This document shows positions 1 to 64,000 of a stretch of DNA of 64,000 nt, piece after piece. The notes under the pieces are model-generated. The model worked only from the letters and a program-made list of their open reading frames with translations. It did not search any database and was not told the origin of the DNA. Each line of letters opens with the position of its first letter. The stretch's first letter is position 1. The position numbers and the translations under genes are program-made. This DNA is from Candidatus Dormiibacter inghamiae (GTDB taxonomy: Bacteria > Chloroflexota > Dormibacteria > Dormibacterales > Dormibacteraceae), in the NCBI GenBank assembly GCA_016464825.1, contig JAEKNQ010000057.1, forward strand, positions 1 through 64,000, written 5' to 3'.

Positions 1-140
1 GGGGCCCGGCCCTTCGTCGTTACGGATTTTCAAATCCGCTCCTCCTCGTTCCACCCTTTCCTTCGCCTCGACGCCCTGACCGGCGCCCTGGGCGGGCGCC
101 TGCCCCGAGCTACGGCCCAATCGGCCGTTACAGGCAACTA
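1..140. repeat. Interspersed structured element, copy 1 (left end cut by window)
   Basis: This stretch is closely similar to the right-hand parts of the elements at 31534-31768 and 41953-42223. It keeps the internal hairpin at 23-38 (6 bp, TTCA loop), a second hairpin at 82-100 with 7-bp arms, and the right terminal sequence TCGGCCGTTACAGGCAACTA at 121-140. That terminus is the reverse complement of the left ends of the other copies. The left part lies outside the window. No protein-coding signal is evident. A MITE-like element or a structured RNA are both possible. From 141 to 291 I see nothing recognisable. Confidence 0.8.
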
Positions 141-291
141 GTTGGCACCCCTGGCTGCCAATCATCGCGTTGCGACGCGCCGGGGACCAATTCTAAGCAG
201 CAAGGGGGCGCCGAACGGAAGACAAAACCATCGCGGCACTTCTTTAACTAGGTCCTTTCGCTCGTGAGCCGACCTTCCCTGCGCCGACCGG

Positions 292-909
292 TCAGCCGCG
301 GACAGTGAAGCGAGCTCTCAGGCGATGGGCGCCGACCAATTCGGCGTTGGCCCGGTCGCTGCCCAGAGCCCATTCCCGCGCTTCGGTCGGCCTCTTTCCA
401 TACGCCCGGTGGCGGGCGATGAGGCGACGGACGCGTTCGGACTCCGGGCAATCCACGTACCAGCTCTCGTCGAGCAGTTGCCGCACCTGGCCGAAGCCAT
501 GACCGGACAGCAGGAGGTAGTTGCCCTCGGTGAGTATCAACGGCACTTCAGCTGCCACCCTGATCGCGTCGGTCATGGTCTCCTCGCGGCTGCGGTCGAA
601 AGCGGGAGCAGTGATCAGATCGTCCGCTCGCTGGCGGCGCAGACGGCGCAGGAGTTGGCAGTAAGCTTCGGCATCGAAGGTGTCGGGCGCTCCCTTGCGT
701 TGCCGACGGCCCAGCCGCTCCAGCTCCGAGTTCGCTAGATGGAATCCGTCCAGTGGCACGCAGACAGCCCGGCCGTCCAGGTCGGCGACCAAGCGTTGGG
801 CCAGATGTGACTTGCCGCTGCCGGGCATGCCGGCGAGGCCCAGGACGCGCCGCCCCTCCCCCGCCAGGCTGCGAGCTCGCTCGAGGGCCCCAGCATAGTC
901 CAGCGTCAT
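292..909 (-). CDS. Nucleoside/nucleotide kinase family protein (uridine/pantothenate kinase-like P-loop NTPase)
   Basis: The 205-residue product has a Walker A loop, GMPGSGKS, at residues 27-34, followed by a PLDGFHLAN stretch that in the uridine kinase/PanK superfamily carries the Walker-B-like aspartate. LTEGNYLLL and a late LIARHRAYGKRP lid-type segment also fit a small-molecule kinase. The phosphate acceptor cannot be named from sequence. It is divergent from aroC, with 64 bp between the two starts. The ATG at 909 is the natural start because the kinase fold begins about 20 residues later. Family assignment is firm; substrate is unknown. Confidence 0.8.
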   Translation of the reverse strand: MTLDYAGALERARSLAGEGRRVLGLAGMPGSGKSHLAQRLVADLDGRAVCVPLDGFHLANSELERLGRRQRKGAPDTFDAEAYCQLLRRLRRQRADDLITAPAFDRSREETMTDAIRVAAEVPLILTEGNYLLLSGHGFGQVRQLLDESWYVDCPESERVRRLIARHRAYGKRPTEAREWALGSDRANAELVGAHRLRARFTVRG

Positions 910-973
910 AACGCTCGATCGTAGAAGTCACGCGCGTAGCGGAGATGAGCCGGGCCGGCCCTATCCTTCGGAA

Positions 974-2128
974 ATGCTGCGTTGGTTCACAGCTGGCGAG
1001 TCGCACGGCCCACAGCTAACGGTGATCATGGAAGGCGTGCCGGCGGGCCTGGAGCTCTCCAGCGTGCTAATCCGGCGCGATCTGGCTCGGCGGCAGGGAG
1101 GCCATGGCCGCGGCGGCCGGCAGCAGATCGAGACCGACCAGGCGCGGCTGGTCGGAGGCGTCAGGGGCGGAGTGACGCTCGGCAGTCCGGTGGCGCTGGT
1201 GCTGGAGAACCGCGATCACGTCAACTGGACCGCCGAGATGAGCCCGGAGAAGGAGGGCTTCGAGCCGCAGCCGATCTCTCGCCTTCGACCGGGGCACGCT
1301 GACTTGGCCGGGGCTATCAAGTACGGCCACGACGACGTCCGCAACATTCTCGAGCGCTCCAGTGCCCGGGAGACCGCCTCCCGGGTGGCGGCGGGCGCGG
1401 TGGCCCGCGCCCTGTTGGACCGCCTCGGCGTCCGAGTGTTCAGCTTCACGCAGTCCATCGGCTCGGTGGATCTGGGCTACGGGACGGTGGATCCATTGAA
1501 GCTCAGCGAGGAACTGATAGAGGCCTCTCCTGTCCGCTGTCCAGACCCGGCCCTGAGTGAGAGCATGGTGGCGGCCATCGATGCCGCCGGTGACCGAGGC
1601 GACACAGTGGGCGGGACGTTCCGCGTGATCGCGACCGGACTGCCCATCGGCCTCGGCAGTCACGTGCACTGGGATCGCAAGCTGGACGCCCGTCTGGCGA
1701 TGGCGATCATGAGCATCAACGCAGTGAAGGGGATCGAATTCGGCGCCGGTTTCGAGGGCGCGAGTCGACCGGGCTCTGCCTTCCATGACGAGATTGACTT
1801 CCAGGACGGCCACTATCGACATCTGAGCAACCGCGCGGGTGGCCTGACGGGCGGGACCACCAACGGTGAGCCGATCGACCTCCGCGTGGCGCTGAAGCCA
1901 ATCTCGACGATGAAGAAGCCGATGCAGTCGGTCGATCTGCGGACGCACGAGAAGGTTCAGGCGCACTACGAGCGCAGCGACGTCTGCGTGGTGCCGGCCG
2001 CCGGAGTCATCGGCGAGTCAATGGTCGCGCTCACGCTGGCCGACGCCTTCCTGGAGAAGTTCGGCGGTGACTCGGTCGCCGAGCTGCAGCGCAACCTGCG
2101 GAGCTATCTGGCCGCCATCGACGCCTGA
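974..2128 (+). CDS. aroC: Chorismate synthase
   Basis: This 384-residue protein has the usual length for AroC, the last step of the shikimate pathway (EPSP to chorismate, reduced FMN as cofactor). The first signature, GESHG, lies at residues 8-12. HGRGGRQQIETDQ follows near residue 45, and the ARETASRVAAG motif is near 131-141. GGLTGGTTNGEPI and KPISTMKKP in the C-terminal half match FMN/substrate-binding segments of the family. Its product feeds the trp operon at the far end of this window, though the two are not linked transcriptionally here. The ATG directly precedes the conserved LRWFTAGESHG start. Confidence 0.97.
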   Translation: MLRWFTAGESHGPQLTVIMEGVPAGLELSSVLIRRDLARRQGGHGRGGRQQIETDQARLVGGVRGGVTLGSPVALVLENRDHVNWTAEMSPEKEGFEPQPISRLRPGHADLAGAIKYGHDDVRNILERSSARETASRVAAGAVARALLDRLGVRVFSFTQSIGSVDLGYGTVDPLKLSEELIEASPVRCPDPALSESMVAAIDAAGDRGDTVGGTFRVIATGLPIGLGSHVHWDRKLDARLAMAIMSINAVKGIEFGAGFEGASRPGSAFHDEIDFQDGHYRHLSNRAGGLTGGTTNGEPIDLRVALKPISTMKKPMQSVDLRTHEKVQAHYERSDVCVVPAAGVIGESMVALTLADAFLEKFGGDSVAELQRNLRSYLAAIDA

Positions 2129-2155
2129 CCCGCTTCGGCGGCTAGCTTTGACGGC

Positions 2156-3046
2156 ATGTCTCAAGTCATGTCGCTGGCTCAAGCGGTCGAGCGCTTCGTG
2201 CCCGATGGAGCCGCAGTCGCGATGGGCTGCTGCTTGGAGCCGGCCATTCCCTTTGCCGCGGGCCACGAGCTGATCCGCCAGCAGCGGCGAGATTTGAAGC
2301 TGATCGGGCCCATCTCCGACTCGCTCTTCGACCAGCTGATCGGCGCCGGCTGCGTGGCCGAGGTGGTGGCTGCCTGGGTGGGCAATGTCTCGGAGGGCTT
2401 GGGCCACTGCTACCGGCGGGCAGTCGAGAGCGGGGACCCATGGACGCTCACTGTGCGCGATCACAGCAACTTCTCGATCTCGCTGGCACTCTGGGCGGCG
2501 GCCTGGAACTCGCCCTATATCCCCACTCCGACCCTGCTGGGCAGTGACATTCTGAGCGGTCAGGCGGCGCTGGAGTTGGTCGACGGCAGCGTCCGCGTGG
2601 GAGCGGTCAGGCCTGACGTCTGCGTCCTCCACGTCCAGCGCGCCGACGCCGGCGGCCGAGCGCACACCTGGGGCCCGCTTGGGGTGGCTCAGGAGGCGGC
2701 GCTAGCGGCCCAGCGCGTGATCCTCACCTGCGAGCAGCTAGTGGAGCCAGAGGTGATCCTCTCCGATCCGAGCCGGGTCCTGGTGCCGGAGACGAAGGTG
2801 GTGGCTGTGGTGCACGAACCGGGCGGCTGCTTGCCCTCGCCACTGCCCGGCTACTGGAAGCGCGATCACGCAGCCTTTCGCGAGTACGCCGCGCTCTCTC
2901 GCACCGCTGAGGGGTTCGGGCGCTGGCTGCGCGAGTGGGTGCTGGACGTCCCGGATCGAGCAGCGTACCTGGCCAAGCTGGAGCTGGATCCCTTGCGAAT
3001 CACCCGCCGGCTTCTCTCCGAGCCTGCCGACTACGGCTATGAGTGA
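2156..3046 (+). CDS. CoA-transferase subunit A (IpdA/glutaconate CoA-transferase alpha-like)
   Basis: The 296-residue product resembles the alpha subunit of class I CoA-transferases of the GctA/IpdA type. The N-terminal part runs from VPDGAAVAMG through the DLKLIGPISDS strand, and a C-terminal VVAVVHEPGGCLPSPLPGYW segment is typical of the acyl-CoA transferase/IpdA branch. It overlaps the beta-subunit start by 8 bp, so the two should be made together as a heterodimer. IpdAB of actinobacteria acts in steroid ring degradation as a hydrolase, while Gct-type enzymes move CoA between acids. Sequence alone does not separate these roles. Confidence 0.85.
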   Translation: MSQVMSLAQAVERFVPDGAAVAMGCCLEPAIPFAAGHELIRQQRRDLKLIGPISDSLFDQLIGAGCVAEVVAAWVGNVSEGLGHCYRRAVESGDPWTLTVRDHSNFSISLALWAAAWNSPYIPTPTLLGSDILSGQAALELVDGSVRVGAVRPDVCVLHVQRADAGGRAHTWGPLGVAQEAALAAQRVILTCEQLVEPEVILSDPSRVLVPETKVVAVVHEPGGCLPSPLPGYWKRDHAAFREYAALSRTAEGFGRWLREWVLDVPDRAAYLAKLELDPLRITRRLLSEPADYGYE

Positions 3047-3815
3047 GCGCTTCACTGCGCAGGAGCTGATGGTCGCAGCCGCCGCCCGCGAGATCCGGGA
3101 CGGCGACCTCGTGTTTGTGGGAATGCGGCTGCCCGTCCTGGCCTATGGAGTCGCCCGGAACACGCACGCGCCGAACGCGCGAGCGCTGTTCGAGCTCGGC
3201 CTGCTCCGCGATCGGCCGGCCGACGCCTTCCTGGGCACCATGGGCGACCCCCCCAACGTGGCAGGATCCCTGTGGGCCACCGGCACGTCAAGCACCATGG
3301 CGCTGATGGCTCAGGGCGATGTCAACCTCGGCTTCATAGGCGGCGCAGAGGTCGACCGCTTCGGCAACCTCAACACAAGCTATATCGGCTCTCCCGCCAG
3401 GCCGCAGCTGAAACTGCCGGGGAGCGGGGGAGGCGCGGACATCGCGATCCTTTCCCAGCGCTGGGTGACGCTGATGAGCCACGAACCGCGCCGCCTGGTC
3501 GAGCGAGTCTCATACGTGACGTCGCCCGGGCACGGGGATGGCAGCCCCGGCTGGCGGCGCCGGCATGGTCTGCTGGGCGGCGGTCCGGCGGCCATCGTGA
3601 CCACCCTGGCGGTGCTCCGCTTCCCGCCTCAGGGCGGCGAGGCTTATCTCGGGTCGGTCCACCCGGGCGTGGAAGTGGCGCAGGTGCAGGCGGCCACAGG
3701 TTGGCGGCTCGAGGTGTCGGAGGAATGCGCCGCGACGCCGGAGCCGAGTCGGGAAGAGTTGGCCCAGATCCGTCGGCTGGACCCAGGCGGGTTCTGGACG
3801 AGGAGGAGCCGATGA
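3039..3815 (+). CDS. CoA-transferase subunit B (IpdB/glutaconate CoA-transferase beta-like)
   Basis: This 258-residue partner of the preceding subunit has the beta-subunit landmarks DLVFVGMRLPVLA (residues 23-35), NLGFIGGAEVDRFGNLN and FPPQGGEAYLGSVHPGV. Glu52 in ALFELG sits about where GctB-type subunits carry their catalytic glutamate; this alignment is by eye. The ATG at 3039 overlaps the alpha gene by 8 bp, and the stop overlaps the next ATG (ATGA, 3812-3815). The three genes therefore look like one translationally coupled unit. The substrate is unknown; a branched, aromatic or steroid-derived acyl-CoA is plausible given the neighbouring crotonase. Confidence 0.85.
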   Translation: MSERFTAQELMVAAAAREIRDGDLVFVGMRLPVLAYGVARNTHAPNARALFELGLLRDRPADAFLGTMGDPPNVAGSLWATGTSSTMALMAQGDVNLGFIGGAEVDRFGNLNTSYIGSPARPQLKLPGSGGGADIAILSQRWVTLMSHEPRRLVERVSYVTSPGHGDGSPGWRRRHGLLGGGPAAIVTTLAVLRFPPQGGEAYLGSVHPGVEVAQVQAATGWRLEVSEECAATPEPSREELAQIRRLDPGGFWTRRSR

Positions 3816-5032
3816 GGGAGCTTAGGGTCTTGCGCGAGGCGGAGCTCGCCGCCTACGTGATCCAGTGCGGGGAGACGTTCGGCGGCTCGACGCCCAAGCC
3901 TGAAGCGGTGGAAGAGAGAGCCAAGCGGCTGGAACGGGAGCGGTGCTGGGGATACTTCGACGCCGGTGAGCTCTTCGCCACCGCCGGGGCCTACAGCCTC
4001 CAGCTGTCGCTTCCTGGCGGAGTCGCGCTCCCCACCGCAGGCATCTCGGCCGTCACGGTCCTGCCCACCCATCGCCGTCAGGGCGCGTTGACCGACATGA
4101 TGCGCCAGCTGCTGCGGCAGGCCGCCGAGCGGGAGGAGCCGATCGCGGCACTGTACGCCTCAGAGGGCGCCATCTACGGCCGCTTCGGCTTCGGCATCGC
4201 CAGCTATCGAGCCGACCTGGAACTGGCTCGGGAACGCTCGGCGATGAAGGTGCAGCCGGAGTTGGTCGGCATCCAATACCGCCAACCCGCCGCCTCTCTC
4301 GACGTCCTCATGGACATCGAGCGTCGCTTCGTGCTCAGCCAACCGGGCGCCATCGCCGGACCGCGTGCGTTTTGGGAGCATCTGCTGGCGGACGATGAAT
4401 CCGACCGCAGCGGCTACAGCAATCTCTACCTCGTCTTGCAGGCGCCCGGCACGGAGCGAGCCGGCTTTGCGCTCTATCGCAAGGACATGCGCTGGACAGT
4501 CCATTCGCCCGACGGCCGGCTGCAGGTGGTGGCACTGCAAGGACTCGCGGCCGACACCAGTGCAGCGCTCTGGCGCCACCTGCTTGACATCGACCTGGTG
4601 AGCCGGGTCAGCGCTCCGAGCCAGCCTGTTGACTCGCCGCTGCGCCATCTGCTTCAGGATCCGCACGCGCTCATCCAGCAGGTCTCCCCGCAGCTCTGGC
4701 TCAACCTGCTGGATGTGCCCCGAGCCCTGGCCGGCCGCCGCTACCAGGTCCCTGGAAAGCTTCGACTCGAGGTCAAGGCAGGCTTTTGGCACGAGGGCGC
4801 AGGAGTCTTCGCGCTGGAAGGCGGCCCGGACGGCGCGGCGTGCTCCCGAACGGGTGAAACCGCCGACCTCGTGCTGCCTGGTCAGTCACTGGCAGCGGCC
4901 CACCTGGCCGGCACGAGCTTCACCAACCTCCAGCGGGCGGGCCAGGTTGAGGAGAGCCGTCCCGGCGCCCTGGCGCTGGCCGACGCGATGTTCGGCTGGC
5001 CCCTCCAGCCCTGGTGCAACATCGGCTTCTGA
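3812..5032 (+). CDS. Eis-type GNAT N-acetyltransferase with C-terminal SCP2-like domain
   Basis: The real start is the ATG at 3812, with AGGAGGA nine bases upstream, giving 406 residues, the usual Eis length. The first GNAT domain carries the acetyl-CoA loop VTVLPTHRRQGALT (81-94), then the Eis hallmark IYGRFGFG (121-128), whose Tyr122 corresponds to the proposed general acid. A second, degenerate GNAT region and an SCP2-like C-terminal domain follow. The protein ends in Phe, as in mycobacterial Eis, where the terminal carboxylate joins catalysis. Eis enzymes acetylate amines such as aminoglycosides; the native substrate here is unknown. Longer reading frames starting at 3272 are only upstream extension. 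Confidence 0.88.
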   Translation: MRELRVLREAELAAYVIQCGETFGGSTPKPEAVEERAKRLERERCWGYFDAGELFATAGAYSLQLSLPGGVALPTAGISAVTVLPTHRRQGALTDMMRQLLRQAAEREEPIAALYASEGAIYGRFGFGIASYRADLELARERSAMKVQPELVGIQYRQPAASLDVLMDIERRFVLSQPGAIAGPRAFWEHLLADDESDRSGYSNLYLVLQAPGTERAGFALYRKDMRWTVHSPDGRLQVVALQGLAADTSAALWRHLLDIDLVSRVSAPSQPVDSPLRHLLQDPHALIQQVSPQLWLNLLDVPRALAGRRYQVPGKLRLEVKAGFWHEGAGVFALEGGPDGAACSRTGETADLVLPGQSLAAAHLAGTSFTNLQRAGQVEESRPGALALADAMFGWPLQPWCNIGF

Positions 5033-5037
5033 CTGGT

Positions 5038-5050
5038 GGGTGTCGCACCC
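5038..5050. terminator. Small convergent hairpin between Eis-like and crotonase genes
   Basis: GGGTG-TCG-CACCC is a perfect 5-bp stem in the 29-bp gap between two convergent genes. There is no U-tract, so it is at best a Rho-assisted or weak bidirectional terminator. Confidence 0.35.
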
Positions 5051-5061
5051 TGGCGGTTGGG

Positions 5062-5838
5062 TCAGCGGCCCTTGAAGGTGGGTTTCCGCTTCTCCAGGAA
5101 GGCGCCGATCCCCTCCGCGGCGTCCTCCGACACGAAGACGCGGGTGATTGCCTCGCGCTCGATGGCAAGACCGAGATCGAGCGGGGCGGCATAGCCGAGA
5201 GAGGCCGCGACCTTCGCCCGGCCGATCGCCTCGCTGGCACCCTCTGCAATCCTGCGACAGTAGTCCACAGCTGCCGTCCGGCAGGCGCCGGCGTCGTCGA
5301 AGAGGCGGTTGACGACGCCCAGCTGCTCGGCCTCCTCGGGACCGAACTGGCTGGCGCTGAAGATCATGTCCATGCCGCGGGACAGCCCCACTAAGCGCGG
5401 CAAGCGCTGAGTGCCGCCCGATCCGGGGAAGAGTCCCAGATTGGTCTCCGGCAGGCCGAGCTTGTAGCCGCCGCGGGCGGCGAAGCGAAGGTCGCAGGCA
5501 AGCGCTAGCTCGAAACCGCCGCCCAGCGCGTGACCGGCGATGGCCGCCACGAAGACCAGCGGCGTCTGCTCGAACTTGCGAAAGACCTCGTGGGCCAAGA
5601 GGGCAGTCATCGCCCGCCGGTGGGCTGATCCCGCCTGGAAAGCCGCCACGTCGGCCCCGGCCGAGAAGAACTTCTCGGAGGCGCTGGTCAGGACGCCAGC
5701 GCGGAGGTTGTCGTCGTAACGGATGTCGTCGATGACCGAGCCCAGTTCGCGGAGGAACTGGTAGTCGTAGCTGTTGGCGGGCGGTCGGTCGAGGACGATC
5801 ACTGCGACCGGCCCCTCTCGCTCGAGTCGTACTGCCAT
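5062..5838 (-). CDS. Enoyl-CoA hydratase/isomerase (crotonase) family protein
   Basis: The 258-residue protein has the crotonase fold from end to end. The oxyanion-hole region AGHALGGGFELALACD is at 101-116, and PETNLGLFPGSGGTQRLPRL is at 130-149. Glu131 matches the first catalytic glutamate of enoyl-CoA hydratases. Where the second glutamate normally lies (MEM), this protein reads MDM, Asp157, so efficiency or reaction type may differ. It is transcribed toward the CoA-transferase/Eis operon and divergent from the aldehyde dehydrogenase. A GGAG ribosome site lies just upstream of the ATG at 5838. Hydratase is the most likely activity; substrate chain length is unknown. Confidence 0.9.
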   Translation of the reverse strand: MAVRLEREGPVAVIVLDRPPANSYDYQFLRELGSVIDDIRYDDNLRAGVLTSASEKFFSAGADVAAFQAGSAHRRAMTALLAHEVFRKFEQTPLVFVAAIAGHALGGGFELALACDLRFAARGGYKLGLPETNLGLFPGSGGTQRLPRLVGLSRGMDMIFSASQFGPEEAEQLGVVNRLFDDAGACRTAAVDYCRRIAEGASEAIGRAKVAASLGYAAPLDLGLAIEREAITRVFVSEDAAEGIGAFLEKRKPTFKGR

Positions 5839-5936
5839 GGAGAGCCTCCGATGTTTGATGACAAGCGGCGGAATAATGGTGTCCTATCCGGCGACCGGCG
5901 TGATTCCTGACGAAACCAAGCTTGGGGGAAACGACA

Positions 5937-7367
5937 GTGGCAACAATGATCATCGAGAGCGAGCGCACAGGCGCCGCTTCAGGCCAGACGTATGAAGTTC
6001 GCAACCCGTCCACCGGCGAGGTTGTGGACCAGGTGCCCAGCGGCGGTCCTGAAGACGTCGATCGAGCCGCCCAGGCGGCGGAGAGAGCGCAGAAGAAGTG
6101 GGGCAAGATCGCCCCCGCCGAGCGCGCTCGCATCCTGCATCGCGCAGCCGAGCACATGCTGGGTAAGCTGGAGGAGATCGCTCCCATACTGACCGCTGAG
6201 CAGGGCAAGACGATCCTCGAATCCCGCATCGAAGCCCAGCGCTTCGGTGAGAACATAGCCTGGTTCGCGGACCTGGCGGACAAGATCCACGGGCAGTACG
6301 TGACTCTGCCCGACGCCCGCACCTACGGCCTGGTGCTGCGCCGGCCGATCGGCGTGACCGGCGCCATAGTGCCCTGGAACTTCCCTCTCACGCTGGCGGC
6401 AAACAAGGTGGCGCCGGCCATCGCGGCCGGCAACTGCGCGGTGCTGAAACCCTCGGAAACCACTCCCCTGTCGACCCTGGCCTGCGTCGAGGCGTTGATC
6501 GAAGGCGGTTTGCCAGAGGGCGTCGTCAACGTGGTCCTGGGCCATGGCTCCGGCCCGGCCATGATCGAGCATCCGCTGATCCGCAAGATCGCACTCACCG
6601 GTTCCACGCCGACGGGTCGCAAGGTCATGGCGGCGGCCGCGCCTCAGCTCAAGAAGGTGGTTCTGGAGCTGGGCGGCTCTGACCCCTGCATAGTGCTCGA
6701 GGACGCCGATCTGGACGAGGCTGCCAAGGCGATCTCGGTGGGGCGCTTCTTCAACTGCGGCCAGGCCTGCCTGGCGATCAAGCGGCTCTATGTCCAGGAA
6801 GGCGTCTTCGACGAACTGCTGGAGAAGATCATCGCCCGCGCCCGCAAGCTGAAGCCTGGGGACGGCATGGACAAGAGCTCACGGATTGGACCCATGCATT
6901 CCGAACAGCAGCGGGCTGAAGTGGAGGCCCAGGTGCAGGACGCGCTGGCCCGCGGCGCCCGGGTTGTGTTCGGGGGTGACCGACCGCAAGGCGAGGGGTA
7001 CGCCAACGGCTGGTTCATCAATCCGACGATTCTGGTCGACGTCAGCGACGAATCGCGGATGGTGACCGAGGAGGTCTTCGGTCCTGCGCTGCCGGTGATG
7101 AGGATCAAAGACCTGGACCAGGCCTTGGAGCGGGCCAACAACTCGCCCTTTGGTCTCGGCTCGTCGATTTGGACTGGGAGCATGGCCGCCGCCCACCGAG
7201 CGGTGCAGGAGCTCGACGCGGGCTACACGTGGGTCAACGCACTCCAGATCGCTCACGACGAGCTGCCCTTCGGCGGCACCAAACAGTCAGGGTTCGGTAA
7301 GGAGCACGGTCTGGAAGCATTCCACGAGTACACCGAGCAGAAGGCGGTTGTCTATGGCTCGCTCTGA
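5937..7367 (+). CDS. NAD(P)-dependent aldehyde dehydrogenase (succinate-semialdehyde dehydrogenase-like)
   Basis: The protein spans about 476 residues and has all landmarks of the ALDH superfamily: PWNFPL, the cofactor lysine in KPSETTP, the NAD loop LTGSTPTGRKV, the general-base motif LELGGSDP and the catalytic cysteine in FFNCGQACLA. The GTG at 5937 is preferred because GGGGGAA at 5924-5930 is correctly spaced. An in-frame TTG at 5922 and ATG at 5946 are alternatives. Overall it looks closest to the succinate-semialdehyde/broad aldehyde group, but the substrate is not assignable. It is monocistronic, divergent from the crotonase, with about 100 bp of shared upstream DNA. Confidence 0.92.
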   Translation: MATMIIESERTGAASGQTYEVRNPSTGEVVDQVPSGGPEDVDRAAQAAERAQKKWGKIAPAERARILHRAAEHMLGKLEEIAPILTAEQGKTILESRIEAQRFGENIAWFADLADKIHGQYVTLPDARTYGLVLRRPIGVTGAIVPWNFPLTLAANKVAPAIAAGNCAVLKPSETTPLSTLACVEALIEGGLPEGVVNVVLGHGSGPAMIEHPLIRKIALTGSTPTGRKVMAAAAPQLKKVVLELGGSDPCIVLEDADLDEAAKAISVGRFFNCGQACLAIKRLYVQEGVFDELLEKIIARARKLKPGDGMDKSSRIGPMHSEQQRAEVEAQVQDALARGARVVFGGDRPQGEGYANGWFINPTILVDVSDESRMVTEEVFGPALPVMRIKDLDQALERANNSPFGLGSSIWTGSMAAAHRAVQELDAGYTWVNALQIAHDELPFGGTKQSGFGKEHGLEAFHEYTEQKAVVYGSL

Positions 7368-7477
7368 CGTCGCAAGTCCAGCGAAGCGGCAGAGCCGAGG
7401 AGCATCCGGTTTCGCGGCCAGACGCTGTCCCGAACCGATCGTTTAGAAAAGTCCACTGACAGGCACCTCGCGTGCGC

Positions 7478-7506
7478 TTGACAGGTGCTATGCGCGCTTG
7501 TACTAT
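7478..7506 (+). promoter_or_regulatory. Sigma70-type promoter of the SRPBCC-marR operon
   Basis: TTGACA (7478-7483) and TACTAT (7501-7506) are separated by exactly 17 bp. This is the best-looking promoter in the window and lies 42 bp upstream of the SRPBCC ATG. A similar CTGACAGGCACC just upstream (about 7456) forms a loose direct repeat with TTGACAGGTGCT. Confidence 0.75.
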
Positions 7507-7513
7507 GCGTACA
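7499..7513. promoter_or_regulatory. Inverted-repeat operator over the -10 box, probably for the MarR regulator
   Basis: TGTAC-TATGC-GTACA is a perfect 5-bp inverted repeat with a 5-nt centre, overlapping the -10 element. One more half-matching base on each side gives a MarR-sized palindrome. A MarR protein is encoded second in the same operon, so autorepression is the simple inference. Confidence 0.6.
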
Positions 7514-7548
7514 TAGCAGCTCACAGTCGTGCACATCAGGAGATTGCC

Positions 7549-7974
7549 ATGTACGAATTCGAGCACAGCGTCGAGACGCCCGCCTCAGCGGCGGCGATCT
7601 ACCGGCTTTACAGCGACGTCGCCGCGTGGCCGAGTTGGGACGCGGGTGTGACGCAGGTGGAGCTCCACGGACCGTTCGCCGCCGGCACCACCGGCGTTCT
7701 GACGCCAACCGGTCAGGATCCGCTCCCGTTCCGGATGGTCGAAGCGGCAGAGAACGCGGGCTTCGTCGACGAGACCGAGATCCCAGGGACCGCCACCCTG
7801 AGGTTCGAGCACCGCCTGGCCTCGCTGACAGGCGGTGGCACTCGGATCACTCACCGTGTTGTGATCACCGGTCCGGCGGCCCAGCAGCTGGGCCCGATGG
7901 TCACCGCGGATGTCCCGTCCGCAGTGGCGGCGCTGGCCGACCACGCCCTGAGGTCTGAGCGCGCGAGCGCCTGA
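7549..7974 (+). CDS. SRPBCC (START-like) family protein
   Basis: This 141-residue protein opens with YEFEHSVETPASAAAIYRLYSDVAAWPSWD, the standard first strand and helix of polyketide-cyclase/START-like folds, and continues with paired beta strands (FRMVEAAENAGFVDET, TLRFEHRLASL, GGTRITHRVVITG) and a long C-terminal helix. Such proteins bind hydrophobic ligands in a central cavity; no ligand is implied here. The ATG at 7549 has an AGGAGA ribosome site; upstream in-frame codons lie inside the promoter. The stop overlaps the marR start by one base, so the two form an operon. The MarR protein may sense the same ligand. Confidence 0.85.
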   Translation: MYEFEHSVETPASAAAIYRLYSDVAAWPSWDAGVTQVELHGPFAAGTTGVLTPTGQDPLPFRMVEAAENAGFVDETEIPGTATLRFEHRLASLTGGGTRITHRVVITGPAAQQLGPMVTADVPSAVAALADHALRSERASA

Positions 7975-8414
7975 TGGAGGGCGGAATCGGCTTGCCGGGG
8001 GAGAGTCCAGGGTTTCTCCTCTGGCGCGCCACGCTGCGGTGGCAGCGCGCCACCGCGGCGGTCCTCCAGCCGTTCGGCCTGACGCATGTCCAGTTCGTCC
8101 TCCTCGCAAGCACCTGGTGGCTCGGTGAGCAGGGCGAGGCGCCCAGCCAGCGTCAGCTTGCGGAGCACTGCGGCACCGACCCGATGATGACGTCGCAGGT
8201 TGTCCGCAGACTGGAGGCGGCGGGGCTGATCACGCGGCAGCTCGATCCCGCCGACTCCCGCGCCCGGCGGCTCGGTGTCACCTCCGCCGGCCGCGACCTG
8301 GCAGTCCTAGCGATCGTCGCCGTCGAAAGCGGCGACCGGGCATACTTCGGCCGCGTTGCCGATGAGCCGTCTCTCCGCCCACTGCTGAGGTCCTTGGCCG
8401 CCGGACCGGCCTGA
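7974..8414 (+). CDS. MarR family transcriptional regulator
   Basis: The 146-residue product has a typical MarR winged helix: PSQRQLAEHCGTDPMMTSQVVRRLEAAGLI is the helix-turn-helix and recognition helix, followed by the wing DPADSRARRLGVTSAGR, where the conserved DxR motif is present. N- and C-terminal helices would form the dimer interface. The ATG overlaps the SRPBCC stop by one base. The operon promoter carries an inverted repeat on its -10 box, the expected binding place for autorepression. The effector is unknown. Confidence 0.92.
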   Translation: MEGGIGLPGESPGFLLWRATLRWQRATAAVLQPFGLTHVQFVLLASTWWLGEQGEAPSQRQLAEHCGTDPMMTSQVVRRLEAAGLITRQLDPADSRARRLGVTSAGRDLAVLAIVAVESGDRAYFGRVADEPSLRPLLRSLAAGPA

Positions 8415-8428
8415 GGGCCTCAGGCCGG
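8406..8428. terminator. Shared bidirectional hairpin containing both convergent stop codons
   Basis: CCGGCCTGAG-GGC-CTCAGGCCGG is a perfect 10-bp stem with a 3-nt loop. The TGA of marR (8412-8414) lies in the left arm, and the TGA of the opposing zinc finger gene (8422-8420) lies symmetrically in the right arm. There is no U-tract on either side. Confidence 0.6.
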
Positions 8429-8803
8429 GGCCACGTTAGTCCTGTCGAAGCGGGCTTGGCAGTCGACGCAGCGGGTGGCCTCCGGCCGGAAGCGCAGGCG
8501 CTCAGCCGGAATCTGCTTGCCACAGTCCTCGCAGACGCCGTAGGTGCCCTGGTTCATCCGGTCCAGCGCGTGTTCGACCTGTTCCCGGTTCTCCTCCAGC
8601 AGCTGGACCAGGTTCTCGCCGACCTCTCGATCACTGAGGACTGACGCGAACTCGGTGTCTTCAGGATCCCGGGTGACCACATCGCCGACCGTCTCTGCGA
8701 TCGGCCGGCCGAGCCCCGCCTCCTCCTCGTACTGGGAGGCAAGCGCAGACAGTGCCTCGGCCTCGGCTTCCAGCCGCTTTCTCTCCACGTCCGTGTCCGC
8801 CAT
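8420..8803 (-). CDS. DksA/TraR-type C4 zinc finger protein
   Basis: The 127-residue protein has a helical N-terminal half rich in Glu and ends with the DksA/TraR zinc finger: Cys91, Cys94, Cys112 and Cys115 in CEDCGKQIPAERL and RCVDC. The GTYGVCEDCG sequence is characteristic of the family. These proteins reach into the RNA polymerase secondary channel in proteobacteria; related actinobacterial proteins (RbpA-unrelated, general stress type) are less well defined. The start has an AGGAGA site. The 5' leader contains a hairpin (8827-8843). It is convergent with marR and shares a terminator hairpin. Confidence 0.88.
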   Translation of the reverse strand: MADTDVERKRLEAEAEALSALASQYEEEAGLGRPIAETVGDVVTRDPEDTEFASVLSDREVGENLVQLLEENREQVEHALDRMNQGTYGVCEDCGKQIPAERLRFRPEATRCVDCQARFDRTNVAPA

Positions 8804-8826
8804 CTTGTCTCCTCTTTGCCAACCTG

Positions 8827-8843
8827 CTGCCCCTTTGGGGCAG
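8827..8843. other. Hairpin in the leader of the DksA-like gene
   Basis: CTGCCCC-TTT-GGGGCAG is a perfect 7-bp stem about 25-40 bases upstream of the DksA-like ATG. It could be a leader structure of that gene or the terminator of the decayed gene behind it. Confidence 0.4.
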
Positions 8844-8959
8844 GCAACGCTATCAGGTTTCGACCGACGACAAGAGCGCCGTATTCCCTTGTGGCGTCCA
8901 GGCGTTCGGCAGACAGTACTGAAACGGCGTCCAGACAGCGGCTCCTTTGAGCCATCTGC

Positions 8960-9323
8960 ACTCGCTTACAAAGACTGGGTCATCTGCGCTCATTCCAGGG
9001 CCAGGTGTCCCAACTGCCATTTGCGCGCGTCCCTCTGCAAGGTGGCGGTTGTGGGCGAACACCAGCGTGGCTCCCCGCTGCGCCTCGAGGAGCAACGATG
9101 ACCTTGAGGTTGTCGGCCATCATTGCGTCCCGCAGGCCCGGGAGCCGCCCGACGCGTGAGTCCGAGCTGCCGCCCATCGCGGCGTGGTAGCGAAGCGGGC
9201 CGGCCACCATGCGGCCGTACAAGGACGCCCGCCACGACTTATCACGCGACGTGGCGCAATCAGCCCTGGGGACTCCGAGATCAGCACTGCCACGAGATCG
9301 TCCGCCAAGTGTCCCTCGGACAC
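8960..9323 (-). pseudogene. Remnant of an erythromycin-esterase-like gene
   Basis: Reading the minus strand through successive frames gives pieces of one family in order: HLADDLVAVLISESPGLIA (from 9323), then WRASLYGRMVAGPLRYHAAM and SDSRVGRLPGLRDAMMADN, then RGATLVFAHNRHLAEGRAQM, then WQLGHLALE. Together these match the C-terminal part of erythromycin-esterase-family proteins (recalled from the family, not searched). At least three frame changes are needed and no start remains, so it is non-functional. It abuts the stop of the SCP2 gene at 9324. The remaining gap to 8804 shows nothing else except the hairpin at 8827. Confidence 0.55.
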
Positions 9324-9656
9324 CTAGGGGCGCTTGAAGAGGGAGGCCATCTTCATCGCCAGGCCCATGTCGCCCTTCACCTTGAGCTTGCCGCTCATGA
9401 AGGCTGACGTGGCATCCATGGTGCCTGTCGCGATCTTGACATAGTCGTGACCGTCCGCAGTCAAGGTGAGGTTCGGGTTCTCGACAGTGCCCTCATGGGA
9501 GGTGGCAGTCTGATCGGCGATCTTCACCCACCACTGGCCGCCCTGATCTCCTGTGAGATTGAACTGGACGTTGGCATTCGCGTTTCCGGCCTTCTCGGCG
9601 CGGAAGTACTCGGGCAGTTTGTCGAAAACCTGCTGCGGGGTAAGCTCCTCAGTCAT
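9324..9656 (-). CDS. SCP2 sterol-binding domain protein
   Basis: This short protein, about 110 residues, is a stand-alone SCP2 domain: TPQQVFDKLPEYFRAEKA, the strand NVQFNLTGDQGGQWWVKIAD, then NPNLTLTADGHDYVKIATG and a C-terminal FMSGKLKVKGDMGLAMKMASLF, which is the most conserved segment of the family. SCP2 domains bind lipids or acyl-CoA. The ATG at 9656 is chosen because GGAGGAG lies five bases upstream; the in-frame GTG at 9668 overlaps that site. No operon partner is left: the downstream gene is a remnant. Confidence 0.88.
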   Translation of the reverse strand: MTEELTPQQVFDKLPEYFRAEKAGNANANVQFNLTGDQGGQWWVKIADQTATSHEGTVENPNLTLTADGHDYVKIATGTMDATSAFMSGKLKVKGDMGLAMKMASLFKRP

Positions 9657-9733
9657 TGACTCCTCCACTTATGACGCTCTGCGGCATTTCGCCCGAACCA
9701 TCTTATACGGCGCCAGCCGCGGAGCCCGACTAG

Positions 9734-10717
9734 TTGGAGCTAACTCAACTGAGCAGCGGCGTCTTCGAACTGAGACTGCCGATCCCCTGGGAAGATGGCC
9801 GAGTCAACTGCTTTCTGCTTCCGCGGGGCGAGGAGGTCGATCTGATCGACTGCGGCATGAACGGGCAGGAGTCGCTGGCTCTGATCCGCGCAGGGGCCAG
9901 GGAGGTCGCAGGCGCGAAAGCCAAGATCGGGCGGCTCGTCGTGACACACATCCACCCCGACCACTACGGCGGCGCCGGCGAGCTGACTGAGCGGGACGGC
10001 GCGCAGCTCTTCCTCCACCGTCTGGAGGTGCCGATGGTGCATCCTCGCTATCTCGAGATCGAGCAGCTGGTCCAAGAGGTCGGCTATCATCTGCAAGTCC
10101 ACGGCGTGCCGCACGCTCAGGTCACCGAACTGAAGGACGCGTCTCGCGGCATCAAGCAGTACGTCGGTGTGGCTGCTCCCGCTCTGCAGCTGGACGGCTC
10201 CGAGACCATCGAACTGGGCACCAGGAGTCTGCGCGTGGAGTGGACGCCGGGTCACTCGCCCGGCCATATCTGCCTCTTCGACCGGGAGTCAGGCCTCCTC
10301 TTCGTTGGCGACCAGCTGCTGCCTGACACCAGCCCCAACGTCGGCCTCCACCCGCAGAGCACGCCCGATCCTCTCGACGACTACCTCACGGGGCTGCGCC
10401 GGCTTACCGCTCTCAAGCCCCGGCTGATCCTGCCAGCCCACGGCCGACCCTTCGACTCGGTGCTGCAGCGCGTCAGCGACCTGGAGGCCCACCACGCTCG
10501 GCGGAAAGAGCAGATCCTGGCTCTGATCGGGGTGGAGGAGCTGAGCGCCTGGGCGGTGGCGACCCGGGTCTGGGGGCGCCGAGCGGATTTGATCGACCGC
10601 CGCATGGCGCTGCAGGAGGGCCTGGCTCACCTCCAGTCCTTGAGCCGGGAGGGTCGGCTGGAAAAGCTGGCCGAACCCGGTCGGGTTACGTGGCGGCGGC
10701 CGTCCTCAGGTCGCTGA
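9734..10717 (+). CDS. MBL-fold metallo-hydrolase
   Basis: The 327-residue protein carries the metallo-beta-lactamase motif THIHPDHYGG (His72, His74, Asp76, His77), then WTPGHSPGHICLFD with the next metal histidine and GDQLLP with the bridging aspartate. A C-terminal helical extension (residues about 240-325) resembles the winged-helix/DUF-type tail of glyoxalase-II-like hydrolases and LACTB2. It probably hydrolyses a thioester, ester or phosphodiester; the substrate is unknown. The TTG start at 9734 follows an in-frame stop directly and places the conserved first strand correctly. Its last 32 bases overlap the 3' end of degV on the other strand. Confidence 0.85.
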   Translation: MELTQLSSGVFELRLPIPWEDGRVNCFLLPRGEEVDLIDCGMNGQESLALIRAGAREVAGAKAKIGRLVVTHIHPDHYGGAGELTERDGAQLFLHRLEVPMVHPRYLEIEQLVQEVGYHLQVHGVPHAQVTELKDASRGIKQYVGVAAPALQLDGSETIELGTRSLRVEWTPGHSPGHICLFDRESGLLFVGDQLLPDTSPNVGLHPQSTPDPLDDYLTGLRRLTALKPRLILPAHGRPFDSVLQRVSDLEAHHARRKEQILALIGVEELSAWAVATRVWGRRADLIDRRMALQEGLAHLQSLSREGRLEKLAEPGRVTWRRPSSGR

Positions 10718-11573
10718 GGCCGAGGGGGAAGAGCGCTGCCGGGTAGAGGCCCACGCCCACCGTGCCCGGGCCGGCGTGAGCGCCCACGACTGGCCCCAGG
10801 GGCGAAACGAGAAGCGATTCGGTCCGGCCAGCGAGAGCGTCAGCCACTCGCTGCGCAGCGTCTTCAGAACAGGCATGGCCGACGATTGCGCAGCAGCGCT
10901 CCTCGCCGGCACCCGCCAGCTCGATCAACCGGCTGAGGGCTCTCTCCCGAGTTCGAACGCGCTCCAGCGGGGCCACCTCCCCGTCCGCGATGGTGAGCAG
11001 CGGCTTCACCTGCAGCACCGAGCCGACAAGCGCACTGGCCCGTCCTATCCGGCCCCCCCGGCGCAACTGCTCGAGGGTGCCCACCAAGAAGTAGACCCGA
11101 GTCTCGCGGGCGATCTCCCTGACCTTCTCGGCGATCTCCCTGACGGACCCGCCGTCGGCGGCCAGCTCGGCTGCGGCCAGCACCACCAGGGCCAGCGGCA
11201 TGGAAACCAGGCCCGTGTCGACCACGGTGACGCGTTCTGTCGCCTGCGCCAGCTCGGCGCCCTGGACGGCCGCCTGGTAGGTGCCACTCAGCTTGGCCGA
11301 GATGTGAAGCGAGAGCACCTGGTCGTGCTCAGCGAGAGCTTGGCGGTAGGCGCCGGCGAACATGCCGGGGGAAGGCTGGGAGGTGCTGGCGACGGAGCCC
11401 GAAGCAGCCAGCCGCCGGTAGAAGTCCTCAGGCTGGATCTCGACGCCGTCCAGAAAGCTCTGGCCGCCCACTGTGACAGTCAGCGGGACAACTGTGACCG
11501 ACAGCTGCTCTCTCAAGCCGGGCGATAGATCGGCGGTGGAGTCGGTCACCACCGCCACCCTGGCCCGGCTCAT
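10686..11573 (-). CDS. DegV family fatty-acid-binding protein
   Basis: The 295-residue protein starts with VAVVTDSTADL, the signature of the DegV family, and has SQPSPGMF in the lipid-binding loop, LRRGGRIGRASALVGSVLQVKPLLTI and the C-terminal GPVVGAHAGPGTVGVG motif. DegV/FakB proteins hold a fatty acid for phosphorylation by FakA, the kinase of exogenous fatty acid use. No FakA is seen in the window. The start overlaps the stop of the upstream wHTH protein by ATGA, implying coupling. It is tail-to-tail with the MBL hydrolase, with 32 bp of overlap. Confidence 0.93.
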   Translation of the reverse strand: MSRARVAVVTDSTADLSPGLREQLSVTVVPLTVTVGGQSFLDGVEIQPEDFYRRLAASGSVASTSQPSPGMFAGAYRQALAEHDQVLSLHISAKLSGTYQAAVQGAELAQATERVTVVDTGLVSMPLALVVLAAAELAADGGSVREIAEKVREIARETRVYFLVGTLEQLRRGGRIGRASALVGSVLQVKPLLTIADGEVAPLERVRTRERALSRLIELAGAGEERCCAIVGHACSEDAAQRVADALAGRTESLLVSPLGPVVGAHAGPGTVGVGLYPAALFPLGLSDLRTAAAT

Positions 11574-12364
11574 CGCGCCGCCTCCGGTGTCGACTGGGCG
11601 GGCAGGCTGCGGGCCGCCTCGATGAGCGCTGCGAGCGGGGCGTCGGAGCTGCGCTGGAATGCCTCAAGCCGGCCGGCCAGGGCTGTCACGGCGCCGGTCA
11701 CTGAGTCGGTCAGCCGGCCCCTCCCCAGTTGAATCAGCTCGGCGCCCAGGCCCATGCCGGCCAGCGTCTGGATCTTGGCAGCCGGCACAGCTGCGCTGTC
11801 CAGCACGGTCCGCGCAGCCGTCCCCGGGTCTCTTCCGGCCCGCCCCAGGCGCGCCAACCAGAATCCCAGAGCGAGGGCAGGATCGCCGCCGGGGAGGGCA
11901 TCGGACAGGTAGGTTCGCACAGCCACAGCCTCATCTGCGATGCCGGCGAAGCGCTCAAATGCCGAGCGCAGGCGATCGACCAGCTCGCCGGTCGGCAGTG
12001 GCAGGGTGGGGCTGAAGAGGATCTTGGAGCGGCCGCCCCGGCGCTGATCGGCCGGGCGATCGCTGCCCGCCAGGGAGTGCGTGCGCAGAGCCAGTCCGGC
12101 GTTCTCCAGCTCCCGCAGCAATCCGTAGGCGGTCCAGGCGGAGATGCTCATGGCCTTTCCGACGGCGGAGTAGTGAACCGCCCCGCCGTTTTCCGCCGCC
12201 AGGCGACGGAGAACAGCCAGCGCCTCACTGCGGCGCGGGGTCAGGCCGAGTTCGGATCCTTTGGCCAAAAGACGCAAGAACCATAGCGCAGCTCGAGTGC
12301 GGGGTCCGGTGGAAGGCCTGACTGCGCATCGGCCCCTCCGCACCGAGGCGGAGACTGCCCTCAA
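11570..12364 (-). CDS. Winged-helix protein of unknown function, coupled to degV
   Basis: I do not recognise this family. The 264-residue product begins at TTG 12364. Residues about 27-95 look like a winged helix: TPRRSEALAVLRRLAAENGG, then YSAVGKAMSISAWTAYGLLRELENAGL, which reads as helix-turn-helix plus wing. The rest is mostly helical with LPTGELVDRLRSAFERFAG, and no catalytic motif stands out. Its stop overlaps the degV ATG (ATGA), so the two are co-translated. A ligand-responsive regulator or a helper of the DegV protein are both possible; the first about 25 residues are Arg-rich and may not be translated. Confidence 0.65.
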   Translation of the reverse strand: MRAVSASVRRGRCAVRPSTGPRTRAALWFLRLLAKGSELGLTPRRSEALAVLRRLAAENGGAVHYSAVGKAMSISAWTAYGLLRELENAGLALRTHSLAGSDRPADQRRGGRSKILFSPTLPLPTGELVDRLRSAFERFAGIADEAVAVRTYLSDALPGGDPALALGFWLARLGRAGRDPGTAARTVLDSAAVPAAKIQTLAGMGLGAELIQLGRGRLTDSVTGAVTALAGRLEAFQRSSDAPLAALIEAARSLPAQSTPEAAR

Positions 12365-12393
12365 GTCAGCTGACGCTCACCCTGCCTGCGGGC

Positions 12394-12930
12394 TCAGCTG
12401 CGCGACGGTCCCCGGCCGTGGGCGCCGGGCTCTTCGGGGAGGTCGGGCAGATCAAGGTTGTTGACGAGATCGCGGAAGACCGCCAGGCGGTCGGGTTCGA
12501 GCTCCTCTGCCTCCTCATCCTCGTCCTCCTTCTGAGGGATGACGCCCGCCTTTTCCAGGACGTCGGCGGCCACATAGATCGGGCACTCATAGCGCACAGC
12601 CAGCGCGATGGCGTCGCTCGGCCGCGAGTCGACGTCCAGTTTCCGGCCATCCTGTAGGAGGAAGAGCCGGGCGTAGAAGACCTGGTCGGCCAGGGAGGTG
12701 ACCACTATCCGGCTCAGCTGGACGCCCAGCCCTTCAAAGCTTGACTTCATCAGGTCGTGAGTCAGAGGCCGGTCAGGAGCAACGCCCTGGATCTTCATAG
12801 CTATGGCGTTGGCGAGGTCGTTGCCGATCCAGATGGGAAGGTAGCGTTCGCTCTCGCGCTCGCGCAGGATCACCACGTGCTGCTGCGTCGGCATGTGCAC
12901 GCGGATGCTGTCGACCGTGACCTCGATCAG
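12394..12930 (-). CDS. Bifunctional nuclease (BFN/DUF151) family protein, probable non-standard start
   Basis: The protein has the BFN domain: THDLMKSSFEGLG, VVTSLADQVFYARLFL, SRPSDAIALAVRYECPIYV, and an acidic C-terminal tail (KEDEDEEAEELEPD). DUF151 proteins show DNase/RNase activity in plants and actinobacteria. The first ordinary start is GTG at 12900, but the conserved first strand (LIEVTVDSIRVHMPTQQHVV) begins upstream, in an open frame that holds no ATG, GTG or TTG. I therefore set the start at CTG 12930, with AGGAAC about seven bases before it; ATC 12927 is an alternative. It is divergent from polA. Confidence 0.8.
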   Translation of the reverse strand: MIEVTVDSIRVHMPTQQHVVILRERESERYLPIWIGNDLANAIAMKIQGVAPDRPLTHDLMKSSFEGLGVQLSRIVVTSLADQVFYARLFLLQDGRKLDVDSRPSDAIALAVRYECPIYVAADVLEKAGVIPQKEDEDEEAEELEPDRLAVFRDLVNNLDLPDLPEEPGAHGRGPSRS

Positions 12931-13065
12931 ATCGTCCGTTCCTGCACCTCTTGCAGCAAAGTCTAACCCCCGCCTGCCTCCCTGCCCGGCTCCGCATCTG
13001 CCTGAGAATGAACTGGTGCCGGCATCCCAGTGCTTCTACCACGGCCACGTTGTAGTGGTCGGCTG

Positions 13066-15756
13066 ATGGCACCCAGGGGCAGGCGGGGCCGCGTGGTTCT
13101 GATCGACTGCCACAGCCTGATCTATCGCGCCTTCTTCGCGCTCCCGCCGATGAGCACCTCTGCCGGTGTCGTGACGAACGCGGTCTATGGCTTCACCTCG
13201 ATGCTTGCCATCGTGCTGGCCAGCCGGCCTGAGTACGCGATCGCTACCTTCGACATGGGCAAACCCACTTTCAGGGTCGAGGAGTATGCGGCCTACAAGC
13301 AGGGTCGTAAGCCCATGCCGGACGACCTCCGGGTCCAGTTCGACCTCGTCCGCAAGGTGCTCACGTCGCTGCACATCCCGATCTACGGGGTGGACGGCTT
13401 TGAGGCAGACGATCTGATCGGCACGCTGGCCCGGCAGGCCGAGGCGGCCGGCCTGGCTGTAACCATCGTCAGCGGCGACCTGGACTGCCTGCAGCTGGTC
13501 AGCGAGCAGGTGGAGGCGCTGGTGCCGCGGCGCGGAATCACCGACACCACCATGTACGGCCCTGACCAAGTACGGCAGCGCTACAACCTGGAGCCGAGAC
13601 AGCTCATCGACTACAAGGCGCTGCGGGGCGACACCTCTGACAACATCCCGGGCGTCCCCGGCGTGGGCGAGAAGACGGCTTCGCAGCTGGTCCAGCAGTT
13701 CGGTTCGGTGGAAGCACTGCTGGGAGGACTCGACCAGCTCAAGCCCGGCCGCATTCGCGCGGCCCTAGAGGCGGCAGGCCAGCAGCTGGCGCTCAACAAG
13801 CGGATGGTCACGATCCATCGCGACGCCCCGGTGGAGCTGGAACTGGAGCGAGCGCGCTGGCTGCGCTTCAACTACGACGAAGCCCGGGCGGTGTTCGACG
13901 AGCTCGAGTTCAGGCAGCTTCTTGCCCGTCTGCCAATGCCGGACCAGGTGCCGGTTCAGCCCACCCTCAGCTTCGAGCCGGTGGCGGAGACGGGGGTGAT
14001 GCTCGCCGGCCTCGACGATCTGCCGGAGCTGGGCCGGCGCCTGGCCGCCGCCCCTGAGGTGGCGGTCTACGGGCTGTGGGACGGTTCCGCCCGGTCCGGT
14101 CCCTTGGCGGGTCTGGCCGTCGCCGCCGGCGAGGATGCCTGGTACGTGCCCGCCGAGCTGGCCGGCGAGATCAGCGAAGCCGTGGCCACCAAGCCCCTCG
14201 CCGGCCACGACGTCAAGGAGACCGACCTAGTGCTGGAGCGCTTTCGGCTCGCCCGCTACGCGTGGCGGTCAAGCACGTTTCTCGCCGCCTATCTGCTCGG
14301 CGCGGGTTCCCGCGACCCGCGCCTCGAGGACCTGGCACGTGAGTTTCTCGGCCGCCAGCTGAAGAGCCAAGAGGAGTTTTTGGGCACTGGCCGCGGCGCG
14401 CGTCCGGTTGCGGCCTGCGAGCCTCGGGAGTGCGCCGACTTCGCTGGGCCGCGTGCGCAGGCTGTCCTTCATCTAGGACCGCAGCTGGAGAGCGAGATGC
14501 GGAACCTCGGCGTCGACTACCTCTTTCATGAAGTGGAGCTGCCGCTGGCGGCCGTTCTGGCCAGAATGGAGCGCGCCGGGGTGGCGATCGATGTCCCCTA
14601 TTTGCGCGATATGCAGGCGGAGCTGGAGGCTCAGCTGCAGGCGCTGGAGGCCGAGGTCGCCCAGGCGGCCGGCTACAACTTCAACCTGAGCGCCCCCCAG
14701 CAGCTGGCGAAGCTTCTCTTCGAAGACTTGAGGCTGCCGGTCGGAAAGCGAACCAAGACCGGCTATTCGACTGACGCCGACACGCTGGAGGCACTCCGGG
14801 AGAAGCATCCAGTGGTCGAGCTGATCTTGGAACATCGCCAGCTGAGCAAGCTGAAGTCGACCTACATTGACGCCCTGCCGGCGCTGGTCGACCCAAACAC
14901 GGGGCGCGTGCACACTTCGTTCGGCCAGGCGGCGACGGCCACCGGCCGGCTCTCGTCCTCCAATCCCAACCTGATGAACATCCCGATCCGGACCGGGCTC
15001 GGCCAGCGCATCCGGCGCGCCTTCCAGGCGGGTCCGGAAGGCTGGCAGCTGTTCGCCGCCGACTATTCCCAGATCGAGCTCCGGATCGCCGCCCACTTGA
15101 GCGAGGACGCCAACCTCCTGGCCGCCTTCAAGGCGGGCCACGACATCCACGCGGCCACCGCTGCCCGGGTCTTCAAGGTGCCGCTGGCCGAGGTCAGCCC
15201 CGACCAGCGACGGCTGGCCAAGGTGGCCAACTTCGGCTCCATCTATGGCCAGGGCGAGTACGGACTCTCGCAGCAGATGCGCATTCCGGGGGATGAGGCC
15301 CGAGAGTTCCTGAAGGAGTACTGGTCCACCTACACCAACCTGAAAGCCTGGCTCGACCAGGTCAGGCTGAAAGCACGGGAAGAGGGCTTCGTCGTCAGCG
15401 CCACCGGGCGGCGGCGGACGATAGGAGACCTGCGCTCGCCCAACTATCAGCTGCGCCAAGCCGCCGAGCGCATGGCCATTAACTTTCCCATCCAATCCCT
15501 GGCGGCGGACATCATCAAGGTAGCCATGGTGCGCTTGGATGAGGAGATCGGCACTCAGGGCCTCAGCGGTCGGATGCTGCTCCAGGTCCACGATGAGCTC
15601 GTCTTCGAGGCGCCGGAAGTCGAGCTGGAACGCTTCGCCGAGATGGTGCCGAGAGTGATGACCGAGGCCTACGAGCTCTCCAGCCGCCTGGAGGTGGAAG
15701 CCAAGCAGGGGCCCAACTGGGCGGACCTGGCGAAGCTGGCGACAATCGTCGGCTAG
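13066..15756 (+). CDS. polA: DNA polymerase I
   Basis: From ATG 13066 the product has 896 residues. The 5' nuclease domain (about 1-280) is intact, with LIDCHSLIYRAFFALP and GFEADDLIGTLA. The middle domain lacks the DxE of a 3'-5' proofreading exonuclease (VYGLWDGS stands there), as in many Gram-positive Pol I enzymes. The polymerase domain has motif A DYSQIELRIAAH (about 666), motif B RRLAKVANFGSIYGQG (about 714) and motif C VHDE (about 841). It acts in Okazaki fragment maturation and repair. The longer frame from GTG 13030 adds only 12 non-conserved residues. mutM follows 14 bp later. Confidence 0.95.
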   Translation: MAPRGRRGRVVLIDCHSLIYRAFFALPPMSTSAGVVTNAVYGFTSMLAIVLASRPEYAIATFDMGKPTFRVEEYAAYKQGRKPMPDDLRVQFDLVRKVLTSLHIPIYGVDGFEADDLIGTLARQAEAAGLAVTIVSGDLDCLQLVSEQVEALVPRRGITDTTMYGPDQVRQRYNLEPRQLIDYKALRGDTSDNIPGVPGVGEKTASQLVQQFGSVEALLGGLDQLKPGRIRAALEAAGQQLALNKRMVTIHRDAPVELELERARWLRFNYDEARAVFDELEFRQLLARLPMPDQVPVQPTLSFEPVAETGVMLAGLDDLPELGRRLAAAPEVAVYGLWDGSARSGPLAGLAVAAGEDAWYVPAELAGEISEAVATKPLAGHDVKETDLVLERFRLARYAWRSSTFLAAYLLGAGSRDPRLEDLAREFLGRQLKSQEEFLGTGRGARPVAACEPRECADFAGPRAQAVLHLGPQLESEMRNLGVDYLFHEVELPLAAVLARMERAGVAIDVPYLRDMQAELEAQLQALEAEVAQAAGYNFNLSAPQQLAKLLFEDLRLPVGKRTKTGYSTDADTLEALREKHPVVELILEHRQLSKLKSTYIDALPALVDPNTGRVHTSFGQAATATGRLSSSNPNLMNIPIRTGLGQRIRRAFQAGPEGWQLFAADYSQIELRIAAHLSEDANLLAAFKAGHDIHAATAARVFKVPLAEVSPDQRRLAKVANFGSIYGQGEYGLSQQMRIPGDEAREFLKEYWSTYTNLKAWLDQVRLKAREEGFVVSATGRRRTIGDLRSPNYQLRQAAERMAINFPIQSLAADIIKVAMVRLDEEIGTQGLSGRMLLQVHDELVFEAPEVELERFAEMVPRVMTEAYELSSRLEVEAKQGPNWADLAKLATIVG

Positions 15757-15770
15757 GGGCGGAGGGACCG

Positions 15771-16595
15771 TTGCCGGAGCTGCCCGAGGTCGAAACAATT
15801 GCTGCGGACCTGCGCCCACATCTGATCGGCCGCACGTTCACCGCCTGCGACCTTCGATTTCCGGCAGTCGTCAGGTATCCCGAGCCGGAGGCCTTTGCTC
15901 GCGGCCTGCCCGGTCAGCGCATCGAGGCCCTCACCCGGCGCGGCAAATACGTCCTGCACCACCTGAGCGGCGGCTGCCTGCTGGTGGTGCATCTGGGCAT
16001 GACCGGCGAGTGGCGGCTGGCCGCGGCCGCGGACCCCGAGCCCACTCATCTGCATGCTGTCTTGGCGCTGGATGACGGCCGGCAGCTGCGCTGGCGCGAC
16101 GTCCGCCGCTTCGGCCGGCTCCTGCTCGGCACGGAAGCCGAGCTGCTGGCCGCCCGGAAGCTGCCACCGCTGGGCCCTGAGCCCATCGATCCTGAGTTCA
16201 CGGCCGCCGACCTTCACGGGCGGCTGCGCATCCGGCGAGCGCCTATCAAGCTGCTCCTGCTTGACCAGTCGGTCCTGGCAGGCGTCGGCAACATCTACGC
16301 GGATGAGGCCCTGCACCGGGCGGGCATCCGGCCCGACCGCCCCGCCGGTGCGATAGGCCGCCCGCGTATCGCACGTCTGCGTGCGGCGCTCGACGTGCTG
16401 CTGCGGCAGGCGATTGCCAACCGGGGCAGCAGCGTAGACAGCTACCGCGACGCCTGGGGTGGGTTGGGCGCCCAGCAGGAGCAGCTGCGGGTCTACGGCC
16501 GTGGCGGCCAGCCCTGCCTCACCTGCGGCCGCGCCCTGACCCTGACGCGCTTGGGCGGTCGCAGCACAGTTTTCTGCCGCCGGTGCCAGCGTTGA
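15771..16595 (+). CDS. mutM: Formamidopyrimidine-DNA glycosylase
   Basis: The 274-residue protein begins PELPEVET after the initiator, so the catalytic Pro2 and Glu3 are in place, and ends with the zinc finger CLTCGRALTL...FCRRCQR. VLAGVGNIYADEAL carries the H2TH DNA-binding helix, and LGMTGEW is also conserved. It excises 8-oxoguanine and formamidopyrimidines. The start is TTG at 15771 with GGAGGGA just upstream; no other start would preserve Pro2. It lies 14 bp behind polA, so a polA-mutM repair operon is likely. Confidence 0.96.
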   Translation: MPELPEVETIAADLRPHLIGRTFTACDLRFPAVVRYPEPEAFARGLPGQRIEALTRRGKYVLHHLSGGCLLVVHLGMTGEWRLAAAADPEPTHLHAVLALDDGRQLRWRDVRRFGRLLLGTEAELLAARKLPPLGPEPIDPEFTAADLHGRLRIRRAPIKLLLLDQSVLAGVGNIYADEALHRAGIRPDRPAGAIGRPRIARLRAALDVLLRQAIANRGSSVDSYRDAWGGLGAQQEQLRVYGRGGQPCLTCGRALTLTRLGGRSTVFCRRCQR

Positions 16596-16631
16596 AGGCG
16601 GCGCGCCCAGACTGGGTACGGTTCTCCTGAC

Positions 16632-17279
16632 GTGTCAGTTTTGAACCGAAGCTTGCTGTTTCTGGCGATCCTCAGTCTCGCCTTCCTCGCCTACACACAG
16701 ATCGTCGCCGCAAGCGCAACTTCGATCCTGGACGTGCGGGCGGCTCACTTCTTTGCCGGGCTTTGGAGTCCCGCCGGCGAGCCGGCCGGCCAGGTGCTCG
16801 CGGTGCTTGGCGGAGTCGAGTTCACAGTCCTCCTCATACTGGGACTTGCTCTCTACCTGTGGCGAGCCGGCTTTCGAGCGGAGGTGTGGGTCGCGCTAGC
16901 CTATCCCGCTGCGGTGCTGATAGAAGTGCTCTACAAGCGCCTGCTCGACCATCCCGGGCCCTTCCTCCATCACGCCGACGGGCCGAGTCCGAGCGATATG
17001 GCGGCCAGCGGCGCGGGGATCGCCAACAGCTACCCCAGCGGCCACATGGTTCGCACAGTGCTCGTCTACGGCCTCCTGGCCTTTGTGCTTCACAGGCTCC
17101 TGCCTGACGGCTGGGGCCGCAGGCTGGCTCTGCCGCTGGCAGCCATCATGATTGCGCTGATGGCTCTCGATCGGCTCTACCTGGGCGTGCACTGGCAGTC
17201 GGACGTAATCGGGGGCGCGTTGCTGGGGGGCGCAGCTCTCGCCGGCGCCATCGCCTGGCTCGAGGTGCCTCGTGGCTGA
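16632..17279 (+). CDS. PAP2-family membrane phosphatase
   Basis: This 215-residue membrane protein has about five to six hydrophobic segments. Phosphatase motif 2 is SYPSGHMVRT and motif 3 is LDRLYLGVHWQSDVIGG, with the catalytic His residues present. Motif 1, normally K(x6)RP, reads KRLLDHPGP here, so the arginine is missing. It probably removes phosphate from lipids such as undecaprenyl pyrophosphate or phosphatidic acid. The start is GTG 16632. Its stop lies 8 bp inside cutA, so translation is coupled. Confidence 0.85.
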   Translation: MSVLNRSLLFLAILSLAFLAYTQIVAASATSILDVRAAHFFAGLWSPAGEPAGQVLAVLGGVEFTVLLILGLALYLWRAGFRAEVWVALAYPAAVLIEVLYKRLLDHPGPFLHHADGPSPSDMAASGAGIANSYPSGHMVRTVLVYGLLAFVLHRLLPDGWGRRLALPLAAIMIALMALDRLYLGVHWQSDVIGGALLGGAALAGAIAWLEVPRG

Positions 17280-17622
17280 GGTCGAGGCGGTGCTGCTGAT
17301 CACCACGCTGGCGGCTCGGGATGAGGCCGAGAGCATAGGCGAGGCGCTGGTGGAGAAGCGGTTGGCCGCCTGCGGCTCAGTCGTCCCCATGGTTCACTCC
17401 TTCTTTCGCTGGAAAGGCAGTTTGCGCCGCGAACACGAGGCGCTGCTGCTGGTGAAGACCACCAAAGCCGCTTCCGCGGCGGCCCAGGCGGAGATCCGCT
17501 CGCGGCACTCCTACGAGAACCCTGAGATCCTGGAGCTGCCGGTCAGCGGCGGCTCGGCCGAATATCTGCACTGGCTCGCCAGCGAGGTAAGCCCGCGCCT
17601 GAGCGACTCTTCGGCCGGCTGA
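17272..17622 (+). CDS. cutA: Divalent cation tolerance protein CutA
   Basis: The 116-residue product matches CutA1 in length and motifs: LVEKRLAACGSVVPMVHSFFRWKG and HSYENPEILELPVSGGSAEYLHWL. CutA forms PII-like trimers and has been linked to copper tolerance in E. coli, but its exact role is unsettled. The start is GTG 17272, overlapping the PAP2 gene by 8 bp. A cobalamin riboswitch begins about 20 bases after its stop, so it is the last gene of the polA-side operon. Confidence 0.93.
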   Translation: MAEVEAVLLITTLAARDEAESIGEALVEKRLAACGSVVPMVHSFFRWKGSLRREHEALLLVKTTKAASAAAQAEIRSRHSYENPEILELPVSGGSAEYLHWLASEVSPRLSDSSAG

Positions 17623-17642
17623 AGCGCCTGGCCGGCCCGCTG

Positions 17643-17795
17643 TAGCATGGGCAACGCCCTGACGGGCAAGGGAAGCCGGTGTGAATCCGGCGCTGTCGCG
17701 CAACTGTCAGCGGGGAGCCCCGCCCAAGACGCCACTGGATGAAGATCTGGGAAGGCGGGCCGGGGCGGCGATCCGAAAGCCAGGAGACCTGACCG
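17643..17795 (+). promoter_or_regulatory. Cobalamin (adenosylcobalamin-type) riboswitch
   Basis: The conserved core is plain: GGGAAGCCGGTGTGAATCCG at about 17670-17689, GCGCAACTG, GCCACTGG (about 17731), TGGGAAGGCG (about 17748) and the B12 box AAAGCCAGGAGACCTG at about 17776-17791. Downstream, 17826-17858 can fold into a strong GC hairpin (GGCCGCC/GGCGGCC inside a GGGGA/TCCCC outer stem). A further GCGGC/GCCGC stem lies just before the AGGAGA ribosome site of the lipoprotein gene, so translational or Rho-dependent switching is likely. It should repress the following transporter operon when B12 is plentiful. Confidence 0.93.
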
Positions 17796-17890
17796 TCAGG
17801 GAGGGCAACCCGTCCGCGCGAAACGGTGGGGAGGCCGCCGGCGGCCGGCGTTCCCCGCGGCTGGGAGAGCGCCGCCAGGAGATCAGAAGC

Positions 17891-18382
17891 ATGCGCAAGC
17901 TGCTCATGGCCAGCGCGATACTGGCCGTCACCACTTTCGCCTGTGGGGCCGGCTCCGGTTCCGGCTCGCAACCCTCTTCCGGTCAGGCGACCTGTAAGGA
18001 CTCCCAGGCCCCGCACCGAGCCTATGTGGTAGTCGAACATATGTCAGGCAAGGTGGTGCAGGCCTGTGTAGGTTTCGAAGGCGATTCCATCAACGGCCCC
18101 AACCTGATGAAGAACAGTGGCGTCGAGTTCCGTACCACCAGCACTTCTCTGGGTCTGGGCATCTGCCAGGTCGACAACGAGCCTGCCCACTTCGACCAGT
18201 GCTTCCCCCCGGGCGCGCCCTACTGGGATCTGCTCCTCGACGTCAAGGGCCAGCCGGGTTGGCTGGAGTCGCCCACCGGCCTCGATCAGGTCCAGGTCGC
18301 GGATGGCGGCGCGATCGGCTGGCAGTACAGACCGCAGACGGGAAGCCCACCTGCTTTGCCGCCCCTGCCCAAGCGGAAGTAG
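17891..18382 (+). CDS. DUF4430 (transcobalamin C-terminal-like) lipoprotein
   Basis: The 163-residue protein begins MRKLLMASAILAVTTFAC, a lipoprotein signal with a weak lipobox and Cys18, followed by a Gly/Ser linker. The rest resembles DUF4430: VQACVGFEGDSINGPNLMKNSG, then CQVDNEP, GAPYWDLLLDVKGQPGW and VADGGAIGWQY, the pattern shared with the C-terminal domain of transcobalamin/intrinsic factor. As the first gene after a B12 riboswitch and directly ahead of an ECF transporter, it probably captures cobalamin or a precursor outside the membrane. The AGGAGA site at 17877 fixes the ATG. Its TAG overlaps the next GTG. Confidence 0.8.
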   Translation: MRKLLMASAILAVTTFACGAGSGSGSQPSSGQATCKDSQAPHRAYVVVEHMSGKVVQACVGFEGDSINGPNLMKNSGVEFRTTSTSLGLGICQVDNEPAHFDQCFPPGAPYWDLLLDVKGQPGWLESPTGLDQVQVADGGAIGWQYRPQTGSPPALPPLPKRK

Positions 18383-19233
18383 TGGTGGGCGGCCGGCTGC
18401 ATCCACGAGCGGTCGCCGCCTGGGCGTTGGCGTGCGTGGTACTGGCCCTGGCGACCAGCAACCCGCTCTACCGGGTGTTGGCGGCGGTCATCAGCCTGAC
18501 AGTGCTGATCCGGCTGGCCGGCTGGTGGCGGGTGCGCAGGCTGGTCCTGGCGGCCGGCATCCTGGCTGCCACCACCGCCCTGCTGAACGTGGTGGTCGCC
18601 CACGTCGGTGACACAGTGCTCTGGACGCTGCCAGGCTGGCTGCCTGGCCTTGGTGGTCCCTGGACTCTGGAAGCGCTCGCCTACGGGCTCTTCAGTGGTG
18701 TGGGCCTCATGGCCTGCCTCTTCGGCGCCGCCTCACTCACGCTGCTGCTGGAACCTGACGAGCTCATCGATGCCCTGCCGGGCTGGCTGGATAGGACGGG
18801 CGGGGCCCTCGCGATGACGCTGGGCCTCGCCGGCGCTCTGCGCTCGACAGTGGGTCAGGTGGTGGAGGGCCAAAGGCTGCGCGGTTGGCGCCTGCGCGGG
18901 CCCCGCTCCTGGGCCGAGATCACAGTGCCGGTGGTGCTGACGGCCGTCGAGGGCTCGATCCAGCTCGCCGAAGCCATGGAGGCGCGGGGTTACGGCGCCG
19001 GCCCGCGCAGCCGCTGGCAGCGGCCGGGCCTGAGCCCAGGCGACCGCGCGCTGGTGGCCGGTTCGGCGGCTGCGCTCGTTCTTTTCATCGCTGCCCGGCT
19101 TGGCGGCCGGACGGCTGAGTGGTACCCCTATCCCTCCTTGACCCTGCCTGCGTTGGAGCCACTGCCGCTTGCTGCGTTCCTGCTTCTGGCGCTTCCTCTG
19201 TTCCTATGGCCCGGGCGACCCTCCGCGGCCTGA
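18382..19233 (+). CDS. ECF transporter T component (EcfT/CbrV-like)
   Basis: The 283-residue membrane protein has five or more hydrophobic stretches (for example VVLALATSNPLYRVLAAVISL). The two EcfT coupling motifs lie in RLRGWRLRG and EAMEARGYGAG, the Ala-Arg-Gly signatures that bind the ATPase grooves. It joins the S component to the ATPases. The start is GTG 18382, overlapping the TAG of the lipoprotein gene; a second GTG follows at 18385. Longer upstream frames overlap the lipoprotein gene and are rejected. Its 3' end overlaps the A-component gene by 28 bp. Confidence 0.9.
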   Translation: MVGGRLHPRAVAAWALACVVLALATSNPLYRVLAAVISLTVLIRLAGWWRVRRLVLAAGILAATTALLNVVVAHVGDTVLWTLPGWLPGLGGPWTLEALAYGLFSGVGLMACLFGAASLTLLLEPDELIDALPGWLDRTGGALAMTLGLAGALRSTVGQVVEGQRLRGWRLRGPRSWAEITVPVVLTAVEGSIQLAEAMEARGYGAGPRSRWQRPGLSPGDRALVAGSAAALVLFIAARLGGRTAEWYPYPSLTLPALEPLPLAAFLLLALPLFLWPGRPSAA

Positions 19234-20600
19234 GCTACCAGTACCCTGCCGCAGCCGAGCTGGCGCTGCGGGCAGTGGACCTGGAACTCGACGCCGGTCT
19301 CACAGCGCTGGTCGGACCCTCCGGAGGTGGTAAGTCGACGCTCCTTCGGCTCCTCAACGGCTTGGTGCCGCACTTCCATGGCGGCCGGATCTCCGGCCAG
19401 GTGACTGTGGGCGGCCTTGATGTGCTGCGCACGCCCACTCGGCGCCTGGCCCGGGAAGTTGGCTTCGTCTTCCAGGACCCCGAGCTGCAGGCGGTGCGCT
19501 CCTGGGTCGAGCGGGAGGTGGCGTTCGGCTTGGAGAATGTGGCGGTCGCGGGGCCGGCCCTCCGCCAAGGCGTGGCGGAGGCGCTCGCGCGGGTGGGAGC
19601 GCTGCACTTGGCCGGCCGCCGGCTGGCGACGCTCTCCGGTGGTGAGCGACAGCGGGTGGCGCTCGCTTCGGCGCTGGCGCTGAGGCCCCAGCTGCTGGCG
19701 TTGGACGAGCCGACTTCGCAGCTCGATCAGGCGGGTACCGAGCTGGTGGGGGCAGCCTGTAAGGCACTGGCCGAAGAGGGTTTGGCGGTGGCCGTGGCAG
19801 AGCATCGCCTCGAGTGGCTGCGGCCGCTGGAGCAGCGCACGCTTCTGGTGGAAGGCGGCCGCGTCGAGGACTTGCAGCAGCCGGCTCTGGACCGATTCAC
19901 GGGTCTCGGACCGGCCGCCTCCCGAACGCCGGGGCGCCAGGGCAAGGAGGCTTGGGCCGTCCGTGGGGCCACGGTCGGGCCGGCGGGCCTGCCGCTGTTG
20001 CAGGACCTAGACCTGGCCGGGGCCACCGGTGAGGTGGTGGCGTTGACCGGTCCCAACGGCGGCGGCAAGACCACGCTGCTCCGGTTGCTGGCGGGGACGC
20101 TGCCGCCGCTATCCGGCGCGGTCAGCCGGGCGCCGGGCAGGGTCGCCTTCCTGCCTCAGAACCCAGCTGCGCTGCTCTACCGAGCCAGTGTCAGAGAGGA
20201 GCTGCGGGCGACGCTGGATCGGGCAGGTTCGGCCGAGCCGCCCGGGCAGGTCCTCGGCGAATTGGGGCTGCTCGGTGAGGCCGAACGCGATCCGCGGGAC
20301 CTCTCCAGCGGCCAGCGGCAGCGAGCAGCGATCGCAGCGGTGCTCGTTGGGTCGCCCCGGCTGGCGCTGCTCGACGAGCCAACCCGCGGTATGGACCGCT
20401 TAGCCCGCGTCGGGCTGGGGCGGCTGGTCGGTCGGCTGGCGGCCGCTGGCTCAGCGGTGATAATCGCCACGCACGACAGCCGACTGGTGGCGGAGCTCTG
20501 CGATAGGGTGCTGGTGGTGCAGGCTGGGTCAGTGCGCGAGCAGCCCGCGCTCGGCGCCGGTCGCAGCGCAGCGCCGGGACCGGCTGACGTGCTGGCATGA
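19206..20600 (+). CDS. ECF transporter fused double ATPase (EcfA/CbrU-like)
   Basis: The 464-residue protein carries two ABC ATPase domains in one chain. The first has GPSGGGKST (about 37-45) and LSGGERQRVALASAL with LLALDEPTSQLD. The second has GPNGGGKTT (about 282-290) and a variant signature LSSGQRQRAA with LALLDEPTRGMD. Most ECF systems use two separate EcfA genes; fused forms are typical of dedicated, vitamin-specific systems such as cobalamin ones. ATG 19206 begins the conserved ATLRGLSYQYP strand. It overlaps ecfT by 28 bp and the S gene by ATGA. Confidence 0.92.
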   Translation: MARATLRGLSYQYPAAAELALRAVDLELDAGLTALVGPSGGGKSTLLRLLNGLVPHFHGGRISGQVTVGGLDVLRTPTRRLAREVGFVFQDPELQAVRSWVEREVAFGLENVAVAGPALRQGVAEALARVGALHLAGRRLATLSGGERQRVALASALALRPQLLALDEPTSQLDQAGTELVGAACKALAEEGLAVAVAEHRLEWLRPLEQRTLLVEGGRVEDLQQPALDRFTGLGPAASRTPGRQGKEAWAVRGATVGPAGLPLLQDLDLAGATGEVVALTGPNGGGKTTLLRLLAGTLPPLSGAVSRAPGRVAFLPQNPAALLYRASVREELRATLDRAGSAEPPGQVLGELGLLGEAERDPRDLSSGQRQRAAIAAVLVGSPRLALLDEPTRGMDRLARVGLGRLVGRLAAAGSAVIIATHDSRLVAELCDRVLVVQAGSVREQPALGAGRSAAPGPADVLA

Positions 20601-21385
20601 GGCTCACCCTGAGCTCGCTTGGGGGGCTGGCGCTGTTCGGCTGGCCCTTTCTGGGCGGCGGCCTGCCCGCCGACACGGCGGCGGCGGGTATCGCCATCGC
20701 CGCGCTGGGGGCGCTGCTCCTGCTGGAGGTCGGCTTCCGGCGCCTGGACGCTCGCCAGGTGGCACTGCTGGCGGCGCTGGCTGCGCTGGACACCGCCTTC
20801 CGGCTTGCGATTCCCTCCGCCTCCGGCGTGGGCGGCTTCAGCCCCATCTTCTTCCTGGTCCTGCTCGCCGGCTTCGTGTTCGGGCCCTCCTACGGTTTTC
20901 TGTTGGGCGGCTTCACCATCCTCGTCTCCTCTCTGGCGGAGGGCGCAGTCGGGCCCTGGGTGCCCTACCAGATCTTCGCCACCGGCTGGGTGGGCGTCAG
21001 CGCCGGCATCGCCGGTCGCCTCTTGCCAGCCCGCTGGCGGCAGCAACGCTGGCCGGCGCTGATAGTGCTCGCCGCGGTCGGCGGGCTGGGCGGCTGGGCC
21101 TTCGGTGCTCTCATGGACATCCAGGTCTGGGTGGCTTTCTACAGCGGTCCCGGGCAGCTGGGCTGGGTGCCCGGCATGGCTGCCGGCGAAGCGCTCGCCC
21201 ACTTTGGCCGCTTCTACCTGCTCACCTCCCTGGCCTACGACACATTCCGAGCCGTGGGCAACGCCCTGATGGTCCTCCTGCTGGGAGTCCCTGTGCTGGT
21301 TGCGCTGAGACGGGTGCAGCGGCGGCTGAGATTTGAGATCGTGGAGAACTATGCAGCCTTCCACCTACCCGCTGATCGACCCTGA
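20597..21385 (+). CDS. ECF transporter substrate-binding (S) component, CbrT-like, probably cobalamin
   Basis: The 262-residue membrane protein has six or more hydrophobic segments. VALLAALAALDTAFRLA contains the small-residue AxxxA pattern by which S components contact EcfT, and GGFSPIFFLVLLAGFVFGP and PWVPYQIFATGWVGVSAG resemble CbrT-type proteins. B12 specificity is inferred mainly from the riboswitch upstream and the DUF4430 lipoprotein in the same operon. The ATG overlaps the ATPase stop (ATGA). Its last 35 bases overlap moeA. Confidence 0.82.
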   Translation: MRLTLSSLGGLALFGWPFLGGGLPADTAAAGIAIAALGALLLLEVGFRRLDARQVALLAALAALDTAFRLAIPSASGVGGFSPIFFLVLLAGFVFGPSYGFLLGGFTILVSSLAEGAVGPWVPYQIFATGWVGVSAGIAGRLLPARWRQQRWPALIVLAAVGGLGGWAFGALMDIQVWVAFYSGPGQLGWVPGMAAGEALAHFGRFYLLTSLAYDTFRAVGNALMVLLLGVPVLVALRRVQRRLRFEIVENYAAFHLPADRP

Positions 21386-22571
21386 CCAGGCACTCGCCCT
21401 GGTCCTTCACGAGGTTGCCGTACTGGGCACAGAGGAGCTGCCGCTGGCTGCCTGCCCGAACCGCGTGCTGGCTCAGGACCTGATCGCAGAGCAGGATCTG
21501 CCCGCTTTTTCCAGCAGCGCTGTGGACGGCTATGCGCTGCGCGCCGCCGATTCTGGCGGCCGTCTGCCGCTGGCCGGAGAGGCGGCGGCCGGCCGGCCGT
21601 TCCAGGGCAGCTTGCCGGAGGCGGCCGCCGCCAGGATCCTGACCGGCGGGGTGCTGCCCGAGGGCGCCGACACGGTGGTCATGCTGGAGGAGGTCCGAGC
21701 CGGCGCAGACTGGGTGGAGGTGCCGGCCGGGTTGAGGCCTGGCAGTAACTATCACCGTCCAGGGGCCGACCTCACCACCGGCACTCGCGTTCTCAGACGC
21801 GGAGAAGTGCTCGGGCCGGCGGAGCTCGGCCTGGCCGCCGCGCTCAACCGGCCGTCCCTGACCGTGCACCGGCACCCCCGCATCGCGCTCATGTCGACGG
21901 GGGACGAGCTGGTCCAGGTCGGCGGCAGGCTGGAACCCGGCCAGATCATCGACTCCAACCGCTGGGCGCTGCTGGCCGCGCTGCGCGAGGCCGGCGCTGA
22001 GGTGAGCCTGCTGCCAGCGGCTCCTGACGACCCGGCTCAGCTGCGCCGGCTGGTGCTGGGGGCGCTGAGCGAGCACGAGGTGCTGGTCACCTCGGGTGGT
22101 GTCTCGGTCGGCTCTCACGACCTCGTCAAGCCGCTCCTGGAATCGCTCGGCAAGGTGCACATCGGTAGGGTCAAGCTCAAGCCCGGCAAGCCCTTCACCT
22201 TTGCCACGCTGTCTCAGGGCCGGCTCGCCTTCGGCCTACCGGGCTTCCCAGTCAGCTCGCTAGTCACCTTCGAGGTCTTCGTGCGGCCGGCTCTGCGCCG
22301 GATGCAGGGATTCCGCGAGCTGCAGCGGCCGCGCCTGCCGGTCAGGCTCGACTTCGACGCCAAACCGGCGGTCGGCCGCACCGAGTACCACCGGGTGTCA
22401 CTGCGCCGGAAAGGCGACGAGCTGATCGCTCAGACGACAGGCTCCCAATCCTCGTCGCGGCTCTTGAGCCTGGTCGGAGCGCACGCGTTGGTGCGGATCC
22501 CGCCAGGCGACGAGCCAGTCCGGCGCGGCAGCCAGGTGGAAGCGCTGATCCTCAGCCTGCCGGCGGACTGA
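21351..22571 (+). CDS. moeA: Molybdopterin molybdenumtransferase MoeA
   Basis: From ATG 21351 the product has 406 residues, the usual MoeA length. SSSAVDGYALRAAD, GEAAAGRPFQG, RILTGGVLPEGADTVVMLEE, MSTGDELV, DSNRWALLAALREAG, TSGGVSVGSHD and LPGFPVSS cover all MoeA domains. It inserts molybdate into adenylylated molybdopterin. The start lies 35 bp inside the S-component gene, with a GGAG site, so it is translationally coupled to the B12 transport operon. No other molybdenum cofactor gene is nearby. It is convergent with vapC, 12 bp away. Confidence 0.95.
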   Translation: MQPSTYPLIDPDQALALVLHEVAVLGTEELPLAACPNRVLAQDLIAEQDLPAFSSSAVDGYALRAADSGGRLPLAGEAAAGRPFQGSLPEAAAARILTGGVLPEGADTVVMLEEVRAGADWVEVPAGLRPGSNYHRPGADLTTGTRVLRRGEVLGPAELGLAAALNRPSLTVHRHPRIALMSTGDELVQVGGRLEPGQIIDSNRWALLAALREAGAEVSLLPAAPDDPAQLRRLVLGALSEHEVLVTSGGVSVGSHDLVKPLLESLGKVHIGRVKLKPGKPFTFATLSQGRLAFGLPGFPVSSLVTFEVFVRPALRRMQGFRELQRPRLPVRLDFDAKPAVGRTEYHRVSLRRKGDELIAQTTGSQSSSRLLSLVGAHALVRIPPGDEPVRRGSQVEALILSLPAD

Positions 22572-22583
22572 GACTGCCCAGCA

Positions 22584-23006
22584 TCAGAGGTCAGCCGGCA
22601 GGAGGGTAAAGCTGCCCCCGTCGAGCGATCGCACAGTCCGGAAGTCGCGCTCGTCGAAGGTCAGGATGCGCCTGGTCCTGAACCGGTGGGCGAGGACGGC
22701 AACCGAGAGGTCGGCGAGGCCGAGATCGAGATCGAAATAGCGGTCGTGCAGCGCGAGGGCGAGCCGATGCTCCTCGACGCTCAACGACTCGACTTGGAGA
22801 CGGCCCATCGACAGGTCTTCGAGGAAACGGCGGCCCGCCTCCGGGCCGCCCCGCTGCCGCACCAGGTAGTCGACCTCAGCGGTCACCGGGGCGGGGATCA
22901 CGAGGCGCCCGGCCTCCGACTCCAGGACATGGCGGACCGCTCCATGGCGGGGGTCCTTCGAGTCGCCGAGGGCGACCACAGGGGCCGTGTCGACAATGAC
23001 CGTCAG
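22584..23006 (-). CDS. vapC: PIN-domain toxin, VapC family, probable CTG start
   Basis: The PIN domain reads TVIVDTAPVVALGDSKDPRH at its N-terminus, with the first catalytic Asp in IVDT, then PAPVTAEVDYLV (acidic residue 2) and DLGLADLSVAVLAHR plus LTFDERDF (residues 3 and 4). The first ordinary start, GTG 22979, would remove the first strand and first catalytic aspartate. The only in-frame candidate that keeps them is CTG 23006, which overlaps the vapB stop as CTGA. VapC toxins are RNases, often of tRNA. The toxin is preceded by its antitoxin in the usual order. Confidence 0.85.
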   Translation of the reverse strand: MTVIVDTAPVVALGDSKDPRHGAVRHVLESEAGRLVIPAPVTAEVDYLVRQRGGPEAGRRFLEDLSMGRLQVESLSVEEHRLALALHDRYFDLDLGLADLSVAVLAHRFRTRRILTFDERDFRTVRSLDGGSFTLLPADL

Positions 23007-23230
23007 CGGCCAAACCCCTTCAAGAGCTCCTGCTCTGGCATGTCGGCGACAGATGTCCCATCACCTTCCCAGGCTCCGGCCAGCGCAAAGTTCGAGTCGG
23101 CCTTGAGGTGGGCCTCGTAGGCGGCAATGGCCGTCCTGACGATCTCAGCCTGGCTCCTGCCGGCGCGCTCCGCGAGCCGGCGGAGCCGATCCACGTCGGC
23201 TTCCTGTAGGTAGAGGCTGGTCTTCTTCAC
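23003..23230 (-). CDS. vapB: Ribbon-helix-helix antitoxin, VapB family
   Basis: From GTG 23230 the product has 75 residues. KKTSLYLQEADVDRLRRLAERAGRSQAEIVRTAIAAY is a standard ribbon-helix-helix DNA-binding domain. The C-terminal tail (SNFALAGAWEGDG to LKGFGR) is the expected toxin-neutralising segment. The stop overlaps the vapC start. Two tandem 12-bp repeats lie directly before the start codon and are likely the autoregulatory operator. An upstream extension to 23278 reads through that operator and is rejected. Confidence 0.85.
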   Translation of the reverse strand: MKKTSLYLQEADVDRLRRLAERAGRSQAEIVRTAIAAYEAHLKADSNFALAGAWEGDGTSVADMPEQELLKGFGR

Positions 23231-23232
23231 GC

Positions 23233-23256
23233 TTGTAGGGTACCGTATAGGGCACC
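23233..23256. promoter_or_regulatory. Tandem 12-bp direct repeats upstream of vapBC (probable VapB operator)
   Basis: On the minus strand GGTGCCCTATAC is followed immediately by GGTACCCTACAA (9 of 12 identical), ending two bases before the GTG of vapB. TATAC within the first repeat resembles a -10 box, so the transcript may have a very short leader. Binding by the VapB dimer is inferred. Confidence 0.5.
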
Positions 23257-23330
23257 AGGTCGGCATCATCGCGCACACGCGTCAAATTTGAGGTGCGGAT
23301 CGTATCCTGCTCGGACTTACCGGCCTTCCG

Positions 23331-24095
23331 TCAGGGGAGAGCCAACCGGAGACCCTCTTCGGCGATAAAGATCGGGCCCGGGTATGCCTCCGCCGCGAGC
23401 GCTCGGGACCGTTCGCGGTCGTTACCAGGCCAGAAATGCGTGAGGAGCAAACGCCTGGCGCCGGCCGCCATCGCGGCCGCGCCGGCATCGCGCCCACTGA
23501 GGTGTAGCTGACGCCCGGCCAGCGCAGGCGGCGTAGCTGGTTGTTGGTCCCGATCAGTTGCCTCGACGATGTAGAGATCGGCGTCGCGACCCAAATCAGC
23601 GAGCCCTGGATCGGGTCCGCAGTCACCGGTGTAAGCGACAGTCAGCTCCGCGGCAGTCAACCGCAAGCCGATGTCGGACACGAAATGAGGGAGCTCTGTG
23701 CTCTCGAGCTGGAACGGCCCGACGGTGTAGGGCTCATTCGGGAGTCGCCGCCAGTCGAAGACGCTGCGCACATGCCCGGCGTCGTCCTCCTCCAGCCCGG
23801 CGACTCGCTCTACCACGCCGCCTGGGGCGTAGACCGGGAGTGGGCGCGCGGTGCGTGCGTCGAACCAGCGAGCCCGAAACAGCCCGTGCAAATCGACCAT
23901 GTGATCGGGATGCTTGTGGGTAATGGCAACCGCATCCAGTCCGTCGGCGACGGGATTGCCGAGCCAGCCGAGCAGCCGGGGCAGGGTGCCGTAGCCGAGA
24001 TCCAGCACAAGGCGGAAATCCTCATGCTCGAGAAGGAAGCCGCTGCACGCCATGCCCGCCTCCGGCCAGGCGCCGCAGCTGCCGAGCACTGTCAA
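23331..24095 (-). CDS. MBL-fold metallo-hydrolase, ribonuclease Z-like
   Basis: The 254-residue protein starts LTVLGSCGAWPEAGMACSGFLLEHEDFRLVLDLGYGTL, the N-terminus of the RNase Z/ElaC-like group, and has THKHPDHMVDLHGLF for the zinc site, TGDCGPDPGL and LLLTHFWPGND. It may be a phosphodiesterase or a cyclase-like enzyme rather than true tRNase Z, since the long flexible arm is not evident. The TTG at 24095 preserves the conserved first strand; a longer frame to 24425 overlaps uvrB on the opposite strand and is rejected. It is divergent from uvrB with 79 bp between starts. Confidence 0.85.
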   Translation of the reverse strand: MTVLGSCGAWPEAGMACSGFLLEHEDFRLVLDLGYGTLPRLLGWLGNPVADGLDAVAITHKHPDHMVDLHGLFRARWFDARTARPLPVYAPGGVVERVAGLEEDDAGHVRSVFDWRRLPNEPYTVGPFQLESTELPHFVSDIGLRLTAAELTVAYTGDCGPDPGLADLGRDADLYIVEATDRDQQPATPPALAGRQLHLSGRDAGAAAMAAGARRLLLTHFWPGNDRERSRALAAEAYPGPIFIAEEGLRLALP

Positions 24096-24174
24096 TGTAC
24101 TGCCCGTGCTCGCAGTCTGCCAGCCCGGCCGCCTCCCGCTATCCCGAACGGCTGTTCGCCCTAGACTTGAGGGG

Positions 24175-26259
24175 ATGCCGACGGCTTTCCAGATCGACGC
24201 GCCTTTCGAGCCCAAGGGGGACCAGCCGCAGGCCATCCGAGAGCTGATCCAAGGCGTGCGGGAGGGCGTCCGCGAGCAGACGCTGCTGGGTGTCACCGGC
24301 AGCGGAAAGACGAACGTCGTGGCCTGGGCACTCCAGGATCTCGGCCGACCGGTGCTGGTGCTGAGCCCCAACAAGACGCTGGCCGCGCAGCTCTGGGCGG
24401 AGTTCAACCGACTCTTCCCCCGCAACGCCGTCGAGTACTTCGTCAGCTACTACGACTACTACCAACCCGAGGCCTACATCGCTCGCAGCGACACCTACAT
24501 CGAGAAGGACTCAAGCAGGAACGAGGAGATCGACCGCCTCCGCCACCGCGCCACCGGCAGCCTGCTCACCCGGCGCGATGTGATAGTCGTCGCCAGCATC
24601 AGCTGCATCTACGGCATCGGCTCGGTCGAGGACTACATGGGCGAGTCGCTGACTCTCAAGGCCGGCCAGACGCTGCGCCGCGAGATCTTCCTTCGCAAGC
24701 TGACCGAGATGCTTTACGAGCGCAACGACTACGACCTGAGCCGCCTCCGCTTCCGCGTCCGGGGCGACATCGTCGACGTGGTCCCGGCCAGCGAGGAGAA
24801 GGTCTACAGGATCGAATTCTTCGGCGACGAGATCGATCGCATCCAGGAGCTGGACAGCGTCACGGGTGAGATCCTCGGCAAGCGGGAGGAGCTGACCATC
24901 TTTCCCGCCACTCACTACGTGACCCCCCGCGGCAAGTTGGAGCTGGCGATGCGCGACATCGAGACCGAGTTGGAGGAGCGCTGCCGCTGGTTCGACGAGC
25001 ACGGCAACCTGCTGGAGTCCCAGCGCCTGCGCCAGCGGACGAACTTCGATCTGGAGATGCTGCGCGAGACAGGCACCTGCGCGGGGGTTGAGAACTACTC
25101 CCGCCACCTGACCCGCCGGCAGCCCGGCGAGGCGCCCTACACCCTGCTCGACTTCCTGCCCGACGACGCGCTGATCTTCGTTGACGAGTCGCACGTGGCG
25201 GTGCCCCAGATCGGCGGCATGCTGGGCGGCGATCGTTCCCGCAAGGCCGCGCTGGTTGAGTACGGCTTCCGTCTGCCGAGCGCTTTCGACAATCGGCCGC
25301 TGAGCTTCGAGGAATGGGATGAGCGGGCCAGCCAGATCGTCTACGTCTCCGCCACGCCGGGTCCTTACGAGCTGGAGAAGAGCCAGCGAGTGGTGGAGAT
25401 GCTGGTCCGGCCGACCGGGCTGGTCGACCCGGCGATCGAGGTGCGCAAGACCGAGGGCCAGGTCGACGACCTGGTCGCCGAGCTGCGCCAGCGCGCCGAG
25501 ATGGATCAGCGCTGCCTCATTACCACGCTGACCAAGCGCTTCGCTGAGGACCTGACCGACTACCTGAAGGAGTACGGTGTCCGCGTCCGCTACATCCACT
25601 CGGATCTGGATGCGATCGAGCGGATCGAGGTCCTGCGCGGGCTGCGTCAGGGGGACTTCGATGTGCTGGTTGGCATCAACCTCCTGCGGGAGGGACTGGA
25701 CCTGCCCGAGGTGGCTCTGGTCGCCATCCTGGACGCCGACAAGGAGGGCTACCTGCGCTCCTTCCGCTCCTTCATCCAGACCATCGGTCGAGCTGCCCGC
25801 AATGTCGAGGGGCACGTGATCATGTACGCCGACAAGATCACCGACTCCATGCGCGAGGCGATCGACGAAACCGACCGTCGCCGGGCTCGGCAGATCGCCT
25901 ACAACGAAGAGCACAGCATCACCCCGGAGACTGTCAAGAAGGCCATCTACGCCCTCGAGATCGACCACAAGGATCTGCAGGCCGACGCTGTGGAGTTGAT
26001 GGCCGGGGCCGGGGTCCCCCGAGCGGACCTGCTGGCCATCGTGCGGGATCTCGAGAAGGAGATGAAGCGTCTGTCCAAGGAGCTGGCGTTCGAGGATGCC
26101 GCGCGCGTCAGGGACAAGATCATCGGCATCCGCAAGCGGCTGGCCGGGGAGGACAGCGGTGGGGAGGACGACGCCGAGGTGGCACTGGCCATCGCGGCGG
26201 CGCCCAAGCAGCGCACCACCCAGGTCCAGAACTGGCGGCGCAGCCGTCGCGGGCCCTGA
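24175..26259 (+). CDS. uvrB: Excinuclease ABC subunit B
   Basis: From ATG 24175 the product has 694 residues, normal for UvrB. FEPKGDQPQAI is the conserved start, GVTGSGKTNVVA the Walker A motif and YYDYYQPEAYI the beta-hairpin used in damage probing. VDESHV is the Walker B box, followed by GINLLREGLDLPEV, and QTIGRAARN is the last helicase motif. A UvrC-interacting coiled coil (LEKEMKRLSKELAFEDAARVRDKI) is near the C-terminus. It loads onto damaged DNA with UvrA. Two thioesterase genes and uvrA follow on the same strand. Confidence 0.97.
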   Translation: MPTAFQIDAPFEPKGDQPQAIRELIQGVREGVREQTLLGVTGSGKTNVVAWALQDLGRPVLVLSPNKTLAAQLWAEFNRLFPRNAVEYFVSYYDYYQPEAYIARSDTYIEKDSSRNEEIDRLRHRATGSLLTRRDVIVVASISCIYGIGSVEDYMGESLTLKAGQTLRREIFLRKLTEMLYERNDYDLSRLRFRVRGDIVDVVPASEEKVYRIEFFGDEIDRIQELDSVTGEILGKREELTIFPATHYVTPRGKLELAMRDIETELEERCRWFDEHGNLLESQRLRQRTNFDLEMLRETGTCAGVENYSRHLTRRQPGEAPYTLLDFLPDDALIFVDESHVAVPQIGGMLGGDRSRKAALVEYGFRLPSAFDNRPLSFEEWDERASQIVYVSATPGPYELEKSQRVVEMLVRPTGLVDPAIEVRKTEGQVDDLVAELRQRAEMDQRCLITTLTKRFAEDLTDYLKEYGVRVRYIHSDLDAIERIEVLRGLRQGDFDVLVGINLLREGLDLPEVALVAILDADKEGYLRSFRSFIQTIGRAARNVEGHVIMYADKITDSMREAIDETDRRRARQIAYNEEHSITPETVKKAIYALEIDHKDLQADAVELMAGAGVPRADLLAIVRDLEKEMKRLSKELAFEDAARVRDKIIGIRKRLAGEDSGGEDDAEVALAIAAAPKQRTTQVQNWRRSRRGP

Positions 26260-26290
26260 GCCTCTGCTGGGCATCCTCGAAAATGGACTG

Positions 26291-26722
26291 GTGACGAACC
26301 TCGAAGCACTCCGGCTGGGCCTGCGCGGCGAGGGGCCGCGAGCCGGCTGGAGCGAAGCCCTGGGGGCGCGCTTCGCGGAAGTCGAGCCAGGCCGGGTGGT
26401 GGTCGAGCTGACCGCCGACTCTCAACACCGCCATCCGGGCGGCGTGGTTCAGGGCGGTGTCATCACTCAGATCGCCGACGCCGCGATGGGCACTTCCCTC
26501 CTCACCCTTCAGCCTGACCAGGAGGCGAACACCACCATCAATCTCAAGATCAACTTTCTCCGCCCGGTGGTGGAAGGCCGGATCCGGGCCATCGGCAGGA
26601 TCATCCAGATGGGCGAAGACCTGCTCTTCAGTGAGGCGCAGGTGATCAACGAAGCTGGCAAGCTCATCGCCCACGCTTCCTCGACCTGCCTTCGCATCCC
26701 GCGCGACGGAGGCTGGCGCTGA
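26291..26722 (+). CDS. PaaI-type hotdog thioesterase, first of a pair
   Basis: From GTG 26291 the product has 143 residues. HRHPGGVVQGGVITQIADAAMG is the PaaI-type hotdog helix with its conserved HPxG...G..AxxxDxAMG-like pattern, followed by NLKINFLRPVVEGRIRAIGRIIQMG and an ISASSTC-like last strand (IAHASSTC). It likely hydrolyses an aryl- or acyl-CoA thioester. It overlaps the second hotdog gene by one base (TGATG) and lies 31 bp after uvrB. The start codon choice is uncertain, since no strong ribosome site is visible; the upstream frame overlaps uvrB. Confidence 0.82.
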   Translation: MTNLEALRLGLRGEGPRAGWSEALGARFAEVEPGRVVVELTADSQHRHPGGVVQGGVITQIADAAMGTSLLTLQPDQEANTTINLKINFLRPVVEGRIRAIGRIIQMGEDLLFSEAQVINEAGKLIAHASSTCLRIPRDGGWR

Positions 26723-27100
26723 TGCCGGAGAGGGACTCGCGCCCGCTTGCCTGGCTGGGAATTCAGGCAGCGACGGCCGGCAGGGGTGAGGTGGCGCTGG
26801 AGATGGACGGTCGGTCCGACTTCGCCGATGGCGACCGCATCCATCGCGGCTTTCTGGCGGTCCTGGCCCAGTCAGCTCTGGAAGCGGCCATCGCCGCCGA
26901 TGCGGTGCCGGGGCAGGCGGCCTGGGGCTTCGACTTGCAGTGCAACTTCACAGGCGTGGCTCGAGCCGGCGAGCGCCTGCGGGCGGTGGCCAGGGTCATC
27001 CATTCCGGCCGTCGCACGGCTCTCGCTGAGTGCACCATCAGCGGCTCGGATGGCCGCCTGGTCGGCACTGCCACCGCCACGTTCCAGCCAGCGGAGGCAG

Positions 27101-27108
<8 letters not shown>
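26722..27108 (+). CDS. Hotdog-fold thioesterase family protein, second of a pair
   Basis: The 128-residue product is a shorter, more diverged hotdog protein: [21 protein letters not shown] is the central helix, followed by [31 protein letters not shown] and a last strand [11 protein letters not shown]. It lacks the HPGG catalytic pattern of its partner, so the two may form a heteromer with one active subunit type. The ATG overlaps the upstream stop by one base, and the stop lies 8 bp inside uvrA. Confidence 0.75.
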
Positions 27109-30024
<2,916 letters not shown>

Positions 30025-30028
<4 letters not shown>

Positions 30029-31530
30029 GCGCTTTGGCGGACCTGAAGGAGGTGCTGTTCGAGGTCAGCGACCTCCATCAAGCGGCTGAGCTGCTGGGCT
30101 GGGACCAGGAGACATACATGCCTGCCGGCGGCGTGGCGGACCGGGCAAATCAGCTCGGCACCCTGAGCCGCATAGCCCACGAGCGCTTCGTCGCTGCGAA
30201 GACTGGGCGGCTGCTGGAAGCCGCCCAGTCCGAGGTTGCCGGCCTGGCCGATGATTCCGACGATGCGCGCCTCGTCCGGGTGACGCGCCGGGACTGGGAT
30301 CAGGAGACCCGGCTGCCCAGCGACCTCGTGGTGGCCATGGCGCGAGAGGGCGCGATCTCGCGGCCCGTCTGGCAGGAGGCCCGCGCCAAGGGTGATTGGT
30401 CACTGTTCGCGCCGCGGATGCGGATCACGGTAGAGCTTGCGCAGCGGGTGGCGGAGGCGATCGGCACCACGGGCAGGGCCTATGACGCTCTCATCGATCT
30501 GAACGAGCCTGGTCTCGATACCGCTCAAGTGGAGCATCTGTTCAGTCAGTTGCGGGACCGGATAGTGCCCTTGCTCCGTCGGGTTCAGGAGCACTCGGAC
30601 CGCGTGGACGTGTCGGTGCTGAACCGCGAGGTCGAGCCCCAAACGCAGCTCAATTTCTCGACCCGCGTCGTAGAGCGTCTCGGTTACGACTTTGAGCGGG
30701 GCCGGCAAGACCTGTCCGCCCATCCGTTCTGCACCTCCTTCGGAATCGGGGATGTGCGGATCACAACGCGGGTCAAGCCGAGCCTGCGAGAGGGCTGCCT
30801 CTTCTCCTCCATTCACGAGTCGGGCCATGCGATGTACGAGCAGGGCATCTCGCCGGCGCTGGCCCGCACGCCCCTCGCCATGGGTACCTCGCCCGGTGTG
30901 CATGAGTCGCAGTCGCGCCTGTGGGAGAACCTGGTAGGGCGCGGACGGGCTTTCTGGCAGCACTTCTACCCCGAACTGCAGGCGGCCTTCAACGGGGCTC
31001 TGAATGAAGTGGGGGAGGAGGAGTTCTATCGCGCCTGCAACGCGGTTCGACCTTCCTACGTTCGGGTCGACGCCGACGAGCTGACCTACAACCTGCACGT
31101 AATGCTCCGCTTCGAGATCGAGAAGGAGCTGCTGGAAGGTCAGCTCTCGGTCGAGGAAGTGCCGGAGGCCTGGGCTGTGCAGGTGAAGGAGTACCTGGGC
31201 CTGGAGCCGCCGTCAGGGTCGGAGGGGCCGCTGCAGGACATCCACTGGACCCAACCGATGCTCGGAGGCTTCATCGGTTACGCACTGGGCAATGTGATAG
31301 GCGCCCAGCTGATGGAGTGCGTCCGGATGCGGCTGCCCCGGCTGGACGCCCAGATCGCAGCCGGTGATTTCGCTCCTCTCCTGGGTTGGCTGCGTGAGAA
31401 CGTTTACCTGCATGGTCGCAAGTTCACGCCCCAGGAGCTGGTTCAGCGGGTGACGGGACGGGCGATAGAGGCGGGGCCCTGGATCCGCTACGTGGAATGC
31501 AAGTTCGGCGACCTCTACGAGCTGAACTGA
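30025..31530 (+). CDS. M32 family carboxypeptidase (Taq-like)
   Basis: The 501-residue protein has the length and motifs of thermostable carboxypeptidase Taq: [14 protein letters not shown] is the HExxH zinc site, [14 protein letters not shown] carries the third metal-binding glutamate, and [20 protein letters not shown] and the C-terminal [17 protein letters not shown] are conserved. It is a cytoplasmic metallocarboxypeptidase. The ATG overlaps the uvrA stop (ATGA). Three bases after its stop the second interspersed element begins. Confidence 0.94.
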
Positions 31531-31533
31531 GCC

Positions 31534-31768
31534 TAGTTGGCTGTACCGGCCGAAAAGACCGCATGTCGCGGCTCAGGGCGCCGATGCGTGCGCAGCATCC
31601 CCCGCGTCGCGTTGCCCCCTGAGCAATGGGCGCGGCCCTTCGTCGTCACGGATCTTCAGGATCCGCTCCTCCTCGTTCCACCCTTTCCTTCGCCTAGGCC
31701 CCCTGACCCGGGCCCTGGGCGGGCGCCTGCCCCGAGCTACTGCCCAATCGGCCGTCACAGGCAACCAG
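31534..31768. repeat. Interspersed structured element, copy 2
   Basis: This 235-bp element starts TAGTTGGCTGTACCGGCCGA and ends TCGGCCGTCACAGGCAACCA; the ends are inverted repeats (16 of 20). Inside, the hairpin at 31649-31665 has six pairs, one of which is C-G where copy 1 has T-A. The region matches copy 1 and copy 3 over most of its length. It begins three bases after the M32 carboxypeptidase stop and is followed directly by a mosaic pseudogene. No transposase or target duplication is obvious. Confidence 0.85.
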
Positions 31769-31774
31769 GGCTGA

Positions 31775-32446
31775 TTCCGGCCCATGAAGTGGTCGGAGCG
31801 GTCGCTGGGGAGCGGGTGGTGCTGGTTCCCGGCACGCTCAGCGACAGGGGCACGTGGCTCAAGCTGCTGGGCGCTCTCACCCCTCGCTTTCGCTTCCATG
31901 ACTTCGAGCGCACGATGCAGCTCAATTACTTCGGCGCCGTCAAGCTCGTTCTGGCCTTTCTGCCTGGCATGCGCCAGCGCGGCAGCGGCCACATCATCAA
32001 CGTTCCTCGATAGGCGTGCAGTCGTATCCGCACCCGTGCCTCTGTGGCTACGAAGAGCGCTGGCGGCGCTCTCCCGCTGCCTGGGACAGGAGGTGGGGGA
32101 CGATGGAGTGGCGGTGACCAACGTGCACATGCCGTTGGTGAGGGTTCCCATGATCGCGCCGACCGACATCTACGCCGACTTTCCCACCATCGACACCGAT
32201 CAGGCCGCGAAGATGGTTCTCGAGGCGGTTCTCTGCCGACCGCTAGAGGTATCGACGCGGCTGGGCAAGTTTGGGGGAGGCTGTCGACACTGTTGCGCCC
32301 GGTTTGCTCAAGCTGGTCATGACCGGCGCTTACCACGCCTGCCCGGAGTCGGGCGGCAGATCAGAGGCAGCCGCGGGGAAGGGGGAACCGGGATGTCGAC
32401 CGAAGCCGCCGCCCTGGCCTACCTGATGCGAGGCGTCCACTTCTAG
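31775..32446 (+). pseudogene. Mosaic remnant: alpha/beta-hydrolase start fused to a decayed SDR
   Basis: The stretch first reads VVLVPGTLSDRGTWLKLLG, an alpha/beta-hydrolase opening. It then passes without a break into DFERTMQLNYFGAVKLVLAF and RQRGSGHIINV, the middle of a short-chain dehydrogenase like the acyl-CoA-reductase type. A stop at 32011 and frame changes follow. GVAVTNVHMPLVRVPMIAPT continues in another frame, and the end, AAALAYLMRGVHF, is again family-like. The SDR N-terminus with its NAD loop and the catalytic YxxxK are absent. It is non-functional and looks like the scar of a deletion joining two genes. Confidence 0.6.
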
Positions 32447-32471
32447 GGAGCCCGCAGCGAGCGATTCACGG

Positions 32472-32825
32472 CTAGTGCTGTCCGAAGACCCCCGCGAGCA
32501 GGCCGGCGAAGATCAGGATGACCACCGCGATGGCCAGCACGAACAGGGCGAGGTGGACGTAGCCCAGGATGAGTCCGGCGACGGCCAGACCGTTGCCGGC
32601 TTCGCCTGTCCGCCGGATGTCACGGCGCGCCATATGGCCGGTGACCACTGCGACAATGGCGCCGACCAGGGGCAGGATCACGAAGGAGGCGGCTCCGGTG
32701 GCCAGGCTGACGATGGCCAGAGTGTTGGTGGGGCGAGAGCCGGCCGGGACGCCCACCCAGCCTCCCGGTGGTGGGGCAGGCGGTCTCGGGGCTGGCTCGT
32801 CGGGATGGTAGGGGCGTTCCTGCAC
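32472..32825 (-). CDS. DUF4190 domain membrane protein
   Basis: The 117-residue product has a proline-rich N-terminus (PDEPAPRPPAPPPGGW), followed by TNTLAIVSLATGAASFVILPLVGAI and the conserved GHMARRDIRRTGEAGNGLAVAGLILGY of DUF4190, then a final hydrophobic helix. Two or three membrane segments are expected. The function is unknown; the family is frequent in actinobacteria and relatives. The start is GTG 32825; it is divergent from uvrC with 35 bp between. Confidence 0.82.
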   Translation of the reverse strand: MQERPYHPDEPAPRPPAPPPGGWVGVPAGSRPTNTLAIVSLATGAASFVILPLVGAIVAVVTGHMARRDIRRTGEAGNGLAVAGLILGYVHLALFVLAIAVVILIFAGLLAGVFGQH

Positions 32826-32860
32826 AGTCCAACACTAGCTCAGTTCCTAAGATCGAGCCA

Positions 32861-34732
32861 GTGAGCGAAGCCCACGCCCAATCGATCCGTCAGCGGCTGC
32901 GCGCGGTGCCCGAGACACCCGGCGTCTACCTGCTCCGCGACGCCTCTGGCCAGGTCATCTACGTGGGCAAGGCGATCCGGCTCCGGGACCGGCTGCGCAA
33001 CTACTTCACCCCTGGTTACGGCCAGACAGCGCGGCTGGCTGAGCTGCTCAACAGGGTTTTCGACTTCGAGGTGGTGCAGGCTGCCAACGAGGTCGAGGCG
33101 CTGATCCTGGAGTGCAATCTCATCAAGCACTACCGCCCACGCTTCAATATCCGGCTCAAGGACGACAAGAACTATCTCTACCTGAAGCTGCCGCTGCGGG
33201 AGGAGTTTCCCCGGGTCCACTACACGCGCCGGATCCAGAACGACGGCGCCCAGTACTTCGGTCCCTACACCAGCGCCCAATCCCTGCGCAGCACAGTCAA
33301 GAGCCTGCGCCAGCTCCTTCCCTTCAGGACCTGCTCTGACGACATCTTCAAGCAGCACAAGGTCTGCCTCGACTTCCACATCAGGCGCTGTCCAGGGCCC
33401 TGCGAAGGACGTGTCGACCGAGCCAGCTACGGATCGCGCATCAGGGAGGTGGGCCTCTTCATGGAGGGCCGCTCGGACATGCTCACCAAGCGCCTGAGGG
33501 ATCGGATGGAGCAGTCGGCGGAGACGCTGGACTTTGAGAACGCGGCTCGATTCCGAGACCAGCTGGCGGCCATGGAGAAGATCGCCGATCGCCAGAAGGT
33601 TCTGACGCACAGCCGGGACGACGAGGACCTGGTCGCCTACGCGCGGCAGGGCCGCCACGTCTATGTCGAGGTGGCCTACGTCCGCCAGGGCAAGCTGATC
33701 GGCCACGATGGGCATGCCCTGGAGGGCGCCGGGGAAGCCGGGGAAGGTGAGCTGCTGCGCGGCTTCCTGCTGCAGTACTACGCCAGCGCCACGCACATCC
33801 CTCGGCGCATCCTCCTGCCGGGTCCTGTCGATGAGCCGACACTGGTCCAGGAATGGCTCGCTAGCCGCCGGCAGGGCGCGGTCAAGCTGGAGGTGCCCCA
33901 GCGCGGTCGCCGGCGGCAGCTGGTCCAGCAGCTGAGCGACACGGCTGCCGGGGAGCTTACCCAGCTGCGGATCCAGGCTGACTACGACCGTAGCCGCACC
34001 GAGCCGATGCTCGCCGCGCTGGCCGAGGCTCTGGAGCTGGACGAGCCGCCTCGTCGCATCGAGTGCTATGACATCTCCAACATCCAGGGCCAGTCGGCGG
34101 TGGGCTCCATGGTTGTTTTCGAAGACGGCCGGCCGCGCAGCGATCACTACCGCAACTTCAGAATCAAGGCCACGCCAGGTCCCAACGACTTCGCCATGCT
34201 GCAGGAGGTGCTGCGGCGGCGCTTCGAGCGCCTCGAGCTCTCGCTTCGCCGATCCGACTCAGGCGACGGTGGAGCGCTACCCGCTGGGACGGCTGACGAT
34301 TCCTTCTCGAGCCGGCCCGACCTCGTCCTCATCGACGGCGGGAAGGGCCAGCTGAGCGCGGCGATGGAGGTGTTGGAGGAGGTCGGTTTCGCCGACATTC
34401 CTACCTTTGGCCTGGCCAAGGAGCACGAGTGGCTGTTCGCGCCCGGCCGTTCCGAGCCGATAGTGCAGGAGCATGACTCCGGCGGCATGTTCCTGGTCCA
34501 GCGGGTGCGGGACGAGGCTCACCGCTTTGCCATCACGCACCACCGCAAGACGCGCACGAAGAGGGCGCTGAGCTCGCCGCTGGATTCGGTGGAGGGCGTC
34601 GGCCCGGCGCGCAAGCGGGCGCTTCTGCGGACATTCGGATCGCTGCAGGGCCTCCGGGAGGCAAGCTTGGAAGACATAGTCCAGGTGGGAGTGCCGGAAC
34701 GTGTGGCGCTGCGGCTGAAGGAGCTGGTGTGA
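32861..34732 (+). CDS. uvrC: Excinuclease ABC subunit C
   Basis: From GTG 32861 the product has 623 residues. The N-terminal GIY-YIG nuclease is TPGVYLLRDASGQVIYVGKA, the UvrB-binding segment is LDFENAARFRDQLAAMEKI, and the RNase H-like second nuclease has ECYDISNIQGQSAVGSMVVF and LVLIDGGKGQLSAAMEVL. A helix-hairpin-helix pair ends the protein (VEGVGPARKRALLRTFGS). It makes both incisions around a lesion. Longer upstream frames overlap the divergent DUF4190 gene. The GTGA overlap with the rapZ-like gene suggests coupling. Confidence 0.96.
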   Translation: MSEAHAQSIRQRLRAVPETPGVYLLRDASGQVIYVGKAIRLRDRLRNYFTPGYGQTARLAELLNRVFDFEVVQAANEVEALILECNLIKHYRPRFNIRLKDDKNYLYLKLPLREEFPRVHYTRRIQNDGAQYFGPYTSAQSLRSTVKSLRQLLPFRTCSDDIFKQHKVCLDFHIRRCPGPCEGRVDRASYGSRIREVGLFMEGRSDMLTKRLRDRMEQSAETLDFENAARFRDQLAAMEKIADRQKVLTHSRDDEDLVAYARQGRHVYVEVAYVRQGKLIGHDGHALEGAGEAGEGELLRGFLLQYYASATHIPRRILLPGPVDEPTLVQEWLASRRQGAVKLEVPQRGRRRQLVQQLSDTAAGELTQLRIQADYDRSRTEPMLAALAEALELDEPPRRIECYDISNIQGQSAVGSMVVFEDGRPRSDHYRNFRIKATPGPNDFAMLQEVLRRRFERLELSLRRSDSGDGGALPAGTADDSFSSRPDLVLIDGGKGQLSAAMEVLEEVGFADIPTFGLAKEHEWLFAPGRSEPIVQEHDSGGMFLVQRVRDEAHRFAITHHRKTRTKRALSSPLDSVEGVGPARKRALLRTFGSLQGLREASLEDIVQVGVPERVALRLKELV

Positions 34733-35346
34733 GCGGCCTGATCGTCCTGGGTGGAGCCGAAGGGGCCGCGGCTCAGGCTCACTTTCTGGCCACTGGGCGT
34801 CCGCTGGAGGTGATCAGCGGCCCCAGCGCGGAGCGGCTGCGTCAGATGGACGCGGAAGGCCTTCGTTACGTGCTGATCCACGTCGGGGAAGACGACGGTG
34901 AGGCGGAGGGCAGCTACGAGCGGGCTCACCACCGAGTCACCCTGGCCGAGGTGCCTGGGCTGGCGCTGCGGCTTCGGCAGCGCGAGAAGAAGCTGGTCAC
35001 CTGCCTCGCCTTCGGCTACAAGAACGGCGTGCCGGCGGACGCGACATGGCTCGTCGACGTCCGCTTTCTCGACAATCCCTACTGGGAGGAGAGCTTGCGC
35101 CCGCTCGACGGGCGAGAACCGGCAGTGGCCGAATACGTGCTGCGCCAGCCGGCCGCTCGCGAGCTGCTGGATCGGCTGGAGTCAGTGCTCCGCTGGTCGA
35201 TCCCGCTCTACCAGCGGGACGAGCTGATTGTGGCTTTCGGCTGTACTGGCGGCCGGCATCGCTCAGTGGCCCTGGCCGAAGCGATGGCACAGCGGCTGGC
35301 TGATATGCCGGGAATCGAGCTGCGATACGAGGCGCGGGAGCTGTGA
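34729..35346 (+). CDS. RapZ C-terminal-domain protein lacking the P-loop ATPase domain
   Basis: The 205-residue protein contains the RapZ C-terminal domain: TCLAFGYKNGVPADATWLVDVRFLDNPYW and FGCTGGRHRSVALAEA are its signatures. The N-terminal P-loop domain of RapZ/YvcJ (GxxGSGKS, about 150 residues) is absent; instead about 60 residues begin GLIVLGGAEGAAAQAHFL with no Walker motif. In E. coli the C-terminal domain alone binds GlcN6P and small RNA, so a ligand-sensing role is possible. It follows uvrC, the usual place of rapZ, but yvcK does not follow. Start GTG overlaps the uvrC stop. Confidence 0.85.
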   Translation: MSGLIVLGGAEGAAAQAHFLATGRPLEVISGPSAERLRQMDAEGLRYVLIHVGEDDGEAEGSYERAHHRVTLAEVPGLALRLRQREKKLVTCLAFGYKNGVPADATWLVDVRFLDNPYWEESLRPLDGREPAVAEYVLRQPAARELLDRLESVLRWSIPLYQRDELIVAFGCTGGRHRSVALAEAMAQRLADMPGIELRYEAREL

Positions 35347-36287
35347 GATGCCTGGTCCTCGGCGGCACCGGGTTCGTCGGCGTCGCCGCCTGCAAAGAGC
35401 TGATGCGGCGTGGGGTGGAGACGATTGCGGCCAGTCGGACAGCCAAGCCCTACGGCACCTTCACAAGCCACACCACCTTGGACCGCCGCGACACAGTGCA
35501 GCTGGCTGAGGCGTTAGGCCGCGTGCGGCCGGACGTCGTGCTGGACTTGGCGGCGTTCCAGGCGGCCGAGGTGGCGACCATGCTGGACCTGTTCCCGCAG
35601 GGTCGCTACGTATTCGTTTCGACTGGCGTCTATCCTGACGACTTCGGCCCGCGGGCGGCACGGGAGGAGGACTTCGGCCCCCTGCCAGGGCCCGTTCCGG
35701 CTGAAAGCCTGGAATACCGGGAGGGCAAGCGCTGGTGCGAAACGGTTCTGGCCCGTCGGCCCGAGCGAGACTGGGTGGTGATCCGACCGCCCGCCATCCT
35801 CGGGCCGGACGACCACACCCTGCGCATCGCCGCCTACATCCAGCGGGTCGAGGATGGCGGCCCCCTGCTCGTTCCGCAAGAGACGTTCGAGCAGCAGGCA
35901 GGCCTGGCCTGGGTGAAGGACGTCGGCTATGCCTGCGCCCTGGCAGTGGACCAGCGCCCGCAGCTGCACGGGCCATACAACGTCGCGTTCGACGGCGTCA
36001 GCCTCCGGGCGCTCATCGAGGCTCTGGCCAGGGCGCTCGGCAGGCCCGCCCAGCTGGTCCCGCTGCCGTATGCCGAGCTGCCGCCGTACGCCAGCCCCTA
36101 TGGCCCTGATCCCAAGCGTTCGGCCGGCTATGATCTGACCCGAGCGAGAACTGAGCTCGGTTTCAAGCCCAGTCAGCTGGAGGACGCGCTGGCCGACACT
36201 CTGGCCTGGTACCAGGTGCAGCGGCCCTCCCATCCCGGCTACGCGAACCGCGCCCAGGAGCTGGAGATCGCAGCTGCCCGAGGTTAA
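35343..36287 (+). CDS. NAD-dependent epimerase/dehydratase family protein
   Basis: The 314-residue extended SDR has GGTGFVG (7-13) for NAD binding, the strand VVLDLAAF, the serine region VFVSTGVYP, and YREGK as the YxxxK active site. Its C-terminal half (GPYNVAFDGVSLRALIEALARALG) is a substrate domain typical of nucleotide-sugar or isoflavone-reductase-like epimerases. The substrate is unknown. The GTG at 35343 overlaps the stop of the RapZ-like gene. It occupies the place where yvcK is normally found. Confidence 0.82.
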   Translation: MRCLVLGGTGFVGVAACKELMRRGVETIAASRTAKPYGTFTSHTTLDRRDTVQLAEALGRVRPDVVLDLAAFQAAEVATMLDLFPQGRYVFVSTGVYPDDFGPRAAREEDFGPLPGPVPAESLEYREGKRWCETVLARRPERDWVVIRPPAILGPDDHTLRIAAYIQRVEDGGPLLVPQETFEQQAGLAWVKDVGYACALAVDQRPQLHGPYNVAFDGVSLRALIEALARALGRPAQLVPLPYAELPPYASPYGPDPKRSAGYDLTRARTELGFKPSQLEDALADTLAWYQVQRPSHPGYANRAQELEIAAARG

Positions 36288-36377
36288 TGACCTGGCCGCC
36301 ACTGGCTCGATTTCGACGAACTGATGTTGTCCCTGCATTTGAATCCGGACAGCCAGGCGGGAGGCGGGGCCGGGAGT

Positions 36378-36404
36378 GGACTACGTCGGTTCCTACGTCA
36401 GTCC
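36378..36404. terminator. Candidate bidirectional terminator hairpin
   Basis: GGACTACGT and ACGTCAGTCC pair with one bulged C around an 8-nt loop, in the gap between the convergent epimerase and membrane-protein genes. No U-tract follows. The remaining sequence of this 127-bp gap holds nothing recognisable. Confidence 0.4.
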
Positions 36405-36414
36405 CGCCCGGACC

Positions 36415-36840
36415 CTACGGGACCGGCCGGCTTGAGCGACCAGCCGCGCGACGACCGAGGAGCGCCGCCCTGACCGTGATCGCAAGCACTGCCACGCCGA
36501 CCAGGAGGACCGCGGCAGCGCCCACAGCCCGCCCTGCCCCCGCCGGGTGAACGATCTCAGGGATCTGATGGGGTGCATCGCTGACCAGGTCGATGACCGC
36601 CATGGCCGCAGCTACCCACGCGAGCCACCAAAGCCGCGTCGCCACCATAGCGACGGCGATTACCAGACCGGCGACGGAGAGGACGACGAGCGGGACATTG
36701 ACTGAGTGGCTCTCCTGATAGATCAGGAGAACCAGGACTGCCAACACCAGGCTGTACAACGCCAGGGCTCCGGCACCGGCGTTGAGCCAGGTTACTGAGA
36801 GCCGTCCACCAACTTTCCGATCAATCTGCGCAACCACCAC
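36415..36840 (-). CDS. Small four-helix membrane protein, unknown function
   Basis: I do not recognise this family. From GTG 36840 the product has about 141 residues with four hydrophobic segments (ALYSLVLAVLVLLIY, VVLSVAGLVIAVAMVA, LWWLAWVAAAMAVIDLV, AVGAAAVLLVGVAVLAI). VSDAPHQIPEIVHP lies in the third loop, and the tail is basic. TGGAGGT provides a ribosome site; GTG 36837 is equally possible. It is divergent from a TetR gene, with the operator palindrome between them, so it is probably the TetR target. Confidence 0.68.
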   Translation of the reverse strand: MVVAQIDRKVGGRLSVTWLNAGAGALALYSLVLAVLVLLIYQESHSVNVPLVVLSVAGLVIAVAMVATRLWWLAWVAAAMAVIDLVSDAPHQIPEIVHPAGAGRAVGAAAVLLVGVAVLAITVRAALLGRRAAGRSSRPVP

Positions 36841-36862
36841 AGCACCTCCAACCTCAAATTCA

Positions 36863-36879
36863 CTACATAGATTATGTAG
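36863..36879. promoter_or_regulatory. Palindromic operator between TetR and divergent membrane gene
   Basis: CTACATA-GAT-TATGTAG is a perfect 7-bp inverted repeat. On the minus strand CATAAT inside it can serve as the -10 box of the membrane gene. On the plus strand TAGTAT (36883-36888) lies 10 bp before the tetR GTG. Both promoters would be blocked by one bound TetR. Confidence 0.65.
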
Positions 36880-36898
36880 CGATAGTATAGGCTTTCTC

Positions 36899-37546
36899 GT
36901 GGCTGGGCAGGTCAAGACGCGGCGGTACCACTCCGAGGTTCGCTCCGAGCGGGCCCTCGCGACTCGGCGGCGGATCCGCGAGGCGGCCGCCGAGCTGTTT
37001 GTAGATCGGGGCTATGCCACCACCACAGTGGCTGACATCGCGGCAAAGGCGGGCGTGGTCAGCAAGACGATCTACCTTGCCTTTCCCACCAAGCTCGCGC
37101 TGTTCAACGAGGTCATGGGGGTGGCGCTGGGTGGGGACGACGAGCAGGTCAAAGTGCGTGATCGCGACTGGTTCCGACAAACGCAGGAGGCAGTTCCGGC
37201 CGAGATGCCCCGGCTGTTTGCCAGGTTCACAGCTGCCCTTCACAGCCGCAGCGCCGCGCTCCTCGAGGCAGCAGATGCCTCCGCCGGCGCGGACCCCGAG
37301 CTAGCCGTGCGCCGAGAGCGGGGCCGTGAGAACCGGCGCGCCGACATGCGCCGCATAGCGGAGCCCTTCGCGGCGAAGAGCGGCCGGGACGTTGGCTACA
37401 CCACCGATATGCTCTACACACTCGGATCCGCGTCGGTCTATGCTCTGCTGGTCTTCCAGTCAGGCTGGACCTCCGAGGAGTACGAGGCATGGCTGGCTCG
37501 GGCCCTCACCGATGCGCTGGTGAACGGGCCGGACAAGAACCCTTGA
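36899..37546 (+). CDS. TetR family transcriptional regulator
   Basis: From GTG 36899 the product has 215 residues. RRRIREAAAELFVDRGYATTTVADIAAKAGVVSKTIYLAFPTKLALF is the classic TetR helix-turn-helix. The C-terminal ligand domain is unspecific. There is no ribosome site, and a -10-like TAGTAT is only 10 bp upstream, so the mRNA may be leaderless. Longer frames from 36782 run through the operator and are rejected. Its stop overlaps the next TTG start (TTGA). Confidence 0.92.
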   Translation: MAGQVKTRRYHSEVRSERALATRRRIREAAAELFVDRGYATTTVADIAAKAGVVSKTIYLAFPTKLALFNEVMGVALGGDDEQVKVRDRDWFRQTQEAVPAEMPRLFARFTAALHSRSAALLEAADASAGADPELAVRRERGRENRRADMRRIAEPFAAKSGRDVGYTTDMLYTLGSASVYALLVFQSGWTSEEYEAWLARALTDALVNGPDKNP

Positions 37547-38571
37547 CTCGCGACTTGGCGAGCGCCTTCGAGCAGCAGGCAAAAGCCTGCGCCACGCTCG
37601 GTTCGCCGCTGTATGGGCACCTGCTCCGCTGCGCGGCCGCGGAGATCGAGGGCGGAGGCTGGCTCTCGGAACTGCTTCGCCCGCATGCAGAGGCGCCGGT
37701 CGAGAACGCGCTGGCGCTCAGGCTTCTCGCGCCGATCCATCGCTGGGTGCTGAGGGGAGAGCTGCCCGATCTGGCCCAGCACTACCGCTCGGCGGGCGGG
37801 ACGCTGCCACCGCGGGGCGCCTGGCCCAAGTTCGCTGCCGCCTGTGCCGACCGCCTACTTGAGTTGGACGAAGAGCTTGCGCTCGGCTGCCAGACCAATG
37901 AAGTGGGGAGGAGCGCGCCCCTGGCAATCGGCTTCCTGCATGTGGCCGGGAAGACCGGCCTGCCGCTGCGCCTGCTCGAGCTGGGCGCGTCCGCCGGCCT
38001 GAACCTGCGCTGGGACAAATACTGGGAAGCTCGCTGGTTCCTGGCCGTGCTCGAGGCAGGCGTTCGACGGGTCCCTGTGCCAGCCATCGTCGAGCGGCGA
38101 GGCTGCGACGTCAGTCCGCTGGACCTGGCGGACGAAAACGCCGTCCAAAGGTTGCGCTCCTTCGTCTGGCCGGATCGGATCGACCGATTGGCGAGCCTTG
38201 ACTCCGCGCTCGACCTGGCCGCTTCCATCCGAGTGGAGATCGATCGAGCAGACGCCCCCGCCTGGCTCCCACCTCAGCTCGAACGTAGCGCTGAAGGCGT
38301 CGCGACTATCGTCTTTCACTCAGTGCTTTGGCAGTACGTCAGCGCCGGCTCCCGCCCACAGATCGAGACCACCTTGGAGGAAGCCGGAGAGCGGGCCAGC
38401 GACGCGGCCCCGGTTGCCTACCTGCGCTTTGAACCAGTCGTTCCGGGCGCCCGGTTCCAACTGCGCTTGACGTCTTGGCCGGGCGGCCGTGAAGAGCTGC
38501 TGGCGACAGCCGACCCGCACGGCCGCTCTGTTCTGCGGGTGGACGTTCCGGGCCTCGGCGCTCGAGAGTGA
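37543..38571 (+). CDS. DUF2332 family protein
   Basis: The 342-residue product matches DUF2332: FEQQAKACATLGSPLYGHLL at the start, NALALRLLAPIHRWVL, then TNEVGRSAPLAIGFL, LRLLELGASAGLNLRWDKY and VFHSVLWQYV. The LELGASAGLNL stretch looks like the glycine-rich loop of a methyltransferase, so SAM binding is conceivable, but no reaction is known. The start TTG 37543 overlaps the tetR stop. From 38572 to 38703 I see no feature. Confidence 0.85.
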   Translation: MTRDLASAFEQQAKACATLGSPLYGHLLRCAAAEIEGGGWLSELLRPHAEAPVENALALRLLAPIHRWVLRGELPDLAQHYRSAGGTLPPRGAWPKFAAACADRLLELDEELALGCQTNEVGRSAPLAIGFLHVAGKTGLPLRLLELGASAGLNLRWDKYWEARWFLAVLEAGVRRVPVPAIVERRGCDVSPLDLADENAVQRLRSFVWPDRIDRLASLDSALDLAASIRVEIDRADAPAWLPPQLERSAEGVATIVFHSVLWQYVSAGSRPQIETTLEEAGERASDAAPVAYLRFEPVVPGARFQLRLTSWPGGREELLATADPHGRSVLRVDVPGLGARE

Positions 38572-38703
38572 CGGGGGCCACCAGGTCACCGCTGTCTGAG
38601 CTGGTTACCACAGAGAAGTTGCTGCGCAAGGATCTGCGCATTAGTAGCCAACCGATGGCGATCCGCCGAACAGGCGACGCCCCGGGTCCTCAGAAGACCA
38701 CCA

Positions 38704-39906
38704 CTACCTATGGACCGGGATTACGAGCTCCTCCAGCTCGCGAGGGTAGTCGGTCATCACACGGTGGCCCAGGTCGGTGACGCAGACAGTGTCGGAATGG
38801 CGGAAGCCGCCGAGCTCGGGGAAGTACAGGCCCGGCTCGATGGTGAGCACCATCCCGGGCTCGAGCACGGCCTCCTCGCCGCGATCCAGGAACGGCGCCT
38901 CGTGGCCCTCCAGCCCTATCGAGTGGCCCACATGATGCCGCAGCCGATCGGCGCAACCAAGCTCGCCCGCGAACCGGGCTACCTCCCGATCCACATCCGC
39001 CATGGGAAGTCCCGGCCGCAACGCCTCGATTGCCCGCGCCTGCAGGGCCATCATGTTCGCGAAGGCGTCGCGCTGAGCCGCATTCGGCTCGCCCATGAAC
39101 ATGGTTCGCTCCAGTTCCGAGTGGTAGCCGTCGATGTCTGCCGAGGCGCCGCTGACCAGCACATCACCTGGCTGCAGACCGTGGCCGCGCACAAAGCCGT
39201 GAGGATAGGCAGTCTTGCGGCCCTCTACGAACATCGCCGTTACGCCGTTGCCGCCAAAGGAGCGCGGTCGCCAGCCCGGCAGGCTGCGGATCATCTCGCG
39301 CAGTGTTTCCAGCTCGGCAGGGGCGTAGCACTCGAGCTCGGTTTCCCCCGGGCGGATGGCCTCCTGCATGCGCCGGTGGCCTCTGGCCGCCCACTCGCAG
39401 CTGACCTGGATGCACTCCAGCTCGCGCGGTGACTTGCGCCGGCGGAGCGTTTCGACGAGCATCTCGCCGTCCACAACCGGTGCCCCCAACAGCTCGGAAA
39501 GCCGCGGCCCCCGGTAGCCCCAATACGGCACCACCCCGTCATGGTCGGCCCCCACCGAGCCCGAGCCGAAGAGTGAGCGCAGCACCCGCGCCAGCCGCTT
39601 AAGCGGGTGGCCCTCGCCGGGATACTCGAAGTACACCTCGACCCGGTCGACGCCGGGAACGCTCTCGGCGTGCTCCTTCTCGACCGCCGGCACTACCAGC
39701 ACCGTCTTTGCCTCGGGGCCAAGCACAAGCACCAGGGGACGCTCGGTGGGCACATGGTGGAACCCTGTCAGGTAGGCGATCCGCGCCGGGTAGAAGATTG
39801 CCAGCGCACTGAGGCCTGCCGCCTCGGCGCCGGCCCAGACGGCCGAGCGGCGGCGGCCAAACTCGTCGGCAGTTATCTCGGGCGCCCGCCGCAGCTCGGT
39901 GGTCAA
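38704..39906 (-). CDS. M24 family (Xaa-Pro peptidase-like) protein
   Basis: The 400-residue protein has a creatinase-type N-terminal domain and a pita-bread C-terminal domain: DVLVSGASADIDGYHSELERTMF, HHVGHSIGLEGHEAPFLDRG and LTIEPGLYFPELGGFRHSDT. Most metal ligands of Xaa-Pro peptidases are recognisable, but the second aspartate position reads SELERT rather than SDxxRT, so the metal site may be altered, as in creatinase-like hydrolases. The TTG start overlaps the stop of the E1-beta gene (TTGA), placing it third in an E1alpha-E1beta-M24 operon. Confidence 0.85.
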   Translation of the reverse strand: MTTELRRAPEITADEFGRRRSAVWAGAEAAGLSALAIFYPARIAYLTGFHHVPTERPLVLVLGPEAKTVLVVPAVEKEHAESVPGVDRVEVYFEYPGEGHPLKRLARVLRSLFGSGSVGADHDGVVPYWGYRGPRLSELLGAPVVDGEMLVETLRRRKSPRELECIQVSCEWAARGHRRMQEAIRPGETELECYAPAELETLREMIRSLPGWRPRSFGGNGVTAMFVEGRKTAYPHGFVRGHGLQPGDVLVSGASADIDGYHSELERTMFMGEPNAAQRDAFANMMALQARAIEALRPGLPMADVDREVARFAGELGCADRLRHHVGHSIGLEGHEAPFLDRGEEAVLEPGMVLTIEPGLYFPELGGFRHSDTVCVTDLGHRVMTDYPRELEELVIPVHR

Positions 39907-40886
39907 TAGGCTGCCAGCTCGCGCATCGCCTGGGCGATGCGGGTCGGGTTGGGCATGAAGGCGTCCTCCTGCGGCTTGTTGAAGGGCATGGCCGGCACGT
40001 CAGGCCCGGCGACGCGCACCACCGGCGCGTCCAGGAATTCGAAGCCTTCGCTTGCGATGATTGCCGCGATCTCGGCGCCGAAGCCGCCAGTCAGGTTGTC
40101 CTCGTGGACCACCATCGCACGCGCCGTCTTCTCGACCGAGCGGAGGATTGTCTCTTTGTCCAGGGGTGACAGGGTGCGCAGGTCGATCACCTCGACGGAG
40201 ATGCCCTCTTCGGCCACTGTCACGGCTGCGTCCAGGCAGTAGTGGACCATGAGGCCCCAGGCCATGCAGGTGATGTTGTCGCCCTCCTGGCGAATGGCGG
40301 CGGGGCCGATCGGAGTCAAGTGGTCGCTACCCGGCAGCTCACCCTTGATCAGCCTGTAGCACTTCTTGTGCTCGAAGAGCAGCACGGGGTCGGGATCGCG
40401 GATGGCAGCCTTGAGCAGTCCCTTCGCGTCCTCCGGCGTGCTCGGGATGACCACTTTCAGACCAGGCACGTGGGAGTAGAAAGCCTCGACCGACTGCGAG
40501 TGGTAGAGGCCACCGTGGACGCCGCCGCCGTAGGGCGCCCGGATCACTATCGGGCAGCCGAACTCCCCGTTGCTGCGGTAGCGGATGCGCGCCGCTTCGC
40601 TGACTATCTGATCGAACGCCGGGTGAATGAAGTCCGCGAACTGAATCTCTGCCACCGGCAGAAGACCGTTAAGCGCCGAGCCGATCGCCACCCCCACGAT
40701 TGCCGACTCGGCCAGAGGAGTGTCCAGCACGCGATCGCCGCCGAACTTGGCGTGGAGACCTTCCGTGGCCAGGAAGACCCCGCCTTTGCGGCCCACGTCC
40801 TCCCCCAGCACCCAGACGCGATCATCGCGCTCCATCTCCTCGGCCATCGCCTCGCGGATGCCTTCGATCAGCGTTCCCTGCGCCAT
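39903..40886 (-). CDS. 2-oxoacid dehydrogenase E1 component, beta subunit
   Basis: The 327-residue product is a transketolase-type E1 beta subunit: ALNGLLPVAEIQFADFIHPAFDQI, RSNGEFGCPIVIRAPYGGGVHGGLYHSQS, VVIPSTPEDAKGLLKAAI and MVVHEDNLTGGFGAEIAA. It pairs with the alpha subunit 6 bp upstream to decarboxylate a 2-oxoacid using thiamine pyrophosphate. Branched-chain oxoacids are the more likely substrates by overall resemblance, pyruvate or acetoin less so. No E2 or E3 gene is present in the window. Confidence 0.92.
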   Translation of the reverse strand: MAQGTLIEGIREAMAEEMERDDRVWVLGEDVGRKGGVFLATEGLHAKFGGDRVLDTPLAESAIVGVAIGSALNGLLPVAEIQFADFIHPAFDQIVSEAARIRYRSNGEFGCPIVIRAPYGGGVHGGLYHSQSVEAFYSHVPGLKVVIPSTPEDAKGLLKAAIRDPDPVLLFEHKKCYRLIKGELPGSDHLTPIGPAAIRQEGDNITCMAWGLMVHYCLDAAVTVAEEGISVEVIDLRTLSPLDKETILRSVEKTARAMVVHEDNLTGGFGAEIAAIIASEGFEFLDAPVVRVAGPDVPAMPFNKPQEDAFMPNPTRIAQAMRELAAY

Positions 40887-40892
40887 GGTCGC

Positions 40893-41924
40893 CTACCCCA
40901 CCTCGGCCAAGACATGCCGCGCCAGGTCCGCCACGTCGGGCGACGCGGCCGCCTCCGCCTGCTGAACCGCCTCATCCACTTGAGCCGTTGCCTCGCGCTG
41001 GATGCTCTCGTCCTCCGAGTCCGAGAGCAGTGAGTGCCGCTGCAGATAGATCCGGAAACGCTCGATCGGATCCTTGCGCAGCATCGCTTCCAGCTCCTCC
41101 TGCGGACGGTAGCGTCGCTGGTCGTCATCCGAGGAGTGGGAGGTGAACCTTGCGACTTTGGCGTCGATCAGCGTTGGTCCCTCGCCGCTCCGAGCGCGCT
41201 CGACCGCCTGGCGCATGGCCGAATGCATGGCCAGCAGGTCGCCGCCGTCCACAGTCACGCCTGGCATGCCGTAACCGACTGCGCGGCTGGCCACCGACTC
41301 CACGCTCATCTGAAGCCGGTGGGGAACCGAGATGGCGTAGTCGTTGTCCTGCACTACGCAGATCATCGGCAGCTTGTGCACACCTGCGAAGTTGAGGGCC
41401 TCGTGCCAGTCGCCCTCCGAGGTGCTGCCCTCACCCAGGCAGGCGACCGCAACCTCGCCCAACCCCCGGACCTTGCTGGCATAAGCCAGGCCCGCCGCAT
41501 GGACAACCTGGGTAGCCACCACACTGGATGTGGTGATGATGCGGGCGCGCTTCAGACCGAAGTGGCTGGGCATCTGGCGGCCGCCGGAATTGGGGTCGGC
41601 AGCGCGAGCGAAAACGGAGAGCAGGAAGTCGAGCGGCGTCATTCCCAGCGCCAGGCAGAAGGCTAGGTCACGATAGTAGGGACAGAGCCAGTCCTTGCCG
41701 GGCTGGAGGGCGTGGGCGGCCCCAACCTGAGCTGCCTCATGGCCTTGGCCGGAGATGACGAAGGGCGCCTTGCCCTGCCGGTTCAGGACCCACATGCGGC
41801 GATCGATCGCGCGGGCCAGCACCATCTGGCTGTACATAGTGAGCAGCTGGTCGCGCCCGAGGCCGAGTTGAACGTGGCTCGGAGCGGTAGTGGTCGCCGT
41901 CCGGCCGTCTCTCTCATCGCTCAT
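40893..41924 (-). CDS. 2-oxoacid dehydrogenase E1 component, alpha subunit
   Basis: The 343-residue product has the thiamine-pyrophosphate motif GEGSTSEGDWHEALNFAGVHKLPMICVVQDNDYAIS, with QMPSHFG and the phosphorylation-loop-like FTSHSSDDDQRRYRP downstream. It is the first gene of the E1alpha-E1beta-M24 operon. The ATG is preceded by the interspersed element (copy 3 begins 29 bp upstream), so its promoter may lie in or beside that element. Confidence 0.92.
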   Translation of the reverse strand: MSDERDGRTATTTAPSHVQLGLGRDQLLTMYSQMVLARAIDRRMWVLNRQGKAPFVISGQGHEAAQVGAAHALQPGKDWLCPYYRDLAFCLALGMTPLDFLLSVFARAADPNSGGRQMPSHFGLKRARIITTSSVVATQVVHAAGLAYASKVRGLGEVAVACLGEGSTSEGDWHEALNFAGVHKLPMICVVQDNDYAISVPHRLQMSVESVASRAVGYGMPGVTVDGGDLLAMHSAMRQAVERARSGEGPTLIDAKVARFTSHSSDDDQRRYRPQEELEAMLRKDPIERFRIYLQRHSLLSDSEDESIQREATAQVDEAVQQAEAAASPDVADLARHVLAEVG

Positions 41925-41952
41925 GGCGCCGATTATCCGCCACCTGTGCCTC

Positions 41953-42223
41953 TAGTTGCCTGTACCAGCCGAACAGATCGCATCTCGGGGCTCAGGGCGC
42001 CCATCCGGGCGCAGCATTCCCGCTTCGCGGGGCCCCTAGCAAGCGGCCGGGCCTTCGTCGTCACGGATCTTCAATCCGCTCTTCCGCGTTCAACCCTTTC
42101 CTTTCCACCCCACGAAAGCTCTGGTTTCGCGGGGATCCCCGGATTTCACCTCGGCCCCCTGACCGGCGCCCAAGCGGGCGCCTGCCCCGAGCGCTACGCC
42201 CAATCGGCCGCTACAGGCAACCA
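41953..42223. repeat. Interspersed structured element, copy 3, with extra hairpin
   Basis: This 271-bp element starts TAGTTGCCTGTACCAGCCGA and ends TCGGCCGCTACAGGCAACCA, inverted repeats matching at 17 of 20. It has the common hairpins at 42064-42078 and 42165-42182 (7 bp, AAGC loop). About 45 bp not present in copies 1 and 2 (about 42105-42150) fold into their own hairpin, CCCCACGAAA/TTTCGCGGGG (42108-42134), beside a GGGGATCCCC palindrome. It lies between the divergent E1-alpha and whiA genes. From 42224 to 42308 I see only a weak GGGAG ribosome site for whiA. Confidence 0.85.
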
Positions 42224-42308
42224 GGCGGGCGTCCAGCGCCTATTCTCAGGCCGGATGTACCTCTGGGCCTGGCGGCGGCGGCGGTAGTGAGCAGTTGGGA
42301 GTTCAGGG

Positions 42309-43196
42309 TTGTCGTTCGCCGCTGAGGTGAAGGCTGAGCTGGCCGGGCTCACCAGCGCGCGAGCCTGCTGCCAGCTGCACGAACTGCGCGGCGCCTTCCA
42401 CTCAGTCAATGGGGACATCGACACCGCCGGTCGGCTAGCCCGCTTTCCCCTGCTGCGCAATCTGCTGGCACGTCGAGTCGTGCGCCTGACCAGAGCGCTG
42501 GGAGCGGCCGAGTCACGGTTTCAGCACCACAGGACCCCGCATCAGACGCTTTACGACGTGGAGGCCCAACTGCCGACAGCGCTCGTTGCAAGCCTCGTCG
42601 CCTTGCCGGGAGTGCCTGAGCGCGCCTGCGACCGCAAGGCGCTGCTCCGCGGCTTCTTCCTCGGCTGCGGCTCCATCAACGCGCCGAGCGCGCGCTATCA
42701 CCTCGAGTTTGTGCCGCCCAGCGTCGCCTGGGCTGAGGCGGTCCAGGCGACGCTGGCGGAACTGTCAGTTCGCAGCGGCGTCAGCACTCGAGGCGCTCAA
42801 CCGCTTGTCTACGTGAAGGATGGAAACGGCATAGTCAGGACGCTCTCGCTGCTTGGGGCGTCCCGGTCAGTCATGGAGTTCGAGAGCCTGCGGATCGTGC
42901 GGGAAGTGCGGGGACTGGTGAACCGCAAGCTCAACTTCGAGACGGCTAATCTCGGCAAGACTGTCGGTTCGGCCGTCCGCCAGCTGGCGGCGATCGAGCA
43001 GCTCGAGAGGGGCGGTCGTTTGGGGGGCCTGCCGCCGGCGCTCCGGGACGTCGCTCGCCTGCGGCGCGGCAACCCCGAGGCCGCGCTGGCGGAACTGGCG
43101 GCTCGGTTGCGCGTCTCGAAGTCAGCCGTCAACCATCGCCTTCGCCGGCTGGAGCTGGAAGCGGCCGGGGCTTCGCCCTCCGAACCACACAGCTAA
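42309..43196 (+). CDS. whiA: DNA-binding protein WhiA
   Basis: The 295-residue product begins SFAAEVKAELAGL, the standard WhiA N-terminus, and has the degenerate LAGLIDADG-type domain (KALLRGFFLGCGSINAPSARYHLEF) and a C-terminal helix-turn-helix (ALAELAARLRVSKSAVNHRLRRLELEA). In actinobacteria WhiA controls sporulation/division genes; in Bacillus it affects division and metabolism. The start is TTG 42309. It stands directly before gap-pgk-tpiA, as in many Gram-positives, but rapZ and yvcK are not next to it. Confidence 0.94.
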   Translation: MSFAAEVKAELAGLTSARACCQLHELRGAFHSVNGDIDTAGRLARFPLLRNLLARRVVRLTRALGAAESRFQHHRTPHQTLYDVEAQLPTALVASLVALPGVPERACDRKALLRGFFLGCGSINAPSARYHLEFVPPSVAWAEAVQATLAELSVRSGVSTRGAQPLVYVKDGNGIVRTLSLLGASRSVMEFESLRIVREVRGLVNRKLNFETANLGKTVGSAVRQLAAIEQLERGGRLGGLPPALRDVARLRRGNPEAALAELAARLRVSKSAVNHRLRRLELEAAGASPSEPHS

Positions 43197-43306
43197 TCGA
43201 CGCAGGCGCCGCCCGTGCGTGCCGTTCTACCATTGAAAAGTCCCCACAGCGGCGGCTCGGGCGCGCTCTCCGATGAGCTCGCCGGTACCCATTAGCGGAG
43301 GCTCAC

Positions 43307-44317
43307 ATGTCCATCAAAGTCGGCATCAACGGCTTCGGCCGCATCGGCCGCAACATCTTCCGGGCCGCCAGCCAGCTCAATCCGGAGATCGACGTCGTGG
43401 CTGTCAACGACCTGGGCGACGCTGCCACGTTTGCCCACCTGCTGAAGCACGACACAGCACTGGGCACGTTCGGGGGCTCGGTGGAGGCAGCCGACGGAGC
43501 CATCATGGTCGACGGCCGGGAGCTGAAGTTCCTCTCCCACCGCGATCCCGGCGAGCTGCCCTGGCGCGAGCTGGGCGTGGACATTGTCGTCGAGTCCACA
43601 GGGCTCTTCACTGATGCCAATCAGGCACGCATCCACATCGACGAGGGTGGCGCCAAGAAGGTGATCATCTCCGCTCCCGCCAAGAACCAGGATTACACGG
43701 TGGTCATGGGCGTCAACGACAGCGGTTACCAGCCTGCTTCGCACCACGTCATCTCCAACGGCAGCTGCACCACCAACTGCCTGGTCCCAGTGGTCAAGGT
43801 CCTGAACGATAGGTTCGGCATCGAGAAGGGGATGATGACCACAGTCCACGCCTACACCGCCGACCAGCGCCTGCAGGATCTGCCCCACTCGGATCTGCGG
43901 CGCGCCCGGGCGGCTGCCGACAACGTGATCCCCACTTCAACTGGCGCCAACCGCGCGGTGGCGGAGGTGCTGCCGGAGCTGGCCGGCAAGTTTATCGGCA
44001 TGTCCTTTCGGGTGCCGGTGCTGGACGTGTCAGTCATTGACCTGAGCGTCGACCTGCAGCGCCCAGCCGACGTGGAAGCCATCAACCAGGCCTTCGACGA
44101 GGCGGCCGCCGGAGACCTGAAGGGCATTCTGGAGGTCTCGCACGACCAGCTCGTCTCGTCCGACTTCAAGGGCAACCCGCACTCGTCGATAGTCGACGCG
44201 CCCCTGACGTTGAGTCTCACCGAAAAGGGGGCGAAGGTCGTCTCCTGGTACGACAACGAGTGGGGCTTCAGCTGCCGCATGGTGGACGTCATCGGGCTCG
44301 TCGCCAAGGGCCTGTGA
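43307..44317 (+). CDS. gap: Glyceraldehyde-3-phosphate dehydrogenase, type I
   Basis: The 336-residue product has GINGFGRIGRN for NAD binding (7-17), the catalytic cysteine Cys154 in ASNGSCTTNC-type context (SNGSCTTNCLVP) and His181. STGANRAVAEVLPEL and SWYDNEWGFSCRMVD complete the family pattern. It is the first gene of a coupled lower-glycolysis operon; a GCGGAGG ribosome site precedes the ATG. Its stop overlaps the pgk GTG (GTGA). Confidence 0.97.
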   Translation: MSIKVGINGFGRIGRNIFRAASQLNPEIDVVAVNDLGDAATFAHLLKHDTALGTFGGSVEAADGAIMVDGRELKFLSHRDPGELPWRELGVDIVVESTGLFTDANQARIHIDEGGAKKVIISAPAKNQDYTVVMGVNDSGYQPASHHVISNGSCTTNCLVPVVKVLNDRFGIEKGMMTTVHAYTADQRLQDLPHSDLRRARAAADNVIPTSTGANRAVAEVLPELAGKFIGMSFRVPVLDVSVIDLSVDLQRPADVEAINQAFDEAAAGDLKGILEVSHDQLVSSDFKGNPHSSIVDAPLTLSLTEKGAKVVSWYDNEWGFSCRMVDVIGLVAKGL

Positions 44318-45492
44318 GCCTCAAGGCCTCCTATCACGACGTCCCGGTAGAGGGTCGGGCGGTGCTCGTGCGGGAGGACCTCAACGTTCCCCTCAAGAAC
44401 AGCCGCGTGGCCGACGAGACCCGTTTACGAGCGGCTCTGCCCACCCTGCGAGGGCTATCAGCCGCGGGAGCCAGGGTGATAGTCATGTCGCACCTGGGCC
44501 GACCCCAGGGCAGGGCTGACCCCGCGCTCTCGCTGCGGCCGATCGGCGCCTGCCTGTCGCAGCTGCTGGAGCGGCCGGTTGCCTTCGCCGAGGACTGCGT
44601 GGGGCCGGCCGCCCTAGAGGCAGCCGCCAAGCTGAGGAATTCTGAGTTCCTCCTGCTGGAGAACGTCCGCTTCCATGCCGGCGACGAAGCGAACGATCCC
44701 GACTTCGCCGCCCAGCTGGCCAGGCTGGGCGAGATCTACGTCAACGACGCCTTCGCTGCCTCGCACCGAGCCCACGCCTCAGTGGTCGGGGTTGCTGAGC
44801 GGCTGCCCGCCTACGCTGGCGATCTGATGCTGAGTGAACTGCAGGCGCTGCACAGGGCATTGGACGACCCCCGACGGCCGCTGCTGGCCATAGTGGGCGG
44901 CGCCAAGATCTCGACCAAGGCAGGCGTTCTCCGGCACCTGCTGGACAAGGTCGACCGCCTGCTGATCGGTGGTGCGATGGCCAACACCTTTTTGAAGGCC
45001 GAAGGCAGGGAGGTAGGCAGCAGTTTCATCGAAGACTCTGCTCTGGCCGAGGCCAGCTCGGTCGCCGGCCGGGCGGGGGAGAAGCTGATTCTTCCCCTGG
45101 ACGCCATCTGCGCCAGGCAGATGGCGCCCGGGCAGGAGCTCCGAACCTTCGCAGTGGAATCGGTCGAACCTGGCTGGATGGAGTTGGATATCGGCCCTCG
45201 GACGCGGGAGCTCTTCGCCGCCCAGGTGGCCGGTGCGGCGACAGTGGTGTGGAACGGGCCCGTCGGCGTCAGCGAGATCCCCGAGTTCGCGGGCGGCACG
45301 CTGTCTCTCGCCGAGGCGATAGCCGGCTCGGGCGCCTATTCGCTGCTCGGCGGTGGTGACACGGCGGCCGCTGTCGATGCGTTGGGGCTGTCGGGCCGCT
45401 TCTCGCACGTCTCGACCGGCGGGGGAGCCACTCTCGAGTATCTGGAGGGCCGGGAGCTGCCCGGCGTTGCCGCTCTGCGAAACGCTGCCTGA
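44314..45492 (+). CDS. pgk: Phosphoglycerate kinase
   Basis: From GTG 44314 the product has 392 residues. VLVREDLNVPLK (usually RVDxNVP) begins the first domain, MSHLGRPQG binds 3-phosphoglycerate, LLLENVRFHAGD, VNDAFAASHRAHASVVG, VGGAKISTKAGVL and VWNGPVGVSE complete the set, and GGGDTAAAVDALG is the C-terminal nucleotide loop. It makes ATP from 1,3-bisphosphoglycerate. It is coupled to gap (GTGA) and tpiA (TGATG). Confidence 0.96.
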   Translation: MSLKASYHDVPVEGRAVLVREDLNVPLKNSRVADETRLRAALPTLRGLSAAGARVIVMSHLGRPQGRADPALSLRPIGACLSQLLERPVAFAEDCVGPAALEAAAKLRNSEFLLLENVRFHAGDEANDPDFAAQLARLGEIYVNDAFAASHRAHASVVGVAERLPAYAGDLMLSELQALHRALDDPRRPLLAIVGGAKISTKAGVLRHLLDKVDRLLIGGAMANTFLKAEGREVGSSFIEDSALAEASSVAGRAGEKLILPLDAICARQMAPGQELRTFAVESVEPGWMELDIGPRTRELFAAQVAGAATVVWNGPVGVSEIPEFAGGTLSLAEAIAGSGAYSLLGGGDTAAAVDALGLSGRFSHVSTGGGATLEYLEGRELPGVAALRNAA

Positions 45493-46289
45493 TGAGTCAC
45501 CAGCGGCCCTTGCTGGCGGCCAACTGGAAGCTCAACCCCGTCACGGCAGAGGCTGCTGCGGAGCTGGCGCGGGGAGTTCTGGGGCGCGGCGAGCGGCTCT
45601 CTACCGAGGTGGACGTGGTGCTCTGTCCGCCCTACTGCTGGCTGCTCGGCGTGGCCGAGATCCTGCACGACAGCCACGTGGAGCTGGGCGCCCAGAATTG
45701 CTACTGGGAGAGGTCCGGGGCCTACACAGGAGAGGTCTCGGCGGCCATGCTGGCCGGCTGGTGCCAGTGGGTGATAGTAGGGCACTCGGAGCGGCGCAGC
45801 CACTTCGGCGAGACCGACGAGATGGTGGCCCGAAAACTGGCAGCTGCCCTGGAGAGCGACCTCAACGTGATCGCCTGTGTCGGTGAGCAGGCGGATGACT
45901 TCGACTCCGGCCGCAGTGCGGACACTGTTGCTCGGCAGACCGACGTCCTGCTGGGCGAGATGGAGCTTCACCGCCTTCGGCAGTTGGTGATCGCCTACGA
46001 ACCTGTCTGGGCGATCGGGAGCGGCCGCAGCGCCGAGCCTGAACACGCCTACTCGACCATGCGCGCGATCCGGCAGCGCCTGCGAGAGCGTTTCGACCAG
46101 GCGGCGACCGAGGTTCGCCTGCTCTATGGCGGCAGCGTCAAGGCCGCCAATGTGGCGGCCTATGTCGAGCTGCCGAACTGTGACGGCTGCCTGATCGGAG
46201 GGGCGAGCCTAGATGCCCTCGAGTTCTCCCGCATGCTGGCCGCCGTGGCGGAGGTCTATGCAGGAGCCGCAGGCAGGGCGGCGGAGTGA
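45492..46289 (+). CDS. tpiA: Triosephosphate isomerase
   Basis: The 265-residue product has Asn11 and Lys13 in AANWKLN, the catalytic His in VIVGHSERR, the catalytic Glu in [15 protein letters not shown] (loop 6 follows) and the phosphate-binding [10 protein letters not shown] and GCLIGGASL. The ATG overlaps the pgk stop by one base. The gpmA start overlaps its stop. Confidence 0.97.
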
Positions 46290-47065
46290 GCTACTGCCTG
46301 ATCCTTCTCCGGCACGGCCAGAGCGAGTGGAACGCCCGCGATCTCTTCACAGGCTGGGTGGACATCGGTCTGACCAAGCAGGGGCAGGCGGAGGCAGTCC
46401 GTGGCGGCCAGCTGCTCCGGGAGCGCGGTCTCCTGCCCGAGATCGTCCATACTTCCGTCCTGCGCCGGGCCATCCATACCAGCGACGTCGCCCTCCAAGT
46501 CTGCGACAGGCACTGGATCCCAGTCCGCCGCTCCTGGCGGCTCAACGAGCGTCACTACGGCGCCCTGCAGGGCAAGGACAAGGCGCAGACGCTGGCCCAA
46601 TACGGCGAACAGCAGTTTCAGCTCTGGCGCCGTTCGTACGATCAGCCGCCGCCACCTCTTGTGGACGACGACGAGTTCTCGCAGGCGCGCGACCCGCGTT
46701 ACGCACATCTGCCGCCGGAGCTGAGGCCGCGAACCGAGTGCCTGAAGGATGTCCTGATGAGGCTCCTGCCTTACTGGTACGAGTCGATAGTGCCTGACCT
46801 GCAGACTCGCCGAGTGGTTCTCCTGGCCGCGCACGGCAACTCCCTGCGAGCCCTGCTGAAGCACCTGGACCAGATCGGGGACCAGGACATCGCAGGTGTC
46901 AACATCCCCACTGGCATCCCGCTGGTCTACGAGCTGGACAGCGACTTCCGGCCGGCCCGGGAGGGCGGAGAGTATCTGGATCCCGAGGCGGCCGCTAGCT
47001 CAATCGAGGCTGTCAAGAACCAGGGCCGGAGCCAGAAAGGTGGAAGCGATCCCCGGTCTGGGTAG
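46286..47065 (+). CDS. gpmA: 2,3-bisphosphoglycerate-dependent phosphoglycerate mutase
   Basis: The 259-residue product begins [12 protein letters not shown] with catalytic His10 and [32 protein letters not shown] is the substrate loop with the second catalytic residue, and [17 protein letters not shown] holds the second histidine. [14 protein letters not shown]-type ([13 protein letters not shown]) sequence is near the end. GTG 46286 overlaps the tpiA stop. It completes a gap-pgk-tpi-gpm set covering triose phosphate to 2-phosphoglycerate. A 41-bp gap separates it from sodA. Confidence 0.96.
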
Positions 47066-47106
47066 GTTTTGCAATAGTCCCATCCACAACTCAAGGAGGA
47101 GTCGCC

Positions 47107-47715
<609 letters not shown>

Positions 47716-47740
47716 TCCTCCTTGGGCTTGGCCCCCCAGT

Positions 47741-47770
47741 CCGCCGGCCGGTCGCGGCCCCGGCCGGCGG
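47741..47770. terminator. Strong GC hairpin between sodA and secG
   Basis: CCGCCGGCCGG and CCGGCCGGCGG form a perfect 11-bp stem around an 8-nt loop, 25 bp after the sodA stop and 23 bp before secG. It has no U-tract, so it may act through Rho or as a partial terminator/processing block in the operon. Confidence 0.6.
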
Positions 47771-47793
47771 TAAACTGGCCCGGTTCTTCAACC

Positions 47794-48048
47794 ATGGATA
47801 AGATTCGCAACGCATTCGTGATCCTGGAAGTCGTGATAGGTGTCCTGCTCATCGCGGGCATCCTGATCCAGACTCCCAAAGCGACAGGATTGGGCGGCAC
47901 CATCGGCGGCGGTGACGGCGGCCTGGGCGGCGGTTACCGCACCCGGCGGGGACTTGAGCGGCAGATCTACTACTCGAGCTGGGTACTGGCGTTCGCCTTC
48001 TTCATAGTCTCCGTAGCGAACATCTGGTTCTCGAGCCACACCGGTTGA
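47794..48048 (+). CDS. secG: Preprotein translocase subunit SecG
   Basis: The 84-residue product has two membrane segments (AFVILEVVIGVLLIAGILIQ and WVLAFAFFIVSVANIWF) around a loop with the SecG-type glycine-rich sequence LGGTIGGGDGGLGGG and a basic RTRRGLERQ. It completes the SecYEG channel. The position downstream of tpiA is the usual one in Gram-positives. Its stop overlaps the TTG of the next gene (TTGA). Confidence 0.93.
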   Translation: MDKIRNAFVILEVVIGVLLIAGILIQTPKATGLGGTIGGGDGGLGGGYRTRRGLERQIYYSSWVLAFAFFIVSVANIWFSSHTG

Positions 48049-49667
48049 CGGCGCGAGCGCTGCTGGCGCTCCTGTCGCTGCTCTTGGTCGCCGGCTGTTC
48101 ACCCAACACATCCCTGGTGAACGTGCAGGGCTCCGCCGGGCAAGGCGGTTCGGTGAGCGAGGCGGTTGTGGGGACCGCCCGCACGCTGAATCCGCTTTTC
48201 GAGCAGGAGGACAACGCGCGAGACATCGACAGCCTGATCTACCAGGGCCTCACCACAATCGGACAGAATCAGCAGGTGGTGCCGCTGCTGGCGGCCAAGC
48301 TCACAGTCTCCGATGACCGCCTTGCCTACACAGTCGACTTGAAGCGGGGCGTGCGCTGGGCGGATGGGCAGCCGTTCGGCGTCGGTGACGTGCTCTTCAC
48401 GTATTCGGTCCTGCAGTCGCCTGACTACAGGGTTTCCAGCGGCACCGACTGGAAGAACATCAAGATCGAGCCGGCCGGTGCCAACGCCGTGCGCTTCACG
48501 CTGAAGGCGCCCAGCGCTCCCTTCCCCCTGGCGCTCCGGCAGGGCATCATCGCCAAGCATGTCTTCGAGAAGGTGGCTGTGGCCGACATTCCCGGCGATC
48601 CTCACAGCGGCGAGAAAGCCTTCGGCACAGGTCCGTTCAAGGTGGACGCCATCTCCAAAGACCGACGGCTGGTGACGCTGGGCCGCAACCCGCAGGCCAA
48701 ACCGGCGCCCTTTCTCGACCAATTCCAGTTTCGCGGCTATCCAAGCCTCGGGGACGCCCTCGATGCCGTCGCCCGGGGCGAGGCCGATTCTGCCGGAGCC
48801 CTCCAGCCGCCCAATCTGGGCGCTCTGGCCAAGCGGCCGGACCTGATCCTGCATGAAGGCAGGACCTTCACCTTCGTGGCCATGTTCTTCAACCTGAGCC
48901 AGGACCAGGCAGCCAGCCTTGATCCCGCCGCGCTTCGCCAGGGGCTGGCCAAGGCTGCAGACCGGCAGCAGATAGTCGGCCAGCAGCTCGACGGGCGAGC
49001 AGACGTGGCCAGCGGGCCGATCCCTCCGTCTGACTGGGCCTACTCAGCGGCGGCCGCCAAGCGGCTGGACTACGATCCGCAGGGCGCCGGGAAGCTGCTC
49101 GACGCCGCCGGCTGGCCCAAGGATCCGGCCACCCACCTGCGGATGAAGGATGGCAGAGCACTGAAGCTCACGCTGAAGACAGCTGACGGCTTTCCCTACA
49201 GGCAGGTCGCCGATGCCCTGGCTGCGCAGTACAAAGCAGTAGGGGTCCAGCTCGAGATCGAGCCCGTCTCCGCCTCGGCGCTGGTCAGCGACCTGCGCTC
49301 GAAGCAGTACCAGGTGGCGCTGGGAGCCATCGACAACGGCCCCGACCCCGACCAGACGTTTTTCTGGCACTCGGATCCCCCTGTCGATGGCGTCAACTTT
49401 GCGGGCCCTCTGATGCTCCGCCAGGCGCTCATCGACAAGGACCTGGAGGACGGCCGGGCCGGGGTGGACCGAAAAGCCCGAAAGCAGGCGTATGACGACT
49501 TTCAGCAGCTCATGGCGGATGCCGCGCCTGCAGTCTTCCTCTTCGAGCCCCATTACGCGTACCTGCAGAACAAGCGGGTGCGCGGCTTCCGGATCAACCC
49601 CGCCATCGATCCGGTCGACCGGTTTCAGTTCGCCGCCAGCTGGTACGTAAACAGCAAGGCGGCCTAG
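48045..49667 (+). CDS. Peptide/oligopeptide ABC transporter substrate-binding lipoprotein
   Basis: The 540-residue product has a lipoprotein signal, LLALLSLLLVAGC, with Cys18. The SBP family 5 body follows: VGTARTLNPLFEQEDNARDIDSLIYQGL, VDLKRGVRWADGQPFGVGDVLFTYSVL, FGTGPFKVDAISKDRRLVTLGRNP and LRQGLAKAADRQQIVGQQLDG. It should capture peptides or similar solutes outside the membrane. No permease or ATPase gene is adjacent, so its partner system lies elsewhere. The TTG start overlaps the secG stop, an unusual coupling of a secreted protein to a secretion subunit. Confidence 0.92.
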   Translation: MTARALLALLSLLLVAGCSPNTSLVNVQGSAGQGGSVSEAVVGTARTLNPLFEQEDNARDIDSLIYQGLTTIGQNQQVVPLLAAKLTVSDDRLAYTVDLKRGVRWADGQPFGVGDVLFTYSVLQSPDYRVSSGTDWKNIKIEPAGANAVRFTLKAPSAPFPLALRQGIIAKHVFEKVAVADIPGDPHSGEKAFGTGPFKVDAISKDRRLVTLGRNPQAKPAPFLDQFQFRGYPSLGDALDAVARGEADSAGALQPPNLGALAKRPDLILHEGRTFTFVAMFFNLSQDQAASLDPAALRQGLAKAADRQQIVGQQLDGRADVASGPIPPSDWAYSAAAAKRLDYDPQGAGKLLDAAGWPKDPATHLRMKDGRALKLTLKTADGFPYRQVADALAAQYKAVGVQLEIEPVSASALVSDLRSKQYQVALGAIDNGPDPDQTFFWHSDPPVDGVNFAGPLMLRQALIDKDLEDGRAGVDRKARKQAYDDFQQLMADAAPAVFLFEPHYAYLQNKRVRGFRINPAIDPVDRFQFAASWYVNSKAA

Positions 49668-49719
49668 GCGTCCACTGGCTGATGTCTGTTTCGGGCCCAA
49701 CACCTGGGGAGGAGAAATC

Positions 49720-50463
49720 GTGGATCTTGGCTTGAACGGGGTCAGAGCGCTGGTGACAGCCGCCAGCAAAGGCTTGGGCAGGGCCTGTGCGGCTGCTTTG
49801 GCGCACGAGGGCGCCCGCGTCTTCCTGGTCTCCCGCGATGATGCGCTGCTGGCGCGGGTGGAGCGGGAGATAGGCGCTGCCGGTCATTTGGCTCTTGACC
49901 TCTCGCGACCGGAGAACCCGGCCCGCGCAGTGCAGGCGACGGTCGACGCACTCGGCGGTCTGGACATCCTGATCTGCAACGCGGGCGGCCCGCCCGCGGG
50001 AACCTTCCAGAGCACGCCGCTGGAGGACTGGGACAAGGGTTACCAGCTGACGCTCATGAGCGCTGTTCGGCTGACTGAGGCGGCGCTCCCGCATCTGAAG
50101 CAGAGCGGCCGCGGGCGCATCATCAACGTCACCTCGACTTCGGTGCGGCAGCCGATCCCCAACCTAGTCCTCTCCAACGCCTTCCGCTCCGCCGTGACAG
50201 CTGCGGCGAAGACGCTCTCAATGGAGGTGGCAGGCGATAACGTCACTGTCAACAACCTGGCGCCGGGGACGATCATGACCGACCGCGCCAAACAGCTCTA
50301 CGGCGATAACATCCCCGAGGTCGAGAAGACGATTCCGATGGGCCGCCTGGGCACGCCGGAGGAGTACGGAGCGGTGTGCGCCTTCCTCTGTTCTCTGCAA
50401 GCGGGATACGTGACTGGTCAGACTCTGGGGGTGGATGGCGGTCTTTTGAAGGGGGTGCACTAA
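49720..50463 (+). CDS. SDR family oxidoreductase lacking the canonical YxxxK
   Basis: The 247-residue protein has the SDR cofactor loop TAASKGLGRACA, CNAGGPP (NAG motif) and a C-terminal GYVTGQTLGVDGGL. Where YxxxK is expected, it reads LSNAFRSAVTAAAKTLS, so the catalytic Tyr and Lys are replaced. A subfamily of 3-oxoacyl-ACP-reductase-like proteins shares this feature. Catalysis is therefore uncertain. GTG 49720 is preceded by GGAGGAG. An aminotransferase gene follows 5 bp later. Confidence 0.88.
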   Translation: MDLGLNGVRALVTAASKGLGRACAAALAHEGARVFLVSRDDALLARVEREIGAAGHLALDLSRPENPARAVQATVDALGGLDILICNAGGPPAGTFQSTPLEDWDKGYQLTLMSAVRLTEAALPHLKQSGRGRIINVTSTSVRQPIPNLVLSNAFRSAVTAAAKTLSMEVAGDNVTVNNLAPGTIMTDRAKQLYGDNIPEVEKTIPMGRLGTPEEYGAVCAFLCSLQAGYVTGQTLGVDGGLLKGVH

Positions 50464-50468
50464 AGCTG

Positions 50469-51680
50469 ATGGCTATGAAGCTGGCAGGAAGGATGCAGCG
50501 GCTGGGGACCGAAGGGGCTTTCGAGGTGCTGGCGAAGGCGCGCAAGCTGGAAGCGCAGGGCAAGCACATAGTCCATCTGGAGATCGGGGAGCCTGACTTC
50601 GCCACGCCCGATCACATCACAGAAGCCGCCGTCTCCGCCCTGCAGGGCGGCTGGACGCACTACACGCCAGCCGCCGGCATCCCGGAGGCCCGCGCCTCGG
50701 TCGCCGCCTTCGTCGGCCGCCGGCTGGGCGTCGAGGTGGCGCCTGACGAGGTGGTCCTGGTGCCCGGCTCCAAGAACGTCCTCCACTTCGTGCTGCTCTC
50801 CCTGATCGAGCCGGGCGACGAGGTGATCTACCCCGATCCCGGCTATCCCGTCTACTCCTCGCTGATCAACTTCGTAGGCGCCAAGCAGGTGCCCATCCGG
50901 CTCCGCGAGGAGCGCAACTTTCGCCTGGATCCGGAGGAGCTCACGTCGCTGGTCACCGACCGGACGCGCATGATCATCCTGAACACGCCCCAGAATCCGA
51001 CTGGCGGCGTGCTGACCAAGGAGGATGTGCAGTTCGTCGCCCGTTTGGCGGTCGAGCGCGATCTCTTTGTGGTGGCCGACGAGATCTACTCCCAGATCAC
51101 CTATGGCTTCGAGCACGCCTCGATCCTGGCCGAGCCGGGGATGAAGGAGCGCACAGTCCTGATGGACGGCATGTCCAAGGCCTATGCCATGTGCGGCTGG
51201 CGGCTCGGCTACGGCGTCGCGCCTCAGGAACTGGCTGTACAGATGGAACGGCTGATGATCAACACGTCGTCCTGCGCCGCCGCGTTCACGCAGATGGCGG
51301 CGATCGAGGCTTTCGATTCGCCGCAGTCCGAGCAGTCGGTGAGGCGAATGGTGGAGGAGTTCCGCCGCCGTCGGGACATTGTGGTGGACGGTCTGAACGA
51401 CATGCCGGGCGTGCGCTGCCAGCGACCGGAGGGCGCCTTCTACGCCTTTCCCAACATCGAAGGCACCGGACTGGACGAGCGCAACCTGGCGGCGGCCCTG
51501 TTGGAAGAGGCGGGGGTGGCAGTACTGCCCGGAACGGCCTTCGGCCCGGCTGGTAGGGGGTTCATCCGCCTCGCCTACACGCAGGGCGAAGAAGACCTCC
51601 GCCTCGGCCTGGAGCGGATGTCAAGCTACCTGGCCGGCCAGCGCGCCGGCACCACTGGAAGCGTGGAGCGAGCGCGCTAG
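50469..51680 (+). CDS. Class I/II PLP-dependent aminotransferase
   Basis: From ATG 50469 (ATG 50475 possible) the product has 403 residues. LEIGEPDFATPDHI is the aspartate aminotransferase-like start, LNTPQNPTGGVLTKED and VVADEIYSQITY hold cofactor-binding Asn and Asp/Tyr residues, and MDGMSKAYAMCGWRLGY carries the Schiff-base lysine. Many relatives are annotated as aspartate, alanine or aromatic aminotransferases; substrate is not set. It lies 5 bp after the SDR gene, so they are likely cotranscribed. Confidence 0.92.
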   Translation: MAMKLAGRMQRLGTEGAFEVLAKARKLEAQGKHIVHLEIGEPDFATPDHITEAAVSALQGGWTHYTPAAGIPEARASVAAFVGRRLGVEVAPDEVVLVPGSKNVLHFVLLSLIEPGDEVIYPDPGYPVYSSLINFVGAKQVPIRLREERNFRLDPEELTSLVTDRTRMIILNTPQNPTGGVLTKEDVQFVARLAVERDLFVVADEIYSQITYGFEHASILAEPGMKERTVLMDGMSKAYAMCGWRLGYGVAPQELAVQMERLMINTSSCAAAFTQMAAIEAFDSPQSEQSVRRMVEEFRRRRDIVVDGLNDMPGVRCQRPEGAFYAFPNIEGTGLDERNLAAALLEEAGVAVLPGTAFGPAGRGFIRLAYTQGEEDLRLGLERMSSYLAGQRAGTTGSVERAR

Positions 51681-51684
51681 GGTC

Positions 51685-52044
51685 TCAGAATGCAAGCGGA
51701 GAGGGGTGCCGGGGCTCGTAGATCCCCAGCTCGCTGCCGCCGGGCAGCCTCAAGTAGGCGATGAGTCCGAAGCCCTGGTCGCCGATGGGGCGGGCAAGCT
51801 CCACACCCTTGCGCTCGAGTTCGTCGACGGTTGCCTTGACGTCGTCGCACATCAGGTAGAACTCGTGGCGCTGGGAGCCCTCCACCGGGTGCAGGGCCAG
51901 CTCCGCCGGCGGCGCTGCGAAGATGAGCCAGCCGTCCCTGGCGTCCACGAAGGGCCAGCCAAGGACGTCCCGAAAGAAGGCGCGATCAGCCTCGGCGTCA
52001 GCGCTGAAGAGGATGGCGTGGAATCCCTTGATCATGCCGGGCAT
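51685..52044 (-). CDS. VOC (glyoxalase/bleomycin resistance) family protein
   Basis: The product, about 119 residues, is a single VOC unit: GFHAILFSADAEADRAFFRDVLGWPF, WLIFAAPPAELALHP, HEFYLMCDDVKATVDELERKGVELARP and LRLPGGSELGIYEPRHP. The Glu in ELGIYEP and the first His are in metal-ligand positions. Function is open (isomerase, dioxygenase or binding protein). The start is uncertain: ATG at 52059, 52044 or 52035 are all in frame; I chose 52044 with a GGGAAG just upstream. Confidence 0.82.
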   Translation of the reverse strand: MPGMIKGFHAILFSADAEADRAFFRDVLGWPFVDARDGWLIFAAPPAELALHPVEGSQRHEFYLMCDDVKATVDELERKGVELARPIGDQGFGLIAYLRLPGGSELGIYEPRHPSPLAF

Positions 52045-52094
52045 GCTACTTCCCGGCATGTTCGGCGGCCTCTTTGCCAGCCCGGCACCGGCTG

Positions 52095-53384
52095 TCAGCC
52101 CAGCTCGGCAGGTCTGACGAAGCCGAAACCCTCCTGCGCCTCAAGACTTTCGGCCAGGTCCAGCAGCGCCCAGTCCCGGCCGAAACCGCCGATCAGCTGC
52201 ACCCCCACCGGAAGGCCGCCGGCGAAGCCGGCCGGCACCGACACGGCGGGCAGACCGGCAAAGCTGACAGGCAGCACGAACTGGGTGTACTCGCTCCACT
52301 CGGCTGAGAGGAACGGGGGCACCGCTTCGATCGCCATGGGCAGCTGGCCGAGGGTGGGTGTGAGAAGCGCATCCCAGCCCCCCAACTGCTCTCTCAGCGC
52401 GGCGCCGGCGGCCAGGCCCGACTGCAGAGCGGAGAGGTAGTCGGTCAGCGCCAGCCGGCGGCCGGCGGCGATGAGCCTGCCCGCTGACTCGCCGTATTCG
52501 GAGGGGTCGCCGGGCTCGGTGGCGACAGAGGCGGGCCGAACCACCTGATAGGCGCTCGCGAACGGTTCAGGCTCCCAACTCAGTTCCCCCAGCTCGTGGC
52601 CGAGCCGGCTGAGCACCTGGGCCGCCCGCTCGCAGGCGCCCGCGCATTCCGCCGCGATCGCCCGACTGCTGTGGCGGACGACGCCTATGCGCGCTGCGCG
52701 GGAAGCCGCCGGCGGTGCCAGCTGTGGGGCGGCCAGGACGCCCAGCACCAGGCGCAGGTCGGCCACGGAGCGGGCCAGCGGGCCCTGGACCGAGAGCCCT
52801 GTCGGATCCGGCTTCTCTTCCGCCACGAGCCCGCGAGAGGGCCTGATGCCCACCACCCCGCAGCAGGCCGAGGGAATGCGGATTGAGCCGCCCATGTCGT
52901 CCCCCGTCGCAAAGGTGCACAGGCCGGCAGCCACGGCGGCGCCGCTGCCGCCGCTGGAGCCACCTGGCGTGATACCGGGGCGCCATGGGTTGTGGGCGGG
53001 AGGGAAGAGGGGGTTGGTCGTGCCCACGGCTGCCGCCAGTTCGGGCAGATTGCTCTTGCCCAGGATGGCCGCCCCCTGACGACGGATGCGGCTGACCGCG
53101 ATGGCGTCGTGATCGGCCACCCGAGCGCTATAGCGGGGCGAGCCATGCGTCCACGGCATTCCGGTCACCGGTTGGGTGTCCTTGACTGCCACGCTGGTGC
53201 CCGCGAGGAGACCGGCACCGGGCGCGGCCAGTGGATCGACATGAACGTAGGCCGCGAGCGCGGGATTGAGGCGGGCAATGCGCTCCAAGTGGGCAGCGAC
53301 GACATCGCCTGACTGGATGTCTCCTGCTGCGAGGAGGCTGCGGATCTCAGTGGCTGTGAGCCAGGCGAGTTCCTGCTTGGTCAT
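52095..53384 (-). CDS. Amidase (amidase signature family)
   Basis: From ATG 53384 the product has about 429 residues. The Ser-cisSer-Lys triad is recognisable: the lysine in GTSVAVKDTQPVTGMPWTHGS and the serines in GITPGGSSGGSGAAVAAGLC, followed by DMGGSIRIPSACCGVVGIRPSRG. The substrate of such amidases cannot be inferred; GatA is excluded by the lack of gatB/C context. Codons further up to 53411 would overlap the divergent glycosylase start at 53401. Confidence 0.9.
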   Translation of the reverse strand: MTKQELAWLTATEIRSLLAAGDIQSGDVVAAHLERIARLNPALAAYVHVDPLAAPGAGLLAGTSVAVKDTQPVTGMPWTHGSPRYSARVADHDAIAVSRIRRQGAAILGKSNLPELAAAVGTTNPLFPPAHNPWRPGITPGGSSGGSGAAVAAGLCTFATGDDMGGSIRIPSACCGVVGIRPSRGLVAEEKPDPTGLSVQGPLARSVADLRLVLGVLAAPQLAPPAASRAARIGVVRHSSRAIAAECAGACERAAQVLSRLGHELGELSWEPEPFASAYQVVRPASVATEPGDPSEYGESAGRLIAAGRRLALTDYLSALQSGLAAGAALREQLGGWDALLTPTLGQLPMAIEAVPPFLSAEWSEYTQFVLPVSFAGLPAVSVPAGFAGGLPVGVQLIGGFGRDWALLDLAESLEAQEGFGFVRPAELG

Positions 53385-53400
53385 GCGCGATGATTCTCCC

Positions 53401-53946
53401 ATGAGCATCACCTGGACCGGCCACCCGGAAGCCGATCGACTGCTGGAGTCAGACCCTCTCGCCCTCCTGATCGGCCTGGTCCTGGATCAGCAGGTGAAGA
53501 TGGAGAAGGCCTTCTCAGGGCCCTACGAGCTGCGGCAGCGGCTCGGTCACCTCGAGGCCGAACGGATCGCGCGGATGGACCCCGACCGGCTGGCGGATGT
53601 CTTTCGCGAGCGCCCGGCGATCCACCGCTTCCCCGGCAACATGGCCAAGCGCGTGCAACAGCTCTGCCAAGTGGTGACTGAGGAGTACGGCGGCCAGGCT
53701 GACAAAGTCTGGCGGGAAGCCTCCTCGGGTGAGGCGCTGGCGCAGCGCATCGGTCGACTGCCCGGCTTCGGCGAGCAGAAGACGAAGATCACTGTGGCTG
53801 TTCTGGCCAAGAAGTTCGACGTGAGGCCAGCGGGTTGGGGGCGCTACGCCGCTGATTGGCACACAGTTGCCGACGTCGACTCCCCCGAGTCGATGGCGGA
53901 AGCCCGTGACGTGAAACGGCGGATGAAGGCCGAAGGCAAGGCCTGA
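53401..53946 (+). CDS. HhH-GPD-type base-excision DNA repair protein
   Basis: The 181-residue product reads DPLALLIGLVLDQQVKMEKAFSGPYELRQRLG at its start and contains the helix-hairpin-helix RIGRLPGFGEQKTKITVAVLAKKF, with DVRPAGWGRYAADWHTVADV behind. This resembles the short HhH-GPD proteins of actinobacteria rather than Nth or MutY, and the iron-sulphur cysteines are absent. The target lesion is unknown. ATG 53401 is divergent from the amidase, the starts being only 16 bp apart. Confidence 0.85.
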   Translation: MSITWTGHPEADRLLESDPLALLIGLVLDQQVKMEKAFSGPYELRQRLGHLEAERIARMDPDRLADVFRERPAIHRFPGNMAKRVQQLCQVVTEEYGGQADKVWREASSGEALAQRIGRLPGFGEQKTKITVAVLAKKFDVRPAGWGRYAADWHTVADVDSPESMAEARDVKRRMKAEGKA

Positions 53947-53974
53947 GCGAGCCGTCACCGGCCGAGAGCTTTGA

Positions 53975-54949
53975 TCAGCGCAGCAGGAAGCCTGGGCCGA
54001 GCGGGTCGGTGGGCTCCAGGAAGAACTCATGGCGGCCCGTCAGGTGCGCGCTCCCCTCGACATCAGTGACCACCGCCGGCAGGCCCGCCACGTCGGTCTC
54101 CTCGACGATCCGACCGGTGAATTCCGAGTCGACGATGGAGCGGTGCTGCAGAACGTCGCCCAAGGCCAGCTCACCAGTGGCGTGGAGCAGCGCCAAGCGC
54201 GCCGAGGTACCGCTGCCACAGGGTGAGCGATCCACCTCGCCGTTGGCGAAGACCGCGACGTTGCGATCAGCCTGCGTCCAGATCACGCCGTAGATGTCGC
54301 GCAGCCCGGGCTCCAGCGGGTGGACGATGCCACCGCGAGCGTTGAGTGCAGCCTTTACCTCGCGCCCGGCGGTGACCAGCCGGTCCAGATTCTGGATGTT
54401 GATGGCGACCGGCGCCGGCGCGATCGCGTAGAAGGCGCCCCCGTACGCGATGTCCACTTCCATGCCCACCACCGGGACCGACCTCTGGAGCACGAACGAG
54501 GGCACATTGCGGAAGCGAACGGAGGTCACGTCGCCGCCTTCAAGGCGGGCCCAGGTGACGAGCCGGCCGGATGGCACGTCGACCACCACCTTGGCCGCTG
54601 AGCATCCCTCCGGCCAAAAGATCCTGCCGCTCTCCAAAGCCCAGGTGACGAGCGCGATGGTGCCGTGACCGCAGGCCGTGGAGAAGCCTGCGTTGTGAAA
54701 GAACAGCACCCCCAAATCGGCTCCCGCATCCAGCGTTGCGGTCAGAAAACAGCCGTACATGTCGGCATGGCCCCGCGGCTCCTGCACCAGCATTCGCCGC
54801 GTTCTGTCAAGATGCTCCTCCGCCCAGGCCCGCTTGGCCAGCATGGTTTCCCCGGGCGGCGGCGATACGCCGGAAGTGACTATGCGGAATGGCTCCCCCG
54901 CGGTGTGGTAGTCAACCGTCCTGATAGACTCGGTGCCGGGCTGAGACAT
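53975..54949 (-). CDS. Proline racemase family protein (hydroxyproline epimerase-like)
   Basis: The 324-residue product has both catalytic cysteines: Cys93 in FSTACGHGTIAL and Cys244 in DRSPCGSGTSARLALL. Having two cysteines fits a racemase/epimerase; trans-3-hydroxyproline dehydratases have Ser or Thr at one of these places. FRIVTSG near residue 21 and the FTGRIVEETDV segment are family-typical. Hydroxyproline or proline is the probable substrate. It is divergent from trpE, 53 bp apart. Confidence 0.9.
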   Translation of the reverse strand: MSQPGTESIRTVDYHTAGEPFRIVTSGVSPPPGETMLAKRAWAEEHLDRTRRMLVQEPRGHADMYGCFLTATLDAGADLGVLFFHNAGFSTACGHGTIALVTWALESGRIFWPEGCSAAKVVVDVPSGRLVTWARLEGGDVTSVRFRNVPSFVLQRSVPVVGMEVDIAYGGAFYAIAPAPVAINIQNLDRLVTAGREVKAALNARGGIVHPLEPGLRDIYGVIWTQADRNVAVFANGEVDRSPCGSGTSARLALLHATGELALGDVLQHRSIVDSEFTGRIVEETDVAGLPAVVTDVEGSAHLTGRHEFFLEPTDPLGPGFLLR

Positions 54950-55002
54950 GCTCAGCCGAGAGTAGACGAGACCAGCGTCAGACCAGTTCTAGAAGAGAGG
55001 AG

Positions 55003-56418
55003 ATGAGCGGTATCCCTGCCTCGGCGGAGGCTGCGCGCCCTTCGACAGCACGAACGCCACTGGTGCCTGTGCATCGTGACCTGCTGGCGGACATGCTCAC
55101 TCCGGTTCGCGCCTACGCCCTGCTCTGCGCGCCGGATTCGCCGGGTTTTCTGCTGGAGAGCGTGGAGGGCGGTGAGCGGCTGGCGCGCTACTCTTTCATC
55201 GGGCACCAGCCGGTTCCTCTGGAGCTCGCCGAGGGAGATCCACTTCCTGCCCTGCGCCAGGTCGCCCGCGAGCGGGTGGTTGACGCGGCCGGTATGCCCC
55301 GCTTTCTGGGCGGCGCCGTTGGCTACCTGGGCTGGGAGAGTGCCGGCCACTTCGAGCGACTGCCCCAGGCGGCAGGCCCCGGACCGCCGCTGCCTGAGAG
55401 CGCTTTCCTGCGGGCTGAGAGCCTGGCGGTATTTGACCACGTCCTGCAGCGGCTGCGGCTCATCACGCTCCATCGGCCCGACCAGGAGGACCGCTCAGCT
55501 GCTGTGCACCGCCTGGACGAGATGGAGGCCAAGCTGGCAGCCGAGCCACCCCTGCCGCCGGCCAAGCCAACGGCTGTTCAGGAGGCGTGGATATCGAACC
55601 TGGGGCAGGAGCGCTACGAGCGGCTGGTGGCCGCGGCCCGAGCCCACATCCTCGCCGGGGACGCTTTCCAGGTGGTGCTCTCTCAGCGCTTCCGGAAGCC
55701 GCTGGCCGCGCGGCCCTTTGACGTCTACCGCTGCCTTCGCGGGGTGAATCCATCGCCCTACATGTTCTTCGTCGCTTTCGGCGGTGGCCGCTACATAGTC
55801 GGCACCTCGCCCGAGGTGTTGGTGCGGGTGGAGGCGGGAGAGATCACCACCCGCCCGCTGGCGGGCACCCGGCGGCGGGACCTGGACCCGGCCCATGACG
55901 ACGCGCTGGAGCGGGAGCTGCTGGCCGACCAGAAGGAACGGGCGGAGCACGTGATGCTTGTCGACCTGGGCCGCAACGATGTGGGCCGCGTGGCCGCGCC
56001 AGGCAGCGTGCGGGTCTCCCGCCTCATGGAGGTCGAGCGTTACTCCCACGTCATGCACATCAGCTCCACTGTTACCGGCCGTCTGGCAACCGGCAAGGAT
56101 TCGCTGGCGGCCGTTCGGGCCACCTTCCCGGCCGGCACGCTGTCCGGGGCACCCAAGATCCGGGCGATGGAGATCATCGCCGAGCTGGAGCCCGAACGCC
56201 GCGGCCCTTACGGCGGCGCGCTCGGCTACGTCGGCTTCGGGGGCAACCTGGATCTCGCCATCACCCTGCGCTCGATAGTCATAGCTGACGGGATCGCCTA
56301 CGTCCAGTCGGGCGCCGGCATAGTGGCCGATTCCGAACCGGCGCGCGAGCACCAGGAGACGCTGGACAAGGCGGGCGCTATGTTCGCGGCAGTCGAGCGG
56401 GCGGAGGCGATGCCATGA
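55003..56418 (+). CDS. trpE: Anthranilate synthase component I
   Basis: The 471-residue product has the chorismate-binding domain: DAFQVVLSQRF, SPYMFFVAFGGGRYIVGTSPEVLVRVE, RPLAGTRRRDLD, HVMLVDLGRNDVGRVA and PAGTLSGAPKIRAMEII. The N-terminal regulatory part contains LLESVEGGERLARYSFIG, where LLES is the tryptophan-feedback motif. It starts a ten-gene operon. AGGAG lies directly before the ATG. I see no leader peptide or T-box in the 53-bp upstream gap, so attenuation of the classical type is not evident. Confidence 0.96.
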   Translation: MSGIPASAEAARPSTARTPLVPVHRDLLADMLTPVRAYALLCAPDSPGFLLESVEGGERLARYSFIGHQPVPLELAEGDPLPALRQVARERVVDAAGMPRFLGGAVGYLGWESAGHFERLPQAAGPGPPLPESAFLRAESLAVFDHVLQRLRLITLHRPDQEDRSAAVHRLDEMEAKLAAEPPLPPAKPTAVQEAWISNLGQERYERLVAAARAHILAGDAFQVVLSQRFRKPLAARPFDVYRCLRGVNPSPYMFFVAFGGGRYIVGTSPEVLVRVEAGEITTRPLAGTRRRDLDPAHDDALERELLADQKERAEHVMLVDLGRNDVGRVAAPGSVRVSRLMEVERYSHVMHISSTVTGRLATGKDSLAAVRATFPAGTLSGAPKIRAMEIIAELEPERRGPYGGALGYVGFGGNLDLAITLRSIVIADGIAYVQSGAGIVADSEPAREHQETLDKAGAMFAAVERAEAMP

Positions 56419-56978
56419 TGCGCGTCGCCGTCCTGGACAACTACGACAGCTTCACCTACAACCTGGTTCAGCAGCTGGCCACCATGGACTGCGAGCCGAC
56501 CGTGTTCCGGAACGATGCAGTCGAACCCGAGGCTTTGGGCGCGTTCGACGCGCTGGTCATATCCCCGGGCCCTGGCCGGCCAGAGTTCGCAGGTGTCTGC
56601 CTGGCAGCCATCCAACGGCTCAGCGGCAGCGTGCCCATCCTGGGCGTCTGCCTGGGCCATCAGGCCCTGGCTGTAGCCTTTGGCGGTCGCGTCGTCAGCA
56701 ACCCCCCGGTTCACGGCAAGACCTCGCTGGTGAGCCACCGCGGCTCGGACGTTTTCCGCGACCTGCCCCAACCGCTGCAGGCCACGCGCTACCATTCGCT
56801 GATCGTCGAAGAGGCCAGCCTGCCCGCTCAGCTCGAGGCGACCGCCTGGGATCCTGACGGCGTGATCATGGGCCTCGCTCACCGCCGGCATCCGAGCTTT
56901 GGCGTGCAGTTCCATCCCGAGTCGATCCTCACCCCCGACGGGTCCCGGCTGCTGGCGAACTTCCTGGCGCTGGCGTGA
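56415..56978 (+). CDS. trpG: Anthranilate synthase component II (glutamine amidotransferase)
   Basis: The 187-residue class I amidotransferase has DNYDSFTYNLVQ at its start, the nucleophile Cys79 in PILGVCLGHQALA and the His-Glu pair in GVQFHPESI. It supplies ammonia to TrpE; a dual role with para-aminobenzoate synthase is possible. It overlaps trpE (ATGA) and trpD (GTGA). Confidence 0.95.
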   Translation: MMRVAVLDNYDSFTYNLVQQLATMDCEPTVFRNDAVEPEALGAFDALVISPGPGRPEFAGVCLAAIQRLSGSVPILGVCLGHQALAVAFGGRVVSNPPVHGKTSLVSHRGSDVFRDLPQPLQATRYHSLIVEEASLPAQLEATAWDPDGVIMGLAHRRHPSFGVQFHPESILTPDGSRLLANFLALA

Positions 56979-57994
56979 TCGAGTACCTCTCGCATTTGGC
57001 TCGCGGCCAGGACCTGAGCGAGGCGGACGCGGCCCAGGCGATGGAGCTGATCATGCGCGACGAGGCGACCCCCAGTCAGATCGCGGGCTTCCTGATGGGG
57101 CTGCGGGTGAAGGGCGAGACAGTGGAGGAGATCACCGGCCTAGCCCGAACCGCTCGTCGGCTGGCGACCCCGATCGAGATCCCGGATCCGGCCTCGCTGT
57201 TGGACGTGGTGGGAACCGGGGGGGACGGATCAGGCAGCTTCAACATCTCCACGCTCTCAGCCATCGTGGCGGCCGCCTGCGGCGTCAGGGTGGCTAAGCA
57301 CGGCAACCGCGCGGCTTCCTCGCTCTGCGGCAGCGCCGACGTTCTGGAGGCGCTGGAGGTTCGCATCGACCTGAAGCCCGAAGGTGTGGCGCGCTGCGTG
57401 GAGGAGGCTGGCATCGGCTTTCTGTTCGCGCCGCTCTTCCATCCCTCGTTCCGCTTCGCGGGCGTGCCCAGGCGCGAGCTCGGCGTGAGGACCGTGTTCA
57501 ACATCCTGGGGCCGCTCTGCAACCCGGCGGGCGCCGGTCTGCTGGCGCTCGGGGTGCCGGAGGCGGAGCTGGGCCGGCGGATGGCAGACGTGCTGGGCCG
57601 GCTCGGCAGTCGGCGCGCGCTTGTCTTCCAGGGCGAAGGCCTGGACGAGCTGAGCACCGCCGGCCCCTCGCTGGTGATCGAGATGATCGAAGGCGACCGG
57701 CGCGAGTACCAGCTGGACCCCCGTGAGCTGAACCTGGCCGCGACGGATCGTGAGGAGCTGCGCGGCGGTGGAGCCGAGCTCAACGCCCGGATCGCCCGCG
57801 AACTGCTGGCCGGGGCGAAGGGCGCCAAGCGGGACGTCCTCCTGCTCAACTCCAGCGCCGCCTTGCGCGCCGCCGGCTTGAGCCAGGAGTGGAAGGAGGG
57901 CCTGGGCCTGGCGGCTGAGGCCATCGACAGCGGTCTGGCTGCGGCGGTCCTAGAGCGTTGGGCGCGGACCTCGCAAGCGCTGGTCGCCGCTTGA
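56975..57994 (+). CDS. trpD: Anthranilate phosphoribosyltransferase
   Basis: The 339-residue product has the PRPP-binding VVGTGGDGSGSFNIST, the anthranilate-binding VAKHGNRAASSLCGSADVLEAL and FAPLFHPSFRFAGVPRRELGVRTVFNILGPLCNP. The start is GTG 56975, overlapping trpG. The stop overlaps trpC as TTGA. Confidence 0.96.
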   Translation: MIEYLSHLARGQDLSEADAAQAMELIMRDEATPSQIAGFLMGLRVKGETVEEITGLARTARRLATPIEIPDPASLLDVVGTGGDGSGSFNISTLSAIVAAACGVRVAKHGNRAASSLCGSADVLEALEVRIDLKPEGVARCVEEAGIGFLFAPLFHPSFRFAGVPRRELGVRTVFNILGPLCNPAGAGLLALGVPEAELGRRMADVLGRLGSRRALVFQGEGLDELSTAGPSLVIEMIEGDRREYQLDPRELNLAATDREELRGGGAELNARIARELLAGAKGAKRDVLLLNSSAALRAAGLSQEWKEGLGLAAEAIDSGLAAAVLERWARTSQALVAA

Positions 57995-58800
57995 GCAACC
58001 GCAGCTCAGCCACACCGACCACCACGCCGGACCTGCTTCGGCGGCTGGTCGCCGAGGCGGAGGTGGAAGTTGCCCGACGCCGGGCGCGGGAGCCGGAAGC
58101 TGTGCTGGCTGTGAAGGCTGCCTCGCAGCCCGGCACGCTGGATCTGGCCGCCGCTCTCAGGGGCAGGCGCCTGCGCGTCATCGCCGAGTGCAAGGCGAGC
58201 ACGCCTTTGCTTGGCGTGCTCGCTCCAAATTACCGGCCCGGCCGCTGTGCAGCTGCCTACCAGGCCGGCGGCGCGGCGGCGATCTCAGTGCTCTGCCAGG
58301 AGACCAGCTTCGGCGGCAGTCCCGAGCACCTTGCGGCGGTTCGGAGCGAAGTCACTCTGCCGATCCTGCGCAAGGACTTCATTGTGAGCGAGCACCAGTT
58401 GCTCGAAGCGCGGGCGCAGGGGGCCGACGCGGTGCTGCTCATCGTCGCCGCCCTCACTCCCCTCCGGCTGGGCGAACTCCTGGCGTCGTCCCGCCGGCTG
58501 GGTTTGCAGGCCCTGATCGAGGTGCACTCGGCGGCCGAGGTGGAGACGGCGCTGAGCGCCGGTGCTGCCCTGGTAGGAGTCAATCATCGCGATTTGACGA
58601 CTTTCCAAGTCGACCTGGGCCTCAGCGAGCGACTCCGGCCACTGGTCCCCGATTCGGTGGTGCTCGTGGCCGAGAGCGGTATCCACGATGCGGCGGCAGC
58701 GCGACGAATGCGGCATGCCGGAGTGGACGCCATCCTCGTCGGCGAGGCGCTGATGCGGGCAGCCGATCCGGCCCAGAAGCTGCGCGAGCTGTGCGTCTGA
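57991..58800 (+). CDS. trpC: Indole-3-glycerol-phosphate synthase, diverged active-site loop
   Basis: From TTG 57991 the product has 269 residues. LPILRKDFIVSEHQLLEARAQGADAVLLIVA, LVGVNHRDLTTFQVDL, VAESGI and AILVGEALMRA are family-typical. The first loop, normally IAEIKRASPSKG, reads IAECKASTPLLG: the Glu and Lys are kept but the rest is diverged. The SVLTEEHFFGGS segment reads SVLCQETSFGGS. The enzyme closes the indole ring. It is the only trpC-like gene here, so it is probably active. A 34-nt hairpin fills the gap to the next gene. Confidence 0.92.
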   Translation: MSNRSSATPTTTPDLLRRLVAEAEVEVARRRAREPEAVLAVKAASQPGTLDLAAALRGRRLRVIAECKASTPLLGVLAPNYRPGRCAAAYQAGGAAAISVLCQETSFGGSPEHLAAVRSEVTLPILRKDFIVSEHQLLEARAQGADAVLLIVAALTPLRLGELLASSRRLGLQALIEVHSAAEVETALSAGAALVGVNHRDLTTFQVDLGLSERLRPLVPDSVVLVAESGIHDAAAARRMRHAGVDAILVGEALMRAADPAQKLRELCV

Positions 58801-58834
58801 ACGGCTCAGTCGGGCATCCGCCAGACTCAGCCGT
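58801..58834 (+). promoter_or_regulatory. Hairpin filling the trpC-M29 peptidase gap
   Basis: ACGGCTCAGTC and GACTCAGCCGT form 11-nt arms (10 pairs, one C-C mismatch) around a 12-nt loop. The arms start directly after the trpC TGA and end directly before the ATG at 58835. No ribosome site is visible for that ATG. It may attenuate, process or control translation. Confidence 0.6.
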
Positions 58835-60040
58835 ATGACGCAAGAATCGACCAGTCACCTCGTCGAGCGCTATGCCGACCTGCTCCTGCGGGTGGGCGTG
58901 AACCTCCGGGCGGGGCAGGACGTGCTCCTCACGGCCGAGGTAGAGCACGTGGAGCTGGCGCGCGAACTAACGCGGCAGGCCTACCGCAAGGGTGCGCGCT
59001 GGGTCGAGGTTGCCTATGCAGACCAGCACCTCCGCCGAGCGCTTATCGACCTGGCCCCCGAGGACGCGCTGGGCCACTCGCCGGCCGGCTGGCTGGCCAC
59101 CTTGGAAGACCTTGGTCGCCGCCGGGGCGCGCTGATCCAGCTCGTCGACGACGGCTCGCCCGAGGTCTTGGCGGGAGCTGACCCGGTTCGGGCCGGCCGG
59201 GCCCAGATGATCGAGCGGGGCCGGTTGAGCAAACGGTTGACACTGGAAAAACGCCTCTGCAACTGGCTGGTGGCCGGCTGCGCAACCCCAAGCTGGGCGG
59301 AGCGGGTGCTGGGCCGTCCTGACGTGGAGGAGCTGTGGCGGCTGCTCGCTCGGACAGTGCGATTGGACGCCGAGGATCCCATCGCGGCCTGGCGTGAGCA
59401 CTCAGCACGACTGGCTGAGCGGGCTCGGCAGCTAAGTGAGAGGGCGTTCGCGGGCATTCGCTTCAATGGTCCTGGCACCGATCTCTTCGTCGGCCTCACG
59501 CCGGGGTCCCGCTGGCTGGGCGGCGGCGGTCAGACCAGCTGGGGCCTGGATTTCATTCCCAACCTGCCCACCGAGGAGGTGTTCACCTGCCCCGACAAGC
59601 GACTGACGCAGGGCGTGGTGACCGCCACGCAGCCGCTGGTGCTGGATGGCTCATTGATCGTGGGACTCTGCCTCCGCTTCGAGGCAGGGCGGACCGTGGA
59701 GGCCACAGCTGGTCGCGGCGCTGAGCTGATCCAGCAGCGCATGAGCCTTGACGCCGACGCCTGCCGGCTGGGCGAGGTGGCGCTCGTGGACAGCGAGTCG
59801 CGAGTTGGGCAGGCAGGTCACCTCTTCTGGAACACGCTCTATGACGAGAACGCCGCCTGTCACATCGCCTTCGGCTCTGGCTTCCCCGATCTTGTGCCGC
59901 AAGCCGAGCGGGAGGCGGCGCTCTCCCGCTCCAGCATCCACACCGACTTCATGATCGGCGGCCCTGAGGTTCAAGTCTTCGGGCTGGAGCGCGGCGGCAA
60001 CGAGGTGCCGGTCATCCGGGACAACCGCTTCCAGCTGTGA
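58835..60040 (+). CDS. M29 family aminopeptidase, embedded in the trp operon
   Basis: The 401-residue product matches thermophilic aminopeptidase family M29: VNLRAGQDVLLTAEVEH, GTDLFVGLTPGSRWLGGGG, NLPTEEVFTCPDKRLTQGVV, and the C-terminal LFWNTLYDENAACHIAFGSG and HTDFMIGGPEVQVFG, which hold most metal ligands. It has no known role in tryptophan synthesis. It stands between trpC and trpF and overlaps trpF by GTGA. Nitrogen or amino-acid recycling is one conceivable link. Confidence 0.93.
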   Translation: MTQESTSHLVERYADLLLRVGVNLRAGQDVLLTAEVEHVELARELTRQAYRKGARWVEVAYADQHLRRALIDLAPEDALGHSPAGWLATLEDLGRRRGALIQLVDDGSPEVLAGADPVRAGRAQMIERGRLSKRLTLEKRLCNWLVAGCATPSWAERVLGRPDVEELWRLLARTVRLDAEDPIAAWREHSARLAERARQLSERAFAGIRFNGPGTDLFVGLTPGSRWLGGGGQTSWGLDFIPNLPTEEVFTCPDKRLTQGVVTATQPLVLDGSLIVGLCLRFEAGRTVEATAGRGAELIQQRMSLDADACRLGEVALVDSESRVGQAGHLFWNTLYDENAACHIAFGSGFPDLVPQAEREAALSRSSIHTDFMIGGPEVQVFGLERGGNEVPVIRDNRFQL

Positions 60041-60648
60041 CGCTGGTCAAGATCTGCGGCATCTGCTCCGCCGAGGACGCCCTGGCGGCAACCGCGCTGG
60101 GCGCGGATCTCCTGGGCTTTCACTTCTGCCCCAGCCGGCGGCAGCTGAGCGCTGAGGCCGCGGCCGAAATCGTGAGCGTTCTGCCCGGCGGCAGGCCCAA
60201 GCTGGTCGGGGTTTTCATCGACGCCGGCGAGGATCTCGTACGTGAGACCAGCCAGGCGGTGGGACTGGATCTGATCCAGCTGCACGGGTCGGAGCCGCGC
60301 AGCTTCGCAGCTCCGCGGCCCGTGATGAAGGCCCTCAAGGTTCGAGCTGGCAAGGTGCCCGACCCCGCCGACTGGCCTGATCCAATCCTGCTCGACTCCT
60401 GGACCGCCGACAGCCGCGGCGGCAGCGGCGAAGCCTGGGATTGGGCGGCCGGCCGGGAGCTGATCGGACGGCGGCGCGTCTTCGTCGCCGGCGGTCTCAC
60501 GCCGCACAACGTTGGCCGAGCTGTGCGCCAGCTTCGGCCCTACGGCGTGGACGTCTCCAGCGGCGTCGAGCGTCAGGTTCGGCGCAAGGACCCTGAGCTG
60601 GTGCGAGCTTTCGTGCAAGCTGTACGGGATGCCGACGCAGAAAGGTAG
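60037..60648 (+). CDS. trpF: Phosphoribosylanthranilate isomerase
   Basis: The 203-residue product has [16 protein letters not shown] with the catalytic Cys, [51 protein letters not shown] (catalytic Asp in a DSW rather than the usual LLD context) and [25 protein letters not shown] 60037 overlaps the peptidase stop. trpB starts 20 bp before its end. Confidence 0.94.
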
Positions 60649-61813
60649 GTTCGGTCCCTATGGCGGTCAGTATGTGCCGGAAACACTCATGGCAGCGCTG
60701 GTGGAGCTGGAATCGGCCTGGGAGGAGGCCTGGTCCGACGCCGCCTTCCAGCTAGAGCTGCGGGCGCAGCAGCACGCGTTCATCGGCCGCCCCACCCCGC
60801 TCTACTCAGCCGACAGGCTGAGCGAGGAGTTCGGCGGCGCGCGGCTACACCTGAAGCGGGAGGACCTCTGCCACACCGGCGCGCACAAGCTCAACAACGC
60901 CTTGGGCCAGGTGCTGCTCGCCCGGCGCATGGGCAAGGCGCGGATCATTGCCGAGACGGGCGCCGGCCAGCACGGGGTCGCGGCGGCGACCGCCTGCGCT
61001 CGCTTCGGCTTGGAGTGTGTCGTCTACATGGGCCGGGAGGACATGCGTCGGCAGTCGGTCAACGTGCGGCGGATGCGCCTGCTCGGCGCCCAAGTGCGCG
61101 AGGTGACGCTCGGCACCGGCACGCTGAAGGACGCAACGTCGGAAGCGATCAGGGACTGGGTCGCCAACGTCGGCAGCACCCACTACGTGATCGGCTCGGC
61201 GGTGGGGCCGCATCCCTATCCCGAGCTGGTTCGCGAGCTGCAGCGCGTGATCGGCGACGAAGCGCGCGATCAGTACCTGGCTGCGGAAGGTCGGCTGCCG
61301 GACATAGTCATGGCCTGCGTCGGCGGTGGCTCCAACGCGATAGGCATGTTCACAGCGTTCGTCGGCGATCAGGACGTCCGCCTGGTGGGCGTGGAAGCGG
61401 CGGGACGGGGCGTCGAGACCGGCCTGCACGCCGCCTCGCTCACCGGGGGCCGGCCAGGCGTGCTCCACGGCAGCTATTCCTACGTCCTCCAGACGGAGGA
61501 CGGTCAGGTGAAACCCACCCACTCCATCGCCGCCGGGCTTGACTATCCGGGCGTGGGGCCTGAGCACGCGTTCCTGCGCGACCTGGAGCGCGTCGAGTAC
61601 ACAGCCGTGACCGACGCGGAGGCGGTGGCGGCCTTCAGGCTCTGCACTCGCCTGGAGGGGATAATCCCCGCCCTGGAGCCGTCACACGCGCTGGCCCGAG
61701 CCCGGGCGTTCGCCGAAGAACTGGGGCCCTCCGGCCGGATCCTGATCTGCCTCAGCGGTCGCGGCGACAAGGACCTGGACGCGGTGGAGGAGTTCGATGG
61801 CCGGCAGGACTGA
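60629..61813 (+). CDS. trpB: Tryptophan synthase beta subunit
   Basis: From ATG 60629 the product has 394 residues. [16 protein letters not shown] is the standard start, Lys87 in [18 protein letters not shown] binds pyridoxal phosphate, and [22 protein letters not shown] and [13 protein letters not shown]-type ([13 protein letters not shown]) motifs complete the TrpB1 pattern. It condenses indole and serine. The frame to 60512 is only overlap with trpF. It overlaps trpA by 17 bp. Confidence 0.97.
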
Positions 61814-62591
61814 GCTGAGGGCAGAAGGAAGCCGGCTGGAGCTGACGCTTCACAGGCAAGGAGACGAGCTGGGGCTCATCCCGTACACGATGGCCGGCTA
61901 CCCCGACCGCTCCCGCTCGATCGAGCACGGCCGCGCCTACGCCCGAGCCGGAGCTGCAGCCGTCGAGGTCGGCGTGCCCTACAGCGACCCGCTCGCCGAC
62001 GGTCCTGTCGTCCAGCGCGCTGGCCAGGCCGCACTCGACCAAGGCACCACGCTAGCCGATTCCATCCGCGTTGCCGCTGCGATCGCGGAGGAGGGCGCGC
62101 CCGTCGTTCTCATGACCTATGTGAACCCCATCCTGAGCCACGGCGCCAAGCGCTTCGCTGCCGACTGCGCCGGGGCCGGGATCGCGGGCGTCATCGTCCC
62201 CGATGTGCCGGCGGAGGAGTCCGAACCGCTGACGGATCCGCTCAGGGCCGCCGGACTGGACACCATCTTCCTGGTCGCGCCGACCAGTCCCGACGCGCGC
62301 ATCAGGCAGATAGTGCAGCAGAGTTCTGGCTTCGTCTACTGCGTCACGCTGGCCGGCGTGACCGGCCCGCGCGCGGAGCTGGACCCCGGGTTGGAGGCCC
62401 TGCTCTTGAGACTTCGGGCCGCCACGACTCTGCCTGTCGCTGCCGGGTTCGGCATCTCGACGCCTGTCCACCTGCGCCGCCTCCGCGGCAAGGCCGACGC
62501 GGCAGTCGTGGCGAGCGCCCTGCTGGCCCGCATCCACGCCGGCGAGGAGCCGCTGACGCTGGCCGGGGAGCTGCTCCAAGCTTGCCGGTGA
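61797..62591 (+). CDS. trpA: Tryptophan synthase alpha subunit
   Basis: The 264-residue product has the catalytic pair Glu57 and Asp68 in [20 protein letters not shown], then [39 protein letters not shown] and [14 protein letters not shown]. It splits indole-glycerol phosphate. The ATG lies 17 bp inside trpB; the stop overlaps the chorismate mutase GTG. Confidence 0.96.
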
Positions 62592-62986
62592 GGGGCATCC
62601 GGGGCGCTACGACAGCCGAGGCGAACGAGCCGGAGGCGATCGCCAGAGTCAGTCAGGAGCTGCTCGAGCGGCTGACGGCGGTCAACGAGATCGATCCGGA
62701 GGAGATCGCCTTCGCTTACTTCACCACCACGCCGGATCTGGACGCGGAGTTCCCGGCGGTCGGCGCCCGGCGCTTGGGCTGGGTCGACGTCCCCCTGCTC
62801 TGTGGTCGGGAGCTGGCGGTGCCCCCCGGCAACGCGCGATCTGTGGCGCGCTGCATTCGGGTGGTCCTCCTGTACAACACTGACAGGCGCCAGCGAGAGT
62901 TCAAGCACGTCTATCTCCGCGGGGCCCAGGCAATCAAACAGGAGCTCGACCGATACAGGTCGCAGAGAGAAGGAATCGCCCAGTGA
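62588..62986 (+). CDS. aroH: Chorismate mutase, AroH type
   Basis: The 132-residue product begins [18 protein letters not shown] and continues with [57 protein letters not shown] and [10 protein letters not shown], the Bacillus AroH pattern with the Arg (RELxV) and Arg90-type residues. GTG 62588 overlaps the trpA stop; TTG 62582 is an alternative. It directs chorismate to prephenate, so this operon serves phenylalanine and tyrosine too. Confidence 0.93.
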
Positions 62987-63999
62987 TCATCGTCATGTCC
63001 CACCAAGCCAGTCAAGCCCACATCGAGGGGGTCATCGAACGCGTGGTGGAGCTGGGTCTACAGCCGGAGGTCACACGGGGCGAGGACCGATCAGTGGTCG
63101 CGGTGGTAGGAGCGAACGCCTACGCCTATCGGGAGTCCTTCTCGCACCTGCCGGGAATCCAGGAGATCCTCCAGATCTCCAAGCCCTTCAAGCTGGCCAG
63201 CCGCGAGTTCCTGCCCCGCGACACAGTGGTGGACGTGGGCGGCGTGCCGGTCGGGGGGGCCGAGGTCGTCATTATGGCCGGCCCCTGCGCTGTCGAGAAC
63301 GAGGAGATGCTTGTCGACACCGCTCGCTTCGTGAAGTCCCGGGGCGCCCGCATTCTCCGGGGCGGCGCCTTCAAGCCCCGCAGCTCTCCCTACAGCTTCC
63401 AGGGTTTGGGCGAAGCCGGGCTCAAGATGCTGGCGACGGCGCGCGAGGAGACGGGGCTGGCAGTCGTCAGCGAGGTGGTCGCCCCGGCGGACGTCGGGCT
63501 GCTCTGCCGGTACGTCGACATGCTGCAGGTGGGCACCCGCAACATGCAGAACTACACCCTGCTGCAGGAGGTGGGGCGTTCGGGCAAGCCGGTGCTCTTG
63601 AAGCGCGGCATGTCGTCGACGATCGAAGAGTGGCTGCTGGCTGCTGAGTACATCCTGAGCCAGGGCAATCGAGGCGTGGTTCTCTGCGAACGCGGGATTC
63701 GGACCTTCGAGACCTCAACCCGCTTCACGCTCGACCTCAACGCTGTGCCGATGGTGCGGCAGCTCTCGCACCTGCCCGTGGTGGTCGACCCTTCCCAAGG
63801 CACGGGCCGCTGGGCGCTGGTCCGGCCGATGTCTCTGGCCGCTGTAGCGGCCGGCGCCTGCGGGCTGATAGTCGAAGTCCATCCCCAGCCGGATCTGGCG
63901 CTGTCCGATGGGGCCCAATCGCTGGACTTTGAGAACTTCACAGCCCTGATGGCCGATCTCCAGCGCCTCCAGGCCGCCACCACGCCCCAGCCTGCGTAG
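62983..63999 (+). CDS. aroF: 3-Deoxy-7-phosphoheptulonate (DAHP) synthase, AroA-I-beta type
   Basis: The 338-residue product has an N-terminal ferredoxin-like regulatory domain ([29 protein letters not shown]), then [85 protein letters not shown] and [14 protein letters not shown]. It commits carbon to the shikimate pathway, and the N-domain usually carries Tyr/Phe feedback. GTG 62983 overlaps aroH. The gene ends one base before the window edge, so the operon may continue. Confidence 0.96.
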
Positions 64000-64000
64000 G

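Follow-up and report, generated by a model that had tools for sequence, protein, structure and literature searches.

A putative lipoprotein with a predicted transcobalamin beta-domain fold, encoded with a CbrT-like ECF importer behind a cobalamin riboswitch

The window, the 64,000-nt stretch of DNA analysed here, belongs to the genome of a Dormibacterota-type soil bacterium and contains an operon in which a cobalamin riboswitch precedes the genes for a predicted lipoprotein (P0005) and an ECF importer. We consider it likely that P0005 is a corrinoid-capture lipoprotein that feeds a CbrT-like ECF importer under control of the B12 riboswitch, and that this system was reduced from a two-part one. 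Substrate binding in ECF importers is attributed to the membrane S component. A conserved, separate capture protein with the predicted fold of the human B12 carriers would make hand-over of the substrate to the S component directly testable.

Organization of the operon

The features of the operon are as follows.

17669..17790, + strand: cobalamin riboswitch aptamer core (RF00174; cmscan, 96.6 bits, E 8e-23)
17891..18382, + strand: lipoprotein P0005, 163 aa, predicted transcobalamin beta-domain fold (translation, AlphaFold, Foldseek, VIA)
18385..19233, + strand: EcfT (CbiQ-type) transmembrane coupling protein (PF02361, E 6e-8)
19206..20600, + strand: EcfA-EcfA, fused double ECF ATPase (PF00005 in two stretches)
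20597..21385, + strand: S component, CbrT-like (PF12822, 31.8 bits; cut-off 30.7)
21351..22571, + strand: moeA, overlapping the S gene (MoeA_N, MoCF_biosynth, MoeA_C)

The order riboswitch, lipoprotein, EcfT, fused double EcfA and S component, given in the initial annotation, is confirmed by the Rfam and Pfam matches and the ORF translation, and recurs in relatives. The locus encodes all the parts of an ECF transporter, namely EcfT, two ATPase domains and an S component, and the fused EcfA has TIGR04520 and TIGR01166 as its best NCBIfam matches. CbiO/CbiQ-like genes share an operon with the lipoprotein gene, a trait that is usual for the transcobalamin-like SLBB clade but does not strictly define it. 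The statement that the genes all overlap holds for EcfT and EcfA (28 nt) and for EcfA and S (4 nt), but the lipoprotein and EcfT genes abut with no clear overlap; an alternative in-frame GTG start of EcfT at 18382 would give a 1-base overlap with the lipoprotein stop codon. The S gene also overlaps moeA by 35 nt, and moeA lies directly 3′ of S in 7 loci, the window included. The transcription unit probably reaches into moeA, which is likely to be on the same transcript with no role in B12 uptake implied. What looked like an additional gene separating EcfA from S in family f3 reflected only a start called too late and was rejected.

The riboswitch is the only Rfam match above the gathering score (31.5 bits) in the 64 kb. 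Of the non-truncated loci of the class that were scanned (31, the window included), 30 have it upstream, and the remaining one is cut off where its fetched stretch begins. It was also present in 7 of 13 further loci and 9 of 11 remote loci; the Rfam scan gave no riboswitch above threshold in two remote loci, L125 and L131. Folding of the leader RNA revealed no structure beyond that expected from composition (z -0.74), and a scan from the aptamer to the start codon gave no terminator-like site.

Predicted fold of the lipoprotein

A signal sequence with Cys18, recognized by pattern only, points to a secreted or surface protein. The lipobox, TFAC, is weak and not canonical; a canonical one was found in 27 of the 51 rows tested, a set that includes the window and in which several contigs, fetched by two routes, are present twice. 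As had been noted from the sequence, exactly four cysteines (35, 59, 92 and 104) follow the putative lipid-anchor cysteine in the translation.

No Pfam or NCBIfam model matched P0005 at E 5, and the profile of the beta family (the lipoprotein and its relatives) gave no hit against the PDB up to E 10. The PF14478 (DUF4430) HMM matched nothing in the host genome, P0005, the 35 aligned lipoprotein rows or 10 remote beta-bearing proteins. For these remote proteins, the only Pfam match (0.19, to Cobalamin_bind) fell within the toroid part of L131. The description of the protein as DUF4430-like thus failed at the level of sequence, with 0 of 35 rows matching the Pfam model, and stood at the level of the fold as compared by Foldseek and VIA. 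The family assignment was settled only through structure prediction, the sequence routes having failed.

The AlphaFold model of P0005 (pLDDT 84.7, pTM 0.75) has the elements E42-49, E55-62, E66-68, H69-76, E80-85, E88-94, E111-117, E124-126, E135-137 and E141-147. Searched by Foldseek, it gave as its 14 best rows the Ruminococcus gnavus structure 3u7z (RUMGNA_00854) and transcobalamin structures, at E values between 5.8e-5 and 2.8e-3, with 3u7z at the top (E 5.8e-5; TM 0.78 by target) and the next row at E 0.11. VIA placed transcobalamin, haptocorrin, intrinsic factor and 3u7z at Z 11.9 to 11.0, followed by the next fold at 6.5; the alignments to the B12 carriers and 3u7z covered 96-102 residues at 2.3-2.7 A, with 12-18% identity to the animal carriers. 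Hence the likeness to the C-terminal domain of transcobalamin, proposed from the sequence, is upheld by structure prediction, in which P0005 takes the transcobalamin beta-domain fold. In the model, a beta hairpin (80-94) follows the helix 69-76. Passages of Burroughs, Balaji, Iyer and Aravind (2007) describe a hairpin in this position as characteristic of the transcobalamin-like clade and, in transcobalamin, as touching B12 (PMC1796856).

Transcobalamin proper carries an alpha/alpha toroid in the same chain, and P0005, of only 163 aa, does not. According to passages of Bloch et al. (PMC5599065), the human transcobalamin beta domain alone was seen with CNCbl in crystals (5np4), and transcobalamin domains expressed apart had a lower affinity. 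Affinity should therefore fall when the alpha half is missing.

Pairing with the S component and the fate of the alpha half

The initial annotation had staked its reading on the pairing of lipoprotein and S component being conserved in relatives. The two occur together in 35 of 37 readable loci, the window included. Among 301 genomes of the phylum, 67 had both beta and S, 5 had beta only and 4 had S only (p 1e-55, by Fisher tests that, here and below, count related and partly incomplete genomes as independent), so that 67 of the 72 beta-bearing genomes also had S and 5 had no detected S. The same order in relatives and this genome-level co-occurrence indicate that the arrangement exceeds chance. 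Outside the class, S lay in the same stretch in 14 of 34 remote stretches, and 7 of 34 had no nearby ECF gene, some of them because the contig ends; since S is often absent from the same stretch, the link between beta and S is there partly at the level of the genome only. Alpha and beta were matched with S unmatched in G144, G235, G249 and G263, and S and alpha with beta unmatched in G111, G182 and G324. One candidate locus, L098 from Isosphaera, was discarded as spurious since the ORF there is unlike the family.

A profile of the S components (25 rows; A6 comprises 25 of 41 S rows) had 6fnp chain A as its best match in the PDB (E 2.1e-6), followed by FolT (0.024). This chain (182 aa, titled 'Membrane protein') would, judging from its length, be CbrT.

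In 33 of the 34 stretches outside two beta-only families, an alpha/alpha toroid is encoded near beta, usually by a separate gene; among 40 stretches, only L141 and L131 have toroid and beta in one ORF. All 16 beta-bearing genomes of families f2 and f3 had the alpha gene, and families f1 and f4 gave no strong alpha match in 41 genomes ('strong' being E < 1e-20, a threshold chosen after the tables were seen). The alpha model is only moderate (pLDDT 62.8). VIA matched it to squalene-hopene cyclases and other toroids, with no transcobalamin among the 50 matches listed, and in Foldseek transcobalamin appears from rank 30 (E 4.5e-4). The predicted structure is thus that of an alpha/alpha toroid, which we take as the partner half of beta from gene position and not from a specific fold match. 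A2 comprises 8 of the 13 alpha ORFs; the remainder include over-long starts, repeats and cut ORFs.

It could be argued that P0005 is a beta-grasp protein with some unrelated function, placed beside the importer by chance or through shared regulation, as no family model matches it and the beta-grasp fold is common. We regard this as very improbable, given that its best folds are those of the B12 carriers and 3u7z (Z 11 against 6.5), that it co-occurs with S across the 301 genomes and that the alpha half lies nearby almost throughout the stretches outside the two beta-only families.

No alpha toroid gene was detected in the host genome or in the window's family. This would also be expected if the lipoprotein were an accessory or leftover that has lost tight corrinoid binding and either stabilises or docks S or is drifting. 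Consistent with such a role, L055 and L057 keep riboswitch, EcfT, EcfA and S with no lipoprotein in cis, and within the family (same-genus genome aside) identity to the window's protein is 41-50% for the lipoprotein and 48-64%, mostly at least 57, for S. However, the genomes of L055 and L057 keep the lipoprotein elsewhere, behind its own riboswitch (L142 and L056); C59, C92, P98, C104, W112 and W124 show no variation across the 35 aligned lipoprotein rows; and the beta-only forms of the window's family and one other persist as one clade. We therefore consider an accessory or leftover role unlikely. Alignment A1 leaves out L033 (a run of N inside the ORF), A4 leaves out L090 and L098, and A3 comprises 12 lipoproteins of the family.

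The host has the B12-dependent enzymes MetH and methylmalonyl-CoA mutase, and neither CbiC nor CobS was detected in its genome; it seems unable to make vitamin B12. Among 61 genomes, S and CobS are nearly mutually exclusive: 37 have S without CobS, 16 CobS without S, 3 have both and 5 neither (p 7e-8). In favour of corrinoid capture, L056 combines riboswitch, lipoprotein and S with CobT, CobS and CobU, no EcfT or EcfA having been found there, and lipoprotein paralogues lie tail-to-tail with corrinoid-salvage genes. In a further alternative, B12 control governs uptake of a ligand other than finished cobalamin, such as cobalt or an incomplete corrinoid (cobinamide). The CbiQ-like EcfT would fit this, as would the company of lipoprotein and S in L056, since CobT, CobS and CobU are genes of cobinamide salvage. 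CbrT, moreover, is described in passages of PMC5997447 as restoring growth on both cobalamin and cobinamide. In the host, however, cobalt or cobinamide would not be expected to yield cobalamin because no CobS and no CbiC were detected; in addition, S has matches to ECF_trnsprt and CbrT but none to a CbiM model, and the predicted lipoprotein fold is that of corrinoid binders. We accordingly give this alternative somewhat less credence than an accessory role, although cobinamide may be a ligand in relatives with CobS.

Proposed mechanism and comparison with known systems

Taken together, the riboswitch, the importer operon, the half-transcobalamin shape and the retention of the other half in relatives make it probable that the lipoprotein is a capture stage for a vitamin that the host seems unable to make. 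We infer its lipidation, its binding of corrinoids, the transfer to S and the direction of evolution. As a transcobalamin-like binder reduced to its beta half and anchored to the outer side of the membrane, P0005 would bind cobalamin or another corrinoid and hand it over to the CbrT-like S component, which would topple and release it, powered by EcfT and the fused ATPase. Elsewhere in the phylum, the corrinoid would be enclosed between the alpha/alpha toroid and beta, in the manner of animal transcobalamin. The alpha half would have been lost in two families, the window's and one other, with a lipid-type anchor replacing the C-terminal transmembrane or cell-wall-type anchor. More tentatively, S may have taken over the role of alpha in these lineages: the lipoprotein would offer a corrinoid that it buries only by half straight to S, and a beta-corrinoid-S sandwich would complete the split transcobalamin. 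Capture and translocation would then merge into a single relay, and the vitamin of an ECF importer would in some cases be bound by another protein before it reaches the S component. Within the phylum, the two halves are encoded in a single chain, split between two, or represented by beta alone. This graded set bears on the question of how two-domain carriers like transcobalamin can be built or dismantled, and on the capabilities of a beta half without its partner.

BtuFCD is an extracytoplasmic capture protein with an ABC importer for B12, and the system proposed here resembles it in both respects. The fold of BtuF differs from that predicted for the lipoprotein, and the host genome has no FecCD permease above cut-off and one FecCD-like match below it. 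The animal carriers transcobalamin, intrinsic factor and haptocorrin share the predicted beta-domain fold (Z 11-12), and many relatives encode an alpha/alpha toroid partner nearby; however, the animal proteins have two domains in one chain, whereas here beta stands alone, predicted to be membrane-tethered, beside an importer. The structure 3u7z is titled a putative metal binding protein.

ECF-CbrT of Lactobacillus delbrueckii (PDB 6FNP, PMC5997447) is likewise an ECF importer and supplies the best PDB match of the S profile; in the operon described here, by contrast, the two ATPases form one chain, and there are also a riboswitch and a putative capture lipoprotein. In PMC5997447, CbrT itself is called the substrate-binding protein, BtuF also appears, and the main text does not contain the word 'lipoprotein'.

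The general idea of transcobalamin-like proteins beside CbiO/CbiQ genes has been known since 2007; this precedent, like the alpha half in relatives and the near-exclusion of S and CobS, lies beyond what the initial annotation had claimed. In passages of PMC1796856, bacterial transcobalamin-like SLBB proteins were proposed as B12 scavengers. Their beta-grasp domain was described as mostly secreted and as having the hairpin behind the helix; it occurred either by itself or together with an alpha/alpha toroid, and Gram-positive anchors were present in some of the proteins. Predicted operons generally placed the gene alongside those for a CbiO-like ATPase and a CbiQ-like membrane protein. The hosts named there (low-GC Gram-positives, planctomycetes and, less commonly, euryarchaea) usually lacked key enzymes of B12 synthesis. 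The proteins described here differ from these in occurring in Dormibacterota and the wider phylum, in including a beta-only form predicted to be lipid-anchored and one lone pairing with S and CobT-CobS-CobU, in having alpha and beta encoded for the most part by distinct genes lying close together, and in that the riboswitch and the S component are identified.

Operon content and fold of the lipoprotein

At 17643-21385, Rfam, ORF translation and domain searches confirmed the gene content listed in the initial annotation (riboswitch, lipoprotein, EcfT, fused ATPase and S component); moeA, the next gene, is added here:

17669-17790, cobalamin riboswitch (Rfam, 96.6 bits)
17891-18382, lipoprotein ORF of 163 aa with a signal sequence (translation)
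18385-19233, EcfT
19206-20600, fused double ECF ATPase
20597-21385, S component
21351-22571, moeA, overlapping the S gene by 35 nt

The riboswitch is the sole Rfam element above threshold in the whole 64 kb window. The moeA gene, a molybdopterin gene, is probably on the same transcript as the S gene and would then also come under control of the B12 riboswitch; it directly follows S at seven loci, the window included. On the minus strand, 22584-23278 contains two short adjoining ORFs that by eye resemble toxin and antitoxin genes of the PIN and ribbon-helix-helix types. The host genome, 92.5% complete, measures 3.09 Mb. Among named records, the nearest found was Candidatus Dormiibacter spiritus (QHBT01000037.1), with an 85% identical lipoprotein, and the remaining 26 accepted loci of the same scan are from records named Dormiibacterota, Dormibacteraeota or Chloroflexi bacterium. 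The class is placed in the larger phylum by the taxonomy used here, in agreement with an excerpt of PMC10608941 proposing Dormibacterota as a class of Chloroflexota.

By sequence the lipoprotein is an orphan, with no match in Pfam or NCBIfam at E 5 and none in a PDB profile search with its family. It had been annotated as DUF4430-like and transcobalamin-like; DUF4430 matched nothing in the host genome, 35 aligned lipoprotein rows or 10 remote beta-bearing proteins, whereas the transcobalamin beta fold was borne out by structure prediction. The AlphaFold model (27 rows) had a pLDDT of 84.7, with ten-residue means >90 across residues 41 to 160. In Foldseek against the PDB, the 14 best rows were R. 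gnavus 3u7z and transcobalamin structures (E 5.8e-5 to 2.8e-3), followed by ubiquitin complexes from E 0.11. VIA returned bovine transcobalamin at Z 11.9 (97 residues, 2.5 A), haptocorrin at 11.4 and intrinsic factor at 11.2 and 11.0, the best other fold reaching 6.5. Among the matched rows are two structures of the isolated beta domain of human transcobalamin, one without ligand (5no0) and one with cyanocobalamin (5np4). According to the portion of Bloch et al. (PMC5599065) consulted, separated transcobalamin domains join only upon cobalamin addition, and affinity is reduced when they are expressed separately.

Residues C59, C92, P98, C104, W112 and W124 are invariant in all 35 lipoprotein rows, and C35 in all 12 rows of the window's own family (f1). 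The rows of family f3 lack C35 and have a cysteine after the domain instead, a pattern that fits two predicted disulfides.

Co-occurrence with the S component

The best solved match of the S profile was an ECF-CbrT entry (E 2.1e-6, versus 0.024 for FolT). S is present in 40 of 61 genomes of the class, the host included, at 41 loci, of which four are cut off upstream. The lipoprotein lies within the cluster at 35 of the 37 readable loci; the exceptions, L055 and L057 of one genus, belong to genomes that carry it elsewhere, at L142 (alone, with its own riboswitch) and L056, respectively. Both genes occurred in 39 of these 61 genomes, beta only in 4, S only in 1 and neither in 17; across 301 genomes of the phylum the counts were 67, 5, 4 and 225 (Fisher 1e-55), the genomes of both sets being related and the p values thus overstated. 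The lipoprotein-S pairing on which the initial annotation had hinged is therefore kept in relatives. Of the 31 non-truncated loci scanned, 30 have a riboswitch upstream, and the remaining one is cut by the fetched stretch. Two loci, L079 (6263-7483) and L043 (1724-2947; L163 is the same site), have tandem lipoprotein genes with the riboswitch between them and only the second downstream of it.

The alpha half in relatives

Transcobalamin joins an alpha/alpha toroid to a beta domain of the lipoprotein's type. In loci of two other families of this class, f2 and f3, a gene for a secreted alpha/alpha toroid sits between riboswitch and lipoprotein. All eight alpha proteins scanned matched SQHop_cyclase_C at E 1 or better (best 8.9e-9); a profile search found squalene-hopene cyclase (E 1.7e-18), and comparison of a predicted structure gave the toroid fold. 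A cobalamin-class riboswitch preceded alpha in 9 of 11 remote loci scanned. Strong alpha matches (toroid profile E below 1e-20) occurred in 12/12 genomes of f3, 4/8 of f2, 0/37 of f1 and 0/4 of f4, with weak ones (E 1e-6 to 3e-4) in seven f1/f4 genomes; the four toroid-bearing f2 genomes are the same four that have beta. Among the 301 genomes, 72 had beta, 57 strong alpha and 54 both, and the 18 with beta and without strong alpha were all f1 (11) or f4 (7).

We read 40 further stretches, 6 from f1 or f4 and 34 from elsewhere. Alpha lay close to beta in 33 of these 34; EcfT, EcfA or S was also nearby in 27 (S itself in 14), and no good-scoring ECF gene was found nearby in seven, in some of them because of a contig end. 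Two of the 40 carry both halves in a single ORF adjoined by S, EcfT and EcfA, ordered alpha-alpha-beta in L141 (4151-6733) and, oppositely, beta-alpha-alpha in L131 (5380-7800).

Three genomes of 0.9-1.5 Mb (G111, G182, G324) have S and strong alpha with no beta match; their beta may have diverged or been replaced. In four others (G144, G235, G249, G263), alpha and beta are present and the search for S found nothing; two of them have only weak partial EcfA-profile matches near alpha and beta (L126, L132), so that another importer type may serve such genomes.

The beta-domain tree (75 rows; midpoint root for drawing only) puts the f1 and f4 rows, including three filed as remote that stem from f1 genomes, into a single group with support 100/98. 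The lipobox is canonical in 27 of 51 tested beta proteins (window included, some contigs twice), the window's own being non-canonical, and absent in nine rows of the alpha-bearing type (L051, L053, L091-L097; L095 is cut upstream). Most other beta proteins, not all, have a C-terminal hydrophobic segment followed by a basic tail; LPxTG-like motifs occur in some of the alpha proteins. The simplest reading is a single alpha loss with a change of anchor in the f1/f4 lineage.

Corrinoid link, proposed mechanism and known systems

Apart from riboswitch and fold, three observations point to corrinoids. At L056 (G010:C107, 3885-7666) the order is riboswitch, lipoprotein, S, CobT, CobS, CobU. EcfT and EcfA were not found at this locus. 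A second operon of this genome, L057, has a complete T-A-S set and no lipoprotein; the two S components may therefore use one common ECF module. Lipoprotein paralogues not accompanied by S also lie tail-to-tail with BtuC-BtuD-CobO-CobU-CobS-CobC (G029, G002), with shorter corrinoid-salvage sets reaching contig ends (G033, G008) and with CobO (G025). These loci, with complete or cut sets, are L160 (9316-13758), L162 (483-4975), L161, L140 and L159, the last with a 2-phosphosulfolactate-phosphatase-like gene (PF04029) ahead of the lipoprotein.

S and CobS are nearly mutually exclusive: of the 61 genomes, 3 have both, 37 S alone, 16 CobS alone and 5 neither (p 7e-8), the corresponding counts in the 34 genomes at least 90% complete being 3, 21, 7 and 3 (p 0.002). 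CbiC occurs in 3 of the 61, two without beta and S and the third (G021) with both. The host encodes methylmalonyl-CoA mutase, MetH and one further B12-binding protein; CbiC and CobS were not found in it, and FecCD gave no match over the cut-off and a single one below it; at 92.5% completeness these three absences are probable rather than certain. Finished cobalamin is therefore the likeliest cargo in this host.

What the analysis shows is the predicted fold, the gene order and the co-occurrence; lipidation of the lipoprotein, corrinoid binding and hand-over to S are proposed. Under B12 scarcity the riboswitch would permit operon expression; the lipoprotein, anchored at the outer face, would bind a corrinoid on its hairpin face; and the CbrT-like S component would take it over, dock on EcfT and free the ligand inside. 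In relatives with alpha, the alpha and beta pair would trap the ligand as in transcobalamin.

In open-licence literature, judged by title and abstract, a full-text search on transcobalamin-like proteins returned PMC1796856 (Burroughs et al. 2007) as the only paper dealing with bacteria. Transcobalamin-like together with energy-coupling factor returned nothing, and none of the papers returned for DUF4430 dealt with bacterial B12 uptake (title and abstract start); Dormibacter with cobalamin gave, in the text excerpts returned, a single cobalamin mention, about Dehalococcoidales. The consulted portions of PMC1796856 describe prokaryotic transcobalamin-like beta-grasp domains, stand-alone or toroid-fused, mostly secreted and several with a cell-wall anchor, in predicted operons generally with a CbiO-like ATPase and a CbiQ-like protein, in hosts usually without key B12 synthesis enzymes; scavenging of B12 or its precursors was proposed. 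A transcobalamin-like protein beside a CbiO/CbiQ-type importer is thus already known, as a prediction. As far as open-licence literature searches reach, what is new is the occurrence in Dormibacterota and across the larger phylum, the beta-only form with a predicted lipid anchor, alpha and beta mostly on separate genes, the partnership with the S component, and the S-CobS exclusion.
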